Part shown: positions 1 through 64,000 of the stretch, piece by piece
Layout of the letters: each line of letters starts with the position of its first letter
Numbering within the stretch: the first letter of the stretch is position 1
Assembly (NCBI RefSeq): GCF_006337065.1
Contig: NZ_CP040872.1
Location: forward strand, 1,922,001 to 1,986,000
Origin: Agromyces laixinhei
GTDB lineage: Bacteria > Actinomycetota > Actinomycetes > Actinomycetales > Microbacteriaceae
Reading direction: 5' to 3'
Length of the DNA: 64,000 bases
Notes under the pieces: generated by a model
What the model saw: only the letters and a program-made list of their open reading frames with translations
Told to the model about the DNA's origin: nothing
The model's database searches: none
Translations under genes and position numbers: made by a program

Positions 1-1
1 G

Positions 2-658
2 CCGAGCCATCACGGCGTGTGGGACCTCTCGATCCTGCAGGTCGTGCCCGGCATTCGCATCGCCGCGCCGCGCGACTCGGTACGTCTCGTCGAAGAGCTC
101 GGCGAGGCCGTGGTCGTCGATGACGCGCCGACCGTCATCCGCTTCCCGAAGGGATCGGTGGGCGTCGACTTCGACGCGGTACGTCGCACCGCCGACGGTG
201 TCGACGTGCTCGTCGAGTCCGCGCGCAAGGATGTTCTCATCGTCACCGTCGGCCCGATGGCCGACACCGGTCTTCAGGTCGCAGAACGACTCGAAGCGCA
301 AGGCATCGGCGCCACAGTCGTCGACCCGCGCTGGGTCGTGCCGGTGCCGGGCAGTGTCATCGAGTTGGCCGCCGACCACCGCATCGTCGTCAGCATCGAA
401 GACGGCGTCCGTGTCGGCGGCATCGGCACGCGCATCCGTCAAGACCTCCGTGAGGCCGGCGTCGACACCGCGGTGACCGAACTTGGCCTGCCCGACGAGT
501 TCCTCGATCACGGCTCCCGTGCCGACATCCTCGAGCGCGTGGGTCTCACTCCGCAGCACATCGCACGGGATGTCACCGCGATGGTGCTCGGCTCGAAGCT
601 GCCGCACGCTCGGGCGGCGTCCGCCGAATCGGGATTCATCGTCCCGTCGGATCACTGA
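2..658 (+). CDS. dxs: 1-deoxy-D-xylulose-5-phosphate synthase, C-terminal part (5' end outside window)
   Basis: Thiamine-diphosphate enzyme that joins pyruvate and glyceraldehyde 3-phosphate, the first step of the MEP isoprenoid pathway. Only the last 218 residues are present. The frame is open from base 2 and begins inside the pyrimidine-binding domain with the family motif [11 protein letters not shown] (from PSHHG), followed by the C-terminal transketolase domain ([19 protein letters not shown]). No start should be sought inside the window; the GTG at 17 is internal. The stop overlaps the convergent TetR gene tail-to-tail by 7 bp. Adjacency to the RNase D-like/DUF3000 block on the other strand is common in actinobacteria. 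The identification is secure; only the N-terminal part is missing. Confidence 0.95.
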
Positions 659-1284
659 GCAGTTCTGTCAGGACCTGTCGACGACGGTGTCCGGCCTGAG
701 CCCTCGGGGTCGGACCCGTGTCCGGAGCCGGGGGAGCGGTCGAGGAGAAGATCGCCTGCGCGGTCGAGCACCTGCGACCGCGATCGTCCGTCGTGGTCGG
801 CCGCGAGGAAGTGCTCGCCGATCGCCAAGCAGAACGCGAGCAGGCTTCGCGCCTCGACCTCGTCGGGGTCTGAGCAGAACGTGCCGATCATCTCGCGGAG
901 CAGGCCCATGCGCTGGTTGTCGACCCGGCGGAGCCGCTCGGCAACCCCTTCGTCGCGACGTGCCCAGTCGCGCACCGCGAGATCGATGGGCAGCAGACGG
1001 TGACTCGAGAACGTGCGCATGCCGGCGCGTTCGATCTTGGTCTTCGGGTCGCCGCCTTCGTGCTCGATTCGCTCGAGCACCTCGACGGTGCTCTCTCGCT
1101 CCCACGTGTCGAGCATCGCCTCGAGCAATGCATCACGGTCGGCGAAGTGCCCGTAGAAGCCGCCCTTCGTGACGCCGAGGCGCTTGGCCAGCGCCTCGAT
1201 GCGCACTGCATCCGCCCCTCCGGCCGCCAGCGCCCGCAGCCCTTCCTCGATCCAGCCGTCCCGTGACGTTCGAAGTGCACCCAC
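652..1284 (-). CDS. TetR/AcrR family transcriptional regulator
   Basis: A 210-residue one-domain repressor. The N-terminal helix-turn-helix is clear ([20 protein letters not shown], about residues 27-46), followed by an all-helical ligand-binding C-terminus without a recognisable ligand family. I chose the GTG at 1284 because a strong AGGAGG-type ribosome binding site lies just upstream; longer frames add low-complexity sequence. It is divergent from the DUF2867-like gene at 1383, and the roughly 100-bp gap holds two matching TACG-N4-CGTA palindromes, so it most likely represses itself and that gene. The inducer is unknown. Its tail overlaps the end of dxs. Confidence 0.9.
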
Positions 1285-1311
1285 GAGTCTCGCCTCCTCC
1301 GACTTCCGAGA

Positions 1312-1362
1312 TATACGCCATCGTACAATGGTGGTAGCCTCAGCGTTGTACGTAAGCGTATA
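1312..1362. promoter_or_regulatory. Divergent promoter region with twin TetR-type operators
   Basis: Two short palindromes of the form TACG-N4-CGTA lie at 1314-1325 and 1349-1360, their centres 35 bp apart. They are also mirror images: the 18-bp arms 1312-1329 and 1345-1362 match at 14 of 18 positions as an inverted repeat. Possible -10 boxes are TACAAT (1324-1329, plus strand) and TACAAC (1350-1345, minus strand), so each operator would fall in the spacer of one of the divergent promoters. The palindromes are seen directly; assigning them to the neighbouring TetR protein is inference. Confidence 0.7.
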
Positions 1363-1382
1363 ACTCTGAGGAGGCGAAACCG

Positions 1383-1955
1383 ATGGGACGACCCGAAGGC
1401 GACCGCATCCGCCACCCGCGGCGGATCCACGCGGTCGCTCACGACTTCCGTGCAGAGGATGTGTGGGAGATTTCCGAGCCTGATCTTGCCGAGACATCCC
1501 TGCTCGATGCCGATTACGCCGACGAGTTCGCCCTGATCACGTGCACGGCGGCAACTCCCGAGCAATGGGCCAGGGCGATGTTCGGCGACATTCCGACCGT
1601 CGCCGAGCGACTGATCTGGCGCGGCTTGCTCGGCATCCGACTCAGTCGGGGGCGCTCGGCGCGGACCATCGCGGGGTGGCGGATCGCCGAACGCGGCGAT
1701 CGATGGATCCGGCTGGAGGCCGACTCCTGGTTCTTGAGCGCCAACCTCATCGTGCGCACGACCGGCGATGGCGTCTCGCTCACCACCGTCGTGCGATACG
1801 ACCGCAGCATCGGCCGGGTCATCTGGGCGCCCCTCTCGGCCATCCATCGTCGGCTGATTCCGGGTGTGCTCCGCAGCGCCGACGAGATCCGAGCGCCCAG
1901 ACGACGGGAGTCGGATTCGCGATCGCGCGCGACTCAGCCCTCAGGCCGCACCTGA
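1383..1955 (+). CDS. DUF2867-like protein, likely TetR-controlled
   Basis: A 190-residue soluble protein resembling the DUF2867 family, whose biochemical role is not known to me. The central stretch (about residues 30-155) alternates strands and helices, with FALITCTAATPEQWARAMFG near the start and WRIAERGDRWIRLEADSWFL in the middle; the last 25 residues are Arg/Ser-rich and probably disordered. There is no signal peptide or membrane segment. A good ribosome binding site (GAGGAGG) lies about 8 nt before the ATG. It is transcribed away from the TetR gene and shares its operator region, so it is the most likely regulatory target. I do not assign a reaction. Confidence 0.7.
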   Translation: MGRPEGDRIRHPRRIHAVAHDFRAEDVWEISEPDLAETSLLDADYADEFALITCTAATPEQWARAMFGDIPTVAERLIWRGLLGIRLSRGRSARTIAGWRIAERGDRWIRLEADSWFLSANLIVRTTGDGVSLTTVVRYDRSIGRVIWAPLSAIHRRLIPGVLRSADEIRAPRRRESDSRSRATQPSGRT

Positions 1956-2035
1956 CGCCGCGCGGCGGAAGGCGCCGCCCGCTCTGCGGACGACGCCTCC
2001 GGCCCACTGGCACGTGGCGCGTTCAGGGCCTGCTG

Positions 2036-4177
2036 TCAGTTGCTCACGCCGCGAACCGGCGGGTGGTGGAACGTGTCGCCGAAGACGCGCTCGGAGGCTC
2101 CGACCCGATCGAGGTACGGCGTCAGGCCGCCCATCTGGAACGGGAAGCCGGCGCCGAGCACCATGCAGAGGTCGATGTCCTCAGCAGCCGCGACCACGTC
2201 GTCGTCGAGCATGAGACGTACCTCGCGCGCGAGGCCGTCTTGCAGGGCGATGAGGATCTCGTCGGCCGGGCGGGGGTTCCTGCCGCCTCCGACGATCTTC
2301 AGCGCACCCTTGTCGAAGCCCTTGACCTTGCCCTTGTCGTCTTTGTCGAGCAGTGTGCCGTAGTCGGCGAGCCGGTGCAGGTTCTCGCTGCGGTAGAACC
2401 GCTCGGGGAACGCGGCATGGTGCGTGTCGAGCACGTGCGCCCCGACCTTCAGGCCCACGAGGTCGAGCAGCGCCGAAGGCGCCATGGGCAGGCCGAGCGG
2501 GGCCATCGCCTCGTCGACGGTCTGGAAGGAAGTGCCCTCGTCGACGGCCCGCATGGCTTCGCCGAGCAGCACGGCGAGGAGCCGGTTGACGACGAAGCCG
2601 GGGGTGTCGGCGGTGATGACGGCGTTCTTCTTCAGGGTCTTCGCGGTCACCATGGCCGTCGAGAGCGTCGCCTCGTCGGTATGCGGCGTCTTCACGACCT
2701 CGATGAGCGGCATGACCGCGACCGGGGTGAAGAAGTGGAAGCCCACGAGACGTTCGGGGTGCGCGAGCTTCGCTCCGATCTGCTCGACCGAGAGCGACGA
2801 GGTGTTCGTCGCGAGCACGGCCTCGGGCGAGATGAACTGCTCCACCTCGGCGAAGACGTTCTGCTTGATTTCGAGTTCTTCGAACACGGCCTCGATGACC
2901 CAGTCGCAGTCGGCGAAGGCGGCCTTGTCGGTCGTGCCGGTGACGAGCGCCTTCAGACGGTTCGCCTCATCGGGGGAGATGCGGCCCTTCGCAAGGAGCT
3001 TGTCGATCTCTTCGGCGATGTAGGCGACGCCCTTGTCGACGCGCGCCTGGTCGAGGTCGGTGATGACCACCGGCACTCGCAGCCGGCGCACGAAGAGCAA
3101 CGCGAGCTGGCCGGCCATGTACCCGGCACCGAGCACCCCGACCTTGGTGACCTTCTTCGCGATCGCCTTGTCGGGCGCACCGGCGGGCCGCTTCGTGCGC
3201 TTCTGCACGAGGTTGAAGGCGTAGATCGAGGCGTGCAGCTGGTCGCCGCCGATGAGCTCGGTGAGTACCTCGTCTTCGCGCTGGAACCCCTCGGCGCGAG
3301 TGCCGCTCTTGGCCGCCTTCATCAGGTCGAGCGCGGCGTACGGCGACTGCGGGATCGAACCGATGCGGCTCTTCAGCATCTTCGTGGCGATACCGATCGC
3401 CGCGTCCCACTTGACGAGCCGCTCGACCTTGCCCGGCTCGTTGCGACGCTTCACCGTGATGCGGCCCGAGATCACCTCGTCGGCCCAGCGGATCGAGTCC
3501 TCGAGGTAGCTCACCGAGGGGAAGATCGCGTCGGCGATGCCGAGGTCGTAGGCATCCTGACCCTTGAGGGTGCGGTTCTGCTTCAACGGATTCTCGATGA
3601 CGACCTTGAGGGCGTTCTCGATGCCGATGAGGTTCGGCAGGATGGTCGCGCCGCCCCATCCGGGGATGAGCCCGAGGAACACCTCGGGCAGCGCAAGCGC
3701 CGGCGCCGAGGCATCCACCGTGCGGTAGTCGGCGTGCAGGCCGATCTCGAGGCCGCCACCGAGCGCGAGGCCGTTGTAGAACACGAACGTCGGCACGCCG
3801 ACGCTGCTCAGCTTGCCCAGCGCGTAGTGGCCGAGCTGCACGAACTTCGTGGCTGTCTCTGTGTCGGGGATCTCGGCGACCTTCGAGAGATCGGCCCCCG
3901 CCGCAAGAATGAACGGTTTGCCGGTGACCGCGACGGCATCGATCTCGCCTGCGGCGGCGCGGGCCTTCAGCTCGTCGAGCGTCTTCGCGTACTCGAGCAG
4001 CGTGGCCGCGCCGAGCGTGTTCGGCCGGGTGTGGTCGCGGCCGTTGTCGAGCGTCAGGAGTGCGAGCGTCTTGCCCGCGGAGAGCGGGACATCGCGGACG
4101 TAGGAGTGCGTGACGACCTCGTCGTCGCCTGCGAGGGCGACGAGCGAGTCGAAGTCGATCTTCGTGTAGTCGGTCAT
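2036..4177 (-). CDS. Fatty-acid oxidation multifunctional protein: enoyl-CoA hydratase/3-hydroxyacyl-CoA dehydrogenase
   Basis: A 713-residue two-domain enzyme of beta-oxidation. The N-terminal third is a crotonase fold with the oxyanion-hole segment GLALGGGLEIG and the second-half motif LPEVFLGLIPGWGG. The Rossmann domain begins at VGVLGAGYMAG, followed by the 3-hydroxyacyl-CoA dehydrogenase signature around GFHFFTPVAVMPLIEV and the C-terminal helical domains. I place the start at ATG 4177; the frame upstream is arginine-rich shadow sequence. Its ATG overlaps the stop of the thiolase gene by 4 bp, so the two are translationally coupled and probably form the trifunctional alpha2/beta2 complex. 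It hydrates and oxidises enoyl-CoA; the thiolase then cleaves. Confidence 0.93.
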   Translation of the reverse strand: MTDYTKIDFDSLVALAGDDEVVTHSYVRDVPLSAGKTLALLTLDNGRDHTRPNTLGAATLLEYAKTLDELKARAAAGEIDAVAVTGKPFILAAGADLSKVAEIPDTETATKFVQLGHYALGKLSSVGVPTFVFYNGLALGGGLEIGLHADYRTVDASAPALALPEVFLGLIPGWGGATILPNLIGIENALKVVIENPLKQNRTLKGQDAYDLGIADAIFPSVSYLEDSIRWADEVISGRITVKRRNEPGKVERLVKWDAAIGIATKMLKSRIGSIPQSPYAALDLMKAAKSGTRAEGFQREDEVLTELIGGDQLHASIYAFNLVQKRTKRPAGAPDKAIAKKVTKVGVLGAGYMAGQLALLFVRRLRVPVVITDLDQARVDKGVAYIAEEIDKLLAKGRISPDEANRLKALVTGTTDKAAFADCDWVIEAVFEELEIKQNVFAEVEQFISPEAVLATNTSSLSVEQIGAKLAHPERLVGFHFFTPVAVMPLIEVVKTPHTDEATLSTAMVTAKTLKKNAVITADTPGFVVNRLLAVLLGEAMRAVDEGTSFQTVDEAMAPLGLPMAPSALLDLVGLKVGAHVLDTHHAAFPERFYRSENLHRLADYGTLLDKDDKGKVKGFDKGALKIVGGGRNPRPADEILIALQDGLAREVRLMLDDDVVAAAEDIDLCMVLGAGFPFQMGGLTPYLDRVGASERVFGDTFHHPPVRGVSN

Positions 4178-5382
4178 CGGGCCTTCTTCGCCTTCTTGTC
4201 GTAGTTCGGGTTCTCCCAGACCATGGTGCCGCCCTGGCCGAGGCCGACGCACATGCTCGTGATGCCGTAGCGCACGTCGGGTCGCTCGGTGAATTGGCTC
4301 GCGAGCTGGTTCATGAGGCGCACGCCCGAGGACGCGAGAGGGTGACCGACCGCGATCGCACCGCCCCACGGGTTGATGCGAGGGTCGTCATCTGCGATGC
4401 CGTAGTGGTCCATGAACGAGAGCACCTGCACCGCGAACGCCTCGTTCATCTCGAAGAGGCCGATGTCGTCGATCGAGAGGCCCGCCTTGCGCAGTGCCTT
4501 CTCGGTCGCGGGGATCGGACCGATGCCCATGATCTCGGGGTCGACGCCCGCGAAGGCGTAGCTGACGAGTTTCATCTTCGGCGAGAGGCCGAGTTCTTTC
4601 GCCGCGGCACCCGAGGCGAGGATCGCCGCCGTCGCACCGTCGTTCAATCCCGACGCGTTGCCGGCGGTGATGCGGCCATGCGGACGGAACGGCGTCTTCA
4701 GCGCTGCCAGACCCTCGAGCGTCGTCTCGGGGCGCATGACCTCGTCGCGCGTTGCGAGACCCCAGCCCGCGTCGGTGCGGATCGCGACGGGCACGAGATC
4801 CTGCTGGATCTTGCCGGCGGCATAGGCCGCTGCCGTCTTCTGCTGGCTCGCGAGGGCGAAGCGGTCGCTGCGCTCCTTGGTGAGTTGCGGGAACCGGTCG
4901 TGGATGCGCTCGGCGGTCGCGCCCATCACAAGGGCGTCTTCGCCGACGAGGCGCTCGCTGAGGAACCGCGGGTTCGGATCGACGCCCGAGCCCATCGGGT
5001 GATGCCCCATGTGCTCGACGCCGCCGGCGATCGCGACGTCGTACATGCCGAAGCCGATCGAGCCCGACATCATCGCCGCAGCCGTCATGGCTCCCGCGCA
5101 CATGCGGTCGATCGAGAAGCCGGGCACGGTCTTCGGCAGGCCGGCGAGGATCGCGGCCGTACGGCCGAGGGTGAGTCCCTGGTCTCCGGTCTGGGTGGTC
5201 GCGGCGATGGCCACGTCGTCGATGCGGTCTTTGGGAACGTTCGGGTTGCGCTCGAGGAGTCCGACGATCGCCTTCACGACGAGGTCATCGGCCCGGGTGT
5301 TCCAGTACATACCCTTGTCGCCGGCCTTGCCGAACGGGGTACGGACCCCGTCGACGAATACGACTTCAGCTTGATCAGCCAC
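4174..5382 (-). CDS. Acetyl-CoA acyltransferase (3-ketoacyl-CoA thiolase)
   Basis: Catalyses thiolytic cleavage of 3-ketoacyl-CoA, the last beta-oxidation step. About 402 residues, normal for thiolases. Visible motifs are the nucleophilic cysteine in DRMCAGAMTAA, GNASGLNDGA, NEAFA, the GHPLASSG histidine and the second cysteine in MCVGLGQGG. I use GTG 5382 (protein begins ADQAEVVFVDG) because an AGTGAG element lies 7 nt before it; the next in-frame GTG at 5394 would add four residues and cannot be excluded. The gene is coupled by ATGA overlap to the hydratase/dehydrogenase downstream and follows the RNase D-like gene after a 75-bp gap, so it may have its own promoter. Confidence 0.93.
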   Translation of the reverse strand: MADQAEVVFVDGVRTPFGKAGDKGMYWNTRADDLVVKAIVGLLERNPNVPKDRIDDVAIAATTQTGDQGLTLGRTAAILAGLPKTVPGFSIDRMCAGAMTAAAMMSGSIGFGMYDVAIAGGVEHMGHHPMGSGVDPNPRFLSERLVGEDALVMGATAERIHDRFPQLTKERSDRFALASQQKTAAAYAAGKIQQDLVPVAIRTDAGWGLATRDEVMRPETTLEGLAALKTPFRPHGRITAGNASGLNDGATAAILASGAAAKELGLSPKMKLVSYAFAGVDPEIMGIGPIPATEKALRKAGLSIDDIGLFEMNEAFAVQVLSFMDHYGIADDDPRINPWGGAIAVGHPLASSGVRLMNQLASQFTERPDVRYGITSMCVGLGQGGTMVWENPNYDKKAKKAR

Positions 5383-5457
5383 GCTGCAGCTCACTTTCGG
5401 TCAGTTGCCTCGATCCTACGAACGCCCCTGAGGGGGCGCTGAATCGCTTGACGGAAT

Positions 5458-6654
5458 CTACGAACCGTCGGAGGTGGCGTCCTCGACGGATTGTGCCGCC
5501 TCGACAAACGCATCGACGATTCTCTGTGAGGTTGCGGCAAGCTGCCAGTGCCGCGCGCCGAGCGCGAGCAGCGCCCCGCCGATCGACTCCGCTGTCGGCT
5601 CCGCGGGCGGCGTCCACGCCACCCGGCGCAGGTGGTCGGGGGTCAACAGGTTCTCCACGGGCATGTTCATCTGTTCTGCGACCTCTGCCACGGCGATCTT
5701 CGCGAGCCGGAGGCGGGCGTCGGCCTCGGGGTTCCGCACGGCCCACGCGCGCGGCGGCGGCGGCGCGTCGCTCGGCACTCGCACCTGGGGCATCTCGGTC
5801 GTCGCGAGCCCGCGCTCGACTGCGGCCCACCAGCGGTCGAGCTCCGTGCGGCTCGCGCGTCCGTTGAACTCGCGCAGGTCGGCGAGGGCGCGCCGGGTCG
5901 ATGGCAGCGATCGGGCGACGGCGAGAAGCGAGGCATCCGGAACCAGGCGCCCCGGTGCCACGTCGAGTTCGGATGCGAGTGCGTCGCGCGCGAGCCAGAT
6001 CTCGCGAGCGACCGCGAGGTTTCGGGGGCTGCGCATGGCATGGATGCCGGAGAGCCGGCGCCAGGGCTCTGCGGCAGGCGGTTTGGCGGCGCGGTGCAGC
6101 ACGGCGTCGAACTCCTCGGCCGCGAGCTCGGACTTCTCATCCTCTTCGAGTCGGGCGCCGAGCTTCTCGCGTACGTCGACGAGGAGTTCGACGTCGAGTG
6201 CCGCGTACTTCAGCCACGGTTGCGGCAACGGCCGCGTCGACCAGTCGGATGCCGAGTGCTCCTTGGCGAGTCTGATGTCGAGCAGTTCCTCCACGACCGA
6301 AGCAAGGCCCACCCTCTGCAGGCCGAGGAGACGTGCGGCGAGTTCGGTGTCGAAGATGCGCTCGGGGTCGAGGCCGACCTCCCGGAGGCACGCGAGGTCC
6401 TGGCTCGCCGCGTGCAGCACCCACTCCTCGGGGCGGATGGCGCGCTGCAGCGCTGAGAAGTCGGGAATCTGCGGCGGGTCGAAGAGGAATGTGCCCGAGC
6501 CGCGCCGATACATCTGGATGAGATAGGCGCGTTGCGAGTAGCGGAACCCGCTCGCCCGTTCGGCATCAACCGCGATCGGGCCCTCGCCCGCTTGGATCAG
6601 GCTCACCGCTTCATCGAAGGCGGCAGCGGTTTCGATCACTCGGAACTCATCCAC
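5458..6654 (-). CDS. RNase D-like 3'-5' exoribonuclease with HRDC domain
   Basis: A 398-residue DEDD-family exonuclease probably acting in tRNA/RNA 3' processing. Motif I is AVDAER (acidic residues about 30 and 32); motif II lies around LHAASQDLACLRE and FDTELAARLLG; motif III is the tyrosine-containing YAALDVELLVDV, giving the DEDDy pattern. An HRDC domain follows near residues 210-300 and a second helical region ends the protein. The start is GTG 6654, inside the end of the DUF3000 gene (8-bp overlap), so the two are co-translated. This DUF3000-rnd pair close to dxs is a familiar actinobacterial arrangement. The RNA substrate here is not known. Confidence 0.88.
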   Translation of the reverse strand: MDEFRVIETAAAFDEAVSLIQAGEGPIAVDAERASGFRYSQRAYLIQMYRRGSGTFLFDPPQIPDFSALQRAIRPEEWVLHAASQDLACLREVGLDPERIFDTELAARLLGLQRVGLASVVEELLDIRLAKEHSASDWSTRPLPQPWLKYAALDVELLVDVREKLGARLEEDEKSELAAEEFDAVLHRAAKPPAAEPWRRLSGIHAMRSPRNLAVAREIWLARDALASELDVAPGRLVPDASLLAVARSLPSTRRALADLREFNGRASRTELDRWWAAVERGLATTEMPQVRVPSDAPPPPRAWAVRNPEADARLRLAKIAVAEVAEQMNMPVENLLTPDHLRRVAWTPPAEPTAESIGGALLALGARHWQLAATSQRIVDAFVEAAQSVEDATSDGS

Positions 6655-7234
6655 GGTTCGACCTCCGACGAGGCAGGGGAGTCACCCCTTCTGACCGAGG
6701 CGGCAGCCCTGCGAGCATGCACAACAGTTCAGCCCAGCCTTCCACATGCGGCCCGATGACCGAGTCGAGGGGCGTCCATGAGGCGCGCAGCTCGATCTGC
6801 GCGCCGTCGCCCTGGCGGGCCAGCTCGCCGAAACCGGTGGAGAGGATCTTCGTGGCGGTGCCGGAGGCGGCGATGTAACGGGCGCCGCGCGCATCGAGTG
6901 CGTCGACGAGCCACGACCACGCGACGTCGGCGAGGAACGGGTCGAGTCCGATGTCGGTTTCGAGCGGCGCCTGTGCGAAGCAGACGATGCGGAACCGGCC
7001 GCCCCACGCCTCTGGTTCGCTCGCGTCGTGCAGCAGCACGAACCGTCCGGTGCCGAGTTCGGAGTCGTCGTGACGGCTCGGTGTGACATCGGCCGAGAGC
7101 GCGACCGCATTCGGGGCGAGCGAGCCGGGTGCGGCGATCTCCGAGACGCGCAGCTCCGCCCGGGGAGCGGCCGCCCGGAGCGAGCCGAGGGCGGCCTCGA
7201 ACTCCGGTGGAAGTTGAGGCGCTGAGTCGGGCAC
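6647..7234 (-). CDS. DUF3000 domain protein
   Basis: A 195-residue protein of an actinobacterial family with no known reaction. The DUF3000 fold covers most of the chain: ELGTGRFVLLHDASEPEAW, then SWLVDALDARGARY and GPHVEGWAELLCMLAGLPP near the C-terminus. There is no signal or membrane segment. The GTG start has no Shine-Dalgarno sequence; instead TAGTCT (7246-7241 on the minus strand) ends exactly 6 nt before the GTG, the arrangement expected of a leaderless mRNA. It heads the minus-strand run DUF3000-rnd-fadA-fadB and is divergent from the hydrolase at 7320. The conserved pairing with an RNase D homologue hints at an RNA-linked role, but that is only association. Confidence 0.85.
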   Translation of the reverse strand: MPDSAPQLPPEFEAALGSLRAAAPRAELRVSEIAAPGSLAPNAVALSADVTPSRHDDSELGTGRFVLLHDASEPEAWGGRFRIVCFAQAPLETDIGLDPFLADVAWSWLVDALDARGARYIAASGTATKILSTGFGELARQGDGAQIELRASWTPLDSVIGPHVEGWAELLCMLAGLPPRSEGVTPLPRRRSNRG

Positions 7235-7240
7235 GAGTGC

Positions 7241-7246
7241 AGACTA
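7241..7246 (-). promoter_or_regulatory. -10 box of a probable leaderless promoter for the DUF3000 gene
   Basis: On the minus strand TAGTCT fits TANNNT and is separated by 6 nt from the GTG at 7234. No purine-rich ribosome binding site is present between them. Transcription would begin at or next to the start codon. Confidence 0.5.
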
Positions 7247-7319
7247 GAGTCTCGGGTAGCGGGGGCGTCGGCGGCACGCCGCACCTCCGGCATACGGCGA
7301 CTGCTTCGGGAGGAAACGG

Positions 7320-8534
7320 ATGCGTCCACGCAACGGCGGCGCGGCGGCACTCGGCATTGCGGCCGCGGCCGTCGGACTCATCGCCGTGACGATCGGCGCC
7401 GCGACCGCCGCCACTGCGGTGTTCTTCGCGCGCAAGGTCGTGACACCGCCCGAGAAGCGCGAAGAGGATGTGCGCGTCGCGCGTGTCGATCTCGCGGCGG
7501 GCGATATCACCCTGCTCGGCTCGGCCGAGACTCGCATGCGCGGCCGGTACGGCTTCTGGTTCGACCACGACGCGGGTCATGCCCGGCTCGGAGACGTCAT
7601 CGTCGACGGCGAGCGCGAAGTGCGGCGCAGCATCGAGTCCGTCGACTTCGGCCGCCTCGACCGGGCGAGCCGCGGCCGCATCAACGGCTGGTACCACCTC
7701 GGCCCATGGGAACTCGGCCTCCCCTACGAGAACGTCGTCGTCGAGACCGACCTCGGCCCGGCGCCCGCATGGGTCATCAGGGCGGCGGATGCCTCGGCGC
7801 GATGGGTGATCCAAGTGCACGGGCGCGGCGCCAAGCGACCGGAGGGCCTTCGCGCGGTGGCCCCCGCACACGACGCCGGCTGGAACGCCCTCCTGATCTC
7901 GTACCGCAACGACGGAGAGGCGCCCGAGAGCAACGACCGCAGATACGGCCTCGGAGGAACCGAGTGGGCCGACGTCGTCGATGCGACCCGGTTCGCGGTC
8001 GACCAGGGCGCCGAGGAGATCGTGCTCATGGGCTGGTCGATGGGCGGGGCGATCTCGCTCCAGGCGGTGCTGCGATCGCCTGAGGTGCGACAACGACTCG
8101 TCGGGGTGATGCTCGATTCACCGGCGATCGACTGGACCGACATCCTGCGCTTCCAGGGTCAGCTCTACAACTTCCCGCCCGAACTGGGTGATCTCGTGGT
8201 GCGGGTGCTCGGCGGGCCGCTCGGCGGCGGCCTCACGGGCATCGCGGCGCCGATCGACGTCGAAGACCTCGACCCGATCGCTCGGGCCGACGAGTTCGAC
8301 GTGCCGATGCTGCTCATGCACAGCGTCGACGACGGATTCGTGCCGATCGACGGCTCACGCCGGTTCGCGGCCGCCCGGCCCGACCTCATCGAGTTCGAGG
8401 AGTTCGAGGGCGCGCGCCACACGAAGCTCTGGAACGCCGAGCCCGAGCGGTGGACCGGGCTCGTGCACGACTGGCTCGCCCGTCGCAGCGAGACCGTGGC
8501 TCGACTCGGCGACGAGGCGGAGATCGTCGGCTGA
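7320..8534 (+). CDS. Membrane-anchored alpha/beta hydrolase
   Basis: A 404-residue alpha/beta-hydrolase-fold protein with one N-terminal membrane helix (about residues 10-37, Ala/Val/Ile-rich) that should anchor the catalytic domain outside the membrane or act as an uncleaved signal. The nucleophile elbow is GWSMGG; the acid is probably in HSVDDGF and the histidine in GARHTKLW, giving a complete triad. An extended region between the helix and the hydrolase core (residues 45-155) is typical of this actinobacterial group. A clear GGGAGGAAA ribosome binding site precedes the ATG. Substrate unknown; esterase or peptidase activity is possible. Monocistronic, convergent with sufE-like. Confidence 0.85.
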   Translation: MRPRNGGAAALGIAAAAVGLIAVTIGAATAATAVFFARKVVTPPEKREEDVRVARVDLAAGDITLLGSAETRMRGRYGFWFDHDAGHARLGDVIVDGEREVRRSIESVDFGRLDRASRGRINGWYHLGPWELGLPYENVVVETDLGPAPAWVIRAADASARWVIQVHGRGAKRPEGLRAVAPAHDAGWNALLISYRNDGEAPESNDRRYGLGGTEWADVVDATRFAVDQGAEEIVLMGWSMGGAISLQAVLRSPEVRQRLVGVMLDSPAIDWTDILRFQGQLYNFPPELGDLVVRVLGGPLGGGLTGIAAPIDVEDLDPIARADEFDVPMLLMHSVDDGFVPIDGSRRFAAARPDLIEFEEFEGARHTKLWNAEPERWTGLVHDWLARRSETVARLGDEAEIVG

Positions 8535-8537
8535 CGA

Positions 8538-8552
8538 GCAGCCTCAGGCTGC
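8538..8552. terminator. Short perfect hairpin between convergent genes
   Basis: GCAGCCT-C-AGGCTGC forms a 7-bp perfect inverted repeat directly after the hydrolase stop, and it includes the stop codon of the SufE-like gene on the other strand. There is no U-run. It may end transcription in both directions; weak evidence. Confidence 0.35.
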
Positions 8553-8984
8553 GACGCGCTCGCGCACCTGCCGCTTGATGCGGCCGAGCATGCCGGTCAT
8601 GCCGCGCACGCGGAGCGGCGAGACCGCCTCATTGAGGCCGAGTGACTGCGGGTAGTCGGCGGGCACGTCGAGCACGTCGTCGGCGCTCAGGCCGTCGAGA
8701 CCCTGCACGAGGATCGAGGCGAAGCCGCGCGTCGTCGGCGATTCGGCCGGCGCGGTGGCATGCAGGTGCACCCGCTGCGCCTCGTCGACCTCGACGAAGA
8801 TGAACACGGGGGACTGGCACTCCTCGACCCGTTCGAACAGGTCGGGGTGGTCGGCGTACCGCTCGGGCAACTCGGGCAGCTCGTTCGAGAACTCGAGCAA
8901 CAGTTGCAGGCGGTCGCGCACGCCGAGTGCGAGGAAGTCGTCGCGGGTCTCGGCGAGGCGTGCGGGCAGGGTCGTCGAAGTCAT
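8544..8984 (-). CDS. SufE family protein (Fe-S sulfur acceptor)
   Basis: A 146-residue protein of the SufE/CsdE fold, which accepts persulfide sulfur from a cysteine desulfurase. The active-site cysteine is in VEECQSPVF at about residue 57, and GFASILVQGLDGL plus LGLNEAVSPLRVRGM match the rest of the family. The start is ATG 8984; the sequence upstream in frame is not conserved-looking. It lies about 70 bp downstream of a two-rhodanese sulfurtransferase on the same strand, and no SufS-like desulfurase is present here, so its sulfur donor could be the rhodanese or a desulfurase elsewhere. This rhodanese/SufE pairing is common in actinobacteria. Confidence 0.88.
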   Translation of the reverse strand: MTSTTLPARLAETRDDFLALGVRDRLQLLLEFSNELPELPERYADHPDLFERVEECQSPVFIFVEVDEAQRVHLHATAPAESPTTRGFASILVQGLDGLSADDVLDVPADYPQSLGLNEAVSPLRVRGMTGMLGRIKRQVRERVAA

Positions 8985-9057
8985 CGGGATCCATTCTTCC
9001 ACGGGTTGCGTGCGCCCGCCCGAGTAGCCGACCCGAGGGCCTGCTCGACTGCCTGCG

Positions 9058-9957
9058 TCAACGGGCAGGTGCCTCGCCGCGCTCTTCGCCGGTGACGATC
9101 GGCACGCGCACCGCACTGCCCCACTCGGTCCACGAACCGTCGTAGTTGCGCACCTTCTCGAACCCGAGCAGGTGGTTCAACACGAACCAGGTGTGGCTCG
9201 AGCGTTCGCCGATACGGCAGTACGCGATGATGTCGTCGCCGTCGGCGAGGCCGACCTCGTCGCGGTAGATCGCGTCGAGTTCGGGGCGGGATCGGAACGT
9301 GCCGTCGGCGGCAGCGGCACGGGCCCATGGCACGGATGCCGCGGTGGGAATGTGACCCGCACGCAGAGCGCTCTCTTCGGGATAGGCAGGCGCGGTCGTG
9401 CGCTCACCGTTGTACTCCTCTGGTGAGCGCACGTCGATGAGCGGGTTGCCGAAGTGGGCGAGCACGTCGTCCTTGTAGGCGCGCACGACATGGTCGTCAC
9501 GCTCGACGACCGGGTACTCGACCGGCGTCACCTCAGGGGCGGCGGTCGTGAGTTCGCGGCCCTCTGCGATCCAGAGATCGCGGCCGCCGTCGAGCAGACG
9601 CACGTCTTCGTGGCCGAAGAGCGTGAAGACCCAGAGGGCGTAGGCGGCCCACCAGTTGTTCTTGTCGCCGTAGATCACGACGGTCGTGTCGCGGGCGATG
9701 CCCTTCGAGCCCAGGAGGGCGGCGAACTGCTCACCGTCGACGTAGTCGCGAACGACGGGGTCGTTGAGGTCGAGGTGCCAGTCGATCTTCACGGCGCCCG
9801 GAATGTGGCCGGTCTCGTACAGCAGTACGTCCTCATCGGACTCGACGACGACCAGCCCGGGTCGGCCGAGGTGCTCGGCGAGCCATCCGGTGGTGACGAG
9901 ACGCTCGGGGTGGGCGTACTCGGCGAACTTCGCAGCGGCGTCGTACTCGGCGGACAT
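9058..9957 (-). CDS. Sulfurtransferase with tandem rhodanese domains
   Basis: A 299-residue thiosulfate- or 3-mercaptopyruvate-type sulfurtransferase. Two rhodanese domains are seen: an inactive N-terminal one (about residues 20-140, with [11 protein letters not shown] and [23 protein letters not shown]) and a catalytic C-terminal one whose loop is [11 protein letters not shown], the cysteine being the persulfide site. The loop CRIGERSS resembles actinobacterial CysA/SseA-type enzymes. Start ATG 9957 is fixed by a strong AGGAGG 6 nt upstream; an earlier in-frame start has none. Upstream and divergent is the AFG1-like ATPase. Likely co-transcribed with the SufE gene that follows. Confidence 0.9.
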
Positions 9958-10110
9958 CGGGTACCTCCTGGGATCGCCCGGTCGGGCGGGGTGTTCGGGG
10001 GAGCGGACTAGGCTGATCACCTGTCCACCACGAATCTACGCGGCGCACGGGGGCAAGTCACAGCCCCCGTCATCGGATGCAACGAAATGCACATCGGGAG
10101 CTCCTCCAGC

Positions 10111-11166
10111 ATGACCACGGCATCGAGCCAGCCACTCATCCGTCTCGTCGAGAGGAATCCGTCGATCTCGGGTGCCGAGATCGCTTCGGAGCTGTCACCG
10201 CCCCCGCAGTTCGCACACGCGTCGTTCGAGTCGTACCGGCCCGATCCCGAGTTCGCATCGCAACAGGCGGCGCTCGATCGCCTGAAGGAGTTCGCCGGCG
10301 CGTGGCGTGCCGCGCAGCGCCCGGGCGGGTTCTTCTCGCGCAAGCGCCCGGCACGCATCGAGTTGCCGGGCGTCTACCTCGACGGCGGGTTCGGCGTCGG
10401 CAAGACGCACTTGCTCGCCGCGCTCTGGCATGTGGCGCACGGCCCCAAGTACTTCGGCACGTTCATCGAGTACACGGCGCTCGTCGGCGCTCTCGGCTAC
10501 CGGCCGGCGGTCGAGTTGCTGCGCGGTGCGAAGCTGATCTGCATCGACGAGTTCGAGCTCGACGACCCGGGCGACACGATGCTCATGACGCGGTTCCTCG
10601 GTGAGCTCATGGCCGGCGGCACGCGCGTCGCCGCGACGTCGAACACGCCGCCGAACGCTCTCGGCGAGGGGCGGTTCGCCGCCTCCGACTTCCTCCGCGA
10701 GATCCACGCCCTCTCATCGAATTTCGAGACGCTGCGCATCGACGGCCTCGACTACCGTCGTCGCGACACCGAGGGCCACGCAGCGTCGCTCGCGGGCGAT
10801 GCCGACGTCGCACACACCGCCGGGGCGCTCGCCGAGCGCGGGCACCGCGTCTCGCTCGACGGCTTCGACGACGTCGTCGCGCACCTCGCGACCGTGCACC
10901 CGTCGAAGTACGTGAAGCTCGTCGCCGGGCTCGAGTTCATCGCCCTCGAGGGGGTGCACGAGCTCTCCGACCAGAACGCGGCGCTGCGCCTCGTGGCCTT
11001 CATCGACCGCGTCTACGACGCCGAGGTGCCCATCATCGCAAGTGGTGTGCCGCTCGACGAGGTGTTCGCCGCCGACATGATGTCAGGCGGTTACCGCAAG
11101 AAGTACCTCCGGGCGATGTCGCGCATGATCGCGCTCACCACGGGCGAACTGCCTCCGCACGACTGA
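10111..11166 (+). CDS. zapE: AFG1/ZapE-like AAA ATPase
   Basis: A 351-residue P-loop ATPase of the AFG1 (mitochondrial Lace1)/ZapE family; in E. coli the homologue modulates FtsZ ring dynamics under stress. Walker A is GGFGVGKTH (about residue 92) and Walker B LICIDEFELDD; TSNTPPNAL and the C-terminal FIDRVYDAEVP are family features. I prefer ATG 10111, preceded by GGGAG about 10 nt upstream, over ATG 10087, which has no binding site. It is divergent from the rhodanese gene across about 150 bp and followed by the intergenic region of amt. The function in this organism is inferred from the family only. Confidence 0.88.
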   Translation: MTTASSQPLIRLVERNPSISGAEIASELSPPPQFAHASFESYRPDPEFASQQAALDRLKEFAGAWRAAQRPGGFFSRKRPARIELPGVYLDGGFGVGKTHLLAALWHVAHGPKYFGTFIEYTALVGALGYRPAVELLRGAKLICIDEFELDDPGDTMLMTRFLGELMAGGTRVAATSNTPPNALGEGRFAASDFLREIHALSSNFETLRIDGLDYRRRDTEGHAASLAGDADVAHTAGALAERGHRVSLDGFDDVVAHLATVHPSKYVKLVAGLEFIALEGVHELSDQNAALRLVAFIDRVYDAEVPIIASGVPLDEVFAADMMSGGYRKKYLRAMSRMIALTTGELPPHD

Positions 11167-11218
11167 GCCCGCGCCACGCGGCATCCCGAAACATGCTCGT
11201 TACACGGGCCGCGAGTTC

Positions 11219-11234
11219 GTAACGGACTCGAAAC
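11219..11234 (+). promoter_or_regulatory. Possible GlnR box upstream of amt
   Basis: GTAAC-N6-GAAAC matches the a/b half-sites of actinobacterial GlnR boxes. A further GAAAC lies at 11253-11257 and a GTTAC at 11199-11203, but their spacing departs from the ideal 11-bp register. The site is about 120 bp upstream of amt, a classic GlnR target in Streptomyces and Mycobacterium. That this organism uses GlnR rather than AmtR is inference. Confidence 0.45.
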
Positions 11235-11355
11235 GAAGCATGCAGCGTGGCTGAAACGAACCCGCACCATTCTGATCGCAGTACCCGAGACCGACGCCCC
11301 CGTCACCCTCGCGGTATGTCCCCTGCAGATTCACCGAGGTGTGAGGATTTTTCCA

Positions 11356-12576
11356 ATGGATACGGGAAGCATTGCGTGGGCCATCACGGCCACAGCGCTC
11401 GTACTGTTCATGACGCCGGGCGTCGCCTTCTTCTACGGCGGGCTCGTCAAGGCGAAGAGCGTCGTCAGCATGATGATGATGAGCTTCGGCGCGCTCGGGC
11501 TCGTCGGCGTGCTCTGGGTGCTGTACGGCTTCAACATGAGCGCAGTGGGCGGCGTCTGGGACTTCGCGGGCAACCCGTTCTCGGACTTCGGCCTCGGCGC
11601 CCTCGCGACCGGAGAGTCGGCCAACACCGACCTGATCGGCGTCGCGTTCGGCGCGACGTTCGCGATCATCACCGTCGCGCTCATCTCGGGCGCCATCGCC
11701 GACCGTGCCAAGTTCGGCTCGTGGTTGGTCTTCGCCGGCATCTGGGCGACGCTCGTCTACTTCCCGGTCGCGGCCTGGGTGTGGGGCGGCGGCTGGATTC
11801 TCAACCTCGGTGAGAGCCTCGGCCTGCCGGGCGTCATCGACTACGCGGGCGGCACGGCCGTGCACATCAACGCCGGTGCGGCTGCCCTCGCCCTCGCCCT
11901 CGTGCTCGGCAAGCGCGTCGGATTCCAGAAGGGCATGGACAAGCCGCACAACGTGCCGCTCACGCTTCTCGGCGCCGCAGTGCTCTGGTTCGGCTGGTTC
12001 GGCTTCAACGCCGGCGCCGAGTGGCTCAACGGCCTCGCGAACACCGGCCTGATCGTGCTCAACACGCTCGGCGCGACCGCTGCGGCAATCCTCGGCTGGC
12101 TCGTCGTGGAGAAGATCAAGGACGGCAAGCCCACCGCGGTCGGCGCCGGATCCGGCGCCGTCGCCGGACTCGTCGCGGTCACTCCGGCCTGTGCGAACCT
12201 CGAACCCGGCTGGGCGCTGCTGCTCGGCGCGGTCGCCGGAGCCGTCTGCGCCCTCGCCATCGAGCTGAAGTTCAAGCTCGGCTTCGACGACTCGCTCGAC
12301 GTCGTGGGCATCCACCTCGTCGGCGGCCTCATCGGCACCCTGTACCTCGGGTTCTTCGCCATCGACACCGGTCTCTTCACCGGCGGCGACCTCGGTCAGC
12401 TCGCGGTGCAGACGATCGCCGCACTCGCCGTGCTGCTCTACTCCTTCGTCGTCGCCTTCGTGCTCGGCTTCGCGATCGAGAAGACGATCGGCTTCCGCGT
12501 CAAGAACGAGGACGAGATCGCCGGCATCGACACCGTCGTGCACGGCGAGGAGGGCTACAAGCTCGAGACGGTCTGA
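11356..12576 (+). CDS. amt: Ammonium transporter
   Basis: A 406-residue Amt/MEP/Rh channel importing ammonium/ammonia. It has about eleven hydrophobic helices. The twin pore histidines are in GGTAVHINAGAA (helix V) and GIHLVGGLIG (helix X), and TPGVAFFYGGLV is the helix I signature. The start is ATG 11356, with TGAGGA 9 nt upstream; a GTG at 11341 would place that element inside the gene. A possible GlnR box lies about 120 bp upstream. No glnK/glnD follows, unlike the amtB-glnK-glnD arrangement of many actinobacteria, so the PII partner must be encoded elsewhere. The C-terminal tail (KNEDEIAGIDTVVHGEEGY) is cytoplasmic and could contact PII. Confidence 0.95.
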   Translation: MDTGSIAWAITATALVLFMTPGVAFFYGGLVKAKSVVSMMMMSFGALGLVGVLWVLYGFNMSAVGGVWDFAGNPFSDFGLGALATGESANTDLIGVAFGATFAIITVALISGAIADRAKFGSWLVFAGIWATLVYFPVAAWVWGGGWILNLGESLGLPGVIDYAGGTAVHINAGAAALALALVLGKRVGFQKGMDKPHNVPLTLLGAAVLWFGWFGFNAGAEWLNGLANTGLIVLNTLGATAAAILGWLVVEKIKDGKPTAVGAGSGAVAGLVAVTPACANLEPGWALLLGAVAGAVCALAIELKFKLGFDDSLDVVGIHLVGGLIGTLYLGFFAIDTGLFTGGDLGQLAVQTIAALAVLLYSFVVAFVLGFAIEKTIGFRVKNEDEIAGIDTVVHGEEGYKLETV

Positions 12577-12622
12577 GTCGGCGGGCGCGTTCGCGGGCCC
12601 GCCTCGCCTGAGGGCGGTGGGG

Positions 12623-12628
12623 TAGTGT
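12623..12628 (+). promoter_or_regulatory. -10 box of a probable leaderless promoter for the PemK/MazF-like gene
   Basis: TAGTGT fits TANNNT and is followed by exactly 6 nt and then the GTG start at 12635. No Shine-Dalgarno sequence fits in that gap. Confidence 0.45.
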
Positions 12629-12634
12629 GCCGGT

Positions 12635-13174
12635 GTGTCAGACACCGGCCGCTTCCTCACCGCCCTCTCCCGTGCCGTCAAGTCCCTGTTCGGCAGCGGG
12701 TCGAACACTGCGGATGTCGCGGCACGAACCTCGACGTCGACCGGCACCGTCTCACCGGGGCAGACGGGCGAGACCGCCACGATCGAGGTGGATCCGCGTC
12801 GCCTCCGCGGCGTCGAACTGGGCTATTCGCCGTCGCGCGACGGCGAACCCGACCCGGGAGAGGTCGTGTGGACCTGGGTGCCCTACGAAGAGAACGATGG
12901 GCGTGGCAAGGATCGCCCGGTCGTCGTCGTGGCGGCATCCGCCGCCGGTGAATATCTCGCGGTGCAGCTGACCAGCAAGGAGCATGACGGCGATCGCGAC
13001 TTCGTGTCGCTCGGAGCCGGTGCCTGGGACGGCGAGGGACGCCCGAGCTGGGCGCGCATCGACCGGGTGTTCCGCGTGCGGACCGGCGGGATGCGCCGCG
13101 AAGCGGCTTCGCTCGATGCCGAGCGCTACAGCCGTCTTGCCGCCGCACTCGATGCGAGGTACGGCTGGCGCTGA
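12635..13174 (+). CDS. PemK/MazF-like protein without a visible antitoxin
   Basis: A 179-residue protein. From about residue 72 it follows the MazF/PemK pattern: GEVVWTWVPYEENDG, then KDRPVVVVA, matching the N-terminal strand pair of these mRNA interferases, with QLTSKEHD further on. The first 70 residues (Ser/Thr-rich linker after a short amphipathic helix) are not part of known toxins. No small antitoxin gene lies upstream or downstream: amt ends 58 bp before it and the next gene is on the other strand. It may therefore be a domesticated PemK fold rather than a toxin. Translation probably starts leaderlessly at GTG 12635. Confidence 0.65.
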   Translation: MSDTGRFLTALSRAVKSLFGSGSNTADVAARTSTSTGTVSPGQTGETATIEVDPRRLRGVELGYSPSRDGEPDPGEVVWTWVPYEENDGRGKDRPVVVVAASAAGEYLAVQLTSKEHDGDRDFVSLGAGAWDGEGRPSWARIDRVFRVRTGGMRREAASLDAERYSRLAAALDARYGWR

Positions 13175-13188
13175 GGCGCGACCGCAGC

Positions 13189-13548
13189 TCAGGCCCGCGG
13201 CGGGCGGTGGAGCCCGAACGGCGACCCCTGGTCATCGCGGCACAGCCGGAACTCCCCGTAGATCGCGATCGACGCTTCATCGTCGGCGCCCTCCACTGCC
13301 GACACCGTGCCGCCGAGACGCTCGACCCGTGCGACCGCGGCATCGAGGTCATCCACGCGGAAGAACACGTACGGCGCCGCGCCCGGGTCGCCGCCGTGCA
13401 CGCCCGCGGGCACGCCGACCCCGTCGATCGAGTAGCCGTTGCCGCCGGGGCCCGACTCGAAGGTCCAGTCGAAGAGCTTGCCGTAGAAGCTGCGTGCGGT
13501 GGTGGCATCCGATGCGCCGAATTCGATGAACGAGACCTCACCCGACAT
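13189..13548 (-). CDS. VOC (glyoxalase/bleomycin-resistance fold) family protein
   Basis: A 119-residue single vicinal-oxygen-chelate domain: EVSFIEFGASDATTARSFYG opens the first beta-alpha-beta-beta-beta module and APYVFFRVDDLDAAVARVE the second, ending with DDQGSPFGLHRP. The family includes metal-dependent lyases, dioxygenases and resistance proteins; I cannot see which applies. Start ATG 13548 follows a GGGAGAGAAG element; a longer frame has no support. It is convergent with the PemK-like gene (14 bp between stops) and stands alone. Confidence 0.85.
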   Translation of the reverse strand: MSGEVSFIEFGASDATTARSFYGKLFDWTFESGPGGNGYSIDGVGVPAGVHGGDPGAAPYVFFRVDDLDAAVARVERLGGTVSAVEGADDEASIAIYGEFRLCRDDQGSPFGLHRPPRA

Positions 13549-13637
13549 GGCTTCTCTCCCTCGCCTCGCGTATTCACGGCACACCGTACTCGGCGGTCGG
13601 AACCGCCACAACGGGGGAGGGGCCGCCCGGGTATGAA

Positions 13638-13665
13638 GAAAGCCCCCAGTGGAGTGGGGGCTTTC
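13638..13665 (-). terminator. Intrinsic terminator after tRNA-Val(CAC)
   Basis: GAAAGCCCCC and GGGGGCTTTC form a perfect 10-bp stem around an 8-nt loop, directly downstream of the minus-strand tRNA. Reading the minus strand the stem ends with CTTTC, a weak U-tract. Confidence 0.8.
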
Positions 13666-13666
13666 G

Positions 13667-13739
13667 TGGGCGATGCCGGGCTCGAACCGACGACCTCTTC
13701 CGTGTGAAGGAAGCGCGCTACCAGCTGCGCCAATCGCCC
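13667..13739 (-). tRNA. tRNA-Val(CAC)
   Basis: A 73-nt cloverleaf on the minus strand: acceptor GGGCGAT pairs with ATCGCCC, D-arm GGCGCAGCTGGTAGCGC, anticodon stem CTTCC/GGAAG with loop TTCACAC (anticodon CAC), T-arm with GGTTCGAGC. CCA is not encoded. It is closely similar to tRNA-Val(GAC) about 500 bp away on the other strand. A possible promoter (-10 TAGTAT at 13784-13779) lies about 40 nt upstream. Confidence 0.95.
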
Positions 13740-13951
13740 ATGTTGCATTCGCGAGTCACCGTGGTGACCGCGGACTCGATACTAGCCGACCGTGCGGGGT
13801 GATTGCACATCGGGCGCGAAGCTGCCAGGGCCGAGAGCGCGGAGATGGGCTCGGGGTCTCGCCGTGTGCCTCGATTCCGCTCGACACGCCCGGGATATCG
13901 GAGCGGAATGGTGCAGTGACCGGCCCGAACCGTCACCACCTCTCCGCCGGT

Positions 13952-13981
13952 TTGTGAATCGTTCGGAGTATCGGTTAGAGT
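13952..13981 (+). promoter_or_regulatory. Promoter of the Gly-Cys-Val tRNA operon
   Basis: TTGTGA (13952-13957), an 18-nt spacer and TAGAGT (13976-13981) resemble a SigA-type promoter; the first tRNA begins 28 nt further on. Assignment is from spacing and position. Confidence 0.6.
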
Positions 13982-14008
13982 CTTCCTGCACGCAGAAATG
14001 CGAGCGAT

Positions 14009-14080
14009 GCGGATGTGGCGCAGTGGTAGCGCATCACCTTGCCAAGGTGAGGGTCGCGAGTTCGAATCTCGTCATCCGCT
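14009..14080 (+). tRNA. tRNA-Gly(GCC)
   Basis: A 72-nt cloverleaf: acceptor GCGGATG/CATCCGC with T discriminator, anticodon loop TTGCCAA (anticodon GCC), T-arm GAGTTCGAATCTC. CCA is not encoded. First gene of a three-tRNA operon. Confidence 0.97.
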
Positions 14081-14085
14081 CTGAT

Positions 14086-14112
14086 CAGGATCGGGCGAAA
14101 GCCCGATTCCTG
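14086..14112 (+). terminator. Hairpin after tRNA-Gly
   Basis: TCGGGC-GAAA-GCCCGA, extended by CAGGA/TCCTG across one bulged T, with a GAAA tetraloop and followed by a T-rich run (TTCTTTT). It has the form of an intrinsic terminator or processing hairpin between tRNA-Gly and tRNA-Cys; partial read-through is needed if the tRNAs share one promoter. Confidence 0.6.
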
Positions 14113-14137
14113 TTCTTTTGGTGGTGAACCCAAACAC

Positions 14138-14208
14138 GGTGGATTGGCCGAGTGGCGAGGCAGCGGCCTGCAAAGCCGTATACACGGGTTCGAATCCCGT
14201 ATCCACCT
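14138..14208 (+). tRNA. tRNA-Cys(GCA)
   Basis: A 71-nt cloverleaf: acceptor GGTGGAT/ATCCACC with T discriminator, anticodon loop CTGCAAA (anticodon GCA), T-arm GGGTTCGAATCCC. CCA not encoded. Confidence 0.97.
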
Positions 14209-14236
14209 CCAAGCTGAGAACTTCCATTCTCGCCTT

Positions 14237-14311
14237 GGGCGATTGGCGCAGCGGTAGCGCGCTTCCCTGACACGGAAGAGGTCACTGGTTCGATCCCAGT
14301 ATCGCCCACCA
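14237..14311 (+). tRNA. tRNA-Val(GAC), CCA encoded
   Basis: Acceptor GGGCGAT/ATCGCCC, anticodon stem CTTCC/GGAAG with loop CTGACAC (anticodon GAC), T-arm TGGTTCGATCCCA. The discriminator A at 14308 is followed by CCA in the DNA, unlike the other three tRNAs here. Last member of the Gly-Cys-Val operon. Confidence 0.96.
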
Positions 14312-14313
14312 CA

Positions 14314-14342
14314 CGAAAGCCCCGGCAATGCCGGGGCTTTCG
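14314..14342. terminator. Strong bidirectional terminator after the tRNA operon
   Basis: A perfect 13-bp stem CGAAAGCCCCGGC/GCCGGGGCTTTCG with loop AAT immediately follows tRNA-Val(GAC). A-rich and T-rich ends on both strands let it also serve the convergent gene ending at 14370. Confidence 0.85.
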
Positions 14343-14369
14343 CCGTTCCCGGGTCGTGCCGTCGCCGAG

Positions 14370-14963
14370 TCACCCGACCTGCTCGAAGATGAGCGGGGGA
14401 TAGGTGATGCGGGTCGTGTACCAGGCCCACGAGTCGCCCGCCGTCTGCTCGATCGCAGCCCAGCCGCCGTGGGCGGGCAGGTTCTTCAGGGTGAGGCTCA
14501 CGGTGTGCTTTCCGTTCACGCTCCTGGGTCCCGCGCCGACGACGGTTCCGGATGCCGCATAGCCGCTCGCGTTCAGCGTCACCGGGGCTCCGGACTCCAC
14601 CGAGAAGGTGCAGACGTACGTTCCCACCCCCGTGATGCCGTAGGCGGCGGGCTCGAAGTGCATGGAGACCGCGGGGTTGCGGGTCGGCGACTCGCGGCGG
14701 TCGAAGCCGGCGTAGGGGGTGACGGCGTCGGTCTGCATGATCGTCGGGCGGATCAGGGTGAGATTGGTTCGCCCCTTGCCGACGGTGTGCACGGGCGAGA
14801 GGAAGTCGATCGGCGCCCAGAAGATCGGGCCGAGCACGAGCTCCCCGATCCGGTACTTCTCAGCCCACTCCTCGAGGCGGATGTCCGGCTCGAAGTCGTC
14901 GAATTCGACCACGCGCTCGTCGAACTCGCTGCGGGAGCCCAGCTCTTTCGATGTCTCGTACAT
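14370..14963 (-). CDS. Uncharacterised protein with C-terminal beta-sandwich-like region
   Basis: A 197-residue protein I do not recognise. The first 60 residues are acidic (EFDERVVEFDDFEPDIRLEE); the middle (DFLSPVHTVGKGRTNLTLIRP) and the second half alternate short strands with Gly/Ser turns (TYVCTFSVESG, VNGKHTVSLTLKNLPA), suggesting a small beta-sandwich. No signal peptide or membrane helix is seen. The start at ATG 14963 is supported by TAGAGT seven nt upstream and no ribosome binding site, as for a leaderless gene. It is convergent with the tRNA operon and divergent from thrS. Function unknown. Confidence 0.7.
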   Translation of the reverse strand: MYETSKELGSRSEFDERVVEFDDFEPDIRLEEWAEKYRIGELVLGPIFWAPIDFLSPVHTVGKGRTNLTLIRPTIMQTDAVTPYAGFDRRESPTRNPAVSMHFEPAAYGITGVGTYVCTFSVESGAPVTLNASGYAASGTVVGAGPRSVNGKHTVSLTLKNLPAHGGWAAIEQTAGDSWAWYTTRITYPPLIFEQVG

Positions 14964-15042
14964 GAGGAAAACTCTAGAACTGTGGAAGTCGAGACGTCTC
15001 CGGGACAGCACCGAGGTGCCGAACAGCCGAGACGGCGGCGAC

Positions 15043-15048
15043 TACAGT
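15043..15048 (+). promoter_or_regulatory. Possible -10 box of thrS
   Basis: TACAGT lies 38 nt before the thrS start, leaving room for a short leader with AAGGAG. No -35 match stands out. No T-box or leader hairpin was found. Confidence 0.35.
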
Positions 15049-15085
15049 TGAAGGGTTCTGTAGACCGATCTCAAGGAGTGTCCAG

Positions 15086-17077
15086 GTGGCCGACGGCTTC
15101 GAGCTCTTCACCGACCGATCCGTTGTCGCGATGCGCGTCAACGGCGAGCTCAAGGACCTCGCGACGACGGTCACCGACACCGACACGGTCGACCCCGTCA
15201 CGATCGACTCGCCCGACGGCCTGAACATCTTGCGACACTCGGCCGCGCACGTGCTCGCGCAGGCGGTGCAGTCGATCAACTCCGAGGCGAAGCTCGGCAT
15301 CGGCCCGCCCGTCACCGACGGCTTCTACTACGACTTCGACGTCGCCGAGCCGTTCACTCCCGAAGACCTCAAGGCGCTCGACAAGGAGATGTCCCGCATC
15401 ATCCGTGCCGGCCAGCGCTTCATGCGCCGGGTCGTCACCGACGACGAGGCACGCGCCGAACTCGCGAACGAGCCGTACAAGCTCGAGCTGATCGGCCTCA
15501 AGGGCGGGGTGTCGGCGGGCTCGACGAGCACGAGCGACAACGAGAACGTCGAGGTCGGCGCCGGCGAGCTCACCATCTACGACAACGTCGACCCGAAGAC
15601 CGGTGAGACCGTCTGGAAAGACCTCTGCCGGGGTCCGCACCTGCCGAACACCCGCATGATCGGCAACGGCTGGTCCCTCACCCGCATCGCGGCGGCCTAC
15701 TGGCGCGGTTCGGAGAAGAACCCCCAGCTTCAGCGCATCTACGGCACCGCGTGGCCGACGAAAGACGAACTGCGCGCCTATCAGCACCGACTCGAGGAGG
15801 CCGCGCGACGCGACCATCGCAAGCTCGGTCGCGATCTCGACCTCTTCAGCTTTCCCGAGGAGATCGGTTCGGGCCTGTCGGTCTGGCACCCCCGCGGCGG
15901 AGTCGTGCGCATGGAGATGGAGCAGCATGCTCGTCGTCGCCATATCGAGGGCGGCTACACCTACGTGTACACGCCGCACATCTCGAAGGAAGACCTCTTC
16001 CTCACGTCGAACCACCTCGTCACGTACAAGGAGGGGATGTTCCCGCCCATCGTCATGGACGAGGAGCGCGACGCCGAGGGCAACATCACCAAGCACGGCC
16101 AGGACTACTACCTGAAGCCGATGAACTGCCCGATGCACATCCTCATCTACAAGGAGCGCGGGCGCAGCTACCGCGACCTGCCGATGCGGCTCGCCGAGAA
16201 CGGCACCGTCTACCGCAACGAGCTCTCGGGCGCTCTGCACGGGCTCACCCGCGTGCGCGGCTTCACGCAGGACGACTCGCACCTCTTCGTCACGCCCGAC
16301 CAGCTCGAAGAGGAGGCGACCAAGGTCATCGAGTTCGTCATCTCGATGCTGCGCGACTTCGGCCTCGACGACTTCGAACTCGAGCTGTCGATGCGTGACG
16401 ACGAGAAGGGCAAGTGGATCGGTTCCGAGGAGTTCTGGGAGTACTCGACGAACGCCCTTCGCAATGTCGCCCGCTCGAGCGGACTCAAGCTGACCGAGAT
16501 GCCGGGCGAAGCCGCGTTCTACGGGCCGAAGATCGACCTCAAGACCCGTGACGCGATCGGCCGCACCTGGCAGCTCTCGACCGTGCAGGTCGACCCGAAC
16601 CTGCCCGAACGCTTCGGCCTCGAGTTCACCGACCGCGACGGGCAGAAGAAGCGGCCCATCATGATCCACCGGGCGCTGTTCGGTTCGATCGAACGCTTCT
16701 TCGCGATCCTCCTCGAGCACTACGCGGGTGCGTTCCCGGTGTGGCTCGCGCCGGTGCAGGTCGTGGGCATCCCCGTCGCGGATGACTTCGTTCCCTACCT
16801 CGGTGCGATCATCGAGCAGCTGAAGGGCGCGGGCGTTCGCGCCGAGCTCGACGTGAGCGACGATCGCATGCAGAAGAAGATCCGCACGCACACCACTCAG
16901 AAGGTGCCGCTCCAGCTCATTGCGGGCGAGAGCGACCGCTCGGCCGAGACCGTGAGCTTCCGTTTCCGCGACGGCACGCAGGAGAACGGCGTCGCGATCG
17001 CAGAAGCGGTCGAGCGCATCAGGCAGGTCATCGAGGAGCGTCGCCAGGTCGTCACTCGCGACGACCTGTTCGCATGA
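15086..17077 (+). CDS. thrS: Threonine--tRNA ligase
   Basis: Class II synthetase charging tRNA-Thr. 663 residues: N-terminal TGS domain (1-65), editing domain with [11 protein letters not shown] (HxxxH), and the catalytic core with [21 protein letters not shown] (zinc cysteine), [20 protein letters not shown] and the C-terminal anticodon-binding domain. GTG 15086 is preceded by AAGGAG at good distance. An insert near residues 140-165 (Gly/Ser/Thr-rich, [16 protein letters not shown]) is unusual in an otherwise standard chain and may be lineage-specific. ATGA overlap couples it to the HIT protein. thrS-HIT is a conserved actinobacterial pair. Confidence 0.97.
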
Positions 17078-17637
17078 GCGCGTACCGGCCCGACGAGTTC
17101 GAGGGCATCCAGACGGATGCCGCAGCCGACCTCGCGGGTGTGCCCGACGCCTTCCAACGCCTCTGGACGCCGCACCGGCTGGTGTACATCCAGCACGGCC
17201 AGCAGCCCGACGAGCACACGTGCCCGTTCTGCCGAGCGCCCGAGATGAGCGACGAGCAGTCGCTCATCGTCGCGCGCGGCACGCACGCGTACGTGCTGCT
17301 GAACCTCTACCCGTACAACAGCGGACACCTGTTGGTCTGCCCCTATCGCCATGTGGCGACGTACGACGAGGCCACGCCGGAAGAAATCGCGGAGATCGGC
17401 GAGCTCACGCAGATCGCGATGCGCGTGCTGAAGCAGGTGTCGAAGTGCGATGGGTTCAACCTCGGCATGAATCAGGGCCGCATCGCCGGCGCCGGCATCG
17501 CCGAGCACCTGCACCAGCACATCGTGCCCCGATGGGCGCTCGACTCGAACTTCTTCCCGATCATCGCGGGCACGAAGGCGCTGCCGCGACTGCTCGGCGA
17601 GGTTCGTCACGAGATCGCCGAGGCGTGGCCCCGCTGA
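17074..17637 (+). CDS. HIT family protein (possible Ap4A phosphorylase)
   Basis: A 187-residue histidine-triad nucleotide-binding protein. A zinc-type CPFC pair is at about residue 50, the core strand [21 protein letters not shown] follows, and the triad is [10 protein letters not shown] at about residue 147. Mycobacterial homologues in this position are diadenosine tetraphosphate phosphorylases; that activity here is inference. It starts within the thrS stop codon (4-bp overlap). In many actinobacteria pgsA and lipid-mannoside genes come next; here the operon ends and pdxY is convergent only 4 bp away. Confidence 0.9.
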
Positions 17638-17641
17638 GCGC

Positions 17642-18493
17642 TCAGCGCACCTGACGCACGTCGAACTGCATGCGCGGATCGGCGTACGTCTCCTGCGCCT
17701 CCACCAGTTGCAGCTCGCGTTCGCCTGATTCCTGCGTGAGCGACAGCAGGTCGAAGACGCTCGAGGTCGTGCGCGCGAGGGCATCGGCGGCAGAGCCCGT
17801 GCGACGGTAGTGCGCGGTGAACAGCGCCGCCGTGACGTCCCCGGAACCGTTGGCCTTCAGCGGCAGCTTCGGGGTCGCCACGATCCACGCCCCCGAATCG
17901 TCGACGGCGAGCATCTCGATCGTGCCGTCATCGCGGTCGGGCCGCTCGACGCTCGTGACGAGCACGGTGCGCGGCCCGGTGGCGCGCACGAGCTCGACCG
18001 ACGCCAGGGTCGACTCGAGCGTGTCGGGTTCGGTCTCCGTGAGAAATCCCAGCTCGAACTGATTGGGCGTGATGATGTCGGCCGCGGGAACCACACGGTC
18101 GCGCAGCAGGACCGGGATGGCGGGGGCCACGAAGCATCCGGATTTCGCATTGCCCATGACCGGGTCGCAGGCGTAGACCGCTTCGGGGTTCGCGGACTTG
18201 ACCCGCGCGACGGCGTCGAGAATCACGTCGGCGATGCCCTCGCCGCCCTGGTACCCCGAGAGCACGACGTCGATCTGCGGGAAGACGCCCCGTTCCTCGA
18301 TGCCGGTGATGACCTCGCTCACCTCGTCGGGGCTGATCATCGGACCGCGCCAGGCGCCGTAGCCGGTGTGATTCGAGAAGTTGACGGTGTAGACCGGCAA
18401 CACCTCGACGCCGATGCGCTGCAGGGGGAAGACGGCGGCGGAGTTGCCGACGTGACCGTAGGCGACCGCGGACTGGATCGAGAGAATCTTCAC
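17642..18493 (-). CDS. pdxY: Pyridoxal kinase
   Basis: Phosphorylates pyridoxal in vitamin B6 salvage. 283 residues of the PfkB/ribokinase-like fold: MKILSIQSAVAYGHVGNSAAVFPLQ at the start is the PdxK/PdxY signature, with DVVLSGYQGGEG, VYACDPVMG, ITPNQFELGFLTE and the anion-hole GSGDVTAALF near the C-terminus, where the Asp is the catalytic base. The start is GTG 18493; the ribosome binding site is weak. It follows pdxR by 48 bp on the same strand and both face away from pdxS-pdxT, so salvage, regulation and de novo synthesis of PLP sit in one locus. Convergent with the HIT gene. Confidence 0.93.
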   Translation of the reverse strand: MKILSIQSAVAYGHVGNSAAVFPLQRIGVEVLPVYTVNFSNHTGYGAWRGPMISPDEVSEVITGIEERGVFPQIDVVLSGYQGGEGIADVILDAVARVKSANPEAVYACDPVMGNAKSGCFVAPAIPVLLRDRVVPAADIITPNQFELGFLTETEPDTLESTLASVELVRATGPRTVLVTSVERPDRDDGTIEMLAVDDSGAWIVATPKLPLKANGSGDVTAALFTAHYRRTGSAADALARTTSSVFDLLSLTQESGERELQLVEAQETYADPRMQFDVRQVR

Positions 18494-18541
18494 CGCTCGA
18501 TCATCGCATCTCGGGCGGAGGCCCAGTTCGCGGCGCTGTCG

Positions 18542-19852
18542 TCACGGGCGGACGGCGCGCACGGAAGCGCCGACGTCGCCGGCCAGCTTCCGCAGGTCGT
18601 CGTCGTCGAGGTCGTGCACCGTCAGGCGCAGGTGGTCGGATGCCTCGCCGCCGAGCGCGAATTCGTCGCCGGGCCTGGCGAGCCAACCGCGGCGCATGAG
18701 CTGCTCCGAGACGGCGCGTGCGGGGGCGCCGAGGGGAACCCAGACGTTCAGGCCGTCGCCGGGCCGCGTCGGAACGCCCTCGGCGGTGAGCAGTTCGGCG
18801 AAGGCTGCGTTGCGAGCGGCGTAGTGTTCGCCGGCCGCACTGATGGCGGCTGCGACCTCGGGGTCGGTCGCGAGCGTGCGCACGAGTCGCTGCAGCAGGT
18901 GGCTCACCCACGTGGTGCCCGGCGTCAGTCGCGTCGCGAGCCGGTCGGCGGTCTCGGGGTCGGAGGCCGTGACGGCAAGGCACATGTCTGGGCCGAGGAA
19001 CTTGGAGACCGAGCGCACGAGCGCCCAGCGTCGATGCCCGGCGCCGATGAGCGAGTGGTGCGGCAGTTGCGAGAGCAGCGAGTAGTGGTCGTCTTCGATG
19101 ACGAGCACGTAGGGGTGTTCGCCGAGCACCGCGCGAAGCTCGGCGGCACGCCGCTCGGAGAGGCTCGCGCCGGTGGGATTCTGTGCGCGCGGGGTGCAGA
19201 TGACGGCCCGAACACCCTGTTCGAGTGCGGCCCGCAGGCCCTCGACGGTCATGCCCTCGTCATCGATCGGCACCGGCACCGGGCGGTAGCCGCCGACCTG
19301 CACCGTGTGGATGCTCGTGAGGAAGCACGGGTCTTCGAGCGCGACCGCGTCGTCGCGCGTGAGCGCTTGGGCCAGCAGCCGTTCGACGGCGTCGGCCGCG
19401 CCACTCGTGACGGTGATCCGCATCGGAATCTCGGCGGGGAGGTCGGTGCCCATCCAGGTGCGGGCCCACTCTCCCAAGACGGGATCGATGACGGGTTCGC
19501 CGTACAGCACGGGGCGTCGGGCGATGCTCGCCAATGCTGTCGACGGGTCGGGGATGCGTGCCGGATCGGGATTGCCGGTGCCGATGTCGCGGAGGGCCGT
19601 GTCGGCGAACCCCTCCTGGGCGACGGCCGAGCCGCCCGCGACGCGTGTGCCGCCGCGACCCAGGGTGATGACGACGCCGGCGTTCGTCAGCTGCCGGTAG
19701 GCGGAGACGGCGGTGTTGCGGTTGACGCCGAGATGCTCCGCGAGCGCACGCACCGGCGGGAGCGCATCGCCCGGCCGGAGCGCGCCGCGCTCGATGAGCG
19801 TGCGCAGGCTGTCGGCGATCTCGGCCGCGGAGCGACCCTCGATGTCGTTGAT
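18542..19852 (-). CDS. pdxR: MocR-family (GntR-aminotransferase) regulator, PdxR-like; start codon uncertain
   Basis: A PLP-binding activator of the MocR/PdxR group. The GntR winged helix is encoded from about 19850 (INDIEGRSAAEIADSLRTL, then PPVRALAEHLGVNRNTAVSAYRQL), followed by an aminotransferase class I-like domain (AVICTPRAQNPTGASLS, and VSKFLGPDMCLAV with the expected PLP lysine). No ATG, GTG or TTG occurs in this frame between the stop at 19886-19888 and GTG 19753, which lies inside the winged helix. A strong GAGGAAGGA (19870-19862) sits 9 nt before ATC 19852 and 6 nt before GTC 19855, so I place the start at ATC 19852 provisionally. A shorter product from 19753 would lose half of the DNA-binding domain. 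Divergent from pdxST, which it probably activates. Confidence 0.75.
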   Translation of the reverse strand: MNDIEGRSAAEIADSLRTLIERGALRPGDALPPVRALAEHLGVNRNTAVSAYRQLTNAGVVITLGRGGTRVAGGSAVAQEGFADTALRDIGTGNPDPARIPDPSTALASIARRPVLYGEPVIDPVLGEWARTWMGTDLPAEIPMRITVTSGAADAVERLLAQALTRDDAVALEDPCFLTSIHTVQVGGYRPVPVPIDDEGMTVEGLRAALEQGVRAVICTPRAQNPTGASLSERRAAELRAVLGEHPYVLVIEDDHYSLLSQLPHHSLIGAGHRRWALVRSVSKFLGPDMCLAVTASDPETADRLATRLTPGTTWVSHLLQRLVRTLATDPEVAAAISAAGEHYAARNAAFAELLTAEGVPTRPGDGLNVWVPLGAPARAVSEQLMRRGWLARPGDEFALGGEASDHLRLTVHDLDDDDLRKLAGDVGASVRAVRP

Positions 19853-19888
19853 GACGAACCGTCCTTCCTCGTGTCTGCGACCATGCTA

Positions 19889-19921
19889 TCTTTTGGCCTA
19901 GGACAATAGTTCTGTTGGTCT
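19889..19921. promoter_or_regulatory. Direct repeats in the pdxR-pdxS intergenic region (probable PdxR sites)
   Basis: TCTTTTGGCCT (19889-19899) and TCTGTTGGTCT (19911-19921) agree at 9 of 11 positions and are spaced 22 bp start to start, two helical turns. MocR regulators such as PdxR and GabR bind direct repeats in divergent promoters, so these are good candidate sites. Repeats are seen; the binding is inference. Confidence 0.6.
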
Positions 19922-19966
19922 GTACTGATGCGCGACGATGTGCGCGCTCGTCCGGAAGGATTCCCT

Positions 19967-20857
19967 GTGACCGTCTCCGAAACGGGTTCGAACCGCGTGA
20001 AGCGCGGCCTCGCCGAGATGCTGAAGGGCGGCGTCATCATGGACGTCGTCACGCCCGAGCAGGCGCGTATCGCCGAAGATGCCGGCGCCGTCGCCGTCAT
20101 GGCGCTCGAGCGAGTGCCCGCCGACATCCGTTCGCAGGGCGGCGTCGCCCGCATGAGCGACCCCGACCTCATCGACGCGATCATCGCCGAGGTGTCGATC
20201 CCCGTCATGGCGAAGGCTCGCATCGGCCACTTCGTCGAGGCGCAGGTGCTGCAAGCGCTCGACGTCGACTACATCGACGAGTCGGAAGTGCTCTCGCCCG
20301 CTGACTACGTGAACCACATCGACAAGTGGTCGTTCAACACCCCGTTCGTCTGCGGCGCCACGAACCTCGGTGAGGCGCTTCGCCGCATCAACGAGGGCGC
20401 CGCGATGATCCGATCGAAGGGCGAGGCCGGCACGGGCGACGTCTCGGAGGCGACCAAGCACATCCGCAAGATCTCCTCCGAGATCAACCAGCTGAAGTCG
20501 ATGACGCGCGACGAGCTGTACGTGGCCGCCAAGGAGCTGCAGGCGCCGTACGAGCTCGTGCTCGAGGTCGCCGAGACCGGCAAGCTCCCCGTCGTGCTCT
20601 TCGTCGCCGGCGGCGTGGCCACTCCGGCGGATGCCGCGATGATGATGCAGCTCGGCGCCGACGGCGTGTTCGTGGGCTCGGGCATCTTCAAGTCGGGCAA
20701 CCCCGAGGCTCGTGCCGCTGCGGTCGTGAAGGCGACCACGTTCTACGACGACCCGTCGGTCGTCGCACAGGTCTCCCGCGGCCTCGGCGAGGCCATGGTC
20801 GGTATCAATGTCGCCGACCTCGCGGCTCCGCATCGTCTCGCCGAGCGCGGCTGGTGA
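19967..20857 (+). CDS. pdxS: Pyridoxal 5'-phosphate synthase, PdxS (synthase) subunit
   Basis: With the glutaminase PdxT it makes PLP from ribose 5-phosphate, glyceraldehyde 3-phosphate and ammonia. 296 residues: [28 protein letters not shown] at the start, [13 protein letters not shown] (catalytic lysine), [30 protein letters not shown] and [21 protein letters not shown] choose GTG 19967 since GGAAGGA ends 6 nt before it; ATG 19928 would add 13 unconserved residues. The 4-bp GTGA overlap couples it to pdxT. Located directly downstream of the direct repeats that probably bind PdxR. Confidence 0.96.
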
Positions 20858-21489
20858 CGACGAGTCTCAGAAGCGGATCCATCCGCGCGGCGCCGGCCTC
20901 GGCCGGCCCCCGCGTCGGGGTGCTCGCGCTCCAGGGCGACTTCCGTGAGCACGCGCACGTGCTCGCGTCGCTCGGTGCCGAGGTGTCGCTCGTCCGTCGC
21001 CCCGAAGACCTCGACGGGGTCGACGGTCTCGTGATCCCCGGGGGCGAGTCGACCGTCATGGACAAGCTGACGCGCATCTTCGGGCTGCAGGCACCGCTGC
21101 GCGCCGCGATCGCCGCGGGGCTGCCCGTCTACGGCACCTGCGCCGGGCTGATCCTGCTCGCCGACGCAGTGCTCGACGCGATCGACGGCCAGGAGTCGCT
21201 CGGAGGCCTCGACGTCGTCGTGCGCCGCAACGCCTTCGGCTCGCAGAACCAGTCCTTCGAGACCGACCTCGACGTTCCGGCGCTCGGCGACGCTCCTGTG
21301 CACGCGGTCTTCATCCGCGGACCGGTCGTCGAATCGGTCGGCGATTCCGCGACGCCGCTCGCGTCGCTCGCCGACGGGCGTGTGGTGGCCGTCGAGCAGG
21401 GGAACCTCCTCGGCACGAGCTTCCACCCCGAGATCACGGGGGAGTACCGCTTCCACGAGTACTTCCTCGCCAAGGTTCGCGCGGCCTGA
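20854..21489 (+). CDS. pdxT: Pyridoxal 5'-phosphate synthase, PdxT (glutaminase) subunit
   Basis: Class I-type glutamine amidotransferase that passes ammonia to PdxS. 211 residues: [14 protein letters not shown] near residue 20, [11 protein letters not shown], the nucleophilic cysteine in [11 protein letters not shown], and the His-Glu pair in [18 protein letters not shown]. The first 18 residues are a non-conserved extension; GTG 20854 overlaps the pdxS stop, so coupled translation supports the long form. pdxT usually leads directly to yebC-ruvCAB; here two extra genes intervene. Confidence 0.96.
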
Positions 21490-21625
21490 CCCTGCGCCGT
21501 CGAGCGCGGTCCCCGATAGCGGATGCACCGGTCGGCGAGTATATTTGCACCGTTCGTTTGTCCATTCGATGCGTCGACGAGAGTGACCCCTACGCACGCC
21601 ACACGGCGCGGAACAGGGGTTCGAC

Positions 21626-22363
21626 ATGGTCACGAAACTCCCGAGCAGCTCCGATCCGTTGCCGAGCGGGCAGCAGCCGGGTTGCGACACGAGTGACCTG
21701 ATCCAGGTGCATCGGATCTTCCGGTGGCTCTACGGCGAACTCCCCGGCCTCATCCGAGGCGTCGGCGACGGCGATGTCGCTCGGGTCTCCGTCGTCGCCG
21801 ACTATGCGCACATGGATTTCTTCGCGCTGCACCTGCACCACGAGACCGAGGACCTGGTGCTCTGGGACCGTCTCGCGGAACGTTCGCCCGGCTGCGCGGC
21901 GCACGTCGACCAGATGAAGGCACAGCACGCGCAGGTGGCGGCGGAGCTCGCGACGGTCGAGCCTCTGCTCATCACATGGCGCGAAGAAGCGGATGCCGCG
22001 AGCCGAGACCGCCTGGCGGCGGGTGTCGAGCATCTTCGGGGCACCCTGCTCGGTCACCTCGCACCGGAGGAGGAGCACATCGTGCCCGTTGCGGCATCGG
22101 TGCTGACGCAGGACGAGTGGGACGAGATGGGCGAGCACGCCCTCGCGGGCCTCCAGGCGGCCAGGAAGGATCTGCCGAGGGACATCATGGCGCTCCAGTT
22201 CGGCTTCATGCTCGCCACCATCGAGCCCGATGAGCGCTCAGCATGGATGAAGGAGAACGTTCCGGCACCGGTGCGAGTGCTCTACACGCTGCTCCTGAAG
22301 CGGAAGTACGAGCACGCGATGGTCGAACTCTACGACGGGCAGCCCGTTCCGCCCATACCGTGA
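21626..22363 (+). CDS. Hemerythrin-like domain protein
   Basis: A 245-residue protein whose N-terminal half forms a four-helix HHE/hemerythrin bundle. Possible di-iron ligands are the His of IQVHRIFRWL, the HLHHETED cluster, the His residues of HVDQMKAQH and GHLAPEEEHIVP. The C-terminal half is helical and not assigned. Such proteins bind O2, NO or iron, or sense oxygen; none can be chosen here. ATG 21626 follows CAGGGG. It is separated from pdxT by 136 bp with no clear terminator, and with the next gene it interrupts the usual pdxT-yebC order. Confidence 0.82.
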   Translation: MVTKLPSSSDPLPSGQQPGCDTSDLIQVHRIFRWLYGELPGLIRGVGDGDVARVSVVADYAHMDFFALHLHHETEDLVLWDRLAERSPGCAAHVDQMKAQHAQVAAELATVEPLLITWREEADAASRDRLAAGVEHLRGTLLGHLAPEEEHIVPVAASVLTQDEWDEMGEHALAGLQAARKDLPRDIMALQFGFMLATIEPDERSAWMKENVPAPVRVLYTLLLKRKYEHAMVELYDGQPVPPIP

Positions 22364-22376
22364 CGGTGGGCCGCCC

Positions 22377-22382
22377 TACACT
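22377..22382 (+). promoter_or_regulatory. -10 box of a probable leaderless promoter for the DUF1697 gene
   Basis: TACACT is followed by 6 nt and ATG 22389, with no ribosome binding site between. Confidence 0.45.
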
Positions 22383-22388
22383 CGGGGC

Positions 22389-22913
22389 ATGACGGCTTAC
22401 ATCGCCCTGCTCCGTGGAGTCAACGTGGGCGGCATCACGGTGAGGTCCGCCGAGCTGCAGACGCTCTTCGAAGATCTCGGCTTCGACGAGGTGCGCACCG
22501 TGCTCGCGAGCGGCAACGTCGTCTTCGGAAGTGAGGCGCACGAGACATCCGCAGCCCTGAAGGCTCGCATCGAGCAGGGGCTCCGTGACCGGTTCAGGTA
22601 CGACGCGTGGATCGTGCTCGTGACCCGCGACGAGCTCGAGCGCGCCGTCGACGGCTTCCCGTTCGATGCCGACGACGCGACGCGGCAGCCATGGGTGATC
22701 TTCGCGTCCGAGTCCTCGGTCGTCGACGAGCTCGCCGCGTTCGACGCCGACCCCGATGTCGATCCGATCGCACGGGGCGACGGCGTCATCTACTGGAACC
22801 CCGTGAAGGGCACCACGCTCGGCACCCCGTTCGCGAAGCTGCTGGCGAGGGCGCGGTTCAAGCCGACGACCACGAATCGCAATCTCAGGACCCTCCGGAA
22901 GATGCTCGGCTGA
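22389..22913 (+). CDS. DUF1697 protein
   Basis: A 174-residue protein with the full DUF1697 signature at the N-terminus (YIALLRGVNVGGI), then LFEDLGFDEVRTVLASGNVVF and the C-terminal IYWNPVKGTTLGTPFAKLL and TTTNRNLRTLRKM. The family is widespread in bacteria and its activity is not established. No signal peptide. The start lacks a Shine-Dalgarno site and sits 6 nt after TACACT, suggesting a leaderless mRNA. Stands 25 bp after the hemerythrin gene and before the yebC promoter. Confidence 0.88.
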   Translation: MTAYIALLRGVNVGGITVRSAELQTLFEDLGFDEVRTVLASGNVVFGSEAHETSAALKARIEQGLRDRFRYDAWIVLVTRDELERAVDGFPFDADDATRQPWVIFASESSVVDELAAFDADPDVDPIARGDGVIYWNPVKGTTLGTPFAKLLARARFKPTTTNRNLRTLRKMLG

Positions 22914-22937
22914 GCGATCGCCGCGCGCTCGCTGTCT

Positions 22938-22943
22938 TAGAAT
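22938..22943 (+). promoter_or_regulatory. Possible -10 box upstream of yebC
   Basis: TAGAAT lies 48 nt before the yebC ATG in the otherwise gene-free gap after the DUF1697 gene. A matching -35 is not obvious. Confidence 0.4.
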
Positions 22944-22991
22944 GGCTGCGCACGGCTCGCAGTCGTGCCGAGGATTCGATTCAGGAGACGT

Positions 22992-23747
22992 ATGTCCGGG
23001 CATTCCAAGTGGGCGACGACCAAGCACAAGAAGGCGATCATCGATTCGCGCCGTGCGAAGTCGTTCGCCAAGCTCATCAAGAACATCGAGGTCGCCGCGA
23101 AGATGGGCGGCGCCGACCTCTCCGGCAACCCGACCCTCGTCGATGCCGTGCAGAAGGCGAAGAAGACCTCCGTTCCGAACGACAACATCGATCGCGCCAT
23201 CAAGCGCGGTGCCGGCCTGACCGGTGAGTCGATCGAGTACACCACGATCATGTACGAGGGCTACGGTCCCAACGGCGTGGCACTCCTCATCGAGTGCCTC
23301 ACCGACAACAAGAACCGTGCGGCCGCCGAGGTGCGCACCCTCATGTCCCGCAACGGCGGCACCATGGCCGACCCGGGCTCCGTCGCCTACAACTTCGCGC
23401 GCAAGGGCGTCATCGTCGTGCCCGCCGAGGGCACCACCGAAGACGACGTGCTCGCCGCGGTGCTCGAAGCCGGCGCCGAAGAGGTCACCGACGAGGGCGA
23501 CACCTTCGAGGTCGTCACCGAGGCGTCCGACATGGTCGCGGCCCGCTCCGCCCTGCAGGAGGCGGGGATCGACTACGACTCGGCGGATGCCGCGTTCGTG
23601 CCGTCGCTCAAGGTCGAGATCGACGCCGACACCGCCCGCAAGGTGTTCCGCCTCATCGACGCGCTCGAAGACAGCGACGACGTGCAGAACATCTACAGCA
23701 ACTTCGACCTCACCGCCGAGGTGCAGGCCGAACTCGAAGCGGAGTAG
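22992..23747 (+). CDS. yebC: YebC/PmpR family protein
   Basis: A 251-residue protein of the YebC/TACO1 family, known as a transcriptional regulator (PmpR) or as a ribosome-associated factor helping translation of proline-rich stretches. The N-terminal signature [13 protein letters not shown] and the [12 protein letters not shown] and [19 protein letters not shown] segments are typical, and the length is normal. ATG 22992 has AGGAG five nt upstream. It starts the yebC-ruvC-ruvA-ruvB series; the gap to ruvC is only 9 bp. Confidence 0.95.
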
Positions 23748-23756
23748 CCGATCGCC

Positions 23757-24365
23757 GTGCGCGTGCTCGGCATCGACCCGGGCCTCACGCGCTGCGGCGT
23801 GGGTGTCGTCGATGTCGAGCCGAACCGCACGGCGCGCCTCGTCGACGTCGTCGTGCTGCGGTCGCCCGCCGAACTCGACACGCCGCGCCGCCTGGCCCGA
23901 ATCGCCGCAGGGATCGAGGCGATCATCGAGGAGCACCGGCCGCAGGCCGTGGCGCTCGAGCGGGTGTTCGCGCGCAGCGATGTCTCGACGATCATGGGTA
24001 CCGCGCAGATCTCCGGTGTGGCGATGCTGATCGCCGCACGCCGTGAGCTGCCCGTCGCCCTCCACACGCCGAGTGAGGTGAAGGCCGCGATCACCGGGTA
24101 CGGCCGCGCCGACAAGAAGCAGGTGGGTGCGATGGTGGCGCGCATCCTCGGTCTCGAGGCGGTGCCGAAGCCGGCGGATGCCGCGGACGCGCTCGCGCTC
24201 GCGATCTGTCATGCCTGGCGCACCGGGGGAGTCGCAGGTGCCGCCGTTCGCGGCAGCGGCGACGCGTCGGGCGGCGAGCCGGGCCTCACGCCGGCACAGC
24301 GGGCGTGGCTCGCCGCCGAACGCTCCGCGGCCGTGTCGGGGGCGGCCCGTAGGCTGAAGGAGTGA
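23757..24365 (+). CDS. ruvC: Holliday junction endonuclease RuvC
   Basis: Resolves Holliday junctions after RuvAB branch migration. 202 residues, slightly longer than E. coli RuvC because of a C-terminal tail. The RNase H-like core shows the first catalytic Asp in [14 protein letters not shown], the second acidic residue in [10 protein letters not shown], and the C-terminal pair in [18 protein letters not shown] 23757 follows yebC by 9 bp. The last four bases overlap the GTG of ruvA, so translation is coupled. Confidence 0.96.
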
Positions 24366-24982
24366 TCTCCTCTCTTCGTGGCCGCGTGCTCGCCGCCGCC
24401 GGCGGCTCGGTCGTGATCGAGGTCGGCGGCGTCGGCTTCCACGTCAACACGACACCCGCGTTCGCTCTCTCCGCGCGTGAGGGCCATGACGCGTCGGTGC
24501 ACACCACGCTCGTCGTTCGCGAAGACTCGCTGACGCTCTTCGGCTTCGCCACACGCGACGAACTCGACGTCTTCGACCTGCTCATCGGCGTCACCGGCGT
24601 CGGGCCGAAGTCCGCGCTCGGCGTGCTGTCGGTGCTTTCTCCCGAGCAAGTCGCCGAGGCGGTGCAGCACGAAGACGACACCGTGTTCCGCAAGGTGAGC
24701 GGCATCGGCCCGAAGACGGCAAAGCTCATCACGCTCTCCCTCGCAGGCAAGCTCGTCGCGCCGGCGGCCGCATCGCACCAGACGACGGTTGTCACCGGCG
24801 CCGCAGCCGACAGCGTGCTCGCGGCGCTCACCGGCCTCGGTTGGTCGGAGCGGGTCGCCGCCGACGCCGTCGACGAGACGGTCGCCGCCGCATCCGAGAT
24901 CGAGGCGGCCTCGGTGCCGACCCTGCTTCGGCTGACCCTCGCCCGGCTCGGTCCGGCCCAGAAGGCCGGTGGCGCCCGATGA
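24362..24982 (+). CDS. ruvA: Holliday junction branch-migration protein RuvA
   Basis: Tetrameric junction-binding partner of RuvB. 206 residues: OB fold ([26 protein letters not shown]), two helix-hairpin-helix motifs ([18 protein letters not shown] and [15 protein letters not shown]) and a C-terminal RuvB-contact domain ([17 protein letters not shown]). GTG start overlaps the ruvC stop, and its TGA overlaps the ruvB ATG. Confidence 0.96.
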
Positions 24983-26037
24983 ACTCCAACGAGATGAGTG
25001 CCGGCGACGTCGACCTGACCGATCCCGTGCTCGCATCAGAGGCCGAACTCGCGTTCGAGGGCGCGCTGCGGCCGAAGAGCCTCGGTGAATTCGTCGGCCA
25101 GACGCGAGTGCGCGGCCAGCTGCAACTGCTGCTCACCGCCGCGACGCTGCAGCAGCGCACACCCGACCACATCCTGCTCGCAGGGCCCCCCGGGCTCGGC
25201 AAGACGACCCTCGCGATGATCGTCGCGCACGAGGGTGGCAGGCCGCTTCGCATGTCGAGCGGTCCGGCGATCCAGCACGCCGGCGATCTCGCGGCCATCC
25301 TGAGCTCGCTCGTGCCCGGTGAAGTGCTGTTCATCGACGAGATCCATCGGATGGCCCGCTCGGCCGAAGAGATGCTCTACCTCGCCATGGAGGACTACCG
25401 CATCGACATCATGGTCGGCAAGGGGGCCGGTGCGACATCCGTGCCGCTCGACCTGTCCCCGTTCACGCTCGTCGGTGCCACTACTCGGGCCGGGCTCCTG
25501 CCGAACCCGCTCCGCGACCGGTTCGGCTTCACGGCGCACCTCGAGTTCTACGATGAGGCAGAGCTCGAGCAGGTGCTCGCGCGGGCCGCGACGATGCTCG
25601 GGCTCGACGTCGATCACGAGGCGCTGGCCGAGATCGCCGGTCGATGCCGTGGCACGCCCCGCATCGCCAACCGACTCCTGCGGCGCGTGCGCGACTATGC
25701 GCTCGTGCACGGCGAGCGTGCAGACCTCGGGGCGGTGCGTGCCGCCCTCGAGCTCTATGACGTCGACCCGCTCGGACTCGACCGTCTCGATCGCGCAGTC
25801 ATGGAGATGATCCTCACGAGATTCGGCGGAGGGCCCGTCGGACTCAACACCCTCGCAGTCTCGGTCGGTGAGGAGGCAGAGACGATCGAGGCCGTGGTGG
25901 AGCCGTTCCTCGTGCGAATCGGGCTCATCACCCGCACTCCGCGGGGCCGTGTCGCGACTCCAGCCGCCTGGCGGCACTTCGATCTCGCCGGCGACGCACC
26001 GGGTTCGCCAACGGCGCTCCCGATCGATGACCTATAA
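24979..26037 (+). CDS. ruvB: Holliday junction branch-migration helicase RuvB
   Basis: Hexameric AAA+ motor of branch migration. 352 residues: Walker [12 protein letters not shown], Walker [10 protein letters not shown], sensor 1 around LVGATTRAG, arginine finger region NPLRDRFGF, and the C-terminal winged helix ending [16 protein letters not shown] 24979 gives the classic ATGA overlap with ruvA; a frame open further upstream is Arg-rich shadow. The stop codon lies inside a TATAAT that may be the yajC promoter. Confidence 0.97.
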
Positions 26038-26038
26038 T
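26033..26038 (+). promoter_or_regulatory. TATAAT, possible promoter of yajC-secD-secF
   Basis: A consensus -10 hexamer overlapping the ruvB stop codon, about 70 nt before yajC. A good -35 at 17 nt is not seen, so the promoter is tentative. Such an AT-rich word is rare in this GC-rich DNA. Confidence 0.4.
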
Positions 26039-26107
26039 CCTTGAAGCTGACCCCACAGCACCGATGACTTCGTGCGCGCGCCGCACACCGGAAGGTACCT
26101 CCCCCTT

Positions 26108-26503
26108 ATGACGTTCGATCCGTTCACTATCATCATGCTCGCCGTCCTGGCGGTGCTCATCTTCTTCATGTTCCGCAACTCGCGCAAGCGCAAGGCTGAC
26201 GCTGAGCAGCTGCAGGCGAAGGTGCAGCCGGGCGCGAAGGTGATGACCAACTTCGGTCTGTTCGGCACCATCCTCTCGATCGACGAAGACGAGAACCAGG
26301 TTCTCCTCGAGACCTCGCCCGGCACCGTCCTCACGGTGCACCGTCAGACGGTGGCTCGCGTCATCGAGCCCAAGGCCGACGTCGAAGAGGCCGCGTCGAT
26401 CGACGGTGAGCCCGAGTTCGGCGAGCGTCTCGACACCCCGTCCGACGTGACGCCGGGCGACGCGACCGACGAGAAGCCCGACACCAAGAAGTCGGACGAC
26501 TAA
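26108..26503 (+). CDS. yajC: Preprotein translocase accessory subunit YajC
   Basis: Small membrane partner of SecDF in protein export. 131 residues: one N-terminal helix (ILIMLAVLAVLIFFMF-like, residues 5-20) followed by the basic RNSRKRKADAEQLQ and a short beta domain (VQPGAKVMTNFGLFGTI). The last 40 residues are acidic and disordered. I use ATG 26108; GTG 26072 upstream is in frame but adds a charged stretch before the membrane helix. First gene of yajC-secD-secF. Confidence 0.92.
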   Translation: MTFDPFTIIMLAVLAVLIFFMFRNSRKRKADAEQLQAKVQPGAKVMTNFGLFGTILSIDEDENQVLLETSPGTVLTVHRQTVARVIEPKADVEEAASIDGEPEFGERLDTPSDVTPGDATDEKPDTKKSDD

Positions 26504-26566
26504 GACTCATCCCGAGGCTGGGCCCGTGCGTTGGCGCGCGGACTCACTGCAGAGAAAGCGGTACAC

Positions 26567-28309
26567 GTGGCTGCACCATCCAAGCGGTCATCTCGGCCGA
26601 CCCCCGTGCGCAAGGCATGGAGATCCCTCACCTGGCTGGGCGTCATCATCGCGCTCCTGTTCGGCATCAATGCCGCCGGCGTGATCTGGGGCGGGGGGTC
26701 GTGGGCTCCGAAGCTGGCCCTCGACCTCGAGGGTGGCACGCAGATCATCCTCGCGCCGAAGGTCGAGACGGGTGCCGACGTCTCGCAGGAGCAACTCGAT
26801 CAGGCGGTCTCGATCATCCGCCAGCGCGTCGACGCCTCGGGCGTTGCCGAAGCCGAGATCAACACCGAGGGTGACAACGTCGTCGTTCGCATCCCCGGTG
26901 AACTCGATGACCAGACACGTGCGCGCATCGAGCAGTCGGCGAAGCTCGAGCTCCGCGCGGTGCTGCTCGCCGATGCGGCGGCCAACACGACGGCCGATCC
27001 CAGCGCGAGCGCTGAGCCGACCGAGCCGCCGGCCGAAGAGCCCGAGTCGACCCCGACGGCGGAGCCGACGGACGGCAGCGACCCGGCGTGGATCACGCCG
27101 GAGTTGCAGCAGGAGTTCGACAGCTTCGACTGCTCGACGCTCGACGACGTCGAGACGAACGTCGCGCCCGCCGACGAGCCGCTCGTCACGTGCGACATTC
27201 CCCGTACCGCGAAGTACCTGCTCGGCCCGGTGGAAGCGAGCGGCGAGAACATCGTCGACGCGACCAACGGCATGGTGCAGACCCAGACCGGTGCCTCGAC
27301 CGGTCAGTGGGCCGTCAACATCGTCTTCGACGCCGAGGGCACCGAAGACTTCGCCGCGGTCAGCACCCGTCTCTTCGGACTGCAGGGCCAGACACCGCGC
27401 GACCAGTTCGCGTTCGTGCTCGACGGTGCGGTGCTCACCGCCCCGTCGATGAACGGCGCCATCACCGACGGCAAGCCGCAGATCACCGGCAGCTTCGACC
27501 AGGAGTCGTCGAAGGCCCTTGCCGATCAGCTGAAGTTCGGTGCGCTGCCGATCAGCTTCACCGTGCAGTCATCCGACACGATCTCGCCGACGCTCGGCAG
27601 CTCGCAGCTGCAGTCGGGCCTCGTCGCCGGTCTCATCGGCTTGATCCTGGTCGTGATCTACACGATCTTCCAGTACCGCGCCCTGGCCTCGGTCACCATC
27701 GCCTCGCTCGTGATCGCCGCTATCATCACGTATCTCATGATCACGATCCTGTCGTGGCGCGAGGGCTACCGGCTCTCGCTCGCCGGTATCGCCGGCCTGA
27801 TCGTCGCGATCGGTTTCACCGCCGACTCCTTCATCATCTACTTCGAACGCGTCCGCGATGAGCTTCGAGACGGTCGTCCACTCGTCGGAGCCGTGGAGAC
27901 CGGCTGGAAGCGCGCCTTCCGAACCGTGCTCGCATCCAAGGCCACCAACCTGCTCGCAGCGATCGTGCTGTTCATCCTGGCGGTCGGCAGCGTGAAGGGC
28001 TTCGCATACACGCTCGGACTGACGACCATCATCGACGTCGTCATCGTGATCCTGTTCACGCACCCGATGCTGCAACTGCTCGCGCAGACCCGCTTCTTCT
28101 CGAGCGGCAATCCGTGGTCGGGGCTCGACCCCGACGCACTCGGCGCGGTCTACCGCGGTCGAGCCGAGTTCCGCAAACCGATCGGGCAACCGACGAAGAA
28201 GACCGCAGCCAGCGCCAAGGAAGCACAGCGCCGCCAGACGATCGCCGAACGGAAGGCCGCCGCTGCAGTCGGCGCCTCGGATTCGTCCGACGAAGGGAAG
28301 GAGTCCTGA
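26567..28309 (+). CDS. secD: Protein translocase subunit SecD
   Basis: Six-helix RND-type subunit that uses the proton gradient to complete protein export. 580 residues: first membrane helix at about 20-43, the D1 motif LALDLEGGTQI, a large outer domain, and five further helices (from GLVAGLIGLILVVIYTIF on) with the family motif AGLIVAIGFTADSFIIYFERVRDE. A Pro/Glu/Thr-rich linker at about residues 138-175 (PSASAEPTEPPAEEPEST) enlarges the outer domain. I start at GTG 26567; TTG 26531 is an alternative. Its stop overlaps secF by one base. Confidence 0.95.
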   Translation: MAAPSKRSSRPTPVRKAWRSLTWLGVIIALLFGINAAGVIWGGGSWAPKLALDLEGGTQIILAPKVETGADVSQEQLDQAVSIIRQRVDASGVAEAEINTEGDNVVVRIPGELDDQTRARIEQSAKLELRAVLLADAAANTTADPSASAEPTEPPAEEPESTPTAEPTDGSDPAWITPELQQEFDSFDCSTLDDVETNVAPADEPLVTCDIPRTAKYLLGPVEASGENIVDATNGMVQTQTGASTGQWAVNIVFDAEGTEDFAAVSTRLFGLQGQTPRDQFAFVLDGAVLTAPSMNGAITDGKPQITGSFDQESSKALADQLKFGALPISFTVQSSDTISPTLGSSQLQSGLVAGLIGLILVVIYTIFQYRALASVTIASLVIAAIITYLMITILSWREGYRLSLAGIAGLIVAIGFTADSFIIYFERVRDELRDGRPLVGAVETGWKRAFRTVLASKATNLLAAIVLFILAVGSVKGFAYTLGLTTIIDVVIVILFTHPMLQLLAQTRFFSSGNPWSGLDPDALGAVYRGRAEFRKPIGQPTKKTAASAKEAQRRQTIAERKAAAAVGASDSSDEGKES

Positions 28310-29328
28310 TGGCGAACCGTCTCACGACCTTCGGCAACGACCTCTACACGGGCAAGCGCTCCTTCAACTTCATCGGGGGGCGCAAGAAGTGGTACACGAT
28401 CGCCGGACTCCTGCTCCTGCTGTCGGTGGTCGTGCCACTCCTGACCGGCGTCAACTTCAGCATCGAGTTCCGCGGTGGGTCCCAGTTCCAGATCACGGAG
28501 GTCGACAACGCCACGCCTGAACCCGCGGTCGAAGCCGTGCATTCCGTCGTGCCGGACGCCGAAGTGCGCGTCGCCATCGTCGGCGGCACCGGCGTGCGCG
28601 TGCAGACCGACCAACTGACGCAAGCAGACTCGCAGGAGGTGACCGACGCCCTCGCCGACGCCTATGAGGTGCCTGAGTCCGAGGTCACCTCATCGTTCAT
28701 CGGTCCCAGCTGGGGTGCGGATGTCACGCGCCAGGCGCTCGTCGGCCTCGTCGCGTTCCTGCTGCTCGCCGGCATCATCATGGCGCTCTACTTCCGAACC
28801 TGGAAGATGTCGGCCGCGGCGATCCTCGCCCTCATCGCCGACCTCATCGTCACGACGGGCGTCTACGCGGCAGTCGGCTTCGAGATCAGTCCGGCGGCGA
28901 CGATCGGTATCCTGACGATCCTCGCCTACTCGCTCTACGACACCGTCGTGGTGTTCGACAAGATCCGCGAGAACACGGCTGAAGACGGCCAGGAGTCGCG
29001 TCGCACGTTCGCCGAATCCGTGAACCTCGCGGTCAACCAGACCCTTGTGCGCTCGATCAACACGAGCGTCGTGGCTGCGCTCCCGGTCGCGGCGATCCTC
29101 TTCATCGGTGCAGGCGTCCTGGGCGCCGACACGCTGCGCGACATCTCGCTCGCGCTGCTGATCGGCATCCTCGTCGGCACGTGGTCGACGGTGTTCGTCG
29201 CCGCTCCGCTGTACTCGCAGCTGCGCGAGGGGGAGCCGGCGATCCGTCGTCACGACCAGAAGGTGCTGAAGGAGCGCGAGCGCGCGGCATCCGCCTCGAC
29301 CGATGCCGAGGCGCTGCCGACCGCGTGA
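28309..29328 (+). CDS. secF: Protein translocase subunit SecF
   Basis: Partner of SecD. 339 residues, six helices; the first is YTIAGLLLLLSVVVPLLTG, then the motif FSIEFRGGSQFQI, and the C-terminal half carries LAYSLYDTVVVFDKIREN. The C-terminal tail (residues 305-339) is charged and cytoplasmic. ATG 28309 has GGGAAGGAG just upstream and overlaps the secD stop. A 72-bp gap leads to rel. Confidence 0.95.
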   Translation: MANRLTTFGNDLYTGKRSFNFIGGRKKWYTIAGLLLLLSVVVPLLTGVNFSIEFRGGSQFQITEVDNATPEPAVEAVHSVVPDAEVRVAIVGGTGVRVQTDQLTQADSQEVTDALADAYEVPESEVTSSFIGPSWGADVTRQALVGLVAFLLLAGIIMALYFRTWKMSAAAILALIADLIVTTGVYAAVGFEISPAATIGILTILAYSLYDTVVVFDKIRENTAEDGQESRRTFAESVNLAVNQTLVRSINTSVVAALPVAAILFIGAGVLGADTLRDISLALLIGILVGTWSTVFVAAPLYSQLREGEPAIRRHDQKVLKERERAASASTDAEALPTA

Positions 29329-29362
29329 TGTCCGTGGGTGTGCGCCGTGTGGCGCATCGGAT

Positions 29363-29394
29363 CCTCCGGAGCGGCGATAATTGAACTCCGGAGG
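29363..29394 (+). promoter_or_regulatory. Inverted repeat covering the rel ribosome binding site
   Basis: CCTCCGGA (29363-29370) and TCCGGAGG (29387-29394) are perfectly complementary; the right arm contains the GGAGG used by rel. A GATAAT (29376-29381) lies between them. In read-through mRNA from secF the hairpin would hide the binding site; mRNA starting at the internal promoter would lack the left arm and be open. Confidence 0.5.
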
Positions 29395-29400
29395 TGATCG

Positions 29401-31653
29401 ATGACCGATACGGGAGTCAACTCGACGGCATCGCTGCGCCGTCTGGTGCCTCGCATCTTCTCGAAGGCGCAGCCCTCGGGCGCCGTCGACACGCTCATGC
29501 GCACGGTGCGGATGCACCACCCGAAGTCCGATCTCTCCCTCGTCGAGCGCGCGTACACGATCGCGGAGCGCGCACACGAGGGGCAGAAGCGCAAGAGCGG
29601 TGAGCCCTACATCACCCATCCGATCGCGGTGGCGCAGATTCTCGCCGATCTCGGCATCGGGTCGAAGACGATCGCGGCGGCGCTGCTGCACGACACGGTC
29701 GAAGACACCACGTACACGCTCGATCAACTGCGTGCCGACTTCGGTGACGAGATCGCGATGCTCGTCGACGGCGTCACGAAGCTCGACAAGGTCAAGTACG
29801 GCGACTCGACGCAGGCGGAGACCGTTCGCAAGATGATCGTCGCGATGTCCAAAGACATTCGCGTGCTGATCATCAAGCTCGCCGACCGCCTGCACAATGC
29901 GCGCACGTGGGGATTCGTGCCCGCGGAATCCGCTGCGCGCAAGGCGACCGAGACGCTGGAGATCTATACACCGCTCGCGCACCGCCTCGGTATCCAGACG
30001 ATCAAGTGGGAGCTCGAAGACCTCTCGTTCGCCGTGCTGTACCCGAAGCTCTACGCCGAGATCGAGAGCCTCGTCAAGCAGCGCACGCCGCAGCGCGAAG
30101 AGTTCGTACAGAACGTCATCGACTTCATCACCGACGATCTGAAGGCCGCGAAGATCAGAGGCAAGGTCGTCGGGCGGCCGAAGCAGTACTACTCGATCTA
30201 CCAGAAGATGATCGTGCGGGGCCGCGACTTCGACGAGATCTACGACCTCGTCGGCATCCGCGTACTCGTGAACTCGGTGCGCGACTGCTACGCGGTGCTC
30301 GGAGCGATCCACGCGAGGTGGACCCCGTTGCCGGGCCGGTTCAAGGACTACATCGCGACCCCGAAGTTCAACCTGTACCAGTCGCTGCACACCACGGTCA
30401 TCGGACCGAAGGGCCGTGCCGTCGAGATCCAGATCCGCACGCACGACATGCACCAGCGGGCCGAGTACGGCGTCGCAGCGCACTGGAAGTACAAGGAGCG
30501 CATGGCCGGCGGTCGTGCTGCCGTGAAGTCGAGTCAGGACGAGACCGACATGGCGTGGCTCGCGCACATCTCCGACTGGCAGGCCGAGACGGCCGACCCG
30601 GGGGAGTTCCTCGACTCGTTGCGGTTCGAGATCGGTGCCAAGGAGGTCTACGTCTTCACGCCGAAGGGTCGGGTGATCGGTCTGCCTGCGGGCGCCACCC
30701 CCGTCGACTTCGCCTACGCCGTGCACACCGAAGTCGGTCACCGCACGATGGGCTCGAAGGTCAACGGGCGCTTGGTGCCGCTCGAGACCGAGCTGTCGAG
30801 CGGTGACGTCGTCGAGGTGTTCACCTCGAAGAATCCCGACTCGGGGCCGAGCCAGGACTGGCTCGGGTTCGTCAAGAGCCCGCGGGCACGCAACAAGATC
30901 CGACAGTGGTTCACCAAGGAACGACGCGACGAAGCGATCGACCAGGGTCGCGATGCGATCGCCCGCGCGATGCGCAAGCAGAACCTGCCGCTGCAGAAGC
31001 TCATGAACCAGGAGTCCTTCGCCGAGGTCGCGGCTCAGTTGCGCTACGACGACGTCTCCTCGCTCTACGCCGCCGTCGGCGAAGGACACCTCTCGACGCA
31101 GTCGGTGCTCGAGAAGGTCGTCGCACTCGTGCGCGACATCGACGAGGGTGACGAACCCGAGTTGCCGGTTCCGGTGCGGGCCCGCCCGTTGCAACGGCAT
31201 TCGGATTCGGGCGTGCTCGTGCGCGGAGCGGACGACATCCTCGTCAAGCTCGCCCGCTGCTGCACCCCGGTGCCGGGTGACGAGATCGTCGGCTTCGTCA
31301 CTCGCGGAGCGGGCGTCTCGGTGCATCAGGCCAGCTGCCACAACGTGCAGAGCCTCATGCAGGAGCCGGAGCGCATGATCGACGTCGAATGGGCGCCGAG
31401 TTCGAAGAGCGTCTTCTTCGTGCAGATCCAGATCGAGGCGCTCGACCGGGCCGGGCTGCTCTCCGACGTGACCCGTGTGCTCTCGGAATACCACGTCAAC
31501 ATCCTCTCGGCGAACGTCTCGACTGGAACCGATCGTCTCGCCATCAGCCGTTTCGTCTTCGAGATGGGCGACACGACGCACCTCGATCGCGTGCTCAACG
31601 CCGTGCGTCGCATCGACGCCGTGTACGACGTCTACCGGGTCAGCGACGGCTGA
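29401..31653 (+). CDS. rel: Bifunctional (p)ppGpp synthetase/hydrolase Rel
   Basis: Makes and degrades the stringent-response alarmone. 750 residues: HD hydrolase domain with HDTVEDT (about residue 98) and ITHPIAVAQILADLG, the synthetase domain (KPKQYYSIYQKM, YDLVGIRVLV, YIATPKFNLYQSLHT), TGS (VYVFTPKGRVIGLPAGATPVDFAYAVH), a conserved-cysteine/zinc region (ARCCTPVPGDEIVGFVTRGAGVSVH) and a C-terminal ACT domain. Both catalytic domains look intact. ATG 29401 follows GGAGG. The 3' end overlaps a convergent gene by 22 bp. Confidence 0.97.
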   Translation: MTDTGVNSTASLRRLVPRIFSKAQPSGAVDTLMRTVRMHHPKSDLSLVERAYTIAERAHEGQKRKSGEPYITHPIAVAQILADLGIGSKTIAAALLHDTVEDTTYTLDQLRADFGDEIAMLVDGVTKLDKVKYGDSTQAETVRKMIVAMSKDIRVLIIKLADRLHNARTWGFVPAESAARKATETLEIYTPLAHRLGIQTIKWELEDLSFAVLYPKLYAEIESLVKQRTPQREEFVQNVIDFITDDLKAAKIRGKVVGRPKQYYSIYQKMIVRGRDFDEIYDLVGIRVLVNSVRDCYAVLGAIHARWTPLPGRFKDYIATPKFNLYQSLHTTVIGPKGRAVEIQIRTHDMHQRAEYGVAAHWKYKERMAGGRAAVKSSQDETDMAWLAHISDWQAETADPGEFLDSLRFEIGAKEVYVFTPKGRVIGLPAGATPVDFAYAVHTEVGHRTMGSKVNGRLVPLETELSSGDVVEVFTSKNPDSGPSQDWLGFVKSPRARNKIRQWFTKERRDEAIDQGRDAIARAMRKQNLPLQKLMNQESFAEVAAQLRYDDVSSLYAAVGEGHLSTQSVLEKVVALVRDIDEGDEPELPVPVRARPLQRHSDSGVLVRGADDILVKLARCCTPVPGDEIVGFVTRGAGVSVHQASCHNVQSLMQEPERMIDVEWAPSSKSVFFVQIQIEALDRAGLLSDVTRVLSEYHVNILSANVSTGTDRLAISRFVFEMGDTTHLDRVLNAVRRIDAVYDVYRVSDG

Positions 31654-32225
31654 GCGGCGTGTAGCGGCCGACCGGCCGCAACCGCATCCTCGACGCGACG
31701 CAGGCGCTCCCGCGCCAGACTGCGGTGAGGCATGCGCACCGCGTCTGACAGGCGGTCTCGCAACTCGGTCGCGAGCCACGGATGCATCGCGCAGAGTGCC
31801 GAGACGAGCTGGTCGAGCTCGTCGTCGTCGATCGGCTCCCGGAGCAGGTCGAACCCGGTGCGACCGAGAGATGTGCAGCGTGCCCGCGGGTACTCGACGA
31901 TGTCTGCTTCGGCGATCGCCACCTCGCGAACGACGAGACGCCGCGCGGCGAACACGGCCACGCGCGCGGATCGGGGCACGCAGAACTGCGCGAGCTTCGG
32001 GGGAGCAGACAGCGCCCCGTGCACCCAGGCTGCCGAACGGCGCTCGATCACGAGTGCGCGTGGTGCGCGCAGCGCGACGACGGCCGCACGCAGCGCCGGC
32101 AGATCGGGTTCATCGACGGGAACCCAGCCATCTTCGATCGGCATGAGCTCGCCGTCGATGCGTGCGGCGCAGAGTTCAGCGAGCGGAAGGTCGTCGGTGC
32201 CGAGCACCGTCGGGAGTCTGGACAT
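31632..32225 (-). CDS. Conserved hypothetical, AbiEi-antitoxin-like
   Basis: A 197-residue protein with low-level resemblance to the type IV antitoxin AbiEi family of actinobacteria: LRAPRALVIERRSAAWVHGAL resembles the place where these proteins carry their SAAxLHGL-type motif, and RTGFDLLR resembles their later RTLxDL motif. No N-terminal winged helix is evident and no AbiEii toxin gene is nearby, so it is unlikely to be a working toxin-antitoxin pair. It is possible that ATG 32243 is used instead of 32225. Convergent with rel, overlapping its end. Confidence 0.55.
   Translation of the reverse strand: MSRLPTVLGTDDLPLAELCAARIDGELMPIEDGWVPVDEPDLPALRAAVVALRAPRALVIERRSAAWVHGALSAPPKLAQFCVPRSARVAVFAARRLVVREVAIAEADIVEYPRARCTSLGRTGFDLLREPIDDDELDQLVSALCAMHPWLATELRDRLSDAVRMPHRSLARERLRRVEDAVAAGRPLHAAQPSLTR
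31664..31679. terminator. Small GC hairpin downstream of rel
   Basis: GCGGCC-GACC-GGCCGC, a 6-bp perfect stem 10 nt after the rel stop, lying inside the 3' end of the convergent gene. No U-run. Confidence 0.35.
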
Positions 32226-32336
32226 GCAGCCATGCTGGGGCATCCGCTCGGTTCCATGGCCCGGCCGACCCGATCTGTGGAGAACGTCGGAGCGATTCGC
32301 CGAACGCGGACGAGTCGGAGACGGTTGGCCGAGAAC

Positions 32337-33569
32337 TCAGCCGCCGACGGCCTTCAGCCAGGCACGGCGTGCGTCGAGCGCTTCACGAGCGGATGCCGCG
32401 GCCTTCGCATCACCGGCGGCCTCTGCGCCCGCGAGTTCGGCCTCGAGCTTGTCGATCGCATCGTTCAACTGCCCGAGCATGCCCTCCGATCGAGCCTTCT
32501 TCTCGGGGTCATCGCGCTGCCAGCGCTCCTCCTCGAGCGACTTGACGTGGCTCTCCACCTTGCGCAGGCGGTCTTCGACGACCCGCACCTGATCGCGAGG
32601 GACCTTGCCGATCTCATCCCACTTGCGCTGGATCCGGTTGAGTCCGGCACGGGCCTGCTTGGGGTCCTTCTCGGTGAGCAGCGTCTCGGCCTCGGTGAGC
32701 AGCGCCAGCTTCTCATCGAGGTTGGCGCGGTAGGTCTCGTCTTCAGCGGCGTCGATCTCGGCCTTGGCGTTGAAGAGCACGTCGCCGGCGGCCTTGAACT
32801 TCGCCCAGAGGGTGTCATCCAGCTTCTTGCCTGCTCGGCCGGCGAGCTTCCACTCGTCGAGCAGGTTGCGATAGTCACCCACGGCGTCTGCGCCACGCGG
32901 GGCGAGGGCCTCTGCGCGCTCGATGAGCGCCTGCTTGCGGGCTCTCACATCGCGGTGCGTCGCGTCGAGTTCGGCGAAGAAGGCCTTGCGGTGCGTCTCG
33001 ATCGTGGAACGAGCTGCGCGGAACCGCTTCCAGAGCTCGTTCGCCTCGCCCTTCGGCAGCCGTGGCCCGTCTTGCTGGTGACGCTGCCACCGGGCGAACA
33101 ACTCGTCGAGTTCGGCGGTCGCCTGCTTCCACTGCGTCTTCGCGGGGTCGCCCGCCGCGAGTGCTTCAGCGGCCTCGACGATCGCGGTGCGCTCGACGAT
33201 CGCCGCCGCGACGGCGGCCTTCGACTCGGCCTGCTGCTGCTCGGTCAGCTCCTTCGTCGTGCCCGACAGCGCCTCGAGACGGCCTGCGAGGGATTCGAGG
33301 TCTCCGACGGCGTTCGCGGTCGAGACGGACGCCTGGAGGGTGGCGACCGCCTTCGCGACATCCGCAGCCGGGGCGCCGCGCCGCACGCGTTGCTCGAGGA
33401 GGCCGACCTGACCGGCGAGATCGGCGTACTTGCGCTCGAAGTAGGCGAGCGCCTCTTCAGCAGAAGCGTCGGGGTATTGGCCGACCTCCCGTTCGCCGTC
33501 GCTCGTGCGTACGAAGACGGTGCCCGTCTCGTCGACGCGGCCCCACGGTTGCTGCTCTGAATCGGTCAC
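32337..33569 (-). CDS. DUF349 domain protein
   Basis: A 410-residue highly helical protein with at least three DUF349 repeats: W-containing segments such as LPKGEANELWKRFRAARSTI, KLDDTLWAKFKAAGDVLF and RIQRKWDEIGKV. It also has an N-terminal beta region (WGRVDETGTVFVRT) and coiled-coil-like stretches. Family members have been linked to competence, RNA binding or chromosome functions without a settled role. Start GTG 33569 follows AGGGTGAGG; the upstream extension is unsupported. A hairpin (33592-33598 with 33615-33621) and TAGGCT in the 88-bp gap suggest its own promoter after the cyclophilin gene. Confidence 0.85.
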   Translation of the reverse strand: MTDSEQQPWGRVDETGTVFVRTSDGEREVGQYPDASAEEALAYFERKYADLAGQVGLLEQRVRRGAPAADVAKAVATLQASVSTANAVGDLESLAGRLEALSGTTKELTEQQQAESKAAVAAAIVERTAIVEAAEALAAGDPAKTQWKQATAELDELFARWQRHQQDGPRLPKGEANELWKRFRAARSTIETHRKAFFAELDATHRDVRARKQALIERAEALAPRGADAVGDYRNLLDEWKLAGRAGKKLDDTLWAKFKAAGDVLFNAKAEIDAAEDETYRANLDEKLALLTEAETLLTEKDPKQARAGLNRIQRKWDEIGKVPRDQVRVVEDRLRKVESHVKSLEEERWQRDDPEKKARSEGMLGQLNDAIDKLEAELAGAEAAGDAKAAASAREALDARRAWLKAVGG

Positions 33570-33656
33570 GGCCTCACCCTGTCGTATGTCGGATGCCGCC
33601 CGAGGCGACGTTGACGGCATCAAGCCTATTGCACCGCGGAAGGGCGGCGCGGGCGG

Positions 33657-34439
33657 TCACCCGATGGTGAACGAGGTGATCGTCGTCGGCACGGCAGGGG
33701 CTCCATCGGGCACGCCGTCGCTCGTTCCTGCATCGATGACACCGGCGCGGAGTTCCTCGAGTCCGCTCGTCACGCGGCCGATGACGGTGTACCCGCCGGT
33801 GTCGCCCGGAAGGGTCGTGTCCTCGTAGACGATGAAGAACTGGCTGCCGTGGCTGTACTGCGTTTCACCGCGCGCCATCGCGATCGTGCCCGCCGGGTAG
33901 AGCCCATCGGCCGGAACGTTCTCGACCGGTCCGTAGCTGTAGCCGGGGCCGCCGGTGCCGTCGCCGCTCGGGTCGCCGCACTGCAGCACCCAGAGGCCTT
34001 CCGTCGTCAGACGGTGGCAGCTCGTGCCGGTGTAGAAGCCCGACTGGATGAGGCTGATCTCGCTCGAGACCGCCTGCGGCGCCGCCGCTCCGTCGAGTTC
34101 GATGCCGAGGGGGATGTCGTTCAGCGTCAGTGTGCCGCTCCACGTGCGGCCCTCGGCGATGTCGGCAGACGGCACATCGCCCTGGTTCTCGCCTTCGGCG
34201 GGGGTGGGGTTCGGCGTCGGTGCCGGCGTCTCGGTCGCCGCGGGCTCGGCGCCCGGCCCGCCGCTGAAGTAGAACATCTGGGCGCCCGTCGCGAGGGCGA
34301 CGACGACGACGAGTCCGAGCACGGCGATGATGTTGTCGCGGGTACGGCGACGCTGCTTCCGCGCGTGGACTTCCTGGCGTGCCTGGTAGGTGCGAAGGCG
34401 CGCTCGTTCCTCACGCGCCGGTCGGTCGTTCGATGCCAC
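33657..34439 (-). CDS. Membrane-anchored peptidyl-prolyl cis-trans isomerase (cyclophilin)
   Basis: A 260-residue cyclophilin-type foldase on the outer face. A basic N-terminus ([24 protein letters not shown]) precedes one membrane helix (about residues 36-57), then a Pro/Thr-rich linker ([14 protein letters not shown]), and a cyclophilin domain with [29 protein letters not shown] and [10 protein letters not shown]. Start GTG 34439 is fixed by AAGGAG. The active-site arginine of classical FHR motif is present as CHR. Divergent from rarA and followed by the DUF349 gene, an arrangement common in actinobacteria near rel. Confidence 0.9.
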
Positions 34440-34547
34440 GCATGCTCCTTCTCGGGATTCCTGCGTGCCGACTCTACGCAAGGCGGCGGGGCGTGACCAA
34501 TCGCCGCACCGCTCGAGCGGCGAGATCAGGGTGTCGGATGCCGCGGC

Positions 34548-34553
34548 TACGCT
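34548..34553 (+). promoter_or_regulatory. -10 box of a probable leaderless promoter for rarA
   Basis: TACGCT ends 7 nt before the rarA ATG, with no Shine-Dalgarno sequence between. Confidence 0.45.
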
Positions 34554-34560
34554 TGACAGC

Positions 34561-35931
34561 ATGGTGGATTCCGGCCCGGGGCTGCGCTCAGGCGCGACCC
34601 CGCTCGCGGTGCGCATGCGCCCGACGAGCCTCGACGAGGTCGCCGGTCAGCGGCATCTTCTGACCCCGGGTTCGCCGCTCGTCGCACTCGCCGGCGATCG
34701 CTCGGGCGAGTCGGGCTCGGTCTCCGTCATCCTCTGGGGCCCTCCCGGCACCGGCAAGACGACGCTCGCGCAGGCCATCGCCCGCTCCTCCGGCCGGAAG
34801 TTCGTCGAGCTTTCAGCCGTGACCGCCGGGGTTCGCGACGTTCGCCAGGTCATGGAAGAGGCGCGGGCGAGCCGTGACCTCTACGGGCTCTCGACGGTGC
34901 TCTTCCTCGACGAGATCCACCGCTTCACGAAAGCACAGCAAGACGCGCTCCTTCCCGGCGTCGAGAACGGCTGGGTGATCCTCGTCGCCGCGACGACCGA
35001 GAATCCGTCGTTCTCGGTCATCTCCCCGCTCCTGTCGCGTTCGCTGCTGCTGACGCTCGAACTCCTCACCGATGACGACCTCGGGGTGCTCGTCGACCGT
35101 GCAGTCGACGACCCGCGCGGCCTTGCCGGCAGGGTGTCGCTCGACACGGAGGCGCGAGCAGCGATCATCCGGTTGGCGTCGGGCGACGCGCGTCGTGCGC
35201 TCACGGCGCTCGAAGCCGCAGCGGTCGCCGCAGCGCAGTCCGTTCCCGACGGCGAGACCGACGGCGAGACCGAAGGCGAGACATCCGCCGCGCCCGTGAT
35301 CACCACCGACATCGTGGCTCGCGCGGTCGACCGTGCGATGCTGCGCTACGACCGCAACGGCGACGAGCACTACGACGTCATCAGTGCCTTCATCAAGTCG
35401 GTGCGGGGCAGCGATGTCGACGCCTCGCTGCACTATCTCGCGCGCATGATCGAAGCCGGCGAAGATGCACGGTTCATCGCGCGCCGCATCATCGTGCTCG
35501 CCTCCGAAGACATCGGTCTCGCAGATCCGAGTGCGCTCGGCGTCGCCGTCGCCGCGGCTGACGCCGTGGCGTTCATCGGCATGCCCGAGGGGCGCATCCC
35601 GCTCGCACAGGCCGTGGTGCATCTGGCCACGGCCCCGAAATCGAACGCCGCCTACCTCGGCATCGACCGGGCGATCGCCGACGTGCGGGGCGGCAAGGCC
35701 GGCCGGGTGCCGAAGCACCTGCGCGACGCGCACTACCCGGGGGCGAAGCGGCTCGGTCACGGCAAGGGCTACCGGTACCCGCACAACGACGAGATCGGCG
35801 TCGTCGAACAGCAGTACCTTCCCGACTCGTTGCGCGGCGCTGTCTACTATGAGCCGACCGAGCACGGCAACGAGCGAGAGGTGTCGGCGCGGCTCGCGAA
35901 GCTGCGCCGTATCGTGCGCGGCGATCGATGA
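34561..35931 (+). CDS. rarA: Replication-associated recombination protein RarA (MgsA)
   Basis: AAA+ ATPase acting at stalled replication forks with SSB and RecA. 456 residues: [21 protein letters not shown], Walker [13 protein letters not shown], Walker [26 protein letters not shown] sensor 1, and the C-terminal MgsA tetramerisation domain ([21 protein letters not shown], then [25 protein letters not shown]). An acidic insert at about residues 230-241 is encoded by three tandem copies of a 12-bp unit. The start has no ribosome binding site but a TACGCT seven nt upstream. Confidence 0.95.
35248..35283 (+). repeat. 12-bp tandem repeat, three copies, inside rarA
   Basis: GACGGCGAGACC occurs twice exactly and once as GAAGGCGAGACA, encoding [12 protein letters not shown] in a surface linker. 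Copy number can be expected to vary by slippage without shifting the frame. Confidence 0.85.
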
Positions 35932-35973
35932 GCGGCGCACGAGCCCCAGTCGAGCGGTTCCGCACGGCCGTGA

Positions 35974-36141
35974 TATCCTGTTCTTCGGCCTGAAGCCTGA
36001 TTCTCGAGCGCGGCTGCGAGGGAGTCACCGGCGAACGGGTGCGATCTGTAGCCGATCCACCCTTGGCGAATCCCTCTGACACAGGTTCCCGGCGCACGAT
36101 CGCGCCGTGAATTCACTTGAGATTCTTCCGAAAGGACATTC
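35974..36141 (+). promoter_or_regulatory. rpsD promoter and structured leader
   Basis: TATCCT (35974-35979) is a likely -10, giving a leader of about 155 nt. In it GAGGGA (36018-36023) pairs with TCCCTC (36071-36076) and the stem can be extended inward with mismatches to 36031/36063. Ribosomal protein S4 represses its own mRNA in several bacteria, so an S4-binding leader is possible; the structure is by hand only. Confidence 0.4.
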
Positions 36142-36765
36142 GTGTCGAACCAGTCACGCAGTAAGACCCGCCTCTCCCGTGCGCTCGGCGTCGCCCTCAC
36201 CCCGAAGGCCGCCCGCTACATGGAGAAGCGCCCGTACGCTCCCGGTGAGCACGGCCGCACCAAGCGCAAGCAAGACAGCGACTACGCCGTTCGTCTGCGC
36301 GAGAAGCAGCGCCTGCGCGCCCAGTACGGCATCCGCGAGAAGCAGCTGCGCATCGCCTTCAACGAGGCCCGTCGCACCGACGGCCTGACCGGTGAGAACC
36401 TGGTCGAGCTGCTCGAGATGCGTCTCGACGCCATCGTGCTCCGCGCTGGCTTCGCCCGGACGATCTCGCAGGCCCGCCAGTTCGTCGTGCACCGCCACAT
36501 CCTCGTCGACGGCCAGCTCGTCGACCGTCCGTCGTTCCGCGTGAAGCCGGGCCAGCTCGTGCACGTCAAGGCACGCAGCGAGGGCACCGAGCCCTTCCAG
36601 GTCGCCGCCGCCGGCGGTCACGTCGACGTGCTGCCCAAGCTTCCCGGCTACCTCGAGGCCGAGCTCGACAAGCTCCAGGTGAAGCTCGTCCGTCGCCCGA
36701 AGCGCGCCGAGGTTCCCGTGACCTGCGACGTGCAGCTGGTCGTGGAGTACTACGCCGCTCGCTGA
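36142..36765 (+). CDS. rpsD: 30S ribosomal protein S4
   Basis: Primary 16S rRNA-binding protein. 207 residues: N-terminal domain (SRSKTRLSRALGVAL-like, YAPGEHGRTKRKQ), then the S4 RNA-binding domain (LEMRLDAIVLRAGFARTISQARQFVVHRHILVDG). No zinc cysteines are visible at the N-terminus, that is, the C-minus form. Start GTG 36142 with AAAGGA upstream. Monocistronic, away from the alpha operon, as usual in actinobacteria of this order. Confidence 0.97.
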   Translation: MSNQSRSKTRLSRALGVALTPKAARYMEKRPYAPGEHGRTKRKQDSDYAVRLREKQRLRAQYGIREKQLRIAFNEARRTDGLTGENLVELLEMRLDAIVLRAGFARTISQARQFVVHRHILVDGQLVDRPSFRVKPGQLVHVKARSEGTEPFQVAAAGGHVDVLPKLPGYLEAELDKLQVKLVRRPKRAEVPVTCDVQLVVEYYAAR

Positions 36766-36781
36766 CGCAGAGCAGTTCGTG

Positions 36782-36810
36782 CAGGGGTCGCGGGTTTCCC
36801 GCGGCCCCTG
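36782..36810 (+). terminator. Hairpin after rpsD
   Basis: CAGGGGTCGCGGG and CCCGCGGCCCCTG form a 13-bp stem with one mismatch around a TTT loop, 17 nt after the rpsD stop. No U-run follows, as often in actinobacteria. Confidence 0.65.
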
Positions 36811-36911
36811 TCGCGTACCCGGCGAGCGGCCGCGGTACGGCCACTAGACTGGTGCCCGGCGTGCCGAGCGCAGCGCAAGGCGACATTTCGATCAGGGAGC
36901 AGGAGCACCTC

Positions 36912-37115
36912 GTGAAGAGCATTCTGTGGTTCACCGTCGGCGTCGCGGCCGGATTCGCGGTCGCCCACCAGGTCAACCAGACCAAGCAGGGCCGGGACTT
37001 CTTCTCCGCGGTGGACGCGAAGGCACGCGCTTTCGGCCATGCGATCGCCGAGGGCTACCACGCCCGCGACGCCGAGCTCCGTGCCGAACAGGGCGAGGCA
37101 CCCGCGTCTCTCTGA
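36912..37115 (+). CDS. Small single-helix membrane protein upstream of alaS
   Basis: A 67-residue protein: SILWFTVGVAAGFAVAHQVNQT forms one N-terminal helix with a glycine face, then a basic/acidic amphipathic helix (GRDFFSAVDAKARAFGHAIAEGY) and a short acidic tail. Start GTG 36912 is supported by AGGAG 7 nt upstream; a longer ATG frame at 36852 is not. In related genomes the rpsD-alaS gap carries one or two small membrane proteins (DUF948-type and similar); this one is the only one here. Function unknown. Confidence 0.8.
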   Translation: MKSILWFTVGVAAGFAVAHQVNQTKQGRDFFSAVDAKARAFGHAIAEGYHARDAELRAEQGEAPASL

Positions 37116-37170
37116 GGCGCGCCCCGAATGCGACGGCCCGGATTCCCCGGGCACGACCGAGAACGGAACC

Positions 37171-39828
37171 ATGCAGACTGCCGACATCCGCCAGCGTTGG
37201 CTGGACTTCTTCGCCGAGCGCGGCCACACCGTCGTCCCGTCGGCCTCACTCGTCTCCGACGACCCCACCCTGCTCTTCACGGTCGCCGGCATGGTGCCGT
37301 TCGTGCCGTACCTGACGGGTCTCGTACCCGCGCCGTACCCACGCGCGACGAGCGTGCAGAAGTGCATCCGCACGAACGACATCGAAGAGGTCGGCAAGAC
37401 GCCGCGACACGGCACCTTCTTCCAGATGAGCGGCAACTTCTCGTTCGGCGACTACTTCAAAGAGGGCGCCATCGAGATGGCGTGGCAGCTGCTCACCACG
37501 CCCGAGGCCGACGGCGGTTACGGCTTCGATCCGAAGGACCTCTGGGTGACCGTCTATGAAGACGACGACGAGGCGATCGAGCTCTGGAAGAAGATCGCCG
37601 GCCTTCCTGAAGAGCGCATCCAGCGACTCGGCATAGGCCCGAACTACTGGCACACGGGCCAGCCGGGCCCTGCGGGCCCCTGCTCCGAGATCTTCTTCGA
37701 CCGCGGGCCTGCGTACGGCGCCGACGGCGGCCCGGCGACCGATGACGATCGGTACGTCGAGATCTGGAACCTCGTGTTCATGCAGTACCTCATCGACGAC
37801 GTGAAGTCGAAAACCGACTTCCGCATCGTGAAAGAGCTGCCGAAGAAGAACATCGACACCGGCATGGGCCTCGAACGCGTGGCCTTCCTCAAGCAGGGTG
37901 TCGACAACATGTACGAGATCGACCAGGTGCGCCCGGTGCTCGACCGCGCGGCCGAGATCTCGGGCCGCACCTACGGCGCGAACCACGACGACGACGTGCG
38001 CATGCGCGTCATCGCCGACCACGTGCGCTCCGCCCTCATGCTGATGAGCGACGGGGTGAGCCCGTCGAACGAGGGGCGCGGATACATCCTGCGCAGGCTC
38101 CTGCGCCGCAGCATCCGCGCCATGCGCCTGCTCGGCGTCGAGGGCCCGACCTTCCGAGAGCTCTTCGCCGCCTCGCGCGACGCGATGAAGGCCGCCTACC
38201 CCGAGGTCGCGAACGACTACGCGCACATCGAGAAGCTCGCCCTCGGTGAGGAGGAGACCTTCCTCCGTACGCTGACCGCGGGCACCTCGATTCTCGACCT
38301 CGAGGTCTCGAAGACGAAGGAATCGGGGCGCGGCGAACTCGCGGGCGACACCGCGTTCCTGCTGCACGACACCTACGGCTTCCCGATCGAGCTCACGCTC
38401 GAGATGGCCGACGAAGCGGGCCTCACCGTCGACCGCACCGCGTTCGACTCACTCATGACCGAGCAGCGTTCGCGCGCGAAGGCCGACGCGAAGTCGAAGA
38501 AGCGGGTGCTCGCCGATCTCTCGGTCTACGCGGAGTTCCGTGCCAAGGGCGAGACGATCTTCACCGGCTACACCGAGTTGAGCACCGGGTCGACGGTGCT
38601 CGGCCTCCTCGTCGACGGGCGACCCGTGCCGTTCGCGACCGCGGGGCAGACGGCCGAGGTCATCCTCGCTGAGACCTCGCTCTATGCGGAGTCCGGTGGT
38701 CAGGCGCCCGACCGGGGTCGCATCGTCGGCGACGGCTTCGAACTCGAGGTGCTCGACGTGCAGAAGCCGATCAAGGGCCTCATCAGCCACACCGTGAAGG
38801 TGACGACGGGCGAGGTCGGCGTCGGCGTCCCCGCGACCACGCTCGTCGACGAGCAATACCGGCGCGGTGCCACCCAGGCGCACTCGGGCACCCACCTCGT
38901 GCACGCGGCGCTGCGCCAGGTGCTCGGCCCGAACGCCCATCAGTCGGGCTCGTTCAACAAGGCCGGCTACCTGCGCCTCGACTACGGCTGGAACTCGGCG
39001 CTCTCGGCCGAGACCCGCAGCGAGATCGAGGAGATCTCGAACCTGGCCATTCGCGACAACCTCGAGGTCGTCACGCGCGAGATGCCGCTCGATGAGGCGA
39101 GGTCGCTCGGCGCCATGGCGCTCTTCGGCGAGAAGTACGGCGACGTCGTGCGCGTCGTCGACATCGGCGGGCCCTGGTCACGTGAACTCTGCGCCGGCAC
39201 GCACGTGTCGACGAGCGCCGAGGTCGGCATGATCAACATCGTGGGGGAGTCGTCCGTCGGTGCGTCGAATCGTCGCGTGGAGTCGCTCGTCGGGCTCGAC
39301 GCCTTCCGCCGCTTCGCCTCGGAACGTGCGCTCGTCTCCGAGCTGACCACTTCCCTGAAGACCCGGCCCGACCAGCTCGTGAGCCGCGTCGGCGAACTCG
39401 TCGCCAGCCTGAAGTCGGCCGAGAAGCGCATCCAGCAGTTCGAGGCCCGCGCGCTGAACGACCGCGTACCGGCCCTCGCTGCGAAGGCAGTGCGCTCGGG
39501 CGGCGCACTGCTCGTCGCGGAGTCGGTCGGCTCGCTCGGCACCGGCGACGAGCTGCGCGCGCTCGCGCTCTCCGTGCGATCGCAGCTCGGCGACGCCGCA
39601 TCCGTCGTTGCGCTGACGGCCGAGGTCGGCGGTAAGCCGGTCGCGATCGTCGCGACCTCACCCGCTGCCCGCGACGCCGGTGCGAACGCGGGCGCGCTCG
39701 CGAAGACGATGGCCGGAGTGCTCGGCGGCGGAGGCGGCGGGAAGCCCGACCTCGCGCAGGGCGGCGGCAACGACCTCGCGGCGATGCCGGCCGCACTCGA
39801 CGCGGTGCGCTCGGCGCTCCGCGAGTAG
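37171..39828 (+). CDS. alaS: Alanine--tRNA ligase
   Basis: Class II synthetase charging and proofreading tRNA-Ala. 885 residues: catalytic core begins MQTADIRQRWLDFFAERGH and contains RVAFLKQG and the GRGYILRRLLRRSIR helices; the editing domain carries HSGTHLVHAALRQVLG (HxxxH) and the zinc cysteine in ELCAGTHVS; a C-Ala domain ends with GGGGGGKPDLAQGGG. ATG 37171 is preceded only by a weak GAACGGAA. Followed after 4 bp by ruvX, so one mRNA with mltG and the aro genes is likely. Confidence 0.97.
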   Translation: MQTADIRQRWLDFFAERGHTVVPSASLVSDDPTLLFTVAGMVPFVPYLTGLVPAPYPRATSVQKCIRTNDIEEVGKTPRHGTFFQMSGNFSFGDYFKEGAIEMAWQLLTTPEADGGYGFDPKDLWVTVYEDDDEAIELWKKIAGLPEERIQRLGIGPNYWHTGQPGPAGPCSEIFFDRGPAYGADGGPATDDDRYVEIWNLVFMQYLIDDVKSKTDFRIVKELPKKNIDTGMGLERVAFLKQGVDNMYEIDQVRPVLDRAAEISGRTYGANHDDDVRMRVIADHVRSALMLMSDGVSPSNEGRGYILRRLLRRSIRAMRLLGVEGPTFRELFAASRDAMKAAYPEVANDYAHIEKLALGEEETFLRTLTAGTSILDLEVSKTKESGRGELAGDTAFLLHDTYGFPIELTLEMADEAGLTVDRTAFDSLMTEQRSRAKADAKSKKRVLADLSVYAEFRAKGETIFTGYTELSTGSTVLGLLVDGRPVPFATAGQTAEVILAETSLYAESGGQAPDRGRIVGDGFELEVLDVQKPIKGLISHTVKVTTGEVGVGVPATTLVDEQYRRGATQAHSGTHLVHAALRQVLGPNAHQSGSFNKAGYLRLDYGWNSALSAETRSEIEEISNLAIRDNLEVVTREMPLDEARSLGAMALFGEKYGDVVRVVDIGGPWSRELCAGTHVSTSAEVGMINIVGESSVGASNRRVESLVGLDAFRRFASERALVSELTTSLKTRPDQLVSRVGELVASLKSAEKRIQQFEARALNDRVPALAAKAVRSGGALLVAESVGSLGTGDELRALALSVRSQLGDAASVVALTAEVGGKPVAIVATSPAARDAGANAGALAKTMAGVLGGGGGGKPDLAQGGGNDLAAMPAALDAVRSALRE

Positions 39829-39832
39829 GCGA

Positions 39833-40309
39833 GTGCGCACCGGGGCGAGGCTCGGCGTCGACGTCGGGCGCGCCCGCATCGGTGTCGCGCGCTGCGATGC
39901 CGGCGGGCTGCTGGCAACCCCGGTGGAGACGGTGGCTCGCGCGACCGACGGCGATGCCGACGTGGCGCGCATTCTCGCGATCGCACGCGAGTACGAGGTG
40001 ATCGAGATCGTCGTCGGCAACCCGCTCTCGCTCTCGGGCGCGTCGACGGCGTCGACCGACGACGCGATCGTGTTCGCTGAGCGGCTGGCGAGCTCGGGAG
40101 TCCCGGTGCGACTCGTCGATGAACGACTCTCGACCGTGAGCGCCCAGCAGGCGCTTCGTGCGACCGGGAAGTCGACGCGCAAGCAACGTCCAATCATTGA
40201 TCAGGTTGCAGCCGTTATCATTTTGCAACACGCCATCGACGCCGAGCGGGACTTCAACCGCCCTCCCGGCCGCACGATCGAGAACCACGAAGGGCCATCC
40301 CCCCTGTGA
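39833..40309 (+). CDS. ruvX: Holliday junction resolvase-like RuvX (YqgF)
   Basis: A 158-residue RNase H-like protein; the family is implicated in 16S rRNA 5'-end processing and possibly in recombination. LGVDVGRARIGVARCD holds the first catalytic Asp, IVVGNPLSLSG the second region, and VRLVDERLSTVSAQQAL and DQVAAVIILQ the rest. Start GTG 39833 lies 4 bp after alaS; the final bases overlap mltG. Confidence 0.93.
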   Translation: MRTGARLGVDVGRARIGVARCDAGGLLATPVETVARATDGDADVARILAIAREYEVIEIVVGNPLSLSGASTASTDDAIVFAERLASSGVPVRLVDERLSTVSAQQALRATGKSTRKQRPIIDQVAAVIILQHAIDAERDFNRPPGRTIENHEGPSPL

Positions 40310-41745
40310 CCCAGCCCCATCCCGACCGAGACGACACCGACCGCTCGACCGCCGATTGGCACGCGATGCTCTCGGGTACGGCTCCGGTGCGAGCACCTCG
40401 AGCACCTCGAGCAGCGGATGCCGCGGCACCGTCCCCGACCGCGGAAGCGGGGTCGACCGGTGCCGAGGGGCGCCCCATGACGCGGCGGGAACTGCGGGCG
40501 GCCGAAGCTCGTCAGGCGGCCGAGGCCGAAGCCGGAACCCATTTCGCCGAGGCGGGCACGACCGATTCCCGACTGCCGTTCTCCGAGGCGATCGTCGCCG
40601 ACCCCGCTCAGCCCGACGAGTCCGAGCCTTTGCGGCCCTCGCGCGCCGAGCGCCGGGCCGTGAACGGCGACCCGCACGAACCGGAGAAGCCGAAGCGTCG
40701 CGGCGGCTGGGGGTGCCTCGTCGGCCTGCTCATCGTCGCTGCGCTCGGCGCCGGGGCGTTCTTCTTCCTGCAGGGACCGATCAGTGCCGTCATCGAACGA
40801 TTCACTCCCGCCGCGGACTACGAGGGCACCGGCACCGGCGAGGTGATGTTCATGATCCACGACGGCGAGGACGGCTCGGACATCGCGACCAACCTCGCGG
40901 AAGAGGGAGTCACCGCGTCGTACGCCGCCTTCTACAATCTCCTGCTCGAGCAGAGCCCCGAACCCGAATTCCACGCCGGCGCCTACCGGCTGGCAGAGCA
41001 GATGAGCTCTCAAGCCGCGCTCGACGCGCTGCTGGATCCGGCGAACAAGCTCGAGAACACCGTGCTCATCACGGAAGGCACCTGGGCGAACGAGGCCCTC
41101 GCCGACGCTGCCGCCACGCTCGAGATCCCGCTCGAGGAGTTCCAGGCCGCGGTCGCGGATCCGCAGGCGCTGGGTCTGCCCGCCGAGGCGACGAGCGTCG
41201 AAGGGTTCCTGTTCCCGGCGACCTATTCGTTCGAACCCGATACGACGGCCATGGAGGCTGTGCAGGCGATGGTCGCCGAGAGTCTCGCCGCCTTCGACGC
41301 CGCCGGCGTGGCGCCAGAGGACCGCTACCGTGTCGCGACGATCGCGTCGCTCATCGAGCGCGAGGGACTTCCGCAGGACTTCACGAAGATCTCCCGGGTC
41401 ATCCAGAATCGCCTCGCTCAGAGCATGCCGCTGCAGTTCGACTCCACCGTGCACTACGGACTCGGCGACAACTCGGTCGTCACGACGACCGATGCCGAAC
41501 GGGCCGACGCGAGCAACACCTACAACACGTACGTGCACCCCGGTCTCCCGCCCGGGCCGATCGGCAATCCGGGTGCCGAAGCCATCCAGGCGGCCATCAA
41601 CCCGGCCGACGGGCCGTGGCTGTACTTCGTGACGGTCGATCCCGATACCGGCGAGACCGTGTTCACCTCGACGCTCGAAGAGCACGAGGCAGCCGCCGAA
41701 CGGTTCTACCAGTGGCTCGAGGAGCATCCCGAATATGGGCAGTGA
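40306..41745 (+). CDS. mltG: Endolytic murein transglycosylase MltG
   Basis: Cuts nascent glycan strands and so sets peptidoglycan chain length. 479 residues: a long cytoplasmic N-terminal part (about 145 residues, Ala/Arg/Glu-rich, including an ARAPRAPRAA stretch from a 9-bp duplication), one membrane helix (GCLVGLLIVAALGAGAFFFL), then the YceG domain with the catalytic glutamate in IASLIEREG and YNTYVHPGLPPGPIGNPG. GTG overlaps the ruvX stop. Followed directly, with overlap, by aroE. Confidence 0.95.
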   Translation: MTQPHPDRDDTDRSTADWHAMLSGTAPVRAPRAPRAADAAAPSPTAEAGSTGAEGRPMTRRELRAAEARQAAEAEAGTHFAEAGTTDSRLPFSEAIVADPAQPDESEPLRPSRAERRAVNGDPHEPEKPKRRGGWGCLVGLLIVAALGAGAFFFLQGPISAVIERFTPAADYEGTGTGEVMFMIHDGEDGSDIATNLAEEGVTASYAAFYNLLLEQSPEPEFHAGAYRLAEQMSSQAALDALLDPANKLENTVLITEGTWANEALADAAATLEIPLEEFQAAVADPQALGLPAEATSVEGFLFPATYSFEPDTTAMEAVQAMVAESLAAFDAAGVAPEDRYRVATIASLIEREGLPQDFTKISRVIQNRLAQSMPLQFDSTVHYGLGDNSVVTTTDAERADASNTYNTYVHPGLPPGPIGNPGAEAIQAAINPADGPWLYFVTVDPDTGETVFTSTLEEHEAAAERFYQWLEEHPEYGQ

Positions 41746-42568
41746 GCGGCGCCGGCTCGCCGTGCTCGGCTCGCCGATCGCGCATTCGAAGAGCCCGGCG
41801 CTCCACCGCGCCGCGTACGAGCGACTCGGTCTTGCCTGGGACTACTCGGCGGTCGAGATGGACGGGCGTCGTCTCGGCGAGTTCGTCGGTGCGCTCGACG
41901 CATCGTGGCGGGGACTCTCGCTCACGATGCCCCTGAAGCAGGACGTGCTGCCGCTGCTCGATGCGCTCGACGAGGTCGCAGCGATCACGGGGGCGGCCAA
42001 TACCGTGCTCCTCGACGGCGGCGAGCGGCGCGGCTACAACACCGACGTCGGTGGCATCGTGCGAACCCTCCGCGAGGCGGGCATCGGCGAGGCCACGCAG
42101 GGCGTGCTGCTCGGCGGCGGCGCCACCGCGGCCTCGGCGCTGGTCGCGATGTCGCAGCTCGGCGCCACGGATGTGCGGGTGCTCGTGCGTCGCCAGGGGG
42201 CTGCCGCGCCGCTCGTCGAACTCGGTTCGCGTCTCGGCGTGCAGGTCGGCGAGGGGGGTTTGGCCGAGCTCGCGACGATCGACCGTGCCGGCCTCGTGGT
42301 GAGCACCGTGCCCGGTGGAACCGACCTCGGCGTCGCGGCATCCGACGGGCTGATCGCCTCGGCGGCGTTGCTCGACGTCGCCTACGATCCATGGCCGACT
42401 CGGCTCGCCGCCGACTGGCTCGCGGGCGGCGGCACCGTCGTTCACGGTCTCGGGATGCTGCTGCACCAGGCTCTGCTGCAGGTGCGGATCTTCGTGAACG
42501 GCGACCCGAACGCACCGCTCGCCGACGAGGCAGCGGTGCTCGCCGTCATGAGGAACGCCGTCTCCTGA
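41735..42568 (+). CDS. aroE: Shikimate dehydrogenase
   Basis: NADPH-dependent reduction of 3-dehydroshikimate. 277 residues: LAVLGSPIAHSKSPALHRAAY with the shikimate-binding serines, LSLTMPLKQ (catalytic lysine), YNTDVGGI and the nucleotide-binding GGGATAASALVA. ATG 41735 lies inside the 3' end of mltG (11-bp overlap) with GAGGAG upstream. The first of five aro genes that carry out consecutive or neighbouring steps of aromatic amino-acid synthesis. Confidence 0.95.
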   Translation: MGSERRRLAVLGSPIAHSKSPALHRAAYERLGLAWDYSAVEMDGRRLGEFVGALDASWRGLSLTMPLKQDVLPLLDALDEVAAITGAANTVLLDGGERRGYNTDVGGIVRTLREAGIGEATQGVLLGGGATAASALVAMSQLGATDVRVLVRRQGAAAPLVELGSRLGVQVGEGGLAELATIDRAGLVVSTVPGGTDLGVAASDGLIASAALLDVAYDPWPTRLAADWLAGGGTVVHGLGMLLHQALLQVRIFVNGDPNAPLADEAAVLAVMRNAVS

Positions 42569-42625
42569 GCGCAGCGCCACCGTCATACGAGATTCGCGGC
42601 GCCGAGCCTGTGGAAGGATGGGGAC

Positions 42626-43846
42626 ATGCTCCGTTGGCTCACTGCCGGAGAGTCGCACGGGCCTGAGCTCGTCGCGATCCTCGAGGGTCTTCCCGCCGGT
42701 ATCCCCGTTTCGCTCGACGATATTCGCGCCGACCTCGCGCGCCGCAAACTCGGCTACGGCCGAGGCGCCCGCATGAAGTTCGAGCAAGACGAATTGGTGA
42801 TCTCGGGCGGTGTGCGCCATGGCCTGAGCCTCGGCAGCCCCGTCGCGCTCCGCATCGGCAACACCGAGTGGCCGAAATGGCAGGAGGTCATGAGCCCCGA
42901 GCCCATCGACCCCGCGAAGCTGGGTCGCGGGCGCGGCGCCGCGCTGACCCGCCCTCGCCCTGGGCACGCCGACCTCGTCGGCATGCAGAAGTACGGCTTC
43001 GACGAGGCGCGCCCCGTGCTCGAACGCGCGAGCGCCCGCGAGACCGCCGCGCGTGTCGCACTCGGGGCGGTCGCGCGGTCGTTCCTCGCCGAGCTCGGCA
43101 TCCGTCTGGTCGCCCACACACTCGCGATCGGCCCGGTGCGCGTGCCCGACGGCCGGCCGCTGCCGAGGCCCGACGATGTCGACCTGCTCGACGCCGATCC
43201 GCTGCGCTGCTTCGACGCCGAGACCTCGGCCGCGATGGTCGAGGAGGTCGACCTCGCGCACAAGGAGGGCGACACGCTCGGCGGCGTGGTCGAAGTGCTC
43301 GCCTACGGTGTGCCGCCTGGACTCGGCTCGCACGTGCACTGGGACCGGCGTCTCGACGGACAGCTCGCCGCGGCGCTCATGGGCATTCAGGCGATCAAGG
43401 GCGTCGAGGTCGGCGACGGCTTCGAGACGACCCGGCGCCGCGGCTCCGCCGCTCACGACGAACTGCATGTCGAGGGCGAGCGAATCGTTCGCGCGAGCGA
43501 TCGTGCCGGTGGCACCGAGGGCGGCATGTCGACCGGCACGGTGCTGCGCGTGCGCGCCGGCATGAAACCCATCGCGACCGTGCCGCACGCGCTGCCGACG
43601 GTCGACATCGCGACGGGCGAGGCCGCCGCGGCGCACCACCAACGCTCCGACGTCGTCGCGGTGCCCGCGGCAGGCGTCGTCGCCGAGGCGATGGTCGCCC
43701 TCACGCTCGCGAACGCCGTGCTCGAGAAGTTCGGCGGAGACTCGGTCGACGAGACCCGGCGCAACCTCGAGTCCTACCTCGCGTCGATCCCCGACACGCT
43801 CCGCACCGCCGGCGCGGGGGCGGATGTTGCTGCAGACCGTGCCTGA
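42626..43846 (+). CDS. aroC: Chorismate synthase
   Basis: Last shikimate-pathway step, FMN-dependent. 406 residues: [47 protein letters not shown] (GHAD histidine region) and the C-terminal [44 protein letters not shown] site precedes ATG 42626. It overlaps aroK by 23 bp. Confidence 0.97.
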
Positions 43847-44357
43847 CCTCCCTCGCCTCCCGCTGCCGATCGTGCTCGTCGGCCCGATGGGCGCGGGCAA
43901 ATCACGGGTCGGCGGGCGACTCGCGGCATCCATCGGCGCTCCATTCGTCGACACCGACCTGCGCATCGCCGAACGCTACGGACCGATCGAGGAGATCTTC
44001 GACCGCGAGGGCGAGGAGTACTTTCGCATCGTCGAGCGCGAGGTCGTCGCCGAAGCGCTTCGCGAGGAGGCCGTGATCTCGCTCGGCGGAGGCGCAGTGC
44101 TGCACGACGACACCCGCGACGACCTGGCCGACCTGCCCGTCGTGTGGCTGAAGGTCTCCTCGACGGCGGTGGCGCCGCGGCTCGCCGGCGGTACACGTCC
44201 ACTCCTCGCCGACGGCGGCCTCGAACGCTGGGCCGCCCTTCTCGAGGCGCGGCGACCGATCTACCGGGCGGTCGCCGACTTCAGCATCGACACCTCGCGT
44301 CGCTCGGTCGCGCGGATCGTCGACGACATCACCGGGCACTTCGGAGGATCACCGTGA
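43824..44357 (+). CDS. aroK: Shikimate kinase
   Basis: Phosphorylates shikimate at O3. 177 residues: Walker [29 protein letters not shown] (substrate Asp), [12 protein letters not shown] and GGGAV. The start ATG 43824 lies within aroC; GTG 43839 is a shorter alternative. It shares a GTGA overlap with aroB. Confidence 0.94.
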
Positions 44358-45439
44358 CGCACGACGAGACCCGCACGAGCATCCGCGTCGGCGGCGAATC
44401 GGGCTACGACGTCATCGTGGGACGGGGGCTGCTCGGCGAACTCGGTGCAGCGATCGGCGCCGAGCCGACCAAGGTGCTCATCGTGCACCCGGCGACGCTC
44501 GGTGCTCGCGCGGCGGAGCTTCGCGAGGCGCTCTCCGATCGCTACCAGGTGCTGCTCGCCGAGGTGCCCGACGCCGAGGCCGGCAAGCGCGTCGAGGTCG
44601 CTGCATTCTGCTGGCAGGTGCTCGGGCAGGCCGACTTCACCCGCACCGACGCCATCGTCGGCTTCGGCGGGGGAGCGATCACCGACCTCGCCGGCTTCGT
44701 CGCCGCGACCTGGCTGCGCGGTGTGAAGGTCGTGCAGGTGCCGACGACGGTGCTCGGCATGGTCGACGCGGCCGTCGGCGGCAAGACCGGCATCAACACG
44801 AATGAGGGCAAGAACCTCGTCGGCGCCTTCCATGCGCCCGCCGCGGTGATCTGCGACCTCGACACGCTCGACACCCTGCCGAAGAACGAGATCCTCGCGG
44901 GCTTCGCCGAGATCGTCAAGGCGGGCTTCATCCGCTACCCCGAGATCCTCGACATCATCGAGGCCGATCCCGAGGCCGCGACCGACCCGTCGACACCCGA
45001 GTTCCGCCGCGTCGTCGAACTCGCGATCCAGATGAAGGCCGACGTCGTCTCCGAGGACTTCACCGAGCAGGGACTCCGCGAGATCCTGAACTACGGGCAC
45101 ACGCTCGGCCACGCGGTCGAGCACGCCGAGCGGTACCAGTGGCGGCACGGTGCGGCGGTCGCAGTGGGCATGGCGTTCGCTGCAGAACTCGGCCGCCTCT
45201 CCGGCCGCCTCCCCGACGAGGTCGCCGACCGGCACAAGCGCGTGCTCGACCTGCTCAGCCTGCCGACGTCGTACCCCGGCGGGCGCTGGAACACCCTCCT
45301 CGCGACCATGCAGCGCGACAAGAAGGCACGGGCCGGCCAGTTGCGCTTCATCGTGCTCGACGACCTCGCGAAGCCGACCGTCATGCTCGCGCCCGACCAG
45401 TCGCTGCTGTTCGCCGCGTACCAGGAGATCGCCTCCTGA
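44354..45439 (+). CDS. aroB: 3-Dehydroquinate synthase
   Basis: NAD- and metal-dependent cyclisation of DAHP. 361 residues: FGGGAITDLAGFVAATWLRG, PTTVLGMVDAAVGGKTGINTNEGKNLVGAFH, and the metal-ligand histidines in NYGHTLGHAVEHAE and the later WRHG. GTG 44354 overlaps the aroK stop and has GGAGG upstream. Followed by aroQ after 40 bp with its own promoter. Confidence 0.97.
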   Translation: MTHDETRTSIRVGGESGYDVIVGRGLLGELGAAIGAEPTKVLIVHPATLGARAAELREALSDRYQVLLAEVPDAEAGKRVEVAAFCWQVLGQADFTRTDAIVGFGGGAITDLAGFVAATWLRGVKVVQVPTTVLGMVDAAVGGKTGINTNEGKNLVGAFHAPAAVICDLDTLDTLPKNEILAGFAEIVKAGFIRYPEILDIIEADPEAATDPSTPEFRRVVELAIQMKADVVSEDFTEQGLREILNYGHTLGHAVEHAERYQWRHGAAVAVGMAFAAELGRLSGRLPDEVADRHKRVLDLLSLPTSYPGGRWNTLLATMQRDKKARAGQLRFIVLDDLAKPTVMLAPDQSLLFAAYQEIAS

Positions 45440-45467
45440 GCGACCGGGGCGAGGGATACCGCGGCGC

Positions 45468-45473
45468 TAGGCT
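45468..45473 (+). promoter_or_regulatory. -10 box of a probable leaderless promoter for aroQ
   Basis: TAGGCT is followed by 6 nt and the aroQ ATG at 45480; no ribosome binding site is present. Confidence 0.5.
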
Positions 45474-45479
45474 TCTGGC

Positions 45480-45917
45480 ATGACGACGATCCTCGTGCTC
45501 AACGGCCCGAACCTCGGCCGGCTCGGCACCCGTGAGCCCGAGGTCTACGGCAGCGAGAGCCTCGCCGACATCCGTGATTCGCTCGCCGGCGCCGTACCGG
45601 GCGATGTCGAGATCGACCTGCGGCAGAGCGACGACGAGGCCGAGCTCATCGGCTGGATCCACGAGGCCGTCGACCGGAAGCTCCCGGTCGTGCTGAACCC
45701 GGCGGCGTTCACCCATTACAGCTACGCGCTGCGCGACGCGGCAGCGCAGCTGAAGCAGGCGGGCGTGCCGCTCGTCGAGGTGCACCTGTCGAACCCGCAC
45801 TCGCGCGAGACCTTCCGTCACACGAGCGTGATCTCGGGAGTCGCCACCGGCGTCATCGCGGGGTTCGGCAGCGACTCGTATCGCATGGCCGTCGACTGGG
45901 TGCTCCGGCACGCGTGA
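45480..45917 (+). CDS. aroQ: Type II 3-dehydroquinate dehydratase
   Basis: Dehydrates 3-dehydroquinate. 145 residues, the type II dodecameric form: ILVLNGPNLGRLGTREPEVYG at the N-terminus (catalytic Tyr in VYG), QSDDEAELIGWIHEA, LNPAAFTHYSYALRDA and VHLSNPHSRETFRHTSVIS (catalytic His). Unlike its upstream neighbours it is not coupled by overlap and looks leaderless. efp follows after 135 bp with its own promoter. Confidence 0.96.
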   Translation: MTTILVLNGPNLGRLGTREPEVYGSESLADIRDSLAGAVPGDVEIDLRQSDDEAELIGWIHEAVDRKLPVVLNPAAFTHYSYALRDAAAQLKQAGVPLVEVHLSNPHSRETFRHTSVISGVATGVIAGFGSDSYRMAVDWVLRHA

Positions 45918-45956
45918 GCCGTGTGCGCATCGCGGGCTCCGCGGCATCCGTTCGCA

Positions 45957-45986
45957 TTGGCGCAGCTCCGACCGAGCGACTAAACT
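45957..45986 (+). promoter_or_regulatory. Promoter of efp-nusB
   Basis: TTGGCG (45957-45962), 18-nt spacer, TAAACT (45981-45986), about 66 nt before the efp start. Confidence 0.55.
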
Positions 45987-46052
45987 CGACCGACCGAACT
46001 TCTGTGGCCGAATCCGGCCGAGCCTCTTCGCAACTGAACGGAACACACACGC

Positions 46053-46616
46053 ATGGCAAGCACCGCTGACATCAAGAACGGCGTCGTCCTCTCCATCGAC
46101 GGTCAGCTCTGGAGCGTCATCGAGTTCCAGCACGTCAAGCCCGGCAAGGGCGGTGCGTTCGTGCGCACCAAGCTGAAGAACGTCGTGTCGGGCAAGACCG
46201 TCGACCGCACCTACAACGCGGGTGCGAAGATCGAGATCGAGAATGTCGACCGTCGCGACTTCACGTACCTCTACAGCGACGGCGACGCGTTCGTGTTCAT
46301 GGATCAGACCGACTACGACCAGCTCACCGTGCCCGGTACCGTCGTCGGCGACGCCGCGAACTTCATGCTCGAGAACCAGGCGGTGACCGTCGCATTGAAC
46401 AACGGCAACCCGCTCTACGTCGAGCTGCCCGCCTCCGTCGTGCTCGAGATCACGTACACCGAGCCCGGCCTGCAGGGCGACCGCTCCACCGGCGGCACGA
46501 AGCCGGCGACCGTCGAGACGGGCTACGAGATCCAGGTGCCGCTCTTCCTCGAGACCGGCACGAAGGTCAAGGTCGACACCCGCACGGGCGACTACCTCGG
46601 CCGCGTGAACGACTAG
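46053..46616 (+). CDS. efp: Elongation factor P
   Basis: Relieves ribosome stalling at polyproline. 187 residues with KOW-like, OB and C-terminal OB domains; the tip loop is [17 protein letters not shown], with lysine at the apex (GKGG). Actinobacterial EF-P is generally not modified by the E. coli route. ATG 46053 with a moderate GGAA site. Its stop shares a base with the nusB GTG. Confidence 0.97.
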
Positions 46617-47029
46617 TGAGCGCGCGCACCAAGGCGCGCAAGCGCGCGCTCGACCTGCTGTACTCGGCGGACATGCGCCAGGTTCCGGTCGAGCAGATGC
46701 TCGTCGTCGAGGCGGAGAAGGCGGCGAGCGAGCCCGAGCGCGCCGCGTCGTGGCTCTACGCGCGCGAGATCGTCGACGGTATCGTCGACAACCGTGCCGA
46801 GATCGACGAACTCATCGAGACGAACTCGCACGGCTGGACCCTCGAACGCATGCCGGCGGTCGACCGTGCGATCCTGCGCATCGGCGTGTGGGAGATCATC
46901 CACAACGAGGCCGTGCCCGACCCAGTCGCGATCTCCGAGGCCGTCGAGGCGGCGACCGTGCTCTCGACCGACGATTCCGCCGGATTCGTGAACGGCCTGC
47001 TCGCGGCGATCTCGCACTCGAAGGCGTAG
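46616..47029 (+). CDS. nusB: Transcription antitermination factor NusB
   Basis: Binds boxA with S10 to allow antitermination of rRNA operons. 137 residues, all helical: SARTKARKRALDLLYSAD, VDGIVDNRAEIDELIETNSHGWTLERMPAVDRAILRIGVWEI and the ISEAVEAATVLSTDDSAGFVNGLL segment. Overlaps efp by one base. The convergent glycosyltransferase ends 12 bp after its stop. Confidence 0.96.
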   Translation: MSARTKARKRALDLLYSADMRQVPVEQMLVVEAEKAASEPERAASWLYAREIVDGIVDNRAEIDELIETNSHGWTLERMPAVDRAILRIGVWEIIHNEAVPDPVAISEAVEAATVLSTDDSAGFVNGLLAAISHSKA

Positions 47030-47041
47030 TCGGTCGGCTGC

Positions 47042-48337
47042 TCAACTGCTCGAATTGCGGGTCAACAACGCCATCGTGTGTTCGACGACCTCGTTGGGAC
47101 CGTCGTGCGCGGCGAGCGCGGCGGCCAGTCGCCCGGCGTTCGCGCGATACGAATCGTCGGTCTGCAGCTGCCGCCAGGCTCGAAGGATGGCACGCGGACG
47201 CGGACGCGGGCGACCCGTTCGCAGGTTGACCCCGGCGCCGGCCCACGCCACGCGCGCGGCGATCTCGGGCTTGTCGACGTCGCCGCCGGCGACGATGAGC
47301 GGGATGCCCTGTGCGAGGGCGGCGAGTACACCGCCCCAGCCGCCGTTCGTGATCATGACGTCGAGGCGGGGCAACAGCGAGTCGTACGGGACGAACCCCG
47401 CTACGCGGGCGTTGGGCGGCGCGGTGAACGGCAGCTCCGCGACATCCGCTCGCCCGGTCGAAGCGATGAGCAGCACCCGCTGCCGACCGAGGGCGGCGAA
47501 AGACGGTTCGATGAGGTCGTGGGGATCGACGTTCAGCGTGCCCTGGGTGACATGCAGGATCGGGTCGACGCAGGTCTCGACGTCGGGCCACCACGACGGG
47601 AGAGCCGCGTCATTCGCACGCGGCCGGGTGAGTTCGCCGACGAACACGACCTGCGTCGCGAGATCCGAGCGCGGGTAATACTCGAGTTCGGCGACACCTG
47701 AGGCGCAGACGAGGTCGGGCGAGATGAAGGCGTGTTCCAACGCGAGGTCGTCGGGCGGCAGGCCGGCTCGGGTGCGTTCCTCGGCGTAGGCACGCTGGAT
47801 CCCACGAGACGCAACGCCGGTCAGTCCTCGAAGTGCGCGGTCGCGCAGCCGCCCGATGATCCCCTTGGCCGGCTGGAGCCCCAGTATCGGCGGGGGCAGG
47901 TCGCGACTCGGGATGGTCAGCGGCACGATGCTGACCGTCACCCACGGCGTTGCGGTCAGCTCCGAGGCGAGGTGCGCCCCGATGCTCAGGCCGTCGGCGA
48001 CGATGACGTCCCACGGCTCCTCGGCGTAGGCGTGCGCGAGGTCGGCGGCCTGGTCGGCGCCGGTGCGCACGAAGAGCAGCTCGACGTTCGCGAGCATCTG
48101 TCGCGGCCCCTTTCTGCCGCGGAGCGCGGGAAACGTCGCCGGGAGGTCGTGCTCGTCGAAGTCCGGCGCACGCGCCCACGTCACCACACGAGCGCCGAGC
48201 ATGGTGAAACGGTGGGCGAACGCGCCCCCCGTGTACACGCGGACACCGTGACCCGCGGCGAGAAACGCCTCGGCGACGGCGACCATCGGTGCGACATGCC
48301 CGTGGAACGGCATCACGGCGATCATCACCTCGGCCAT
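47042..48337 (-). CDS. GT1-family glycosyltransferase (MGT/UGT-like)
   Basis: A 431-residue GT-B-fold enzyme that uses an activated sugar and an acceptor, probably a small molecule or lipid. MIAVMPFHGHVAPMVAVAEAFL is the N-terminal acceptor-side signature; the C-terminal donor site shows HVTQGTLNVDP and GFVPYDSLLPRLDVMITNGGWGGVLAALAQGIPLIV, the MGT-type pattern without the classic HGG histidine (NGG). Related to macrolide glycosyltransferases but acceptor unknown. Part of a small non-housekeeping group between nusB and pyrR; divergent from doxX. Confidence 0.85.
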   Translation of the reverse strand: MAEVMIAVMPFHGHVAPMVAVAEAFLAAGHGVRVYTGGAFAHRFTMLGARVVTWARAPDFDEHDLPATFPALRGRKGPRQMLANVELLFVRTGADQAADLAHAYAEEPWDVIVADGLSIGAHLASELTATPWVTVSIVPLTIPSRDLPPPILGLQPAKGIIGRLRDRALRGLTGVASRGIQRAYAEERTRAGLPPDDLALEHAFISPDLVCASGVAELEYYPRSDLATQVVFVGELTRPRANDAALPSWWPDVETCVDPILHVTQGTLNVDPHDLIEPSFAALGRQRVLLIASTGRADVAELPFTAPPNARVAGFVPYDSLLPRLDVMITNGGWGGVLAALAQGIPLIVAGGDVDKPEIAARVAWAGAGVNLRTGRPRPRPRAILRAWRQLQTDDSYRANAGRLAAALAAHDGPNEVVEHTMALLTRNSSS

Positions 48338-48541
48338 GGTTCATCCCACCATGAGTCTCAGATCCCGTGCGCCCCTCGAACGGGGGAGTGGCGGGCGGCA
48401 GCCCTGACCGGCGCCTCGGTGGTTGCCCCGACCGCGATTCAGTGAGGCTCCGGGCGACCGCAGTGCCCGGTTCGGATGTGATGGTCGAGTCGCCCTGTCC
48501 GGCCACCGAATCCCACCCACTGAACACGTAAGGAAACCGAT

Positions 48542-49057
48542 ATGTCCACCACAACGATGGGCGGCGGCCGGGTCTCGACCGCCGCGGGCCTCGACGCAGT
48601 GCTCGACCAGGCCAACGCGGCGCAGGCCGTCGTGCAGCGATTCCTCGCCCGCACCGGCCAGCCGGCCCTCAGGATCGCGCTCGGGCTCGTGTTCGTCGTG
48701 TTCGGCGCACTGAAGTTCCTGCCGGGTGCGAGCCCCGTCGAAGGGCTCGTCGGCCGCACCTGGAGCGCGCTGTCGTTCGGCATGATCGACGGCTCTGCCG
48801 CGCTCATCATCACCGCCTGCCTCGAGGTCTTCGTCGGGCTGACGTTCGTCACCGGGGTCTTCGTGCGCATCGGGCTGCTCGCGCTCGCCGCGACATTCGT
48901 CGGCATCTTCTCGCCGCTCGTGTTCTTCACCGGCGATCTCTTCACCTCGGCCGGCCCGACGCTCACCGCGCAGTACATCCTCAAGGACGTCGTTCTCGTC
49001 GCTGCCGCGATGGTGGTCGGCGCCGTAGCACTGAAGCGGCCCATCGGGCGCCGCTGA
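48542..49057 (+). CDS. DoxX family membrane protein
   Basis: A 171-residue protein with four membrane helices beginning LRIALGLVFVVFGALKFLPG, the family signature, followed by segments around 80-100, 104-125 and 142-162. The first 45 residues are cytoplasmic and Ala/Gln-rich. DoxX-type proteins are linked to thiol and redox homeostasis in the membrane, but roles vary. A good AAGGAAACC ribosome binding site. About 200 bp of divergent promoter region separate it from the glycosyltransferase; nothing specific recognised there. Confidence 0.85.
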   Translation: MSTTTMGGGRVSTAAGLDAVLDQANAAQAVVQRFLARTGQPALRIALGLVFVVFGALKFLPGASPVEGLVGRTWSALSFGMIDGSAALIITACLEVFVGLTFVTGVFVRIGLLALAATFVGIFSPLVFFTGDLFTSAGPTLTAQYILKDVVLVAAAMVVGAVALKRPIGRR

Positions 49058-49070
49058 CGCCGCGCATTCC

Positions 49071-49110
49071 GCCGCGGGCGGCACCTGACCGATCAGGTGC
49101 CGTCCGCGGC
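49071..49110. terminator. Long GC-rich bidirectional hairpin between convergent genes
   Basis: Bases 49071-49088 pair with 49093-49110 over 18 bp with a single G-U and a CCGA loop. It contains the stop codon of the minus-strand gene and follows the doxX stop by 13 nt. It lacks a U-run. Confidence 0.7.
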
Positions 49111-49755
49111 GTTCGTCATCGCGTTCGGCCGTGCGGTGTCCTTCGGATCCTCCGCGTCGGCGCGGGGCGCCCATGCGGCAAGCACCGCCGCCTCGATGCC
49201 GAGCCCGACGAGACTGCCGTGCGGCCAATACGTCAACAGAACCGTCGCGCCGACCACGATGAGCAGCGTCGCTGCGAGCAGGAGACGCTCCCAGAGCGGC
49301 GCCACATCGCGAGGTGCGACGATCGCGACGGCCATCGCCCAGAGGCAGATCGCGAGCAGCGCAATGCCCTCGGCGCCCCACACGCCGTGCAACGGGGCAT
49401 CCGCCGGGTGATTGAGATACGAGGCCAGCGTGACCGGGGCGGCTGCGAGGAGCAGCCAACCGAGCACGCGGCCGCTCCAGCCGAGCGCCACGAGGGTCGG
49501 TCCGGTTGCGAACCACAGCAGCAGGAATGAAGCGGATGCCGCTGCGCCGAAGACGAGGTAGAAGTCGTACACCCCCATCGATGCGAGCCACATGCGAATG
49601 CCGTCGTACACCGGCTGCGAGTCGAGTGTGCCGAGCCACGGCGGAATCCCGTCGACCGACCAGGCCGCCTGCTGCGGCGGCAGCAGGAAGAACGCCCAGA
49701 CCGAGGCGATGAGCGCCGCGGCGACGGCCCACTGGCGGGACGGATGGTCACGCAT
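49093..49755 (-). CDS. Uncharacterised multi-pass membrane protein
   Basis: A 220-residue membrane protein not recognised. Hydrophobic helices are at about 9-27, 60-83, 92-112, 128-146 and 159-178; a WSVDGIPPWL loop and a YDFYLVFG segment are its most distinctive pieces. C-terminal 30 residues are acidic and Ala-rich, cytoplasmic. ATG 49755 follows TAACGT by 6 nt with no ribosome binding site, again a leaderless layout. Convergent with doxX, divergent from pyrR. Confidence 0.75.
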   Translation of the reverse strand: MRDHPSRQWAVAAALIASVWAFFLLPPQQAAWSVDGIPPWLGTLDSQPVYDGIRMWLASMGVYDFYLVFGAAASASFLLLWFATGPTLVALGWSGRVLGWLLLAAAPVTLASYLNHPADAPLHGVWGAEGIALLAICLWAMAVAIVAPRDVAPLWERLLLAATLLIVVGATVLLTYWPHGSLVGLGIEAAVLAAWAPRADAEDPKDTARPNAMTNAADGT

Positions 49756-49761
49756 GCTCGC

Positions 49762-49767
49762 ACGTTA
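49762..49767 (-). promoter_or_regulatory. -10 box of a probable leaderless promoter for the membrane protein
   Basis: TAACGT on the minus strand, 6 nt before the ATG at 49755. Confidence 0.45.
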
Positions 49768-49811
49768 GCGGGCGGGCGCCCCCGCCGACAGCCCTCGCTC
49801 GTGGGACACGG

Positions 49812-49873
49812 TAGACTCGTTCGCGTTGACAACCTTTAAGGCCGTCCTGTGAGGCGGAGAAGGGAGTCGTTTG
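49812..49873 (+). promoter_or_regulatory. pyr operon promoter and PyrR-binding leader over the ribosome binding site
   Basis: TAGACT (49812-49817) is a likely -10, placing the mRNA start near 49824. The leader holds CCG-TCCTGTGAGG-CGG (49842-49857), which matches the PyrR binding-loop consensus UCCNGNGAGGY on a short stem. The ribosome binding site AGGGAG (49861-49866) begins 4 nt later. In Mycobacterium smegmatis PyrR represses translation at just such an element; the same control is inferred here. Confidence 0.8.
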
Positions 49874-50431
49874 ATGGCACGTGCCGTGCTCAGTCAAGCT
49901 GACATCTCGCGGGCGCTGACCCGCATCTCGCACGAGATCCTCGAGTCCAATCGAGGCAGCTCCGATCTCGTCATCCTCGGCATCCCGACCAGGGGTGTGA
50001 TCCTCGCCCGCCGCATCGCCGAGACGATCGCCCGCATCGAGCCCGCAGCCCCGCCGCCGCAAGTCGGAACGCTCGACGTCACGATGTACCGCGACGACCT
50101 CACACGAACCCGCACGCGCACGCCGCAGCCGACCGAGTTGCCGGCAGGCGGCATCGACGGCAAGACCGTCGTGCTCGTCGACGACGTGCTGTACTCGGGC
50201 CGCACGATCCGAGCGGCGTTCGATGCGCTCAGCGATCTCGGCCGCGCCCGTGCGGTACGGCTCGCGGTGCTCATCGACCGTGGTCACCGCGAGTTCCCCA
50301 TTCGTGCCGACTTCGTGGGCAAGAATCTGCCGAGTTCGGCCCGAGAGCGCATCAATGTGCGACTGATGGAGATCGACGGCGACGATGCCGTCGCCATCGA
50401 TGACGCCGCGCCCGAAGCAGGCGAGGCGTGA
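49874..50431 (+). CDS. pyrR: Bifunctional pyr operon regulator/uracil phosphoribosyltransferase PyrR
   Basis: Binds pyr mRNA when UMP is plentiful and has uracil phosphoribosyltransferase activity. 185 residues: PRPP motif [37 protein letters not shown] near the N-terminus, YRDD, and the basic loop [13 protein letters not shown] thought to touch RNA. I use ATG 49874 (a TTG lies just before). Its leader carries the PyrR recognition loop, so it should regulate itself and the operon behind it. Confidence 0.95.
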
Positions 50432-51387
50432 TGCGGCACCTGCTGAGCACCCGAGAGCTGTCGCGCGAGCAGGCGATCCGGCTCCTCGACATCGCCGAGG
50501 ACATGGCCGCCGTGCAGGAGCGCGAGGTCAAGAAGCTGCCGACACTGCGGGGCAAGACGGTCGTGAACCTCTTCTTCGAGGACTCGACCCGCACCCGCAT
50601 CTCGTTCGAGGCGGCGGCGAAGCGCCTCTCGGCCGACGTCATCAACTTCAGCGCGAAGGGGTCGAGCGTCTCGAAGGGCGAGAGCCTGAAGGACACGGCG
50701 CAGACCCTGCACGCGATGGGCGCCGACGGCGTCGTGATCCGCCACCACGCATCGGGTGCGCCGCACACGCTCGCCACGAGCGGATGGATCGACGCCGGCG
50801 TCCTCAACGCCGGCGACGGCACCCACGAGCACCCGACCCAGGCGCTCCTCGACGCCTTCACGATGCGGCGACGCCTGCACGGCACGGTGTCCCGCGGGCG
50901 CGGCCTCGACGGCGTGCGCGTCGTCATCGTCGGTGACGTGCTGCACTCCAGGGTCGCACGGTCCAACGTCTGGCTGCTCGCCACGCTCGGTGCCGAGGTC
51001 GAACTCGTCGCCCCGCCGACGCTCGTGCCGGTCGACACGAGGTCGTGGCCGGCCCGCGTCGGCTACGACCTCGATGCCGCGCTCCGCGGCACACCCGACG
51101 TCGTCATGATGCTGCGCATCCAGGCGGAGCGCATGCAGGCGGCGTTCTTCCCGAACAGCCGCGAATACGCGCTCACCTGGGGCCTCGACGACGCCAGGTT
51201 CGACGCGCTGCCCCCCAGTACGATGGTGATGCACCCCGGCCCGATGAACCGCGGGCTTGAGATCGCCGCCCGCGCAGCCGACTCGCAGCAGTCGACCGTG
51301 CGCGAGCAGGTCGCGAACGGAGTTTCAGTGAGAATGGCCGCCCTCTACCTGTTGCTGTCCGGCGAACGGGGGACGCCCGATGAATGA
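50431..51387 (+). CDS. pyrB: Aspartate carbamoyltransferase catalytic subunit
   Basis: Condenses carbamoyl phosphate with aspartate. 318 residues: carbamoyl-phosphate site [65 protein letters not shown] and the C-terminal [14 protein letters not shown]. Either GTG 50428 or ATG 50431 may be used; both overlap the pyrR stop. No pyrI is present, as usual outside enterobacteria. Overlaps pyrC by 8 bp. Confidence 0.97.
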
Positions 51388-52723
51388 GCGCTTCCTGATC
51401 ACGGGTGCGACCCTCCCCGGTGGGGAGCGAGCCGACGTGCTGCTCGACGGCGGCATCATCGCCGGCGTCGGCAGCATCGCGGATGCCGCGGGCGCGACGG
51501 TCGTCGACGCCGACGGGCTCATCGCACTGCCCGGGCTCGTCGACCTGCACACGCATCTCCGCGAGCCCGGCTACGAACAGAGCGAGACCGTGCTGACCGG
51601 CACCCAGGCGGCGGCCGCGGGCGGCTTCACCGCGGTCTTCGCCATGGCGAACACCTTCCCCGTCGCCGACACGGCCGGCGTCGTCGAACAGGAGGCGAGT
51701 CTCGGCCGCGCCGCCGGGTACGCGACGGTGCAGCCCATCGGTGCCGTCACCGTCGGACTCGAGGGCGAACGTCTCGCCGAACTCGGCGCCATGGCCCGGT
51801 CCCGGGCGAACGTGCGGGTGTTCTCCGATGACGGATTCTGCGTCTCCGACCCGTTGCTCATGCGCCGTGCGCTCGAGTACGTGAAGGCGTTCGACGGCGT
51901 CATCGCCCAGCACGCGCAGGAACCCCGCCTCACCGAAGGCGCCCAGATGAACGAGGGCGCGCTGTCGGGCGAGCTCGGATTGACGGGGTGGCCGGCCGTC
52001 GCCGAGGAGTCGATCATCGCCCGCGACGTGCTGCTCGCCGAGCACGTCGGCTCGCGGTTGCACGTGTGCCACGTCTCCACCGCCGGATCGGTCGAGGTCA
52101 TCCGCTGGGCCAAGGCCCGCGGCATCGACGTCACCGCAGAGGTCACCCCGCACCACCTCCTGCTCACCGAAGACCTCATCGCCGGCTACGACCCGAGGTT
52201 CAAGGTCAACCCGCCGCTGCGCCGTGCCGAAGACGTCGAAGCCCTGCGCGCGGCGCTCGCCGACGGCACGATCGACATCGTCGCCACTGACCACGCCCCG
52301 CACCCGGTCGAGGCGAAGGAGAGCGAGTGGCAGGCTGCCGCCAACGGCATGGTCGGCCTCGAATCCGCCCTCGCGGTCGTGCACGCCGCCGTCGTCGAAA
52401 CGGGACTCATGAACTGGGCGGATGTCGCGCGCGTGATGTCGGCGGCACCGGCACGCATCGGGCGGCTGCACGGTCACGGCGAGTCCATCGCCGTCGGCGC
52501 AGCGCCCGAACTGACCCTCTACGACCCCGCGGCGGCATCCGAGTTCGACCTCGACCGGCTCGCCGGCCGCAGCACGAACTCGCCCTACCTCGGCCGCCGC
52601 CTGCCCGGTCGAGTGGTCGCGACCTTCCACGCCGGCTATCCGACCTTCATCGACGGCGCAGTGCGACCGCGCGACGAGGTGGCCCGCAACGCGGCATCCG
52701 CTCGGGGGGCCGAGCATGGATAA
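51380..52723 (+). CDS. pyrC: Dihydroorotase
   Basis: Zinc enzyme closing the dihydroorotate ring. 447 residues, class I type: zinc motif [64 protein letters not shown], and the catalytic DHAPH near residue 300. The TIM-barrel C-terminus ends with the usual beta strands ([21 protein letters not shown]). Embedded in the pyr operon by overlaps on both sides. Confidence 0.97.
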
Positions 52724-53270
52724 GGTGATCGGCACCATCGTCGCCGTCGCGATCGTCGCGCTCATGGGCTGGCTGATGTACCGCTCATGGAAGGCGCGCA
52801 CCGTGCGCGACGAGACGCTCGGCTCCTACCCGGTGCCCGCAGAGCACGGCGCCGCGGTGCTCGACGCCGAGGTGCTCTACGTCGCGACCACCCCGATCGG
52901 CGAGCCCCTCGAACGTCTCGCGGTGCACGGTCTCGCGTTCCGCGGCTCTGGTCACCTCGAGGTGCTTCGCGAGGGCGTGATCCTCCGCATCGCGGGGGAG
53001 TCCATGACCTTCATCCCGGCCGACCGGCTCGTCGGTGCGGGCCACGCGAGCTACGCGATCGATCGCGGCGTCGAGCCCGAGGGCCTCATCGCCCTCTCGT
53101 GGATCGCCGAGGACCGGGGAACGGCCGAACGCGGCGAACCCCGAGTCGACAGTTACGTGCGCGCCCGGTACCCGGGCGACCCGGCCAGGATCATCCAGGC
53201 CGTGAACGACATCGCCGCAGCGCACGACGCGCCGCGGCAGGAGCAGGAAAGTGAGGCCTCGAATGACTGA
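52716..53270 (+). CDS. Membrane-anchored PH-like domain protein of the pyr operon
   Basis: A 184-residue protein with one N-terminal helix ([22 protein letters not shown]) and a beta-rich domain at about 50-150 ([46 protein letters not shown]) that resembles the PH-like proteins found between pyrC and carA in many actinobacteria. It overlaps both neighbours by 8 bp, so it is made with the pathway enzymes. Some databases call such proteins transporters; I see no transport domain. Role unknown. Confidence 0.82.
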
Positions 53271-54440
53271 GACCCCGACCGGCACCGGCGAAACCGCCGT
53301 GCTCGTCCTCGAAGACGGACGCCGCTACGAGGGACGCGCATACGGCTCACGCGGCCGTACCCTCGGCGAGGCCGTCTTCGCCACCGGAATGACCGGCTAC
53401 CAGGAGACCCTCACCGACCCGTCGTACGCGGGTCAGATCGTCATGATGACCGCGCCGCACATCGGCATCACGGGCATGAACGACGAAGACATGGAATCGG
53501 CACGCATCTGGGTTGCCGGATTCATCGTGCGCGACCCCTCGCGAGTCGTCTCGAACTTCCGCTCGCTGCGGAGCCTCGACGACGACCTCGCCTCCGCGGG
53601 AGTGGTCGGCATCAGCGGCATCGACACTCGAGCGCTGACGCGCCACCTGCGCTCGGCCGGCGCGATGCGCGCCGGCATCTTCTCAGGCGATGACGCACTG
53701 CTCACCGCCGGCGAGCAGCTCGACCTCGTGCAGGGCGGCGCCGGCATGATCGGCGCGAACCTCTCGGCCGACGTCTCGACGGCCGAGCCCTACACCATCG
53801 ATGCCGAGGGGGAGCGAATCGGCTCCGTCGCGGTGCTCGACCTCGGCGTGAAGACCTCGACCCTCGGCTACCTCGCCGAACGCGGCTTCGACGTGCACGT
53901 CGTGCCGCAGACCATCACGGCCGAGGAGGTGCTGGCACTCGAGCCCGATGCGCTGTTCTTCTCGAACGGGCCGGGCGACCCTGCGGCCTCCGATCGCCAT
54001 GTCGAACTGCTGCGCTCGACGCTCCGCGAAGGGCTGCCGTACTTCGGCATCTGCTTCGGCAACCAGTTGCTCGGCCGCGCGCTCGGCTTCGGCACCTACA
54101 AGCTGCCATTCGGCCACCGCGGCATCAACCAGCCGGTGCTCGACAAGGCCACCGGCCGCGTCGAGATCACGGCGCACAACCACGGCTTCGCCGTGGACGC
54201 CCCGATCGACCGCGTGAGCGACTCGACCGAGGGCTTCGGCCGCGTCGAGGTCAGCCACTACGGCCTCAACGACGACGTGGTCGAGGGACTCAACTGCCTC
54301 GACATCCCCGCGTTCAGCGTGCAGTACCACCCCGAGTCGGCGGCCGGCCCGCACGATGCGAACTACCTCTTCGACCGATTCCGCGACATGGTGATCGCGA
54401 ACACCGGGGCGAACACCGCGACCGAAGGAAGCAACGAGTA

Positions 54441-54441
<1 letters not shown>
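53263..54441 (+). CDS. carA: Carbamoyl-phosphate synthase small (glutaminase) subunit
   Basis: Supplies ammonia from glutamine to CarB. 392 residues: N-terminal domain ([34 protein letters not shown]) and a class I amidotransferase domain with [10 protein letters not shown], the nucleophile in [16 protein letters not shown], and the His-Glu pair in [17 protein letters not shown] 53263 overlaps the PH-like gene; its stop shares a base with carB. Confidence 0.97.
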
Positions 54442-57724
<3,283 letters not shown>

Positions 57725-57728
<4 letters not shown>

Positions 57729-58603
57729 CCGACGCAAGCCTCTTCGGCGACCGGCTCGAGGCCGTCTTCGCCGTCTACGGCAAGCTCTGCGTCGGGATCG
57801 ACCCGCACCCGCCGCTCCTCGACGCGTGGGGCCTCCCCGACTCGGCCGAGGGCGTGCGCGAGTTCGGGCTTCGAGCGGTCGATGCCGCTGCCGGTCGCGT
57901 CGGCATCGTGAAGCCGCAGGTCGCGTTCTTCGAGCGGCACGGCTCTGCGGGCTACGCGGCGCTCGAGCGGGTGCTCGCGGAGGCGCGCGACGGCGGTCTC
58001 ATGGTGATCGCCGACGCGAAGCGCGGTGACATCGGCACGAGCGTCGAAGCATACGGGCAGGCGTGGCTGACGCCGGGATCACCCCTCGAGTCCGACGCCA
58101 TGACGCTGAGCGCGTTCCAGGGACTCGGGTCGATCGCCGGCGTGCTCGAGGCCGCTGAGCGGGTCGGCAAGGGCGTGTTCGTGCTCGCAGCGACGTCGAA
58201 CCCCGAGGCGGCCGCGATCCAGCGTGCCGTGCTGCAACAGTCGAGTCGCGCCGGTGACACCGTCGCGCAGGCGATCACGAGCGGGGTCATCGCGTGGAAT
58301 CAGGGGCGTACGGATGCCGCGAGCCGGCCCCTCGGCTCGGTCGGAGTCGTGCTCGGAGCAACGACCGACCTGCGGAGCTCGGGCATCGAGCTCGACGTCG
58401 ACGGACCACGGCCCGGTCTGCCGGTACTCGCACCGGGATTCGGCCATCAGGGCGCAGAGCTCGGCGATCTCCGTGCGATCTACGGATCGCTCGCGGCGGG
58501 CGTGATCGTGAGCGAGTCGCGATCGATCCTCGGCGCAGGGCCCGGCGCCCTCGCTGAAGCGATCACGCGCCGCGTCGACGAAGTCGGGGTCGCAGGTGTC
58601 TGA
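57725..58603 (+). CDS. pyrF: Orotidine 5'-phosphate decarboxylase (type 2)
   Basis: Last step to UMP. 292 residues, the longer actinobacterial type 2 form: [33 protein letters not shown], the catalytic [14 protein letters not shown] loop, and [11 protein letters not shown] and [18 protein letters not shown] overlaps carB. pyrD, which often precedes it, is missing from this operon. An 8-bp overlap leads into the mIHF-gmk gene. Confidence 0.96.
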
Positions 58604-59528
58604 GCCGTCGACCTCGTCCGAGGCCACCCGATCGTCGCCGCCCGAGGTCGACCGAGTCGCCGCATCGCGTGCGGCCGTCGCGGCACGACGTGCCCGCGCG
58701 ACCGTCAAGTCCGCGATCGCCGCCGGCTCCCGCAGCCCGCTCGACGTGCTGCGAGCGGCGTTCGAATCGCCCGATGGCGTCGAGGGGCGGCTTCGCGTCA
58801 CCGAGTTCATGACGTCGATCCCCGCGATCGGGCAGACGAAGTCGGTGCGCATCATGGGCGAACTCGAGATCTCGCCGTCGAAGCGGCTCGGCGGGCTCGG
58901 CCGGCTCCAGCGCCGCCGGCTCCGCGAGTTCCTCGCCGACTGGGTCGCCGCCCACGGCGGTACGGGCGACCGTCTCGTCGTGCTCGCCGGCCCGACCGCG
59001 GTGGGCAAGGGCACGGTCGCCGAGTACATCCGTCGGAATCATCCCGAGGTGCGGCTCTCGGTCTCGGCGACGACGCGCACACCCCGCCCGGGCGAGGTCG
59101 AGGGGGAGAGCTACTTCTTCGTCGACGACGCCGAGTTCGACCGCATGGTCGAGGCCGGCGAACTCCTGGAATGGGCGACCGTGCACAACGCGTCGCGTTA
59201 CGGCACTCCTCGCAGGGCGGTCGAAGCAGCGATCGCAGCAGGCAACAGCGTGCTGCTCGAGATCGACATCCAGGGCGCCCGGTCGGTGCGGCGCGCCGCA
59301 CCCGAGGCGACGCTCGTCTTCCTGCTGCCGCCCAGTTGGGACGAACTCGTGCGCCGACTCGTCGGCCGCGGCACCGAGAGCCCGTCCGAACAGCAGCGCA
59401 GGCTCGAGACGGCGAGGGTCGAACTGGCCGCCGTCGAGGAGTTCGACCATCAGGTCGTGAACCACGACGTCGCCGAAGCCGCGCAGGAGGTCGTAGACTT
59501 GATGAGATCTCGCAAGGGTCGGCGTTGA
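58596..59528 (+). CDS. gmk: Guanylate kinase with N-terminal mIHF-like domain (fusion)
   Basis: A 310-residue two-domain protein. Residues about 22-112 look like actinobacterial integration host factor (mIHF): ASRAAVAARRARATVKSAIA, then LDVLRAAFESPDGVEGRLRVTEFMTSIPAIGQTKS with a helix-hairpin-helix-like loop and RIMGELEISPSKRLGGLGRLQRRRL. Residues 125-305 are guanylate kinase: P-loop GPTAVGKGTVAEY, TTRTPRPGEVEGESYFFV, WATVHNASRYGTP and LLEIDIQGARSVRRA. In Mycobacterium and Streptomyces mihF and gmk are separate neighbours. GTG 58596 overlaps pyrF, so the long form is the translated one. It converts GMP to GDP and may also bind DNA. Confidence 0.93.
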   Translation: MSEPSTSSEATRSSPPEVDRVAASRAAVAARRARATVKSAIAAGSRSPLDVLRAAFESPDGVEGRLRVTEFMTSIPAIGQTKSVRIMGELEISPSKRLGGLGRLQRRRLREFLADWVAAHGGTGDRLVVLAGPTAVGKGTVAEYIRRNHPEVRLSVSATTRTPRPGEVEGESYFFVDDAEFDRMVEAGELLEWATVHNASRYGTPRRAVEAAIAAGNSVLLEIDIQGARSVRRAAPEATLVFLLPPSWDELVRRLVGRGTESPSEQQRRLETARVELAAVEEFDHQVVNHDVAEAAQEVVDLMRSRKGRR

Positions 59529-59591
59529 GCTGCCCTCGCCACGACTTTCCGCGCACCGCGGTGCGCACCGCACGACCGAAGGAGTCATTCC

Positions 59592-59849
59592 ATGGCTGAG
59601 AAGCTGTCCGGCATCATCGACCCGCCCATCGACGACCTGCTCTCGAGGGTCGACTCGAAGTACCAGCTCGTCATCTTCGCGTCCAAGCGCGCGCGCCAGA
59701 TCAACGACTACTACGCCGACCTGCACGAAGGCAGCCTCTTCGACAACGTCGGACCGCTCGTGGACTCGTCAATCGACGACAAGCCGCTCTCGGTCGCGAT
59801 GCACGAGATCAACGAAGACAAGCTCCGGCTCCGCCCGATCGCCGAGTGA
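59592..59849 (+). CDS. rpoZ: RNA polymerase omega subunit
   Basis: Helps assembly of RNA polymerase around beta-prime. 85 residues: [35 protein letters not shown], the conserved omega core, with a short acidic tail. ATG 59592 with a GAAGGAG site. 64 bp after gmk; 14 bp before coaBC, likely one mRNA. Confidence 0.96.
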
Positions 59850-59863
59850 TCCGGAGGGGCCGG

Positions 59864-61141
59864 ATGACTCGGCTCAACATCGTCGTCGGCATCACCGGCG
59901 GCATCGCCGCATACAAGGCCGTCGGCGTCGTGCGCGCCCTCGTCCTCGCGGGGCATGACGTGCACGTCGTGCCCACAGAGGGTGCATTGCGGTTCGTCGG
60001 CAGGCCGACCCTCGAGGCGATCTCGCGCAATCCGGTGCACACCGAGCTGTACGAGGGCGTCGCAGAGGTGCGGCACGTCGCGATCGGGCAGGCGGCCGAC
60101 CTGATCGTGATCGCGCCCGCGACCGCGAACTCCATCGCGAAGCTCGCCGCCGGGCTCGCCGACGATCTGCTCGGCAACACCCTGCTCGCGAGCGAGGCAC
60201 CCGTGGTCATCGCACCGGCGATGCACACCGAGATGTGGCGGCACCCCGCCACTCGGGCGAACGTCGAGACGCTCCGCTCGCGCGGCGTCACGATCGTCGG
60301 GCCGGCCGTCGGCCAGCTCACCGGCGCCGACAGCGGCTCCGGCCGCATGGAGGAGCCCGACCTGATCGTGCGTGCCGCGCTCGAACGCGTGCTCGGCGAG
60401 GCATCGAAGCACGAGGCATCCGCCGATCGCGGCGACCTCGCAGGACGTCACGTCGTCGTGAGCGCGGGCGGCACTCGCGAGCCGCTCGACCCGGTGCGCT
60501 TCCTCGGCAACCGCTCGAGCGGCAAGCAGGGCATCGCGATCGCAGAGGCGGCGCGCGAGCGCGGCGCGCACGTCACGCTCATCGCCGCGAACCTCGAGGT
60601 GGCCGAACCCGAGGGCTGCGACATCCGCCGTGTCTCGACCACGCTCGAACTGCAGGCCGCCGTGGCCGAAGCGGCGCAAGGTGCCGACGTCGTCGTGATG
60701 GCTGCCGCCGTCGCCGACTATCGTCCGGCGAGCGTGAGCGAGGCGAAGATCAAGAAGGATCGGAGCGACGACGGCCTGACCCTCGAACTCGTGCGCAATC
60801 CCGACATCCTCGCGGGTCTCGGCAATGCCCCGCACCCCGGCACGCTCCTCGTCGGCTTCGCGGCCGAGACCGAGGCCGACGACGATCGCCTCTTCGAGCT
60901 CGGTCGTGCCAAGCGCGAGGCGAAGGGCGCAGACCTGCTCGTCGTCAACCGCGTGGGCTGGAACGAGGGCTTCGCGAGCGACGAGAACCGCGTCGTCGTG
61001 ATCGGCGACGGCGGCGCCGTCGTCGCACGAGCAGACGGAACGAAACTGTCGGTGGCGCATGACATCCTCGACGTGGTCGTCGCGCAGGCGACGACCGCGG
61101 CGCCTGCCGCGACGACCCCGAAGGAATCCGAAACCGAATGA
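59864..61141 (+). CDS. coaBC: Bifunctional phosphopantothenoylcysteine decarboxylase/phosphopantothenate-cysteine ligase
   Basis: Two consecutive steps of coenzyme A synthesis. 425 residues: N-terminal flavoprotein decarboxylase CoaC ([22 protein letters not shown], the catalytic His in [36 protein letters not shown]) and C-terminal synthetase CoaB ([41 protein letters not shown]). I use ATG 59864, with GGAGG 7 nt upstream, rather than GTG 59846. Coupled by ATGA to metK. Confidence 0.96.
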
Positions 61142-62331
61142 GCGCCCTCCGCCGCTTCACGTCCGAGTCCGTCACCGAGGGGCACCCCGACAAGCTCTGC
61201 GACCAGATCTCCGACTCGATCCTCGACGCGCTGCTTCGCGAAGACCCGAACAGCCGGGTCGCCGTCGAGACGCTCGTGACGACCGGTCTCGTGCACGTCG
61301 CGGGCGAGGTCTCGACGAGCGGGTACGTCGAGATTCCGGCAATCGTGCGAGAGCGGGTCACCTCGATCGGCTACGACTCCTCCGACGCCTGGTTCGACGG
61401 GCGTTCATGCGGCGTCTCGGTGTCGATCGGCGGCCAGTCGCCCGACATCGCACAGGGGGTCGACCACGCCTTCGAAGCCCGCGAACGAGCGAGCCACGAC
61501 GCGCTCGACATGCAGGGTGCCGGCGATCAGGGCATCATGTTCGGCTACGCCACCCGCGAGACCCCCGAACTCATGCCCGTGCCGATCTGGATCGCCCACC
61601 GGCTCGCCGAGCGACTCGCGGCCGTGCGCAAGAGCGGCGAACTCGACTACCTCCGCCCCGACGGAAAGACCCAGGTCACGATCGGCTACGAGGGCCAGGT
61701 GCCGAAGAGCGTCGAGACCGTCGTGCTCTCGACACAGCACACACTCGCGGTGTCGACCGCGCAGCTCCGTGCCGAGGTCGAAGAACTCGTCATCCGGCCA
61801 GTGCTCGAAACGGTCGAACTCGCCCGGCACGACCTCGACGTGCTCATCAACCCCACCGGGCGGTTCGAGATCGGCGGCCCGCAGGGCGACGCCGGCCTCA
61901 CCGGGCGCAAGATCATCATCGACACCTACGGCGGCGCGAGCCGCCACGGCGGCGGCGCCTTCAGCGGAAAGGACCCGTCGAAGGTCGACCGTTCGGCGGC
62001 GTACGCGATGCGCTGGGTCGCGAAGAACGCCGTGGCGGCCGGTCTCGCCGATCGGCTCGAGCTGCAGGTGGCCTACGCCATCGGCAAGGCCGCACCCGTC
62101 GGGCTCTACGTCGAGACCTTCGGCACGGGCCTCCTTCCCGACGAGCAGATCACCGCGGCGATTCGCAAGGTGTTCGACCTGCGGCCCGCTGCGATCATCC
62201 GCGACCTCGACCTGCTGCGCCCGATCTACGCGCAGACCGCGAGCTACGGCCACTTCGGCCGTGAGCTGCCCGACTTCACGTGGGAGCGCCTCGACCGCGT
62301 CGACGACCTCCGCTCCGCCGCCGGGCTCTGA
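61138..62331 (+). CDS. metK: S-adenosylmethionine synthetase
   Basis: Makes SAM from methionine and ATP. 397 residues: [31 protein letters not shown], the P-loop-like [19 protein letters not shown] and ATP-binding [10 protein letters not shown]. Normal length. Its ATG lies within the coaBC stop. priA follows after one base, so coaBC-metK-priA are read together. Confidence 0.98.
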
Positions 62332-62332
62332 A

Positions 62333-64000
62333 GTGGCCGGCGGCCCCGTCGCCCGCGTGCTCGTCGATTCGCCCCTTCCGCAACTCGACCAGCTCTTCGA
62401 CTATTCGGTGCCCGAACGACTCCGAGAGGCGGCGGTCGCCGGGGTGCGGGTACGGGTGCCGTTGCGATCCGGCGGTCGCATCGCCAACGGATGGCTCGTC
62501 GAGACGGCATCGTCGAGCGAGTACGAGGGGCGACTGAGCGAACTCGAAGACGTCGTCTCCGAGGTGCCGTTGCTCACCCCCGAGGTGTGGGCGCTCGCGC
62601 GCGCAGCGGCCGATCGGGCGGCCGGCAACGCCGGCGACATCCTTCGTGTGGCGATTCCGAGCCGTTACGTGCGAGCCGAGAAGGCGTGGCGCGCGGCCGA
62701 GCCCGATCCGGGCGAGCTGCCAGAGCCCGCTGCACCGATGCCCGGTTACGAGCGCGGTGCCGTCGAGACGGGCATCGACGCCGGTGAGCGGATGGCGCTG
62801 TCCGCCGATCCGCGGCCGGTGCGCCTCTCGTCGGGGCAGTGGGTGGGCGCCTGGGCCGCGACGCTCGCCGCCGCGGCCGCCCACACCCTCGCGGCAGACC
62901 GCTCGAGCCTCGTCATCGTGCCCGACTACCGCGACCAGGAGCAGCTCCAGGCGGCCCTCGCCGATCGCATCGACGCGCGACGGGTGCTCCGCACCGATGC
63001 CCGGCAGACGGGTGGCGAGCGGTTCCGCGCATTCCTCGACGCGACCGGCGGCGCCGCGCGAGTCGTCATCGGCAATCGATCGACGGTCTACGCACCGGCC
63101 GCACGCCTCGGCCTCATCGCGATGTGGGACGACGGCGACGCACTCCAGAACGAGCAGCTCGCCCCTGGAGTGCATCCGCGAGACGCCGCCCTCATCAGGC
63201 AGGAGCAGTCGGGCGCGGCTCTCCTCTTCCTCGGCCACACCCGCAGCGTCGAGGTCGAACGCCTCGTCGAGATCGGCTGGGTGCGCGAGGTGCCCGCGGT
63301 CAAGCATGTGCGGCCGAGGGTCATCCCGACCGAGCAGCAGATCGCGCCGGAGCCGGGCTCTGCGCGCATCCCGTCGAGCGCCTGGCGCGCCGCGCAGCAG
63401 GCGATTCTCGAGGGACCGGTGCTCGTGCAGGTCGCGCGCCCCGGGCATGCGCCGATGCTCACGTGCGACCGATGCCGCGAGCCGGCGCGATGCACGGCTT
63501 GCGGCGGCGCGCTGGTCGTGCCCCGGAGCGGCGGCGACCCCCGTTGCGTGCTCTGCGGAACGAGCGCGAGCACCTGGCGGTGCCCGGTGTGCGAGGGCGC
63601 GAAGCTGCGCGCCGCGACGGTGGGGGCCAGCCGTACCGCCGAAGAGCTCGGCCGCGCGTTCCCGAAGGCGCGCGTCATCCTCTCCGACGGCGAACGACCG
63701 GTTCAGAGTGTCGGCGCCGAGCCAGCACTCGTCGTCGCGACCCGCGGCGCTGAGCCCATCGCCGACGGCGGCTACCGGGCCGTGCTCCTGCTCGACGGCG
63801 AACGGATGCTGCTGCGCGAGTCGCTTCGCGTCGCCGAAGACTGCCTTCGCTGGTGGGCCAATGCCGCAGCCCTCGCGGCTCCGGGTTCGCCGGTCTCACT
63901 CGTCGGGGTCGCGGGAACGCTTGCGCAAGCGCTCACGTCGTGGCGGCTCCCCGAATGGGCGAGCCGCGAACTCGCGAGTCGCCGGGCGTTGCGGTTCCCG
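62333..64000 (+). CDS. priA: PriA-like primosome protein lacking helicase motifs (3' end outside window)
   Basis: The first 556 codons of a primosomal protein N' homologue; the frame is open to the last base. N-terminal DNA-binding domain: VARVLVDSPLPQLDQLFDYSVPERL. The zinc region is intact: CDRCREPARCTACGG, CVLCGTS and WRCPVCEG (pairs of CxxC). The helicase core is degenerate: where a Walker A would stand one finds only LSSGQWVGAWAATLAAAAAHTLA, and the DEAH box is replaced by MWDDGDA. This is typical of actinobacterial PriA, thought to load replication proteins without unwinding. Start GTG 62333 follows the metK stop by one base; it has no clear ribosome binding site and is probably coupled. 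Confidence 0.92.
   Translation, partial: MAGGPVARVLVDSPLPQLDQLFDYSVPERLREAAVAGVRVRVPLRSGGRIANGWLVETASSSEYEGRLSELEDVVSEVPLLTPEVWALARAAADRAAGNAGDILRVAIPSRYVRAEKAWRAAEPDPGELPEPAAPMPGYERGAVETGIDAGERMALSADPRPVRLSSGQWVGAWAATLAAAAAHTLAADRSSLVIVPDYRDQEQLQAALADRIDARRVLRTDARQTGGERFRAFLDATGGAARVVIGNRSTVYAPAARLGLIAMWDDGDALQNEQLAPGVHPRDAALIRQEQSGAALLFLGHTRSVEVERLVEIGWVREVPAVKHVRPRVIPTEQQIAPEPGSARIPSSAWRAAQQAILEGPVLVQVARPGHAPMLTCDRCREPARCTACGGALVVPRSGGDPRCVLCGTSASTWRCPVCEGAKLRAATVGASRTAEELGRAFPKARVILSDGERPVQSVGAEPALVVATRGAEPIADGGYRAVLLLDGERMLLRESLRVAEDCLRWWANAAALAAPGSPVSLVGVAGTLAQALTSWRLPEWASRELASRRALRFP

Follow-up and report, generated by a model that had tools for sequence, protein, structure and literature searches.

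A gene for a MocR-type regulator of the vitamin B6 type in the soil bacterium Agromyces laixinhei seems to have lost its ancestral GTG or ATG start codon while otherwise remaining intact, and its translation most likely begins at an AUC codon (position 19852), as it would in two sister species. The ancestral GTG (or ATG) would have been lost, and initiation would have passed to the codon that follows it, AUC 19852, to which the ribosome-binding site at 19870–19862 would direct the ribosome on a short leader that would start after a TAGCAT element belonging to a putative promoter. The gene lies in a stretch of 64,000 nucleotides (contig NZ_CP040872.1, positions 1,922,001 to 1,986,000 of the forward strand), referred to as the window; all coordinates are those of the window. 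Features are collected in Table 1.

Table 1. Features of the regulator locus and its surroundings in the window
Feature	Position	Strand	Basis or remark
Pyridoxal kinase pdxY	17642..18493	-	NF004398, 387.5 bits (cut-off 292)
MocR-type regulator of vitamin B6 genes (pdxR/ptsJ-like)	18542..19852	-	436 aa if read from ATC 19852; PF00392 and PF00155 over cut-off
GTG, first usual in-frame start codon, inside the DNA-binding domain	19751..19753	-	reading frames, PF00392 match
ATC, most likely start codon	19850..19852	-	6 nt from the paired ribosome-binding site
GTC, where the ancestor had its GTG/ATG start; rival candidate	19853..19855	-	clade alignment
Ribosome-binding site GAGGAAGGA	19862..19870	-	duplex with CCUCCUUU, -8.0 kcal/mol (computed)
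TAGCAT, putative -10 element	19883..19888	-	TAG is the in-frame stop, AT begins ATG 19884
TTGTCCTAGGCCAA, imperfect palindrome, probable regulator operator (putative)	19893..19906	-	similar in most loci, by eye
pdxS, divergent from the regulator	19928..20857	+	NF003215, 521.2 bits (cut-off 395); match from residue 17
pdxT	20854..21489	+	TIGR03800, 235.4 bits (cut-off 105.55)

The regulator and its neighborhood

The regulator has the domain architecture of MocR proteins, in which a GntR winged helix at the N terminus precedes a class I aminotransferase-like domain. In a profile search with the frame read from GTC 19855, PF00392 (GntR) was mapped to residues 11–72 with 61.7 bits, and the aminotransferase-like domain PF00155 scored 72 bits. 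The neighborhood is that of a vitamin B6 regulator: pdxS and pdxT are encoded divergently on the plus strand and pdxY lies downstream. An intergenic region shared by pdxST and pdxR is described in PMC5320631. The name pdxR, under which the gene had been introduced, is thus backed by its position divergent from pdxST. Nevertheless, despite the adjoining pdxST, the protein is by NCBIfam score far nearer PtsJ than PdxR and falls below both cut-offs. PtsJ (NF012025), the best among the families listed, gave 503 bits against a cut-off of 573, and PdxR (NF052282) gave 156.9 bits against 320. Compared with known PdxR and PtsJ regulators, the window protein shares the GntR and aminotransferase-like domains and the divergent arrangement with pdxST, and differs in these scores and in the lack of a usual start codon. 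Including the regulator itself, nine matches were found in the window genome (L001–L008), the others being distant MocR- or GntR-like proteins (25–43% identity). As a separate observation, the true start of pdxS may be GTG 19967, which follows GGAAGGA, instead of ATG 19928.

Absence of a usual start codon and probable translation of the complete domain

Between the stop codon TAG 19888–19886 and GTG 19753, the minus-strand frame contains no ATG, GTG or TTG, so that a conserved domain is encoded without any of these codons able to start it. The reading frames confirmed what the earlier note had claimed about this interval, and the stop codon, the GAGGAAGGA site at 19870–19862, GTC 19855–19853, ATC 19852–19850 and GTG 19753–19751 are all where it had placed them. 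The ATG that it had seen in the neighboring frame is also present and out of frame, but lies at 19884–19882, one base off the 19885 given there. The locus is a true case of a missing usual start.

One way to account for it is that translation starts at GTG 19753 and that the window species no longer has the DNA-binding part of the protein. This GTG is the first usual in-frame start, and database proteins of some relatives do begin inside or after the GntR domain and lack PF00392 (P0017 and P0022, 395 aa; P0031, 382 aa). Read from GTG 19753, however, PF00392 retains only profile positions 28–64 and scores 25.9 bits, below the cut-off of 27. Moreover, the codons ahead of this GTG have changed as coding sequence does. 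In codons 3–34, the window differs from A. cerinus (L009) and from G034 (L011) by nine silent changes and one amino-acid change in each case. Whole-gene dN/dS, which was used in place of counts for codons 35–100 since an amino-acid insertion is unaligned there, is 0.089–0.135 against six relatives. Protein-level selection acts strongly on the codons ahead of GTG 19753, which are therefore translated. We rejected GTG 19753 as the sole start on this codon pattern and consider the loss of the DNA-binding half highly improbable; most likely, judging by the same pattern, the GntR domain is made in full. The shortened database proteins suggest that some gene-prediction programs remove the DNA-binding domain.

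Start codons of the regulator in related bacteria

Sixty Agromyces genomes were searched, of which 49 were used, providing 50 loci including the window (two are from G029). Left out were G021, whose copy is cut by a contig end, and ten genomes without a close copy (best E-value 1e-49 or weaker). A second copy in G032 (52% identity) was also left out; L057 of G002 (51% identity) was retained among the 50 loci. A set of 80 named loci overlaps the same genomes (L058 is L009) and is not independent of the 50. The window clade comprises 21 loci (L001, the window, and L009–L028), and the nearest named relative is A. cerinus (93% identity).

No usual in-frame start at all is present in three of the 50 genus loci, namely the window, A. 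cerinus and G034 (L011), and none is present downstream of the TAGCAT element in six. Among the named loci, A. cerinus (L058) is without any usual start, and Agromyces sp. Root81 (L060), A. italicus (L067) and A. terreus (L069) have none after the element. The codon equivalent to GTC 19855, which the earlier note had proposed to compare in close relatives, is GTG or ATG in 12 of the 21 clade loci. In the other nine it is GTC (L001, L012 and L013), GCC (L009), GAC (L011 and L019), CAC (L010) or GAG (L018 and L023). Several of these nine have a substitute nearby: in L010 and L018 a GTG lies in frame 3 or 6 nt ahead of this place, and L013 carries an ATG at −18. In L012, L019 and L023 no usual start follows TANCAT, and there is only an ATG at −30 overlapping the element. 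For 28 loci outside the clade (L029–L056, 73–78% identity), codon 2 is ACC, ACG or GCC, and all ten of those with a non-canonical codon at the start place carry ATG or GTG 12 nt upstream.

GTC is one base from GTG, and a sequencing or assembly error might therefore be thought to hide the start in the window. Such an error is extremely unlikely, as A. cerinus and G034 are also without a usual start and have other codons at this place. The earlier suggestion of a single-base change or an error thus holds for the change, as history (GTG to GTC, by parsimony), and is refuted for the error by the relatives.

To follow the history of the codon, a nucleotide tree was built from codon 6 onward for the 21 clade loci and four outgroup loci. 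On it the nine loci with another codon form three separate sets: a six-species group (support 0.994), the pair L018 and L023 (1.000), and L019 by itself. Each of these has a GTG or ATG neighbor (node support 0.949, 0.932 and 0.966); some other nodes have support of 0.08–0.19. By parsimony, the shortest account is that the ancestral GTG (or ATG) was lost in three lineages, the alternative being fewer losses and a regain. For the six-species group, the shortest account would be one GTG to GTC change in the ancestor followed by further changes. Sister species that apparently lost the usual codon in three lineages offer a natural experiment on start-codon replacement.

Choice between ATC and GTC

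The three options raised for the window were a rare non-AUG start, a hidden start, and an upstream ATG with a slip. The first is the best supported, and within it ATC 19852 stands ahead of GTC 19855. The 16S tail GGATCACCTCCTTTCT is present twice in the window genome. Computed pairing favors ATC: where no start follows TAGCAT (six loci), it lies 6–7 nt from the paired ribosome-binding site (6 nt in the window), within the range of 4–8 nt found for the 12 usual starts of the clade.

The main rival, which we hold to be unlikely, is translation from GUC 19855, where the ancestral GTG stood. Streptomyces sigR provides a precedent: its GTC start, preceded by a long ribosome-binding site, was probed by codon substitution and is conserved in 32 of 34 species (PMC5472188). 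GTC also occurs at the start place in the window, L012 and L013, probably from one GTG to GTC change. However, GCC and GAC occupy this place in L009 and L011, whose leaders are almost identical to that of the window and likewise lack a usual start. The former start codon is now GTC, GCC, GAC, GAG or CAC, and so has not been kept as one start codon. In addition, GUC 19855 is only 3 nt from the paired site, closer than any of the 12 usual starts. Counting by eye from the end of AAGGA gives a distance of 6 for GTC and 9 for ATC, which favors neither.

At codon 2, ATC is present in all nine clade loci that lost the usual start. It is also present in nine of the 12 loci with a usual start, so ancestry explains its presence in the former. 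Its conservation there is not significant (P of no change about 0.21 at the rate of the others) and therefore does not prove use. Position 3 of the PtsJ profile aligns to residue 5, which puts the profile's own start near codon 3 of this gene.

Database proteins agree in part with AUC 19852 as the start. Both P0001 (window genome) and P0002 (A. cerinus, NCBI) have their initial Met at the ATC 19852 codon; their starts are computed, and the A. cerinus DNA (L058) reads ATC at the start of P0002. A gene-calling program thus made the same choice. Four more, P0004–P0007, compared as proteins, share this first residue. P0003 is longer by two residues (MQIIDIEG), and P0008 and P0016 (A. terreus) begin at the upstream ATG. 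Such differences among proteins of close relatives indicate that the start of the regulator is labile across the genus.

Counting against the AUC start, hairpins are predicted around the start of all three leaders without a usual start, with energies of −16.1, −16.2 and −14.4 kcal/mol (63 nt, without a shuffled control). In one predicted 4-bp hairpin (19865–19853), which may be due to chance, GTC (codon 1) is paired to the end of the ribosome-binding site; its stem is also present in L009 with a changed pair and is absent in L011.

Comparison with known rare starts

Only a small number of bacterial genes are known to depend on a non-canonical start (PMC5472188). One of the closest known systems is infC, the gene of initiation factor 3 (IF3), with an AUC or AUU start. 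Its own product controls infC, the Streptomyces copy begins with ATC, and Streptomyces sigR is repressed by IF3 (PMC5472188). The window genome has its own example. Its infC (L138) reads TAG AGG AGA ACA CGC ATC, the next usual codon being a GTG that lies 51 nt inside and within the domain, and ATC is the sole start candidate between the in-frame stop and this internal GTG. The regulator resembles infC in that ATC, with a ribosome-binding site, is the only candidate before the domain in the same genome. It differs in being a DNA-binding regulator, not a self-controlled initiation factor, and in that its usual start is missing in only part of one genus. With sigR it shares a rare start after a ribosome-binding site in an actinobacterial regulator; in contrast to the tested and conserved GTC of sigR, the codon at that place in the regulator varies and is known here from DNA sequence. 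Searches of a library of open-access papers turned up no report of a rare start in a MocR gene or in Agromyces pdxR.

If translation does begin at AUC 19852, the regulator would add another example to a recognized but very rare mode of starting a protein. The ancestral GTG-ATC pair may have made the loss of GTG bearable because the second codon, ATC, could already be used weakly. A low output, and hence scarcity, of the regulator is plausible, as is, by analogy with infC, its control by IF3. A broader and doubtful proposition is that the Agromyces B6 regulator moved to AUC up to three times from GTG-ATC, which would place it under IF3 in the manner of infC, likewise an AUC gene, and make B6 synthesis answer to the state of initiation.

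The upstream ATG and the promoter region

The remaining way of starting the regulator is from ATG 19884, which is in frame at −30 in relatives and would need a −1 slip in the window group. In the window this ATG is 29 nt from GTC, hence out of frame. The in-frame ATG at −30 occurs in 13 of the 21 clade loci, several database proteins begin there (for example, P0016 of A. terreus), and L012, L019 and L023, which keep it, could use it. However, the ATG is the tail of TANCAT, an element found in 49 of the 50 genus loci at varying distance from the gene and in all three phases to it. Furthermore, the stretch after the ATG shows no coding pattern. In the 13 loci, the 27 nt following ATG −30 differ most at codon position 2 (0.25/0.51/0.33 for the three positions), unlike codons 2–11 of the gene (0.06/0.08/0.38). 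The five of the 13 that lost GTG behave in the same way (0.09/0.48/0.27 after the ATG versus 0.00/0.04/0.30 in the gene). No slippery heptamer for a −1 slip was seen by eye. We therefore rejected ATG 19884 as very unlikely to be the start codon, whether a slip is assumed or not, and with it this part of the earlier note. The ATG is best read as part of a putative promoter element and not as a start codon.

A TANNNT box within 26 nt after a TANCAY element was detected in 32 of 57 loci of a wider set (67 loci, ten of which have no match to TANCAY), in 8 of 49 genus loci and in none of the 21 clade loci. The promoter of the wider relatives may sit at this box. Since TANNNT is found downstream in many of them, the −10 role of the clade TAGCAT is treated here as putative. 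TATTGT 19908–19903 was considered as an upstream promoter and dismissed, as by eye it is not common to all relatives.

Among the Microbacterium loci, five (L110, L121, L126, L128 and L137) have, by eye, an ATG 6–7 nt past a TAGACT box. This spacing suggests a leaderless transcript in these five relatives.
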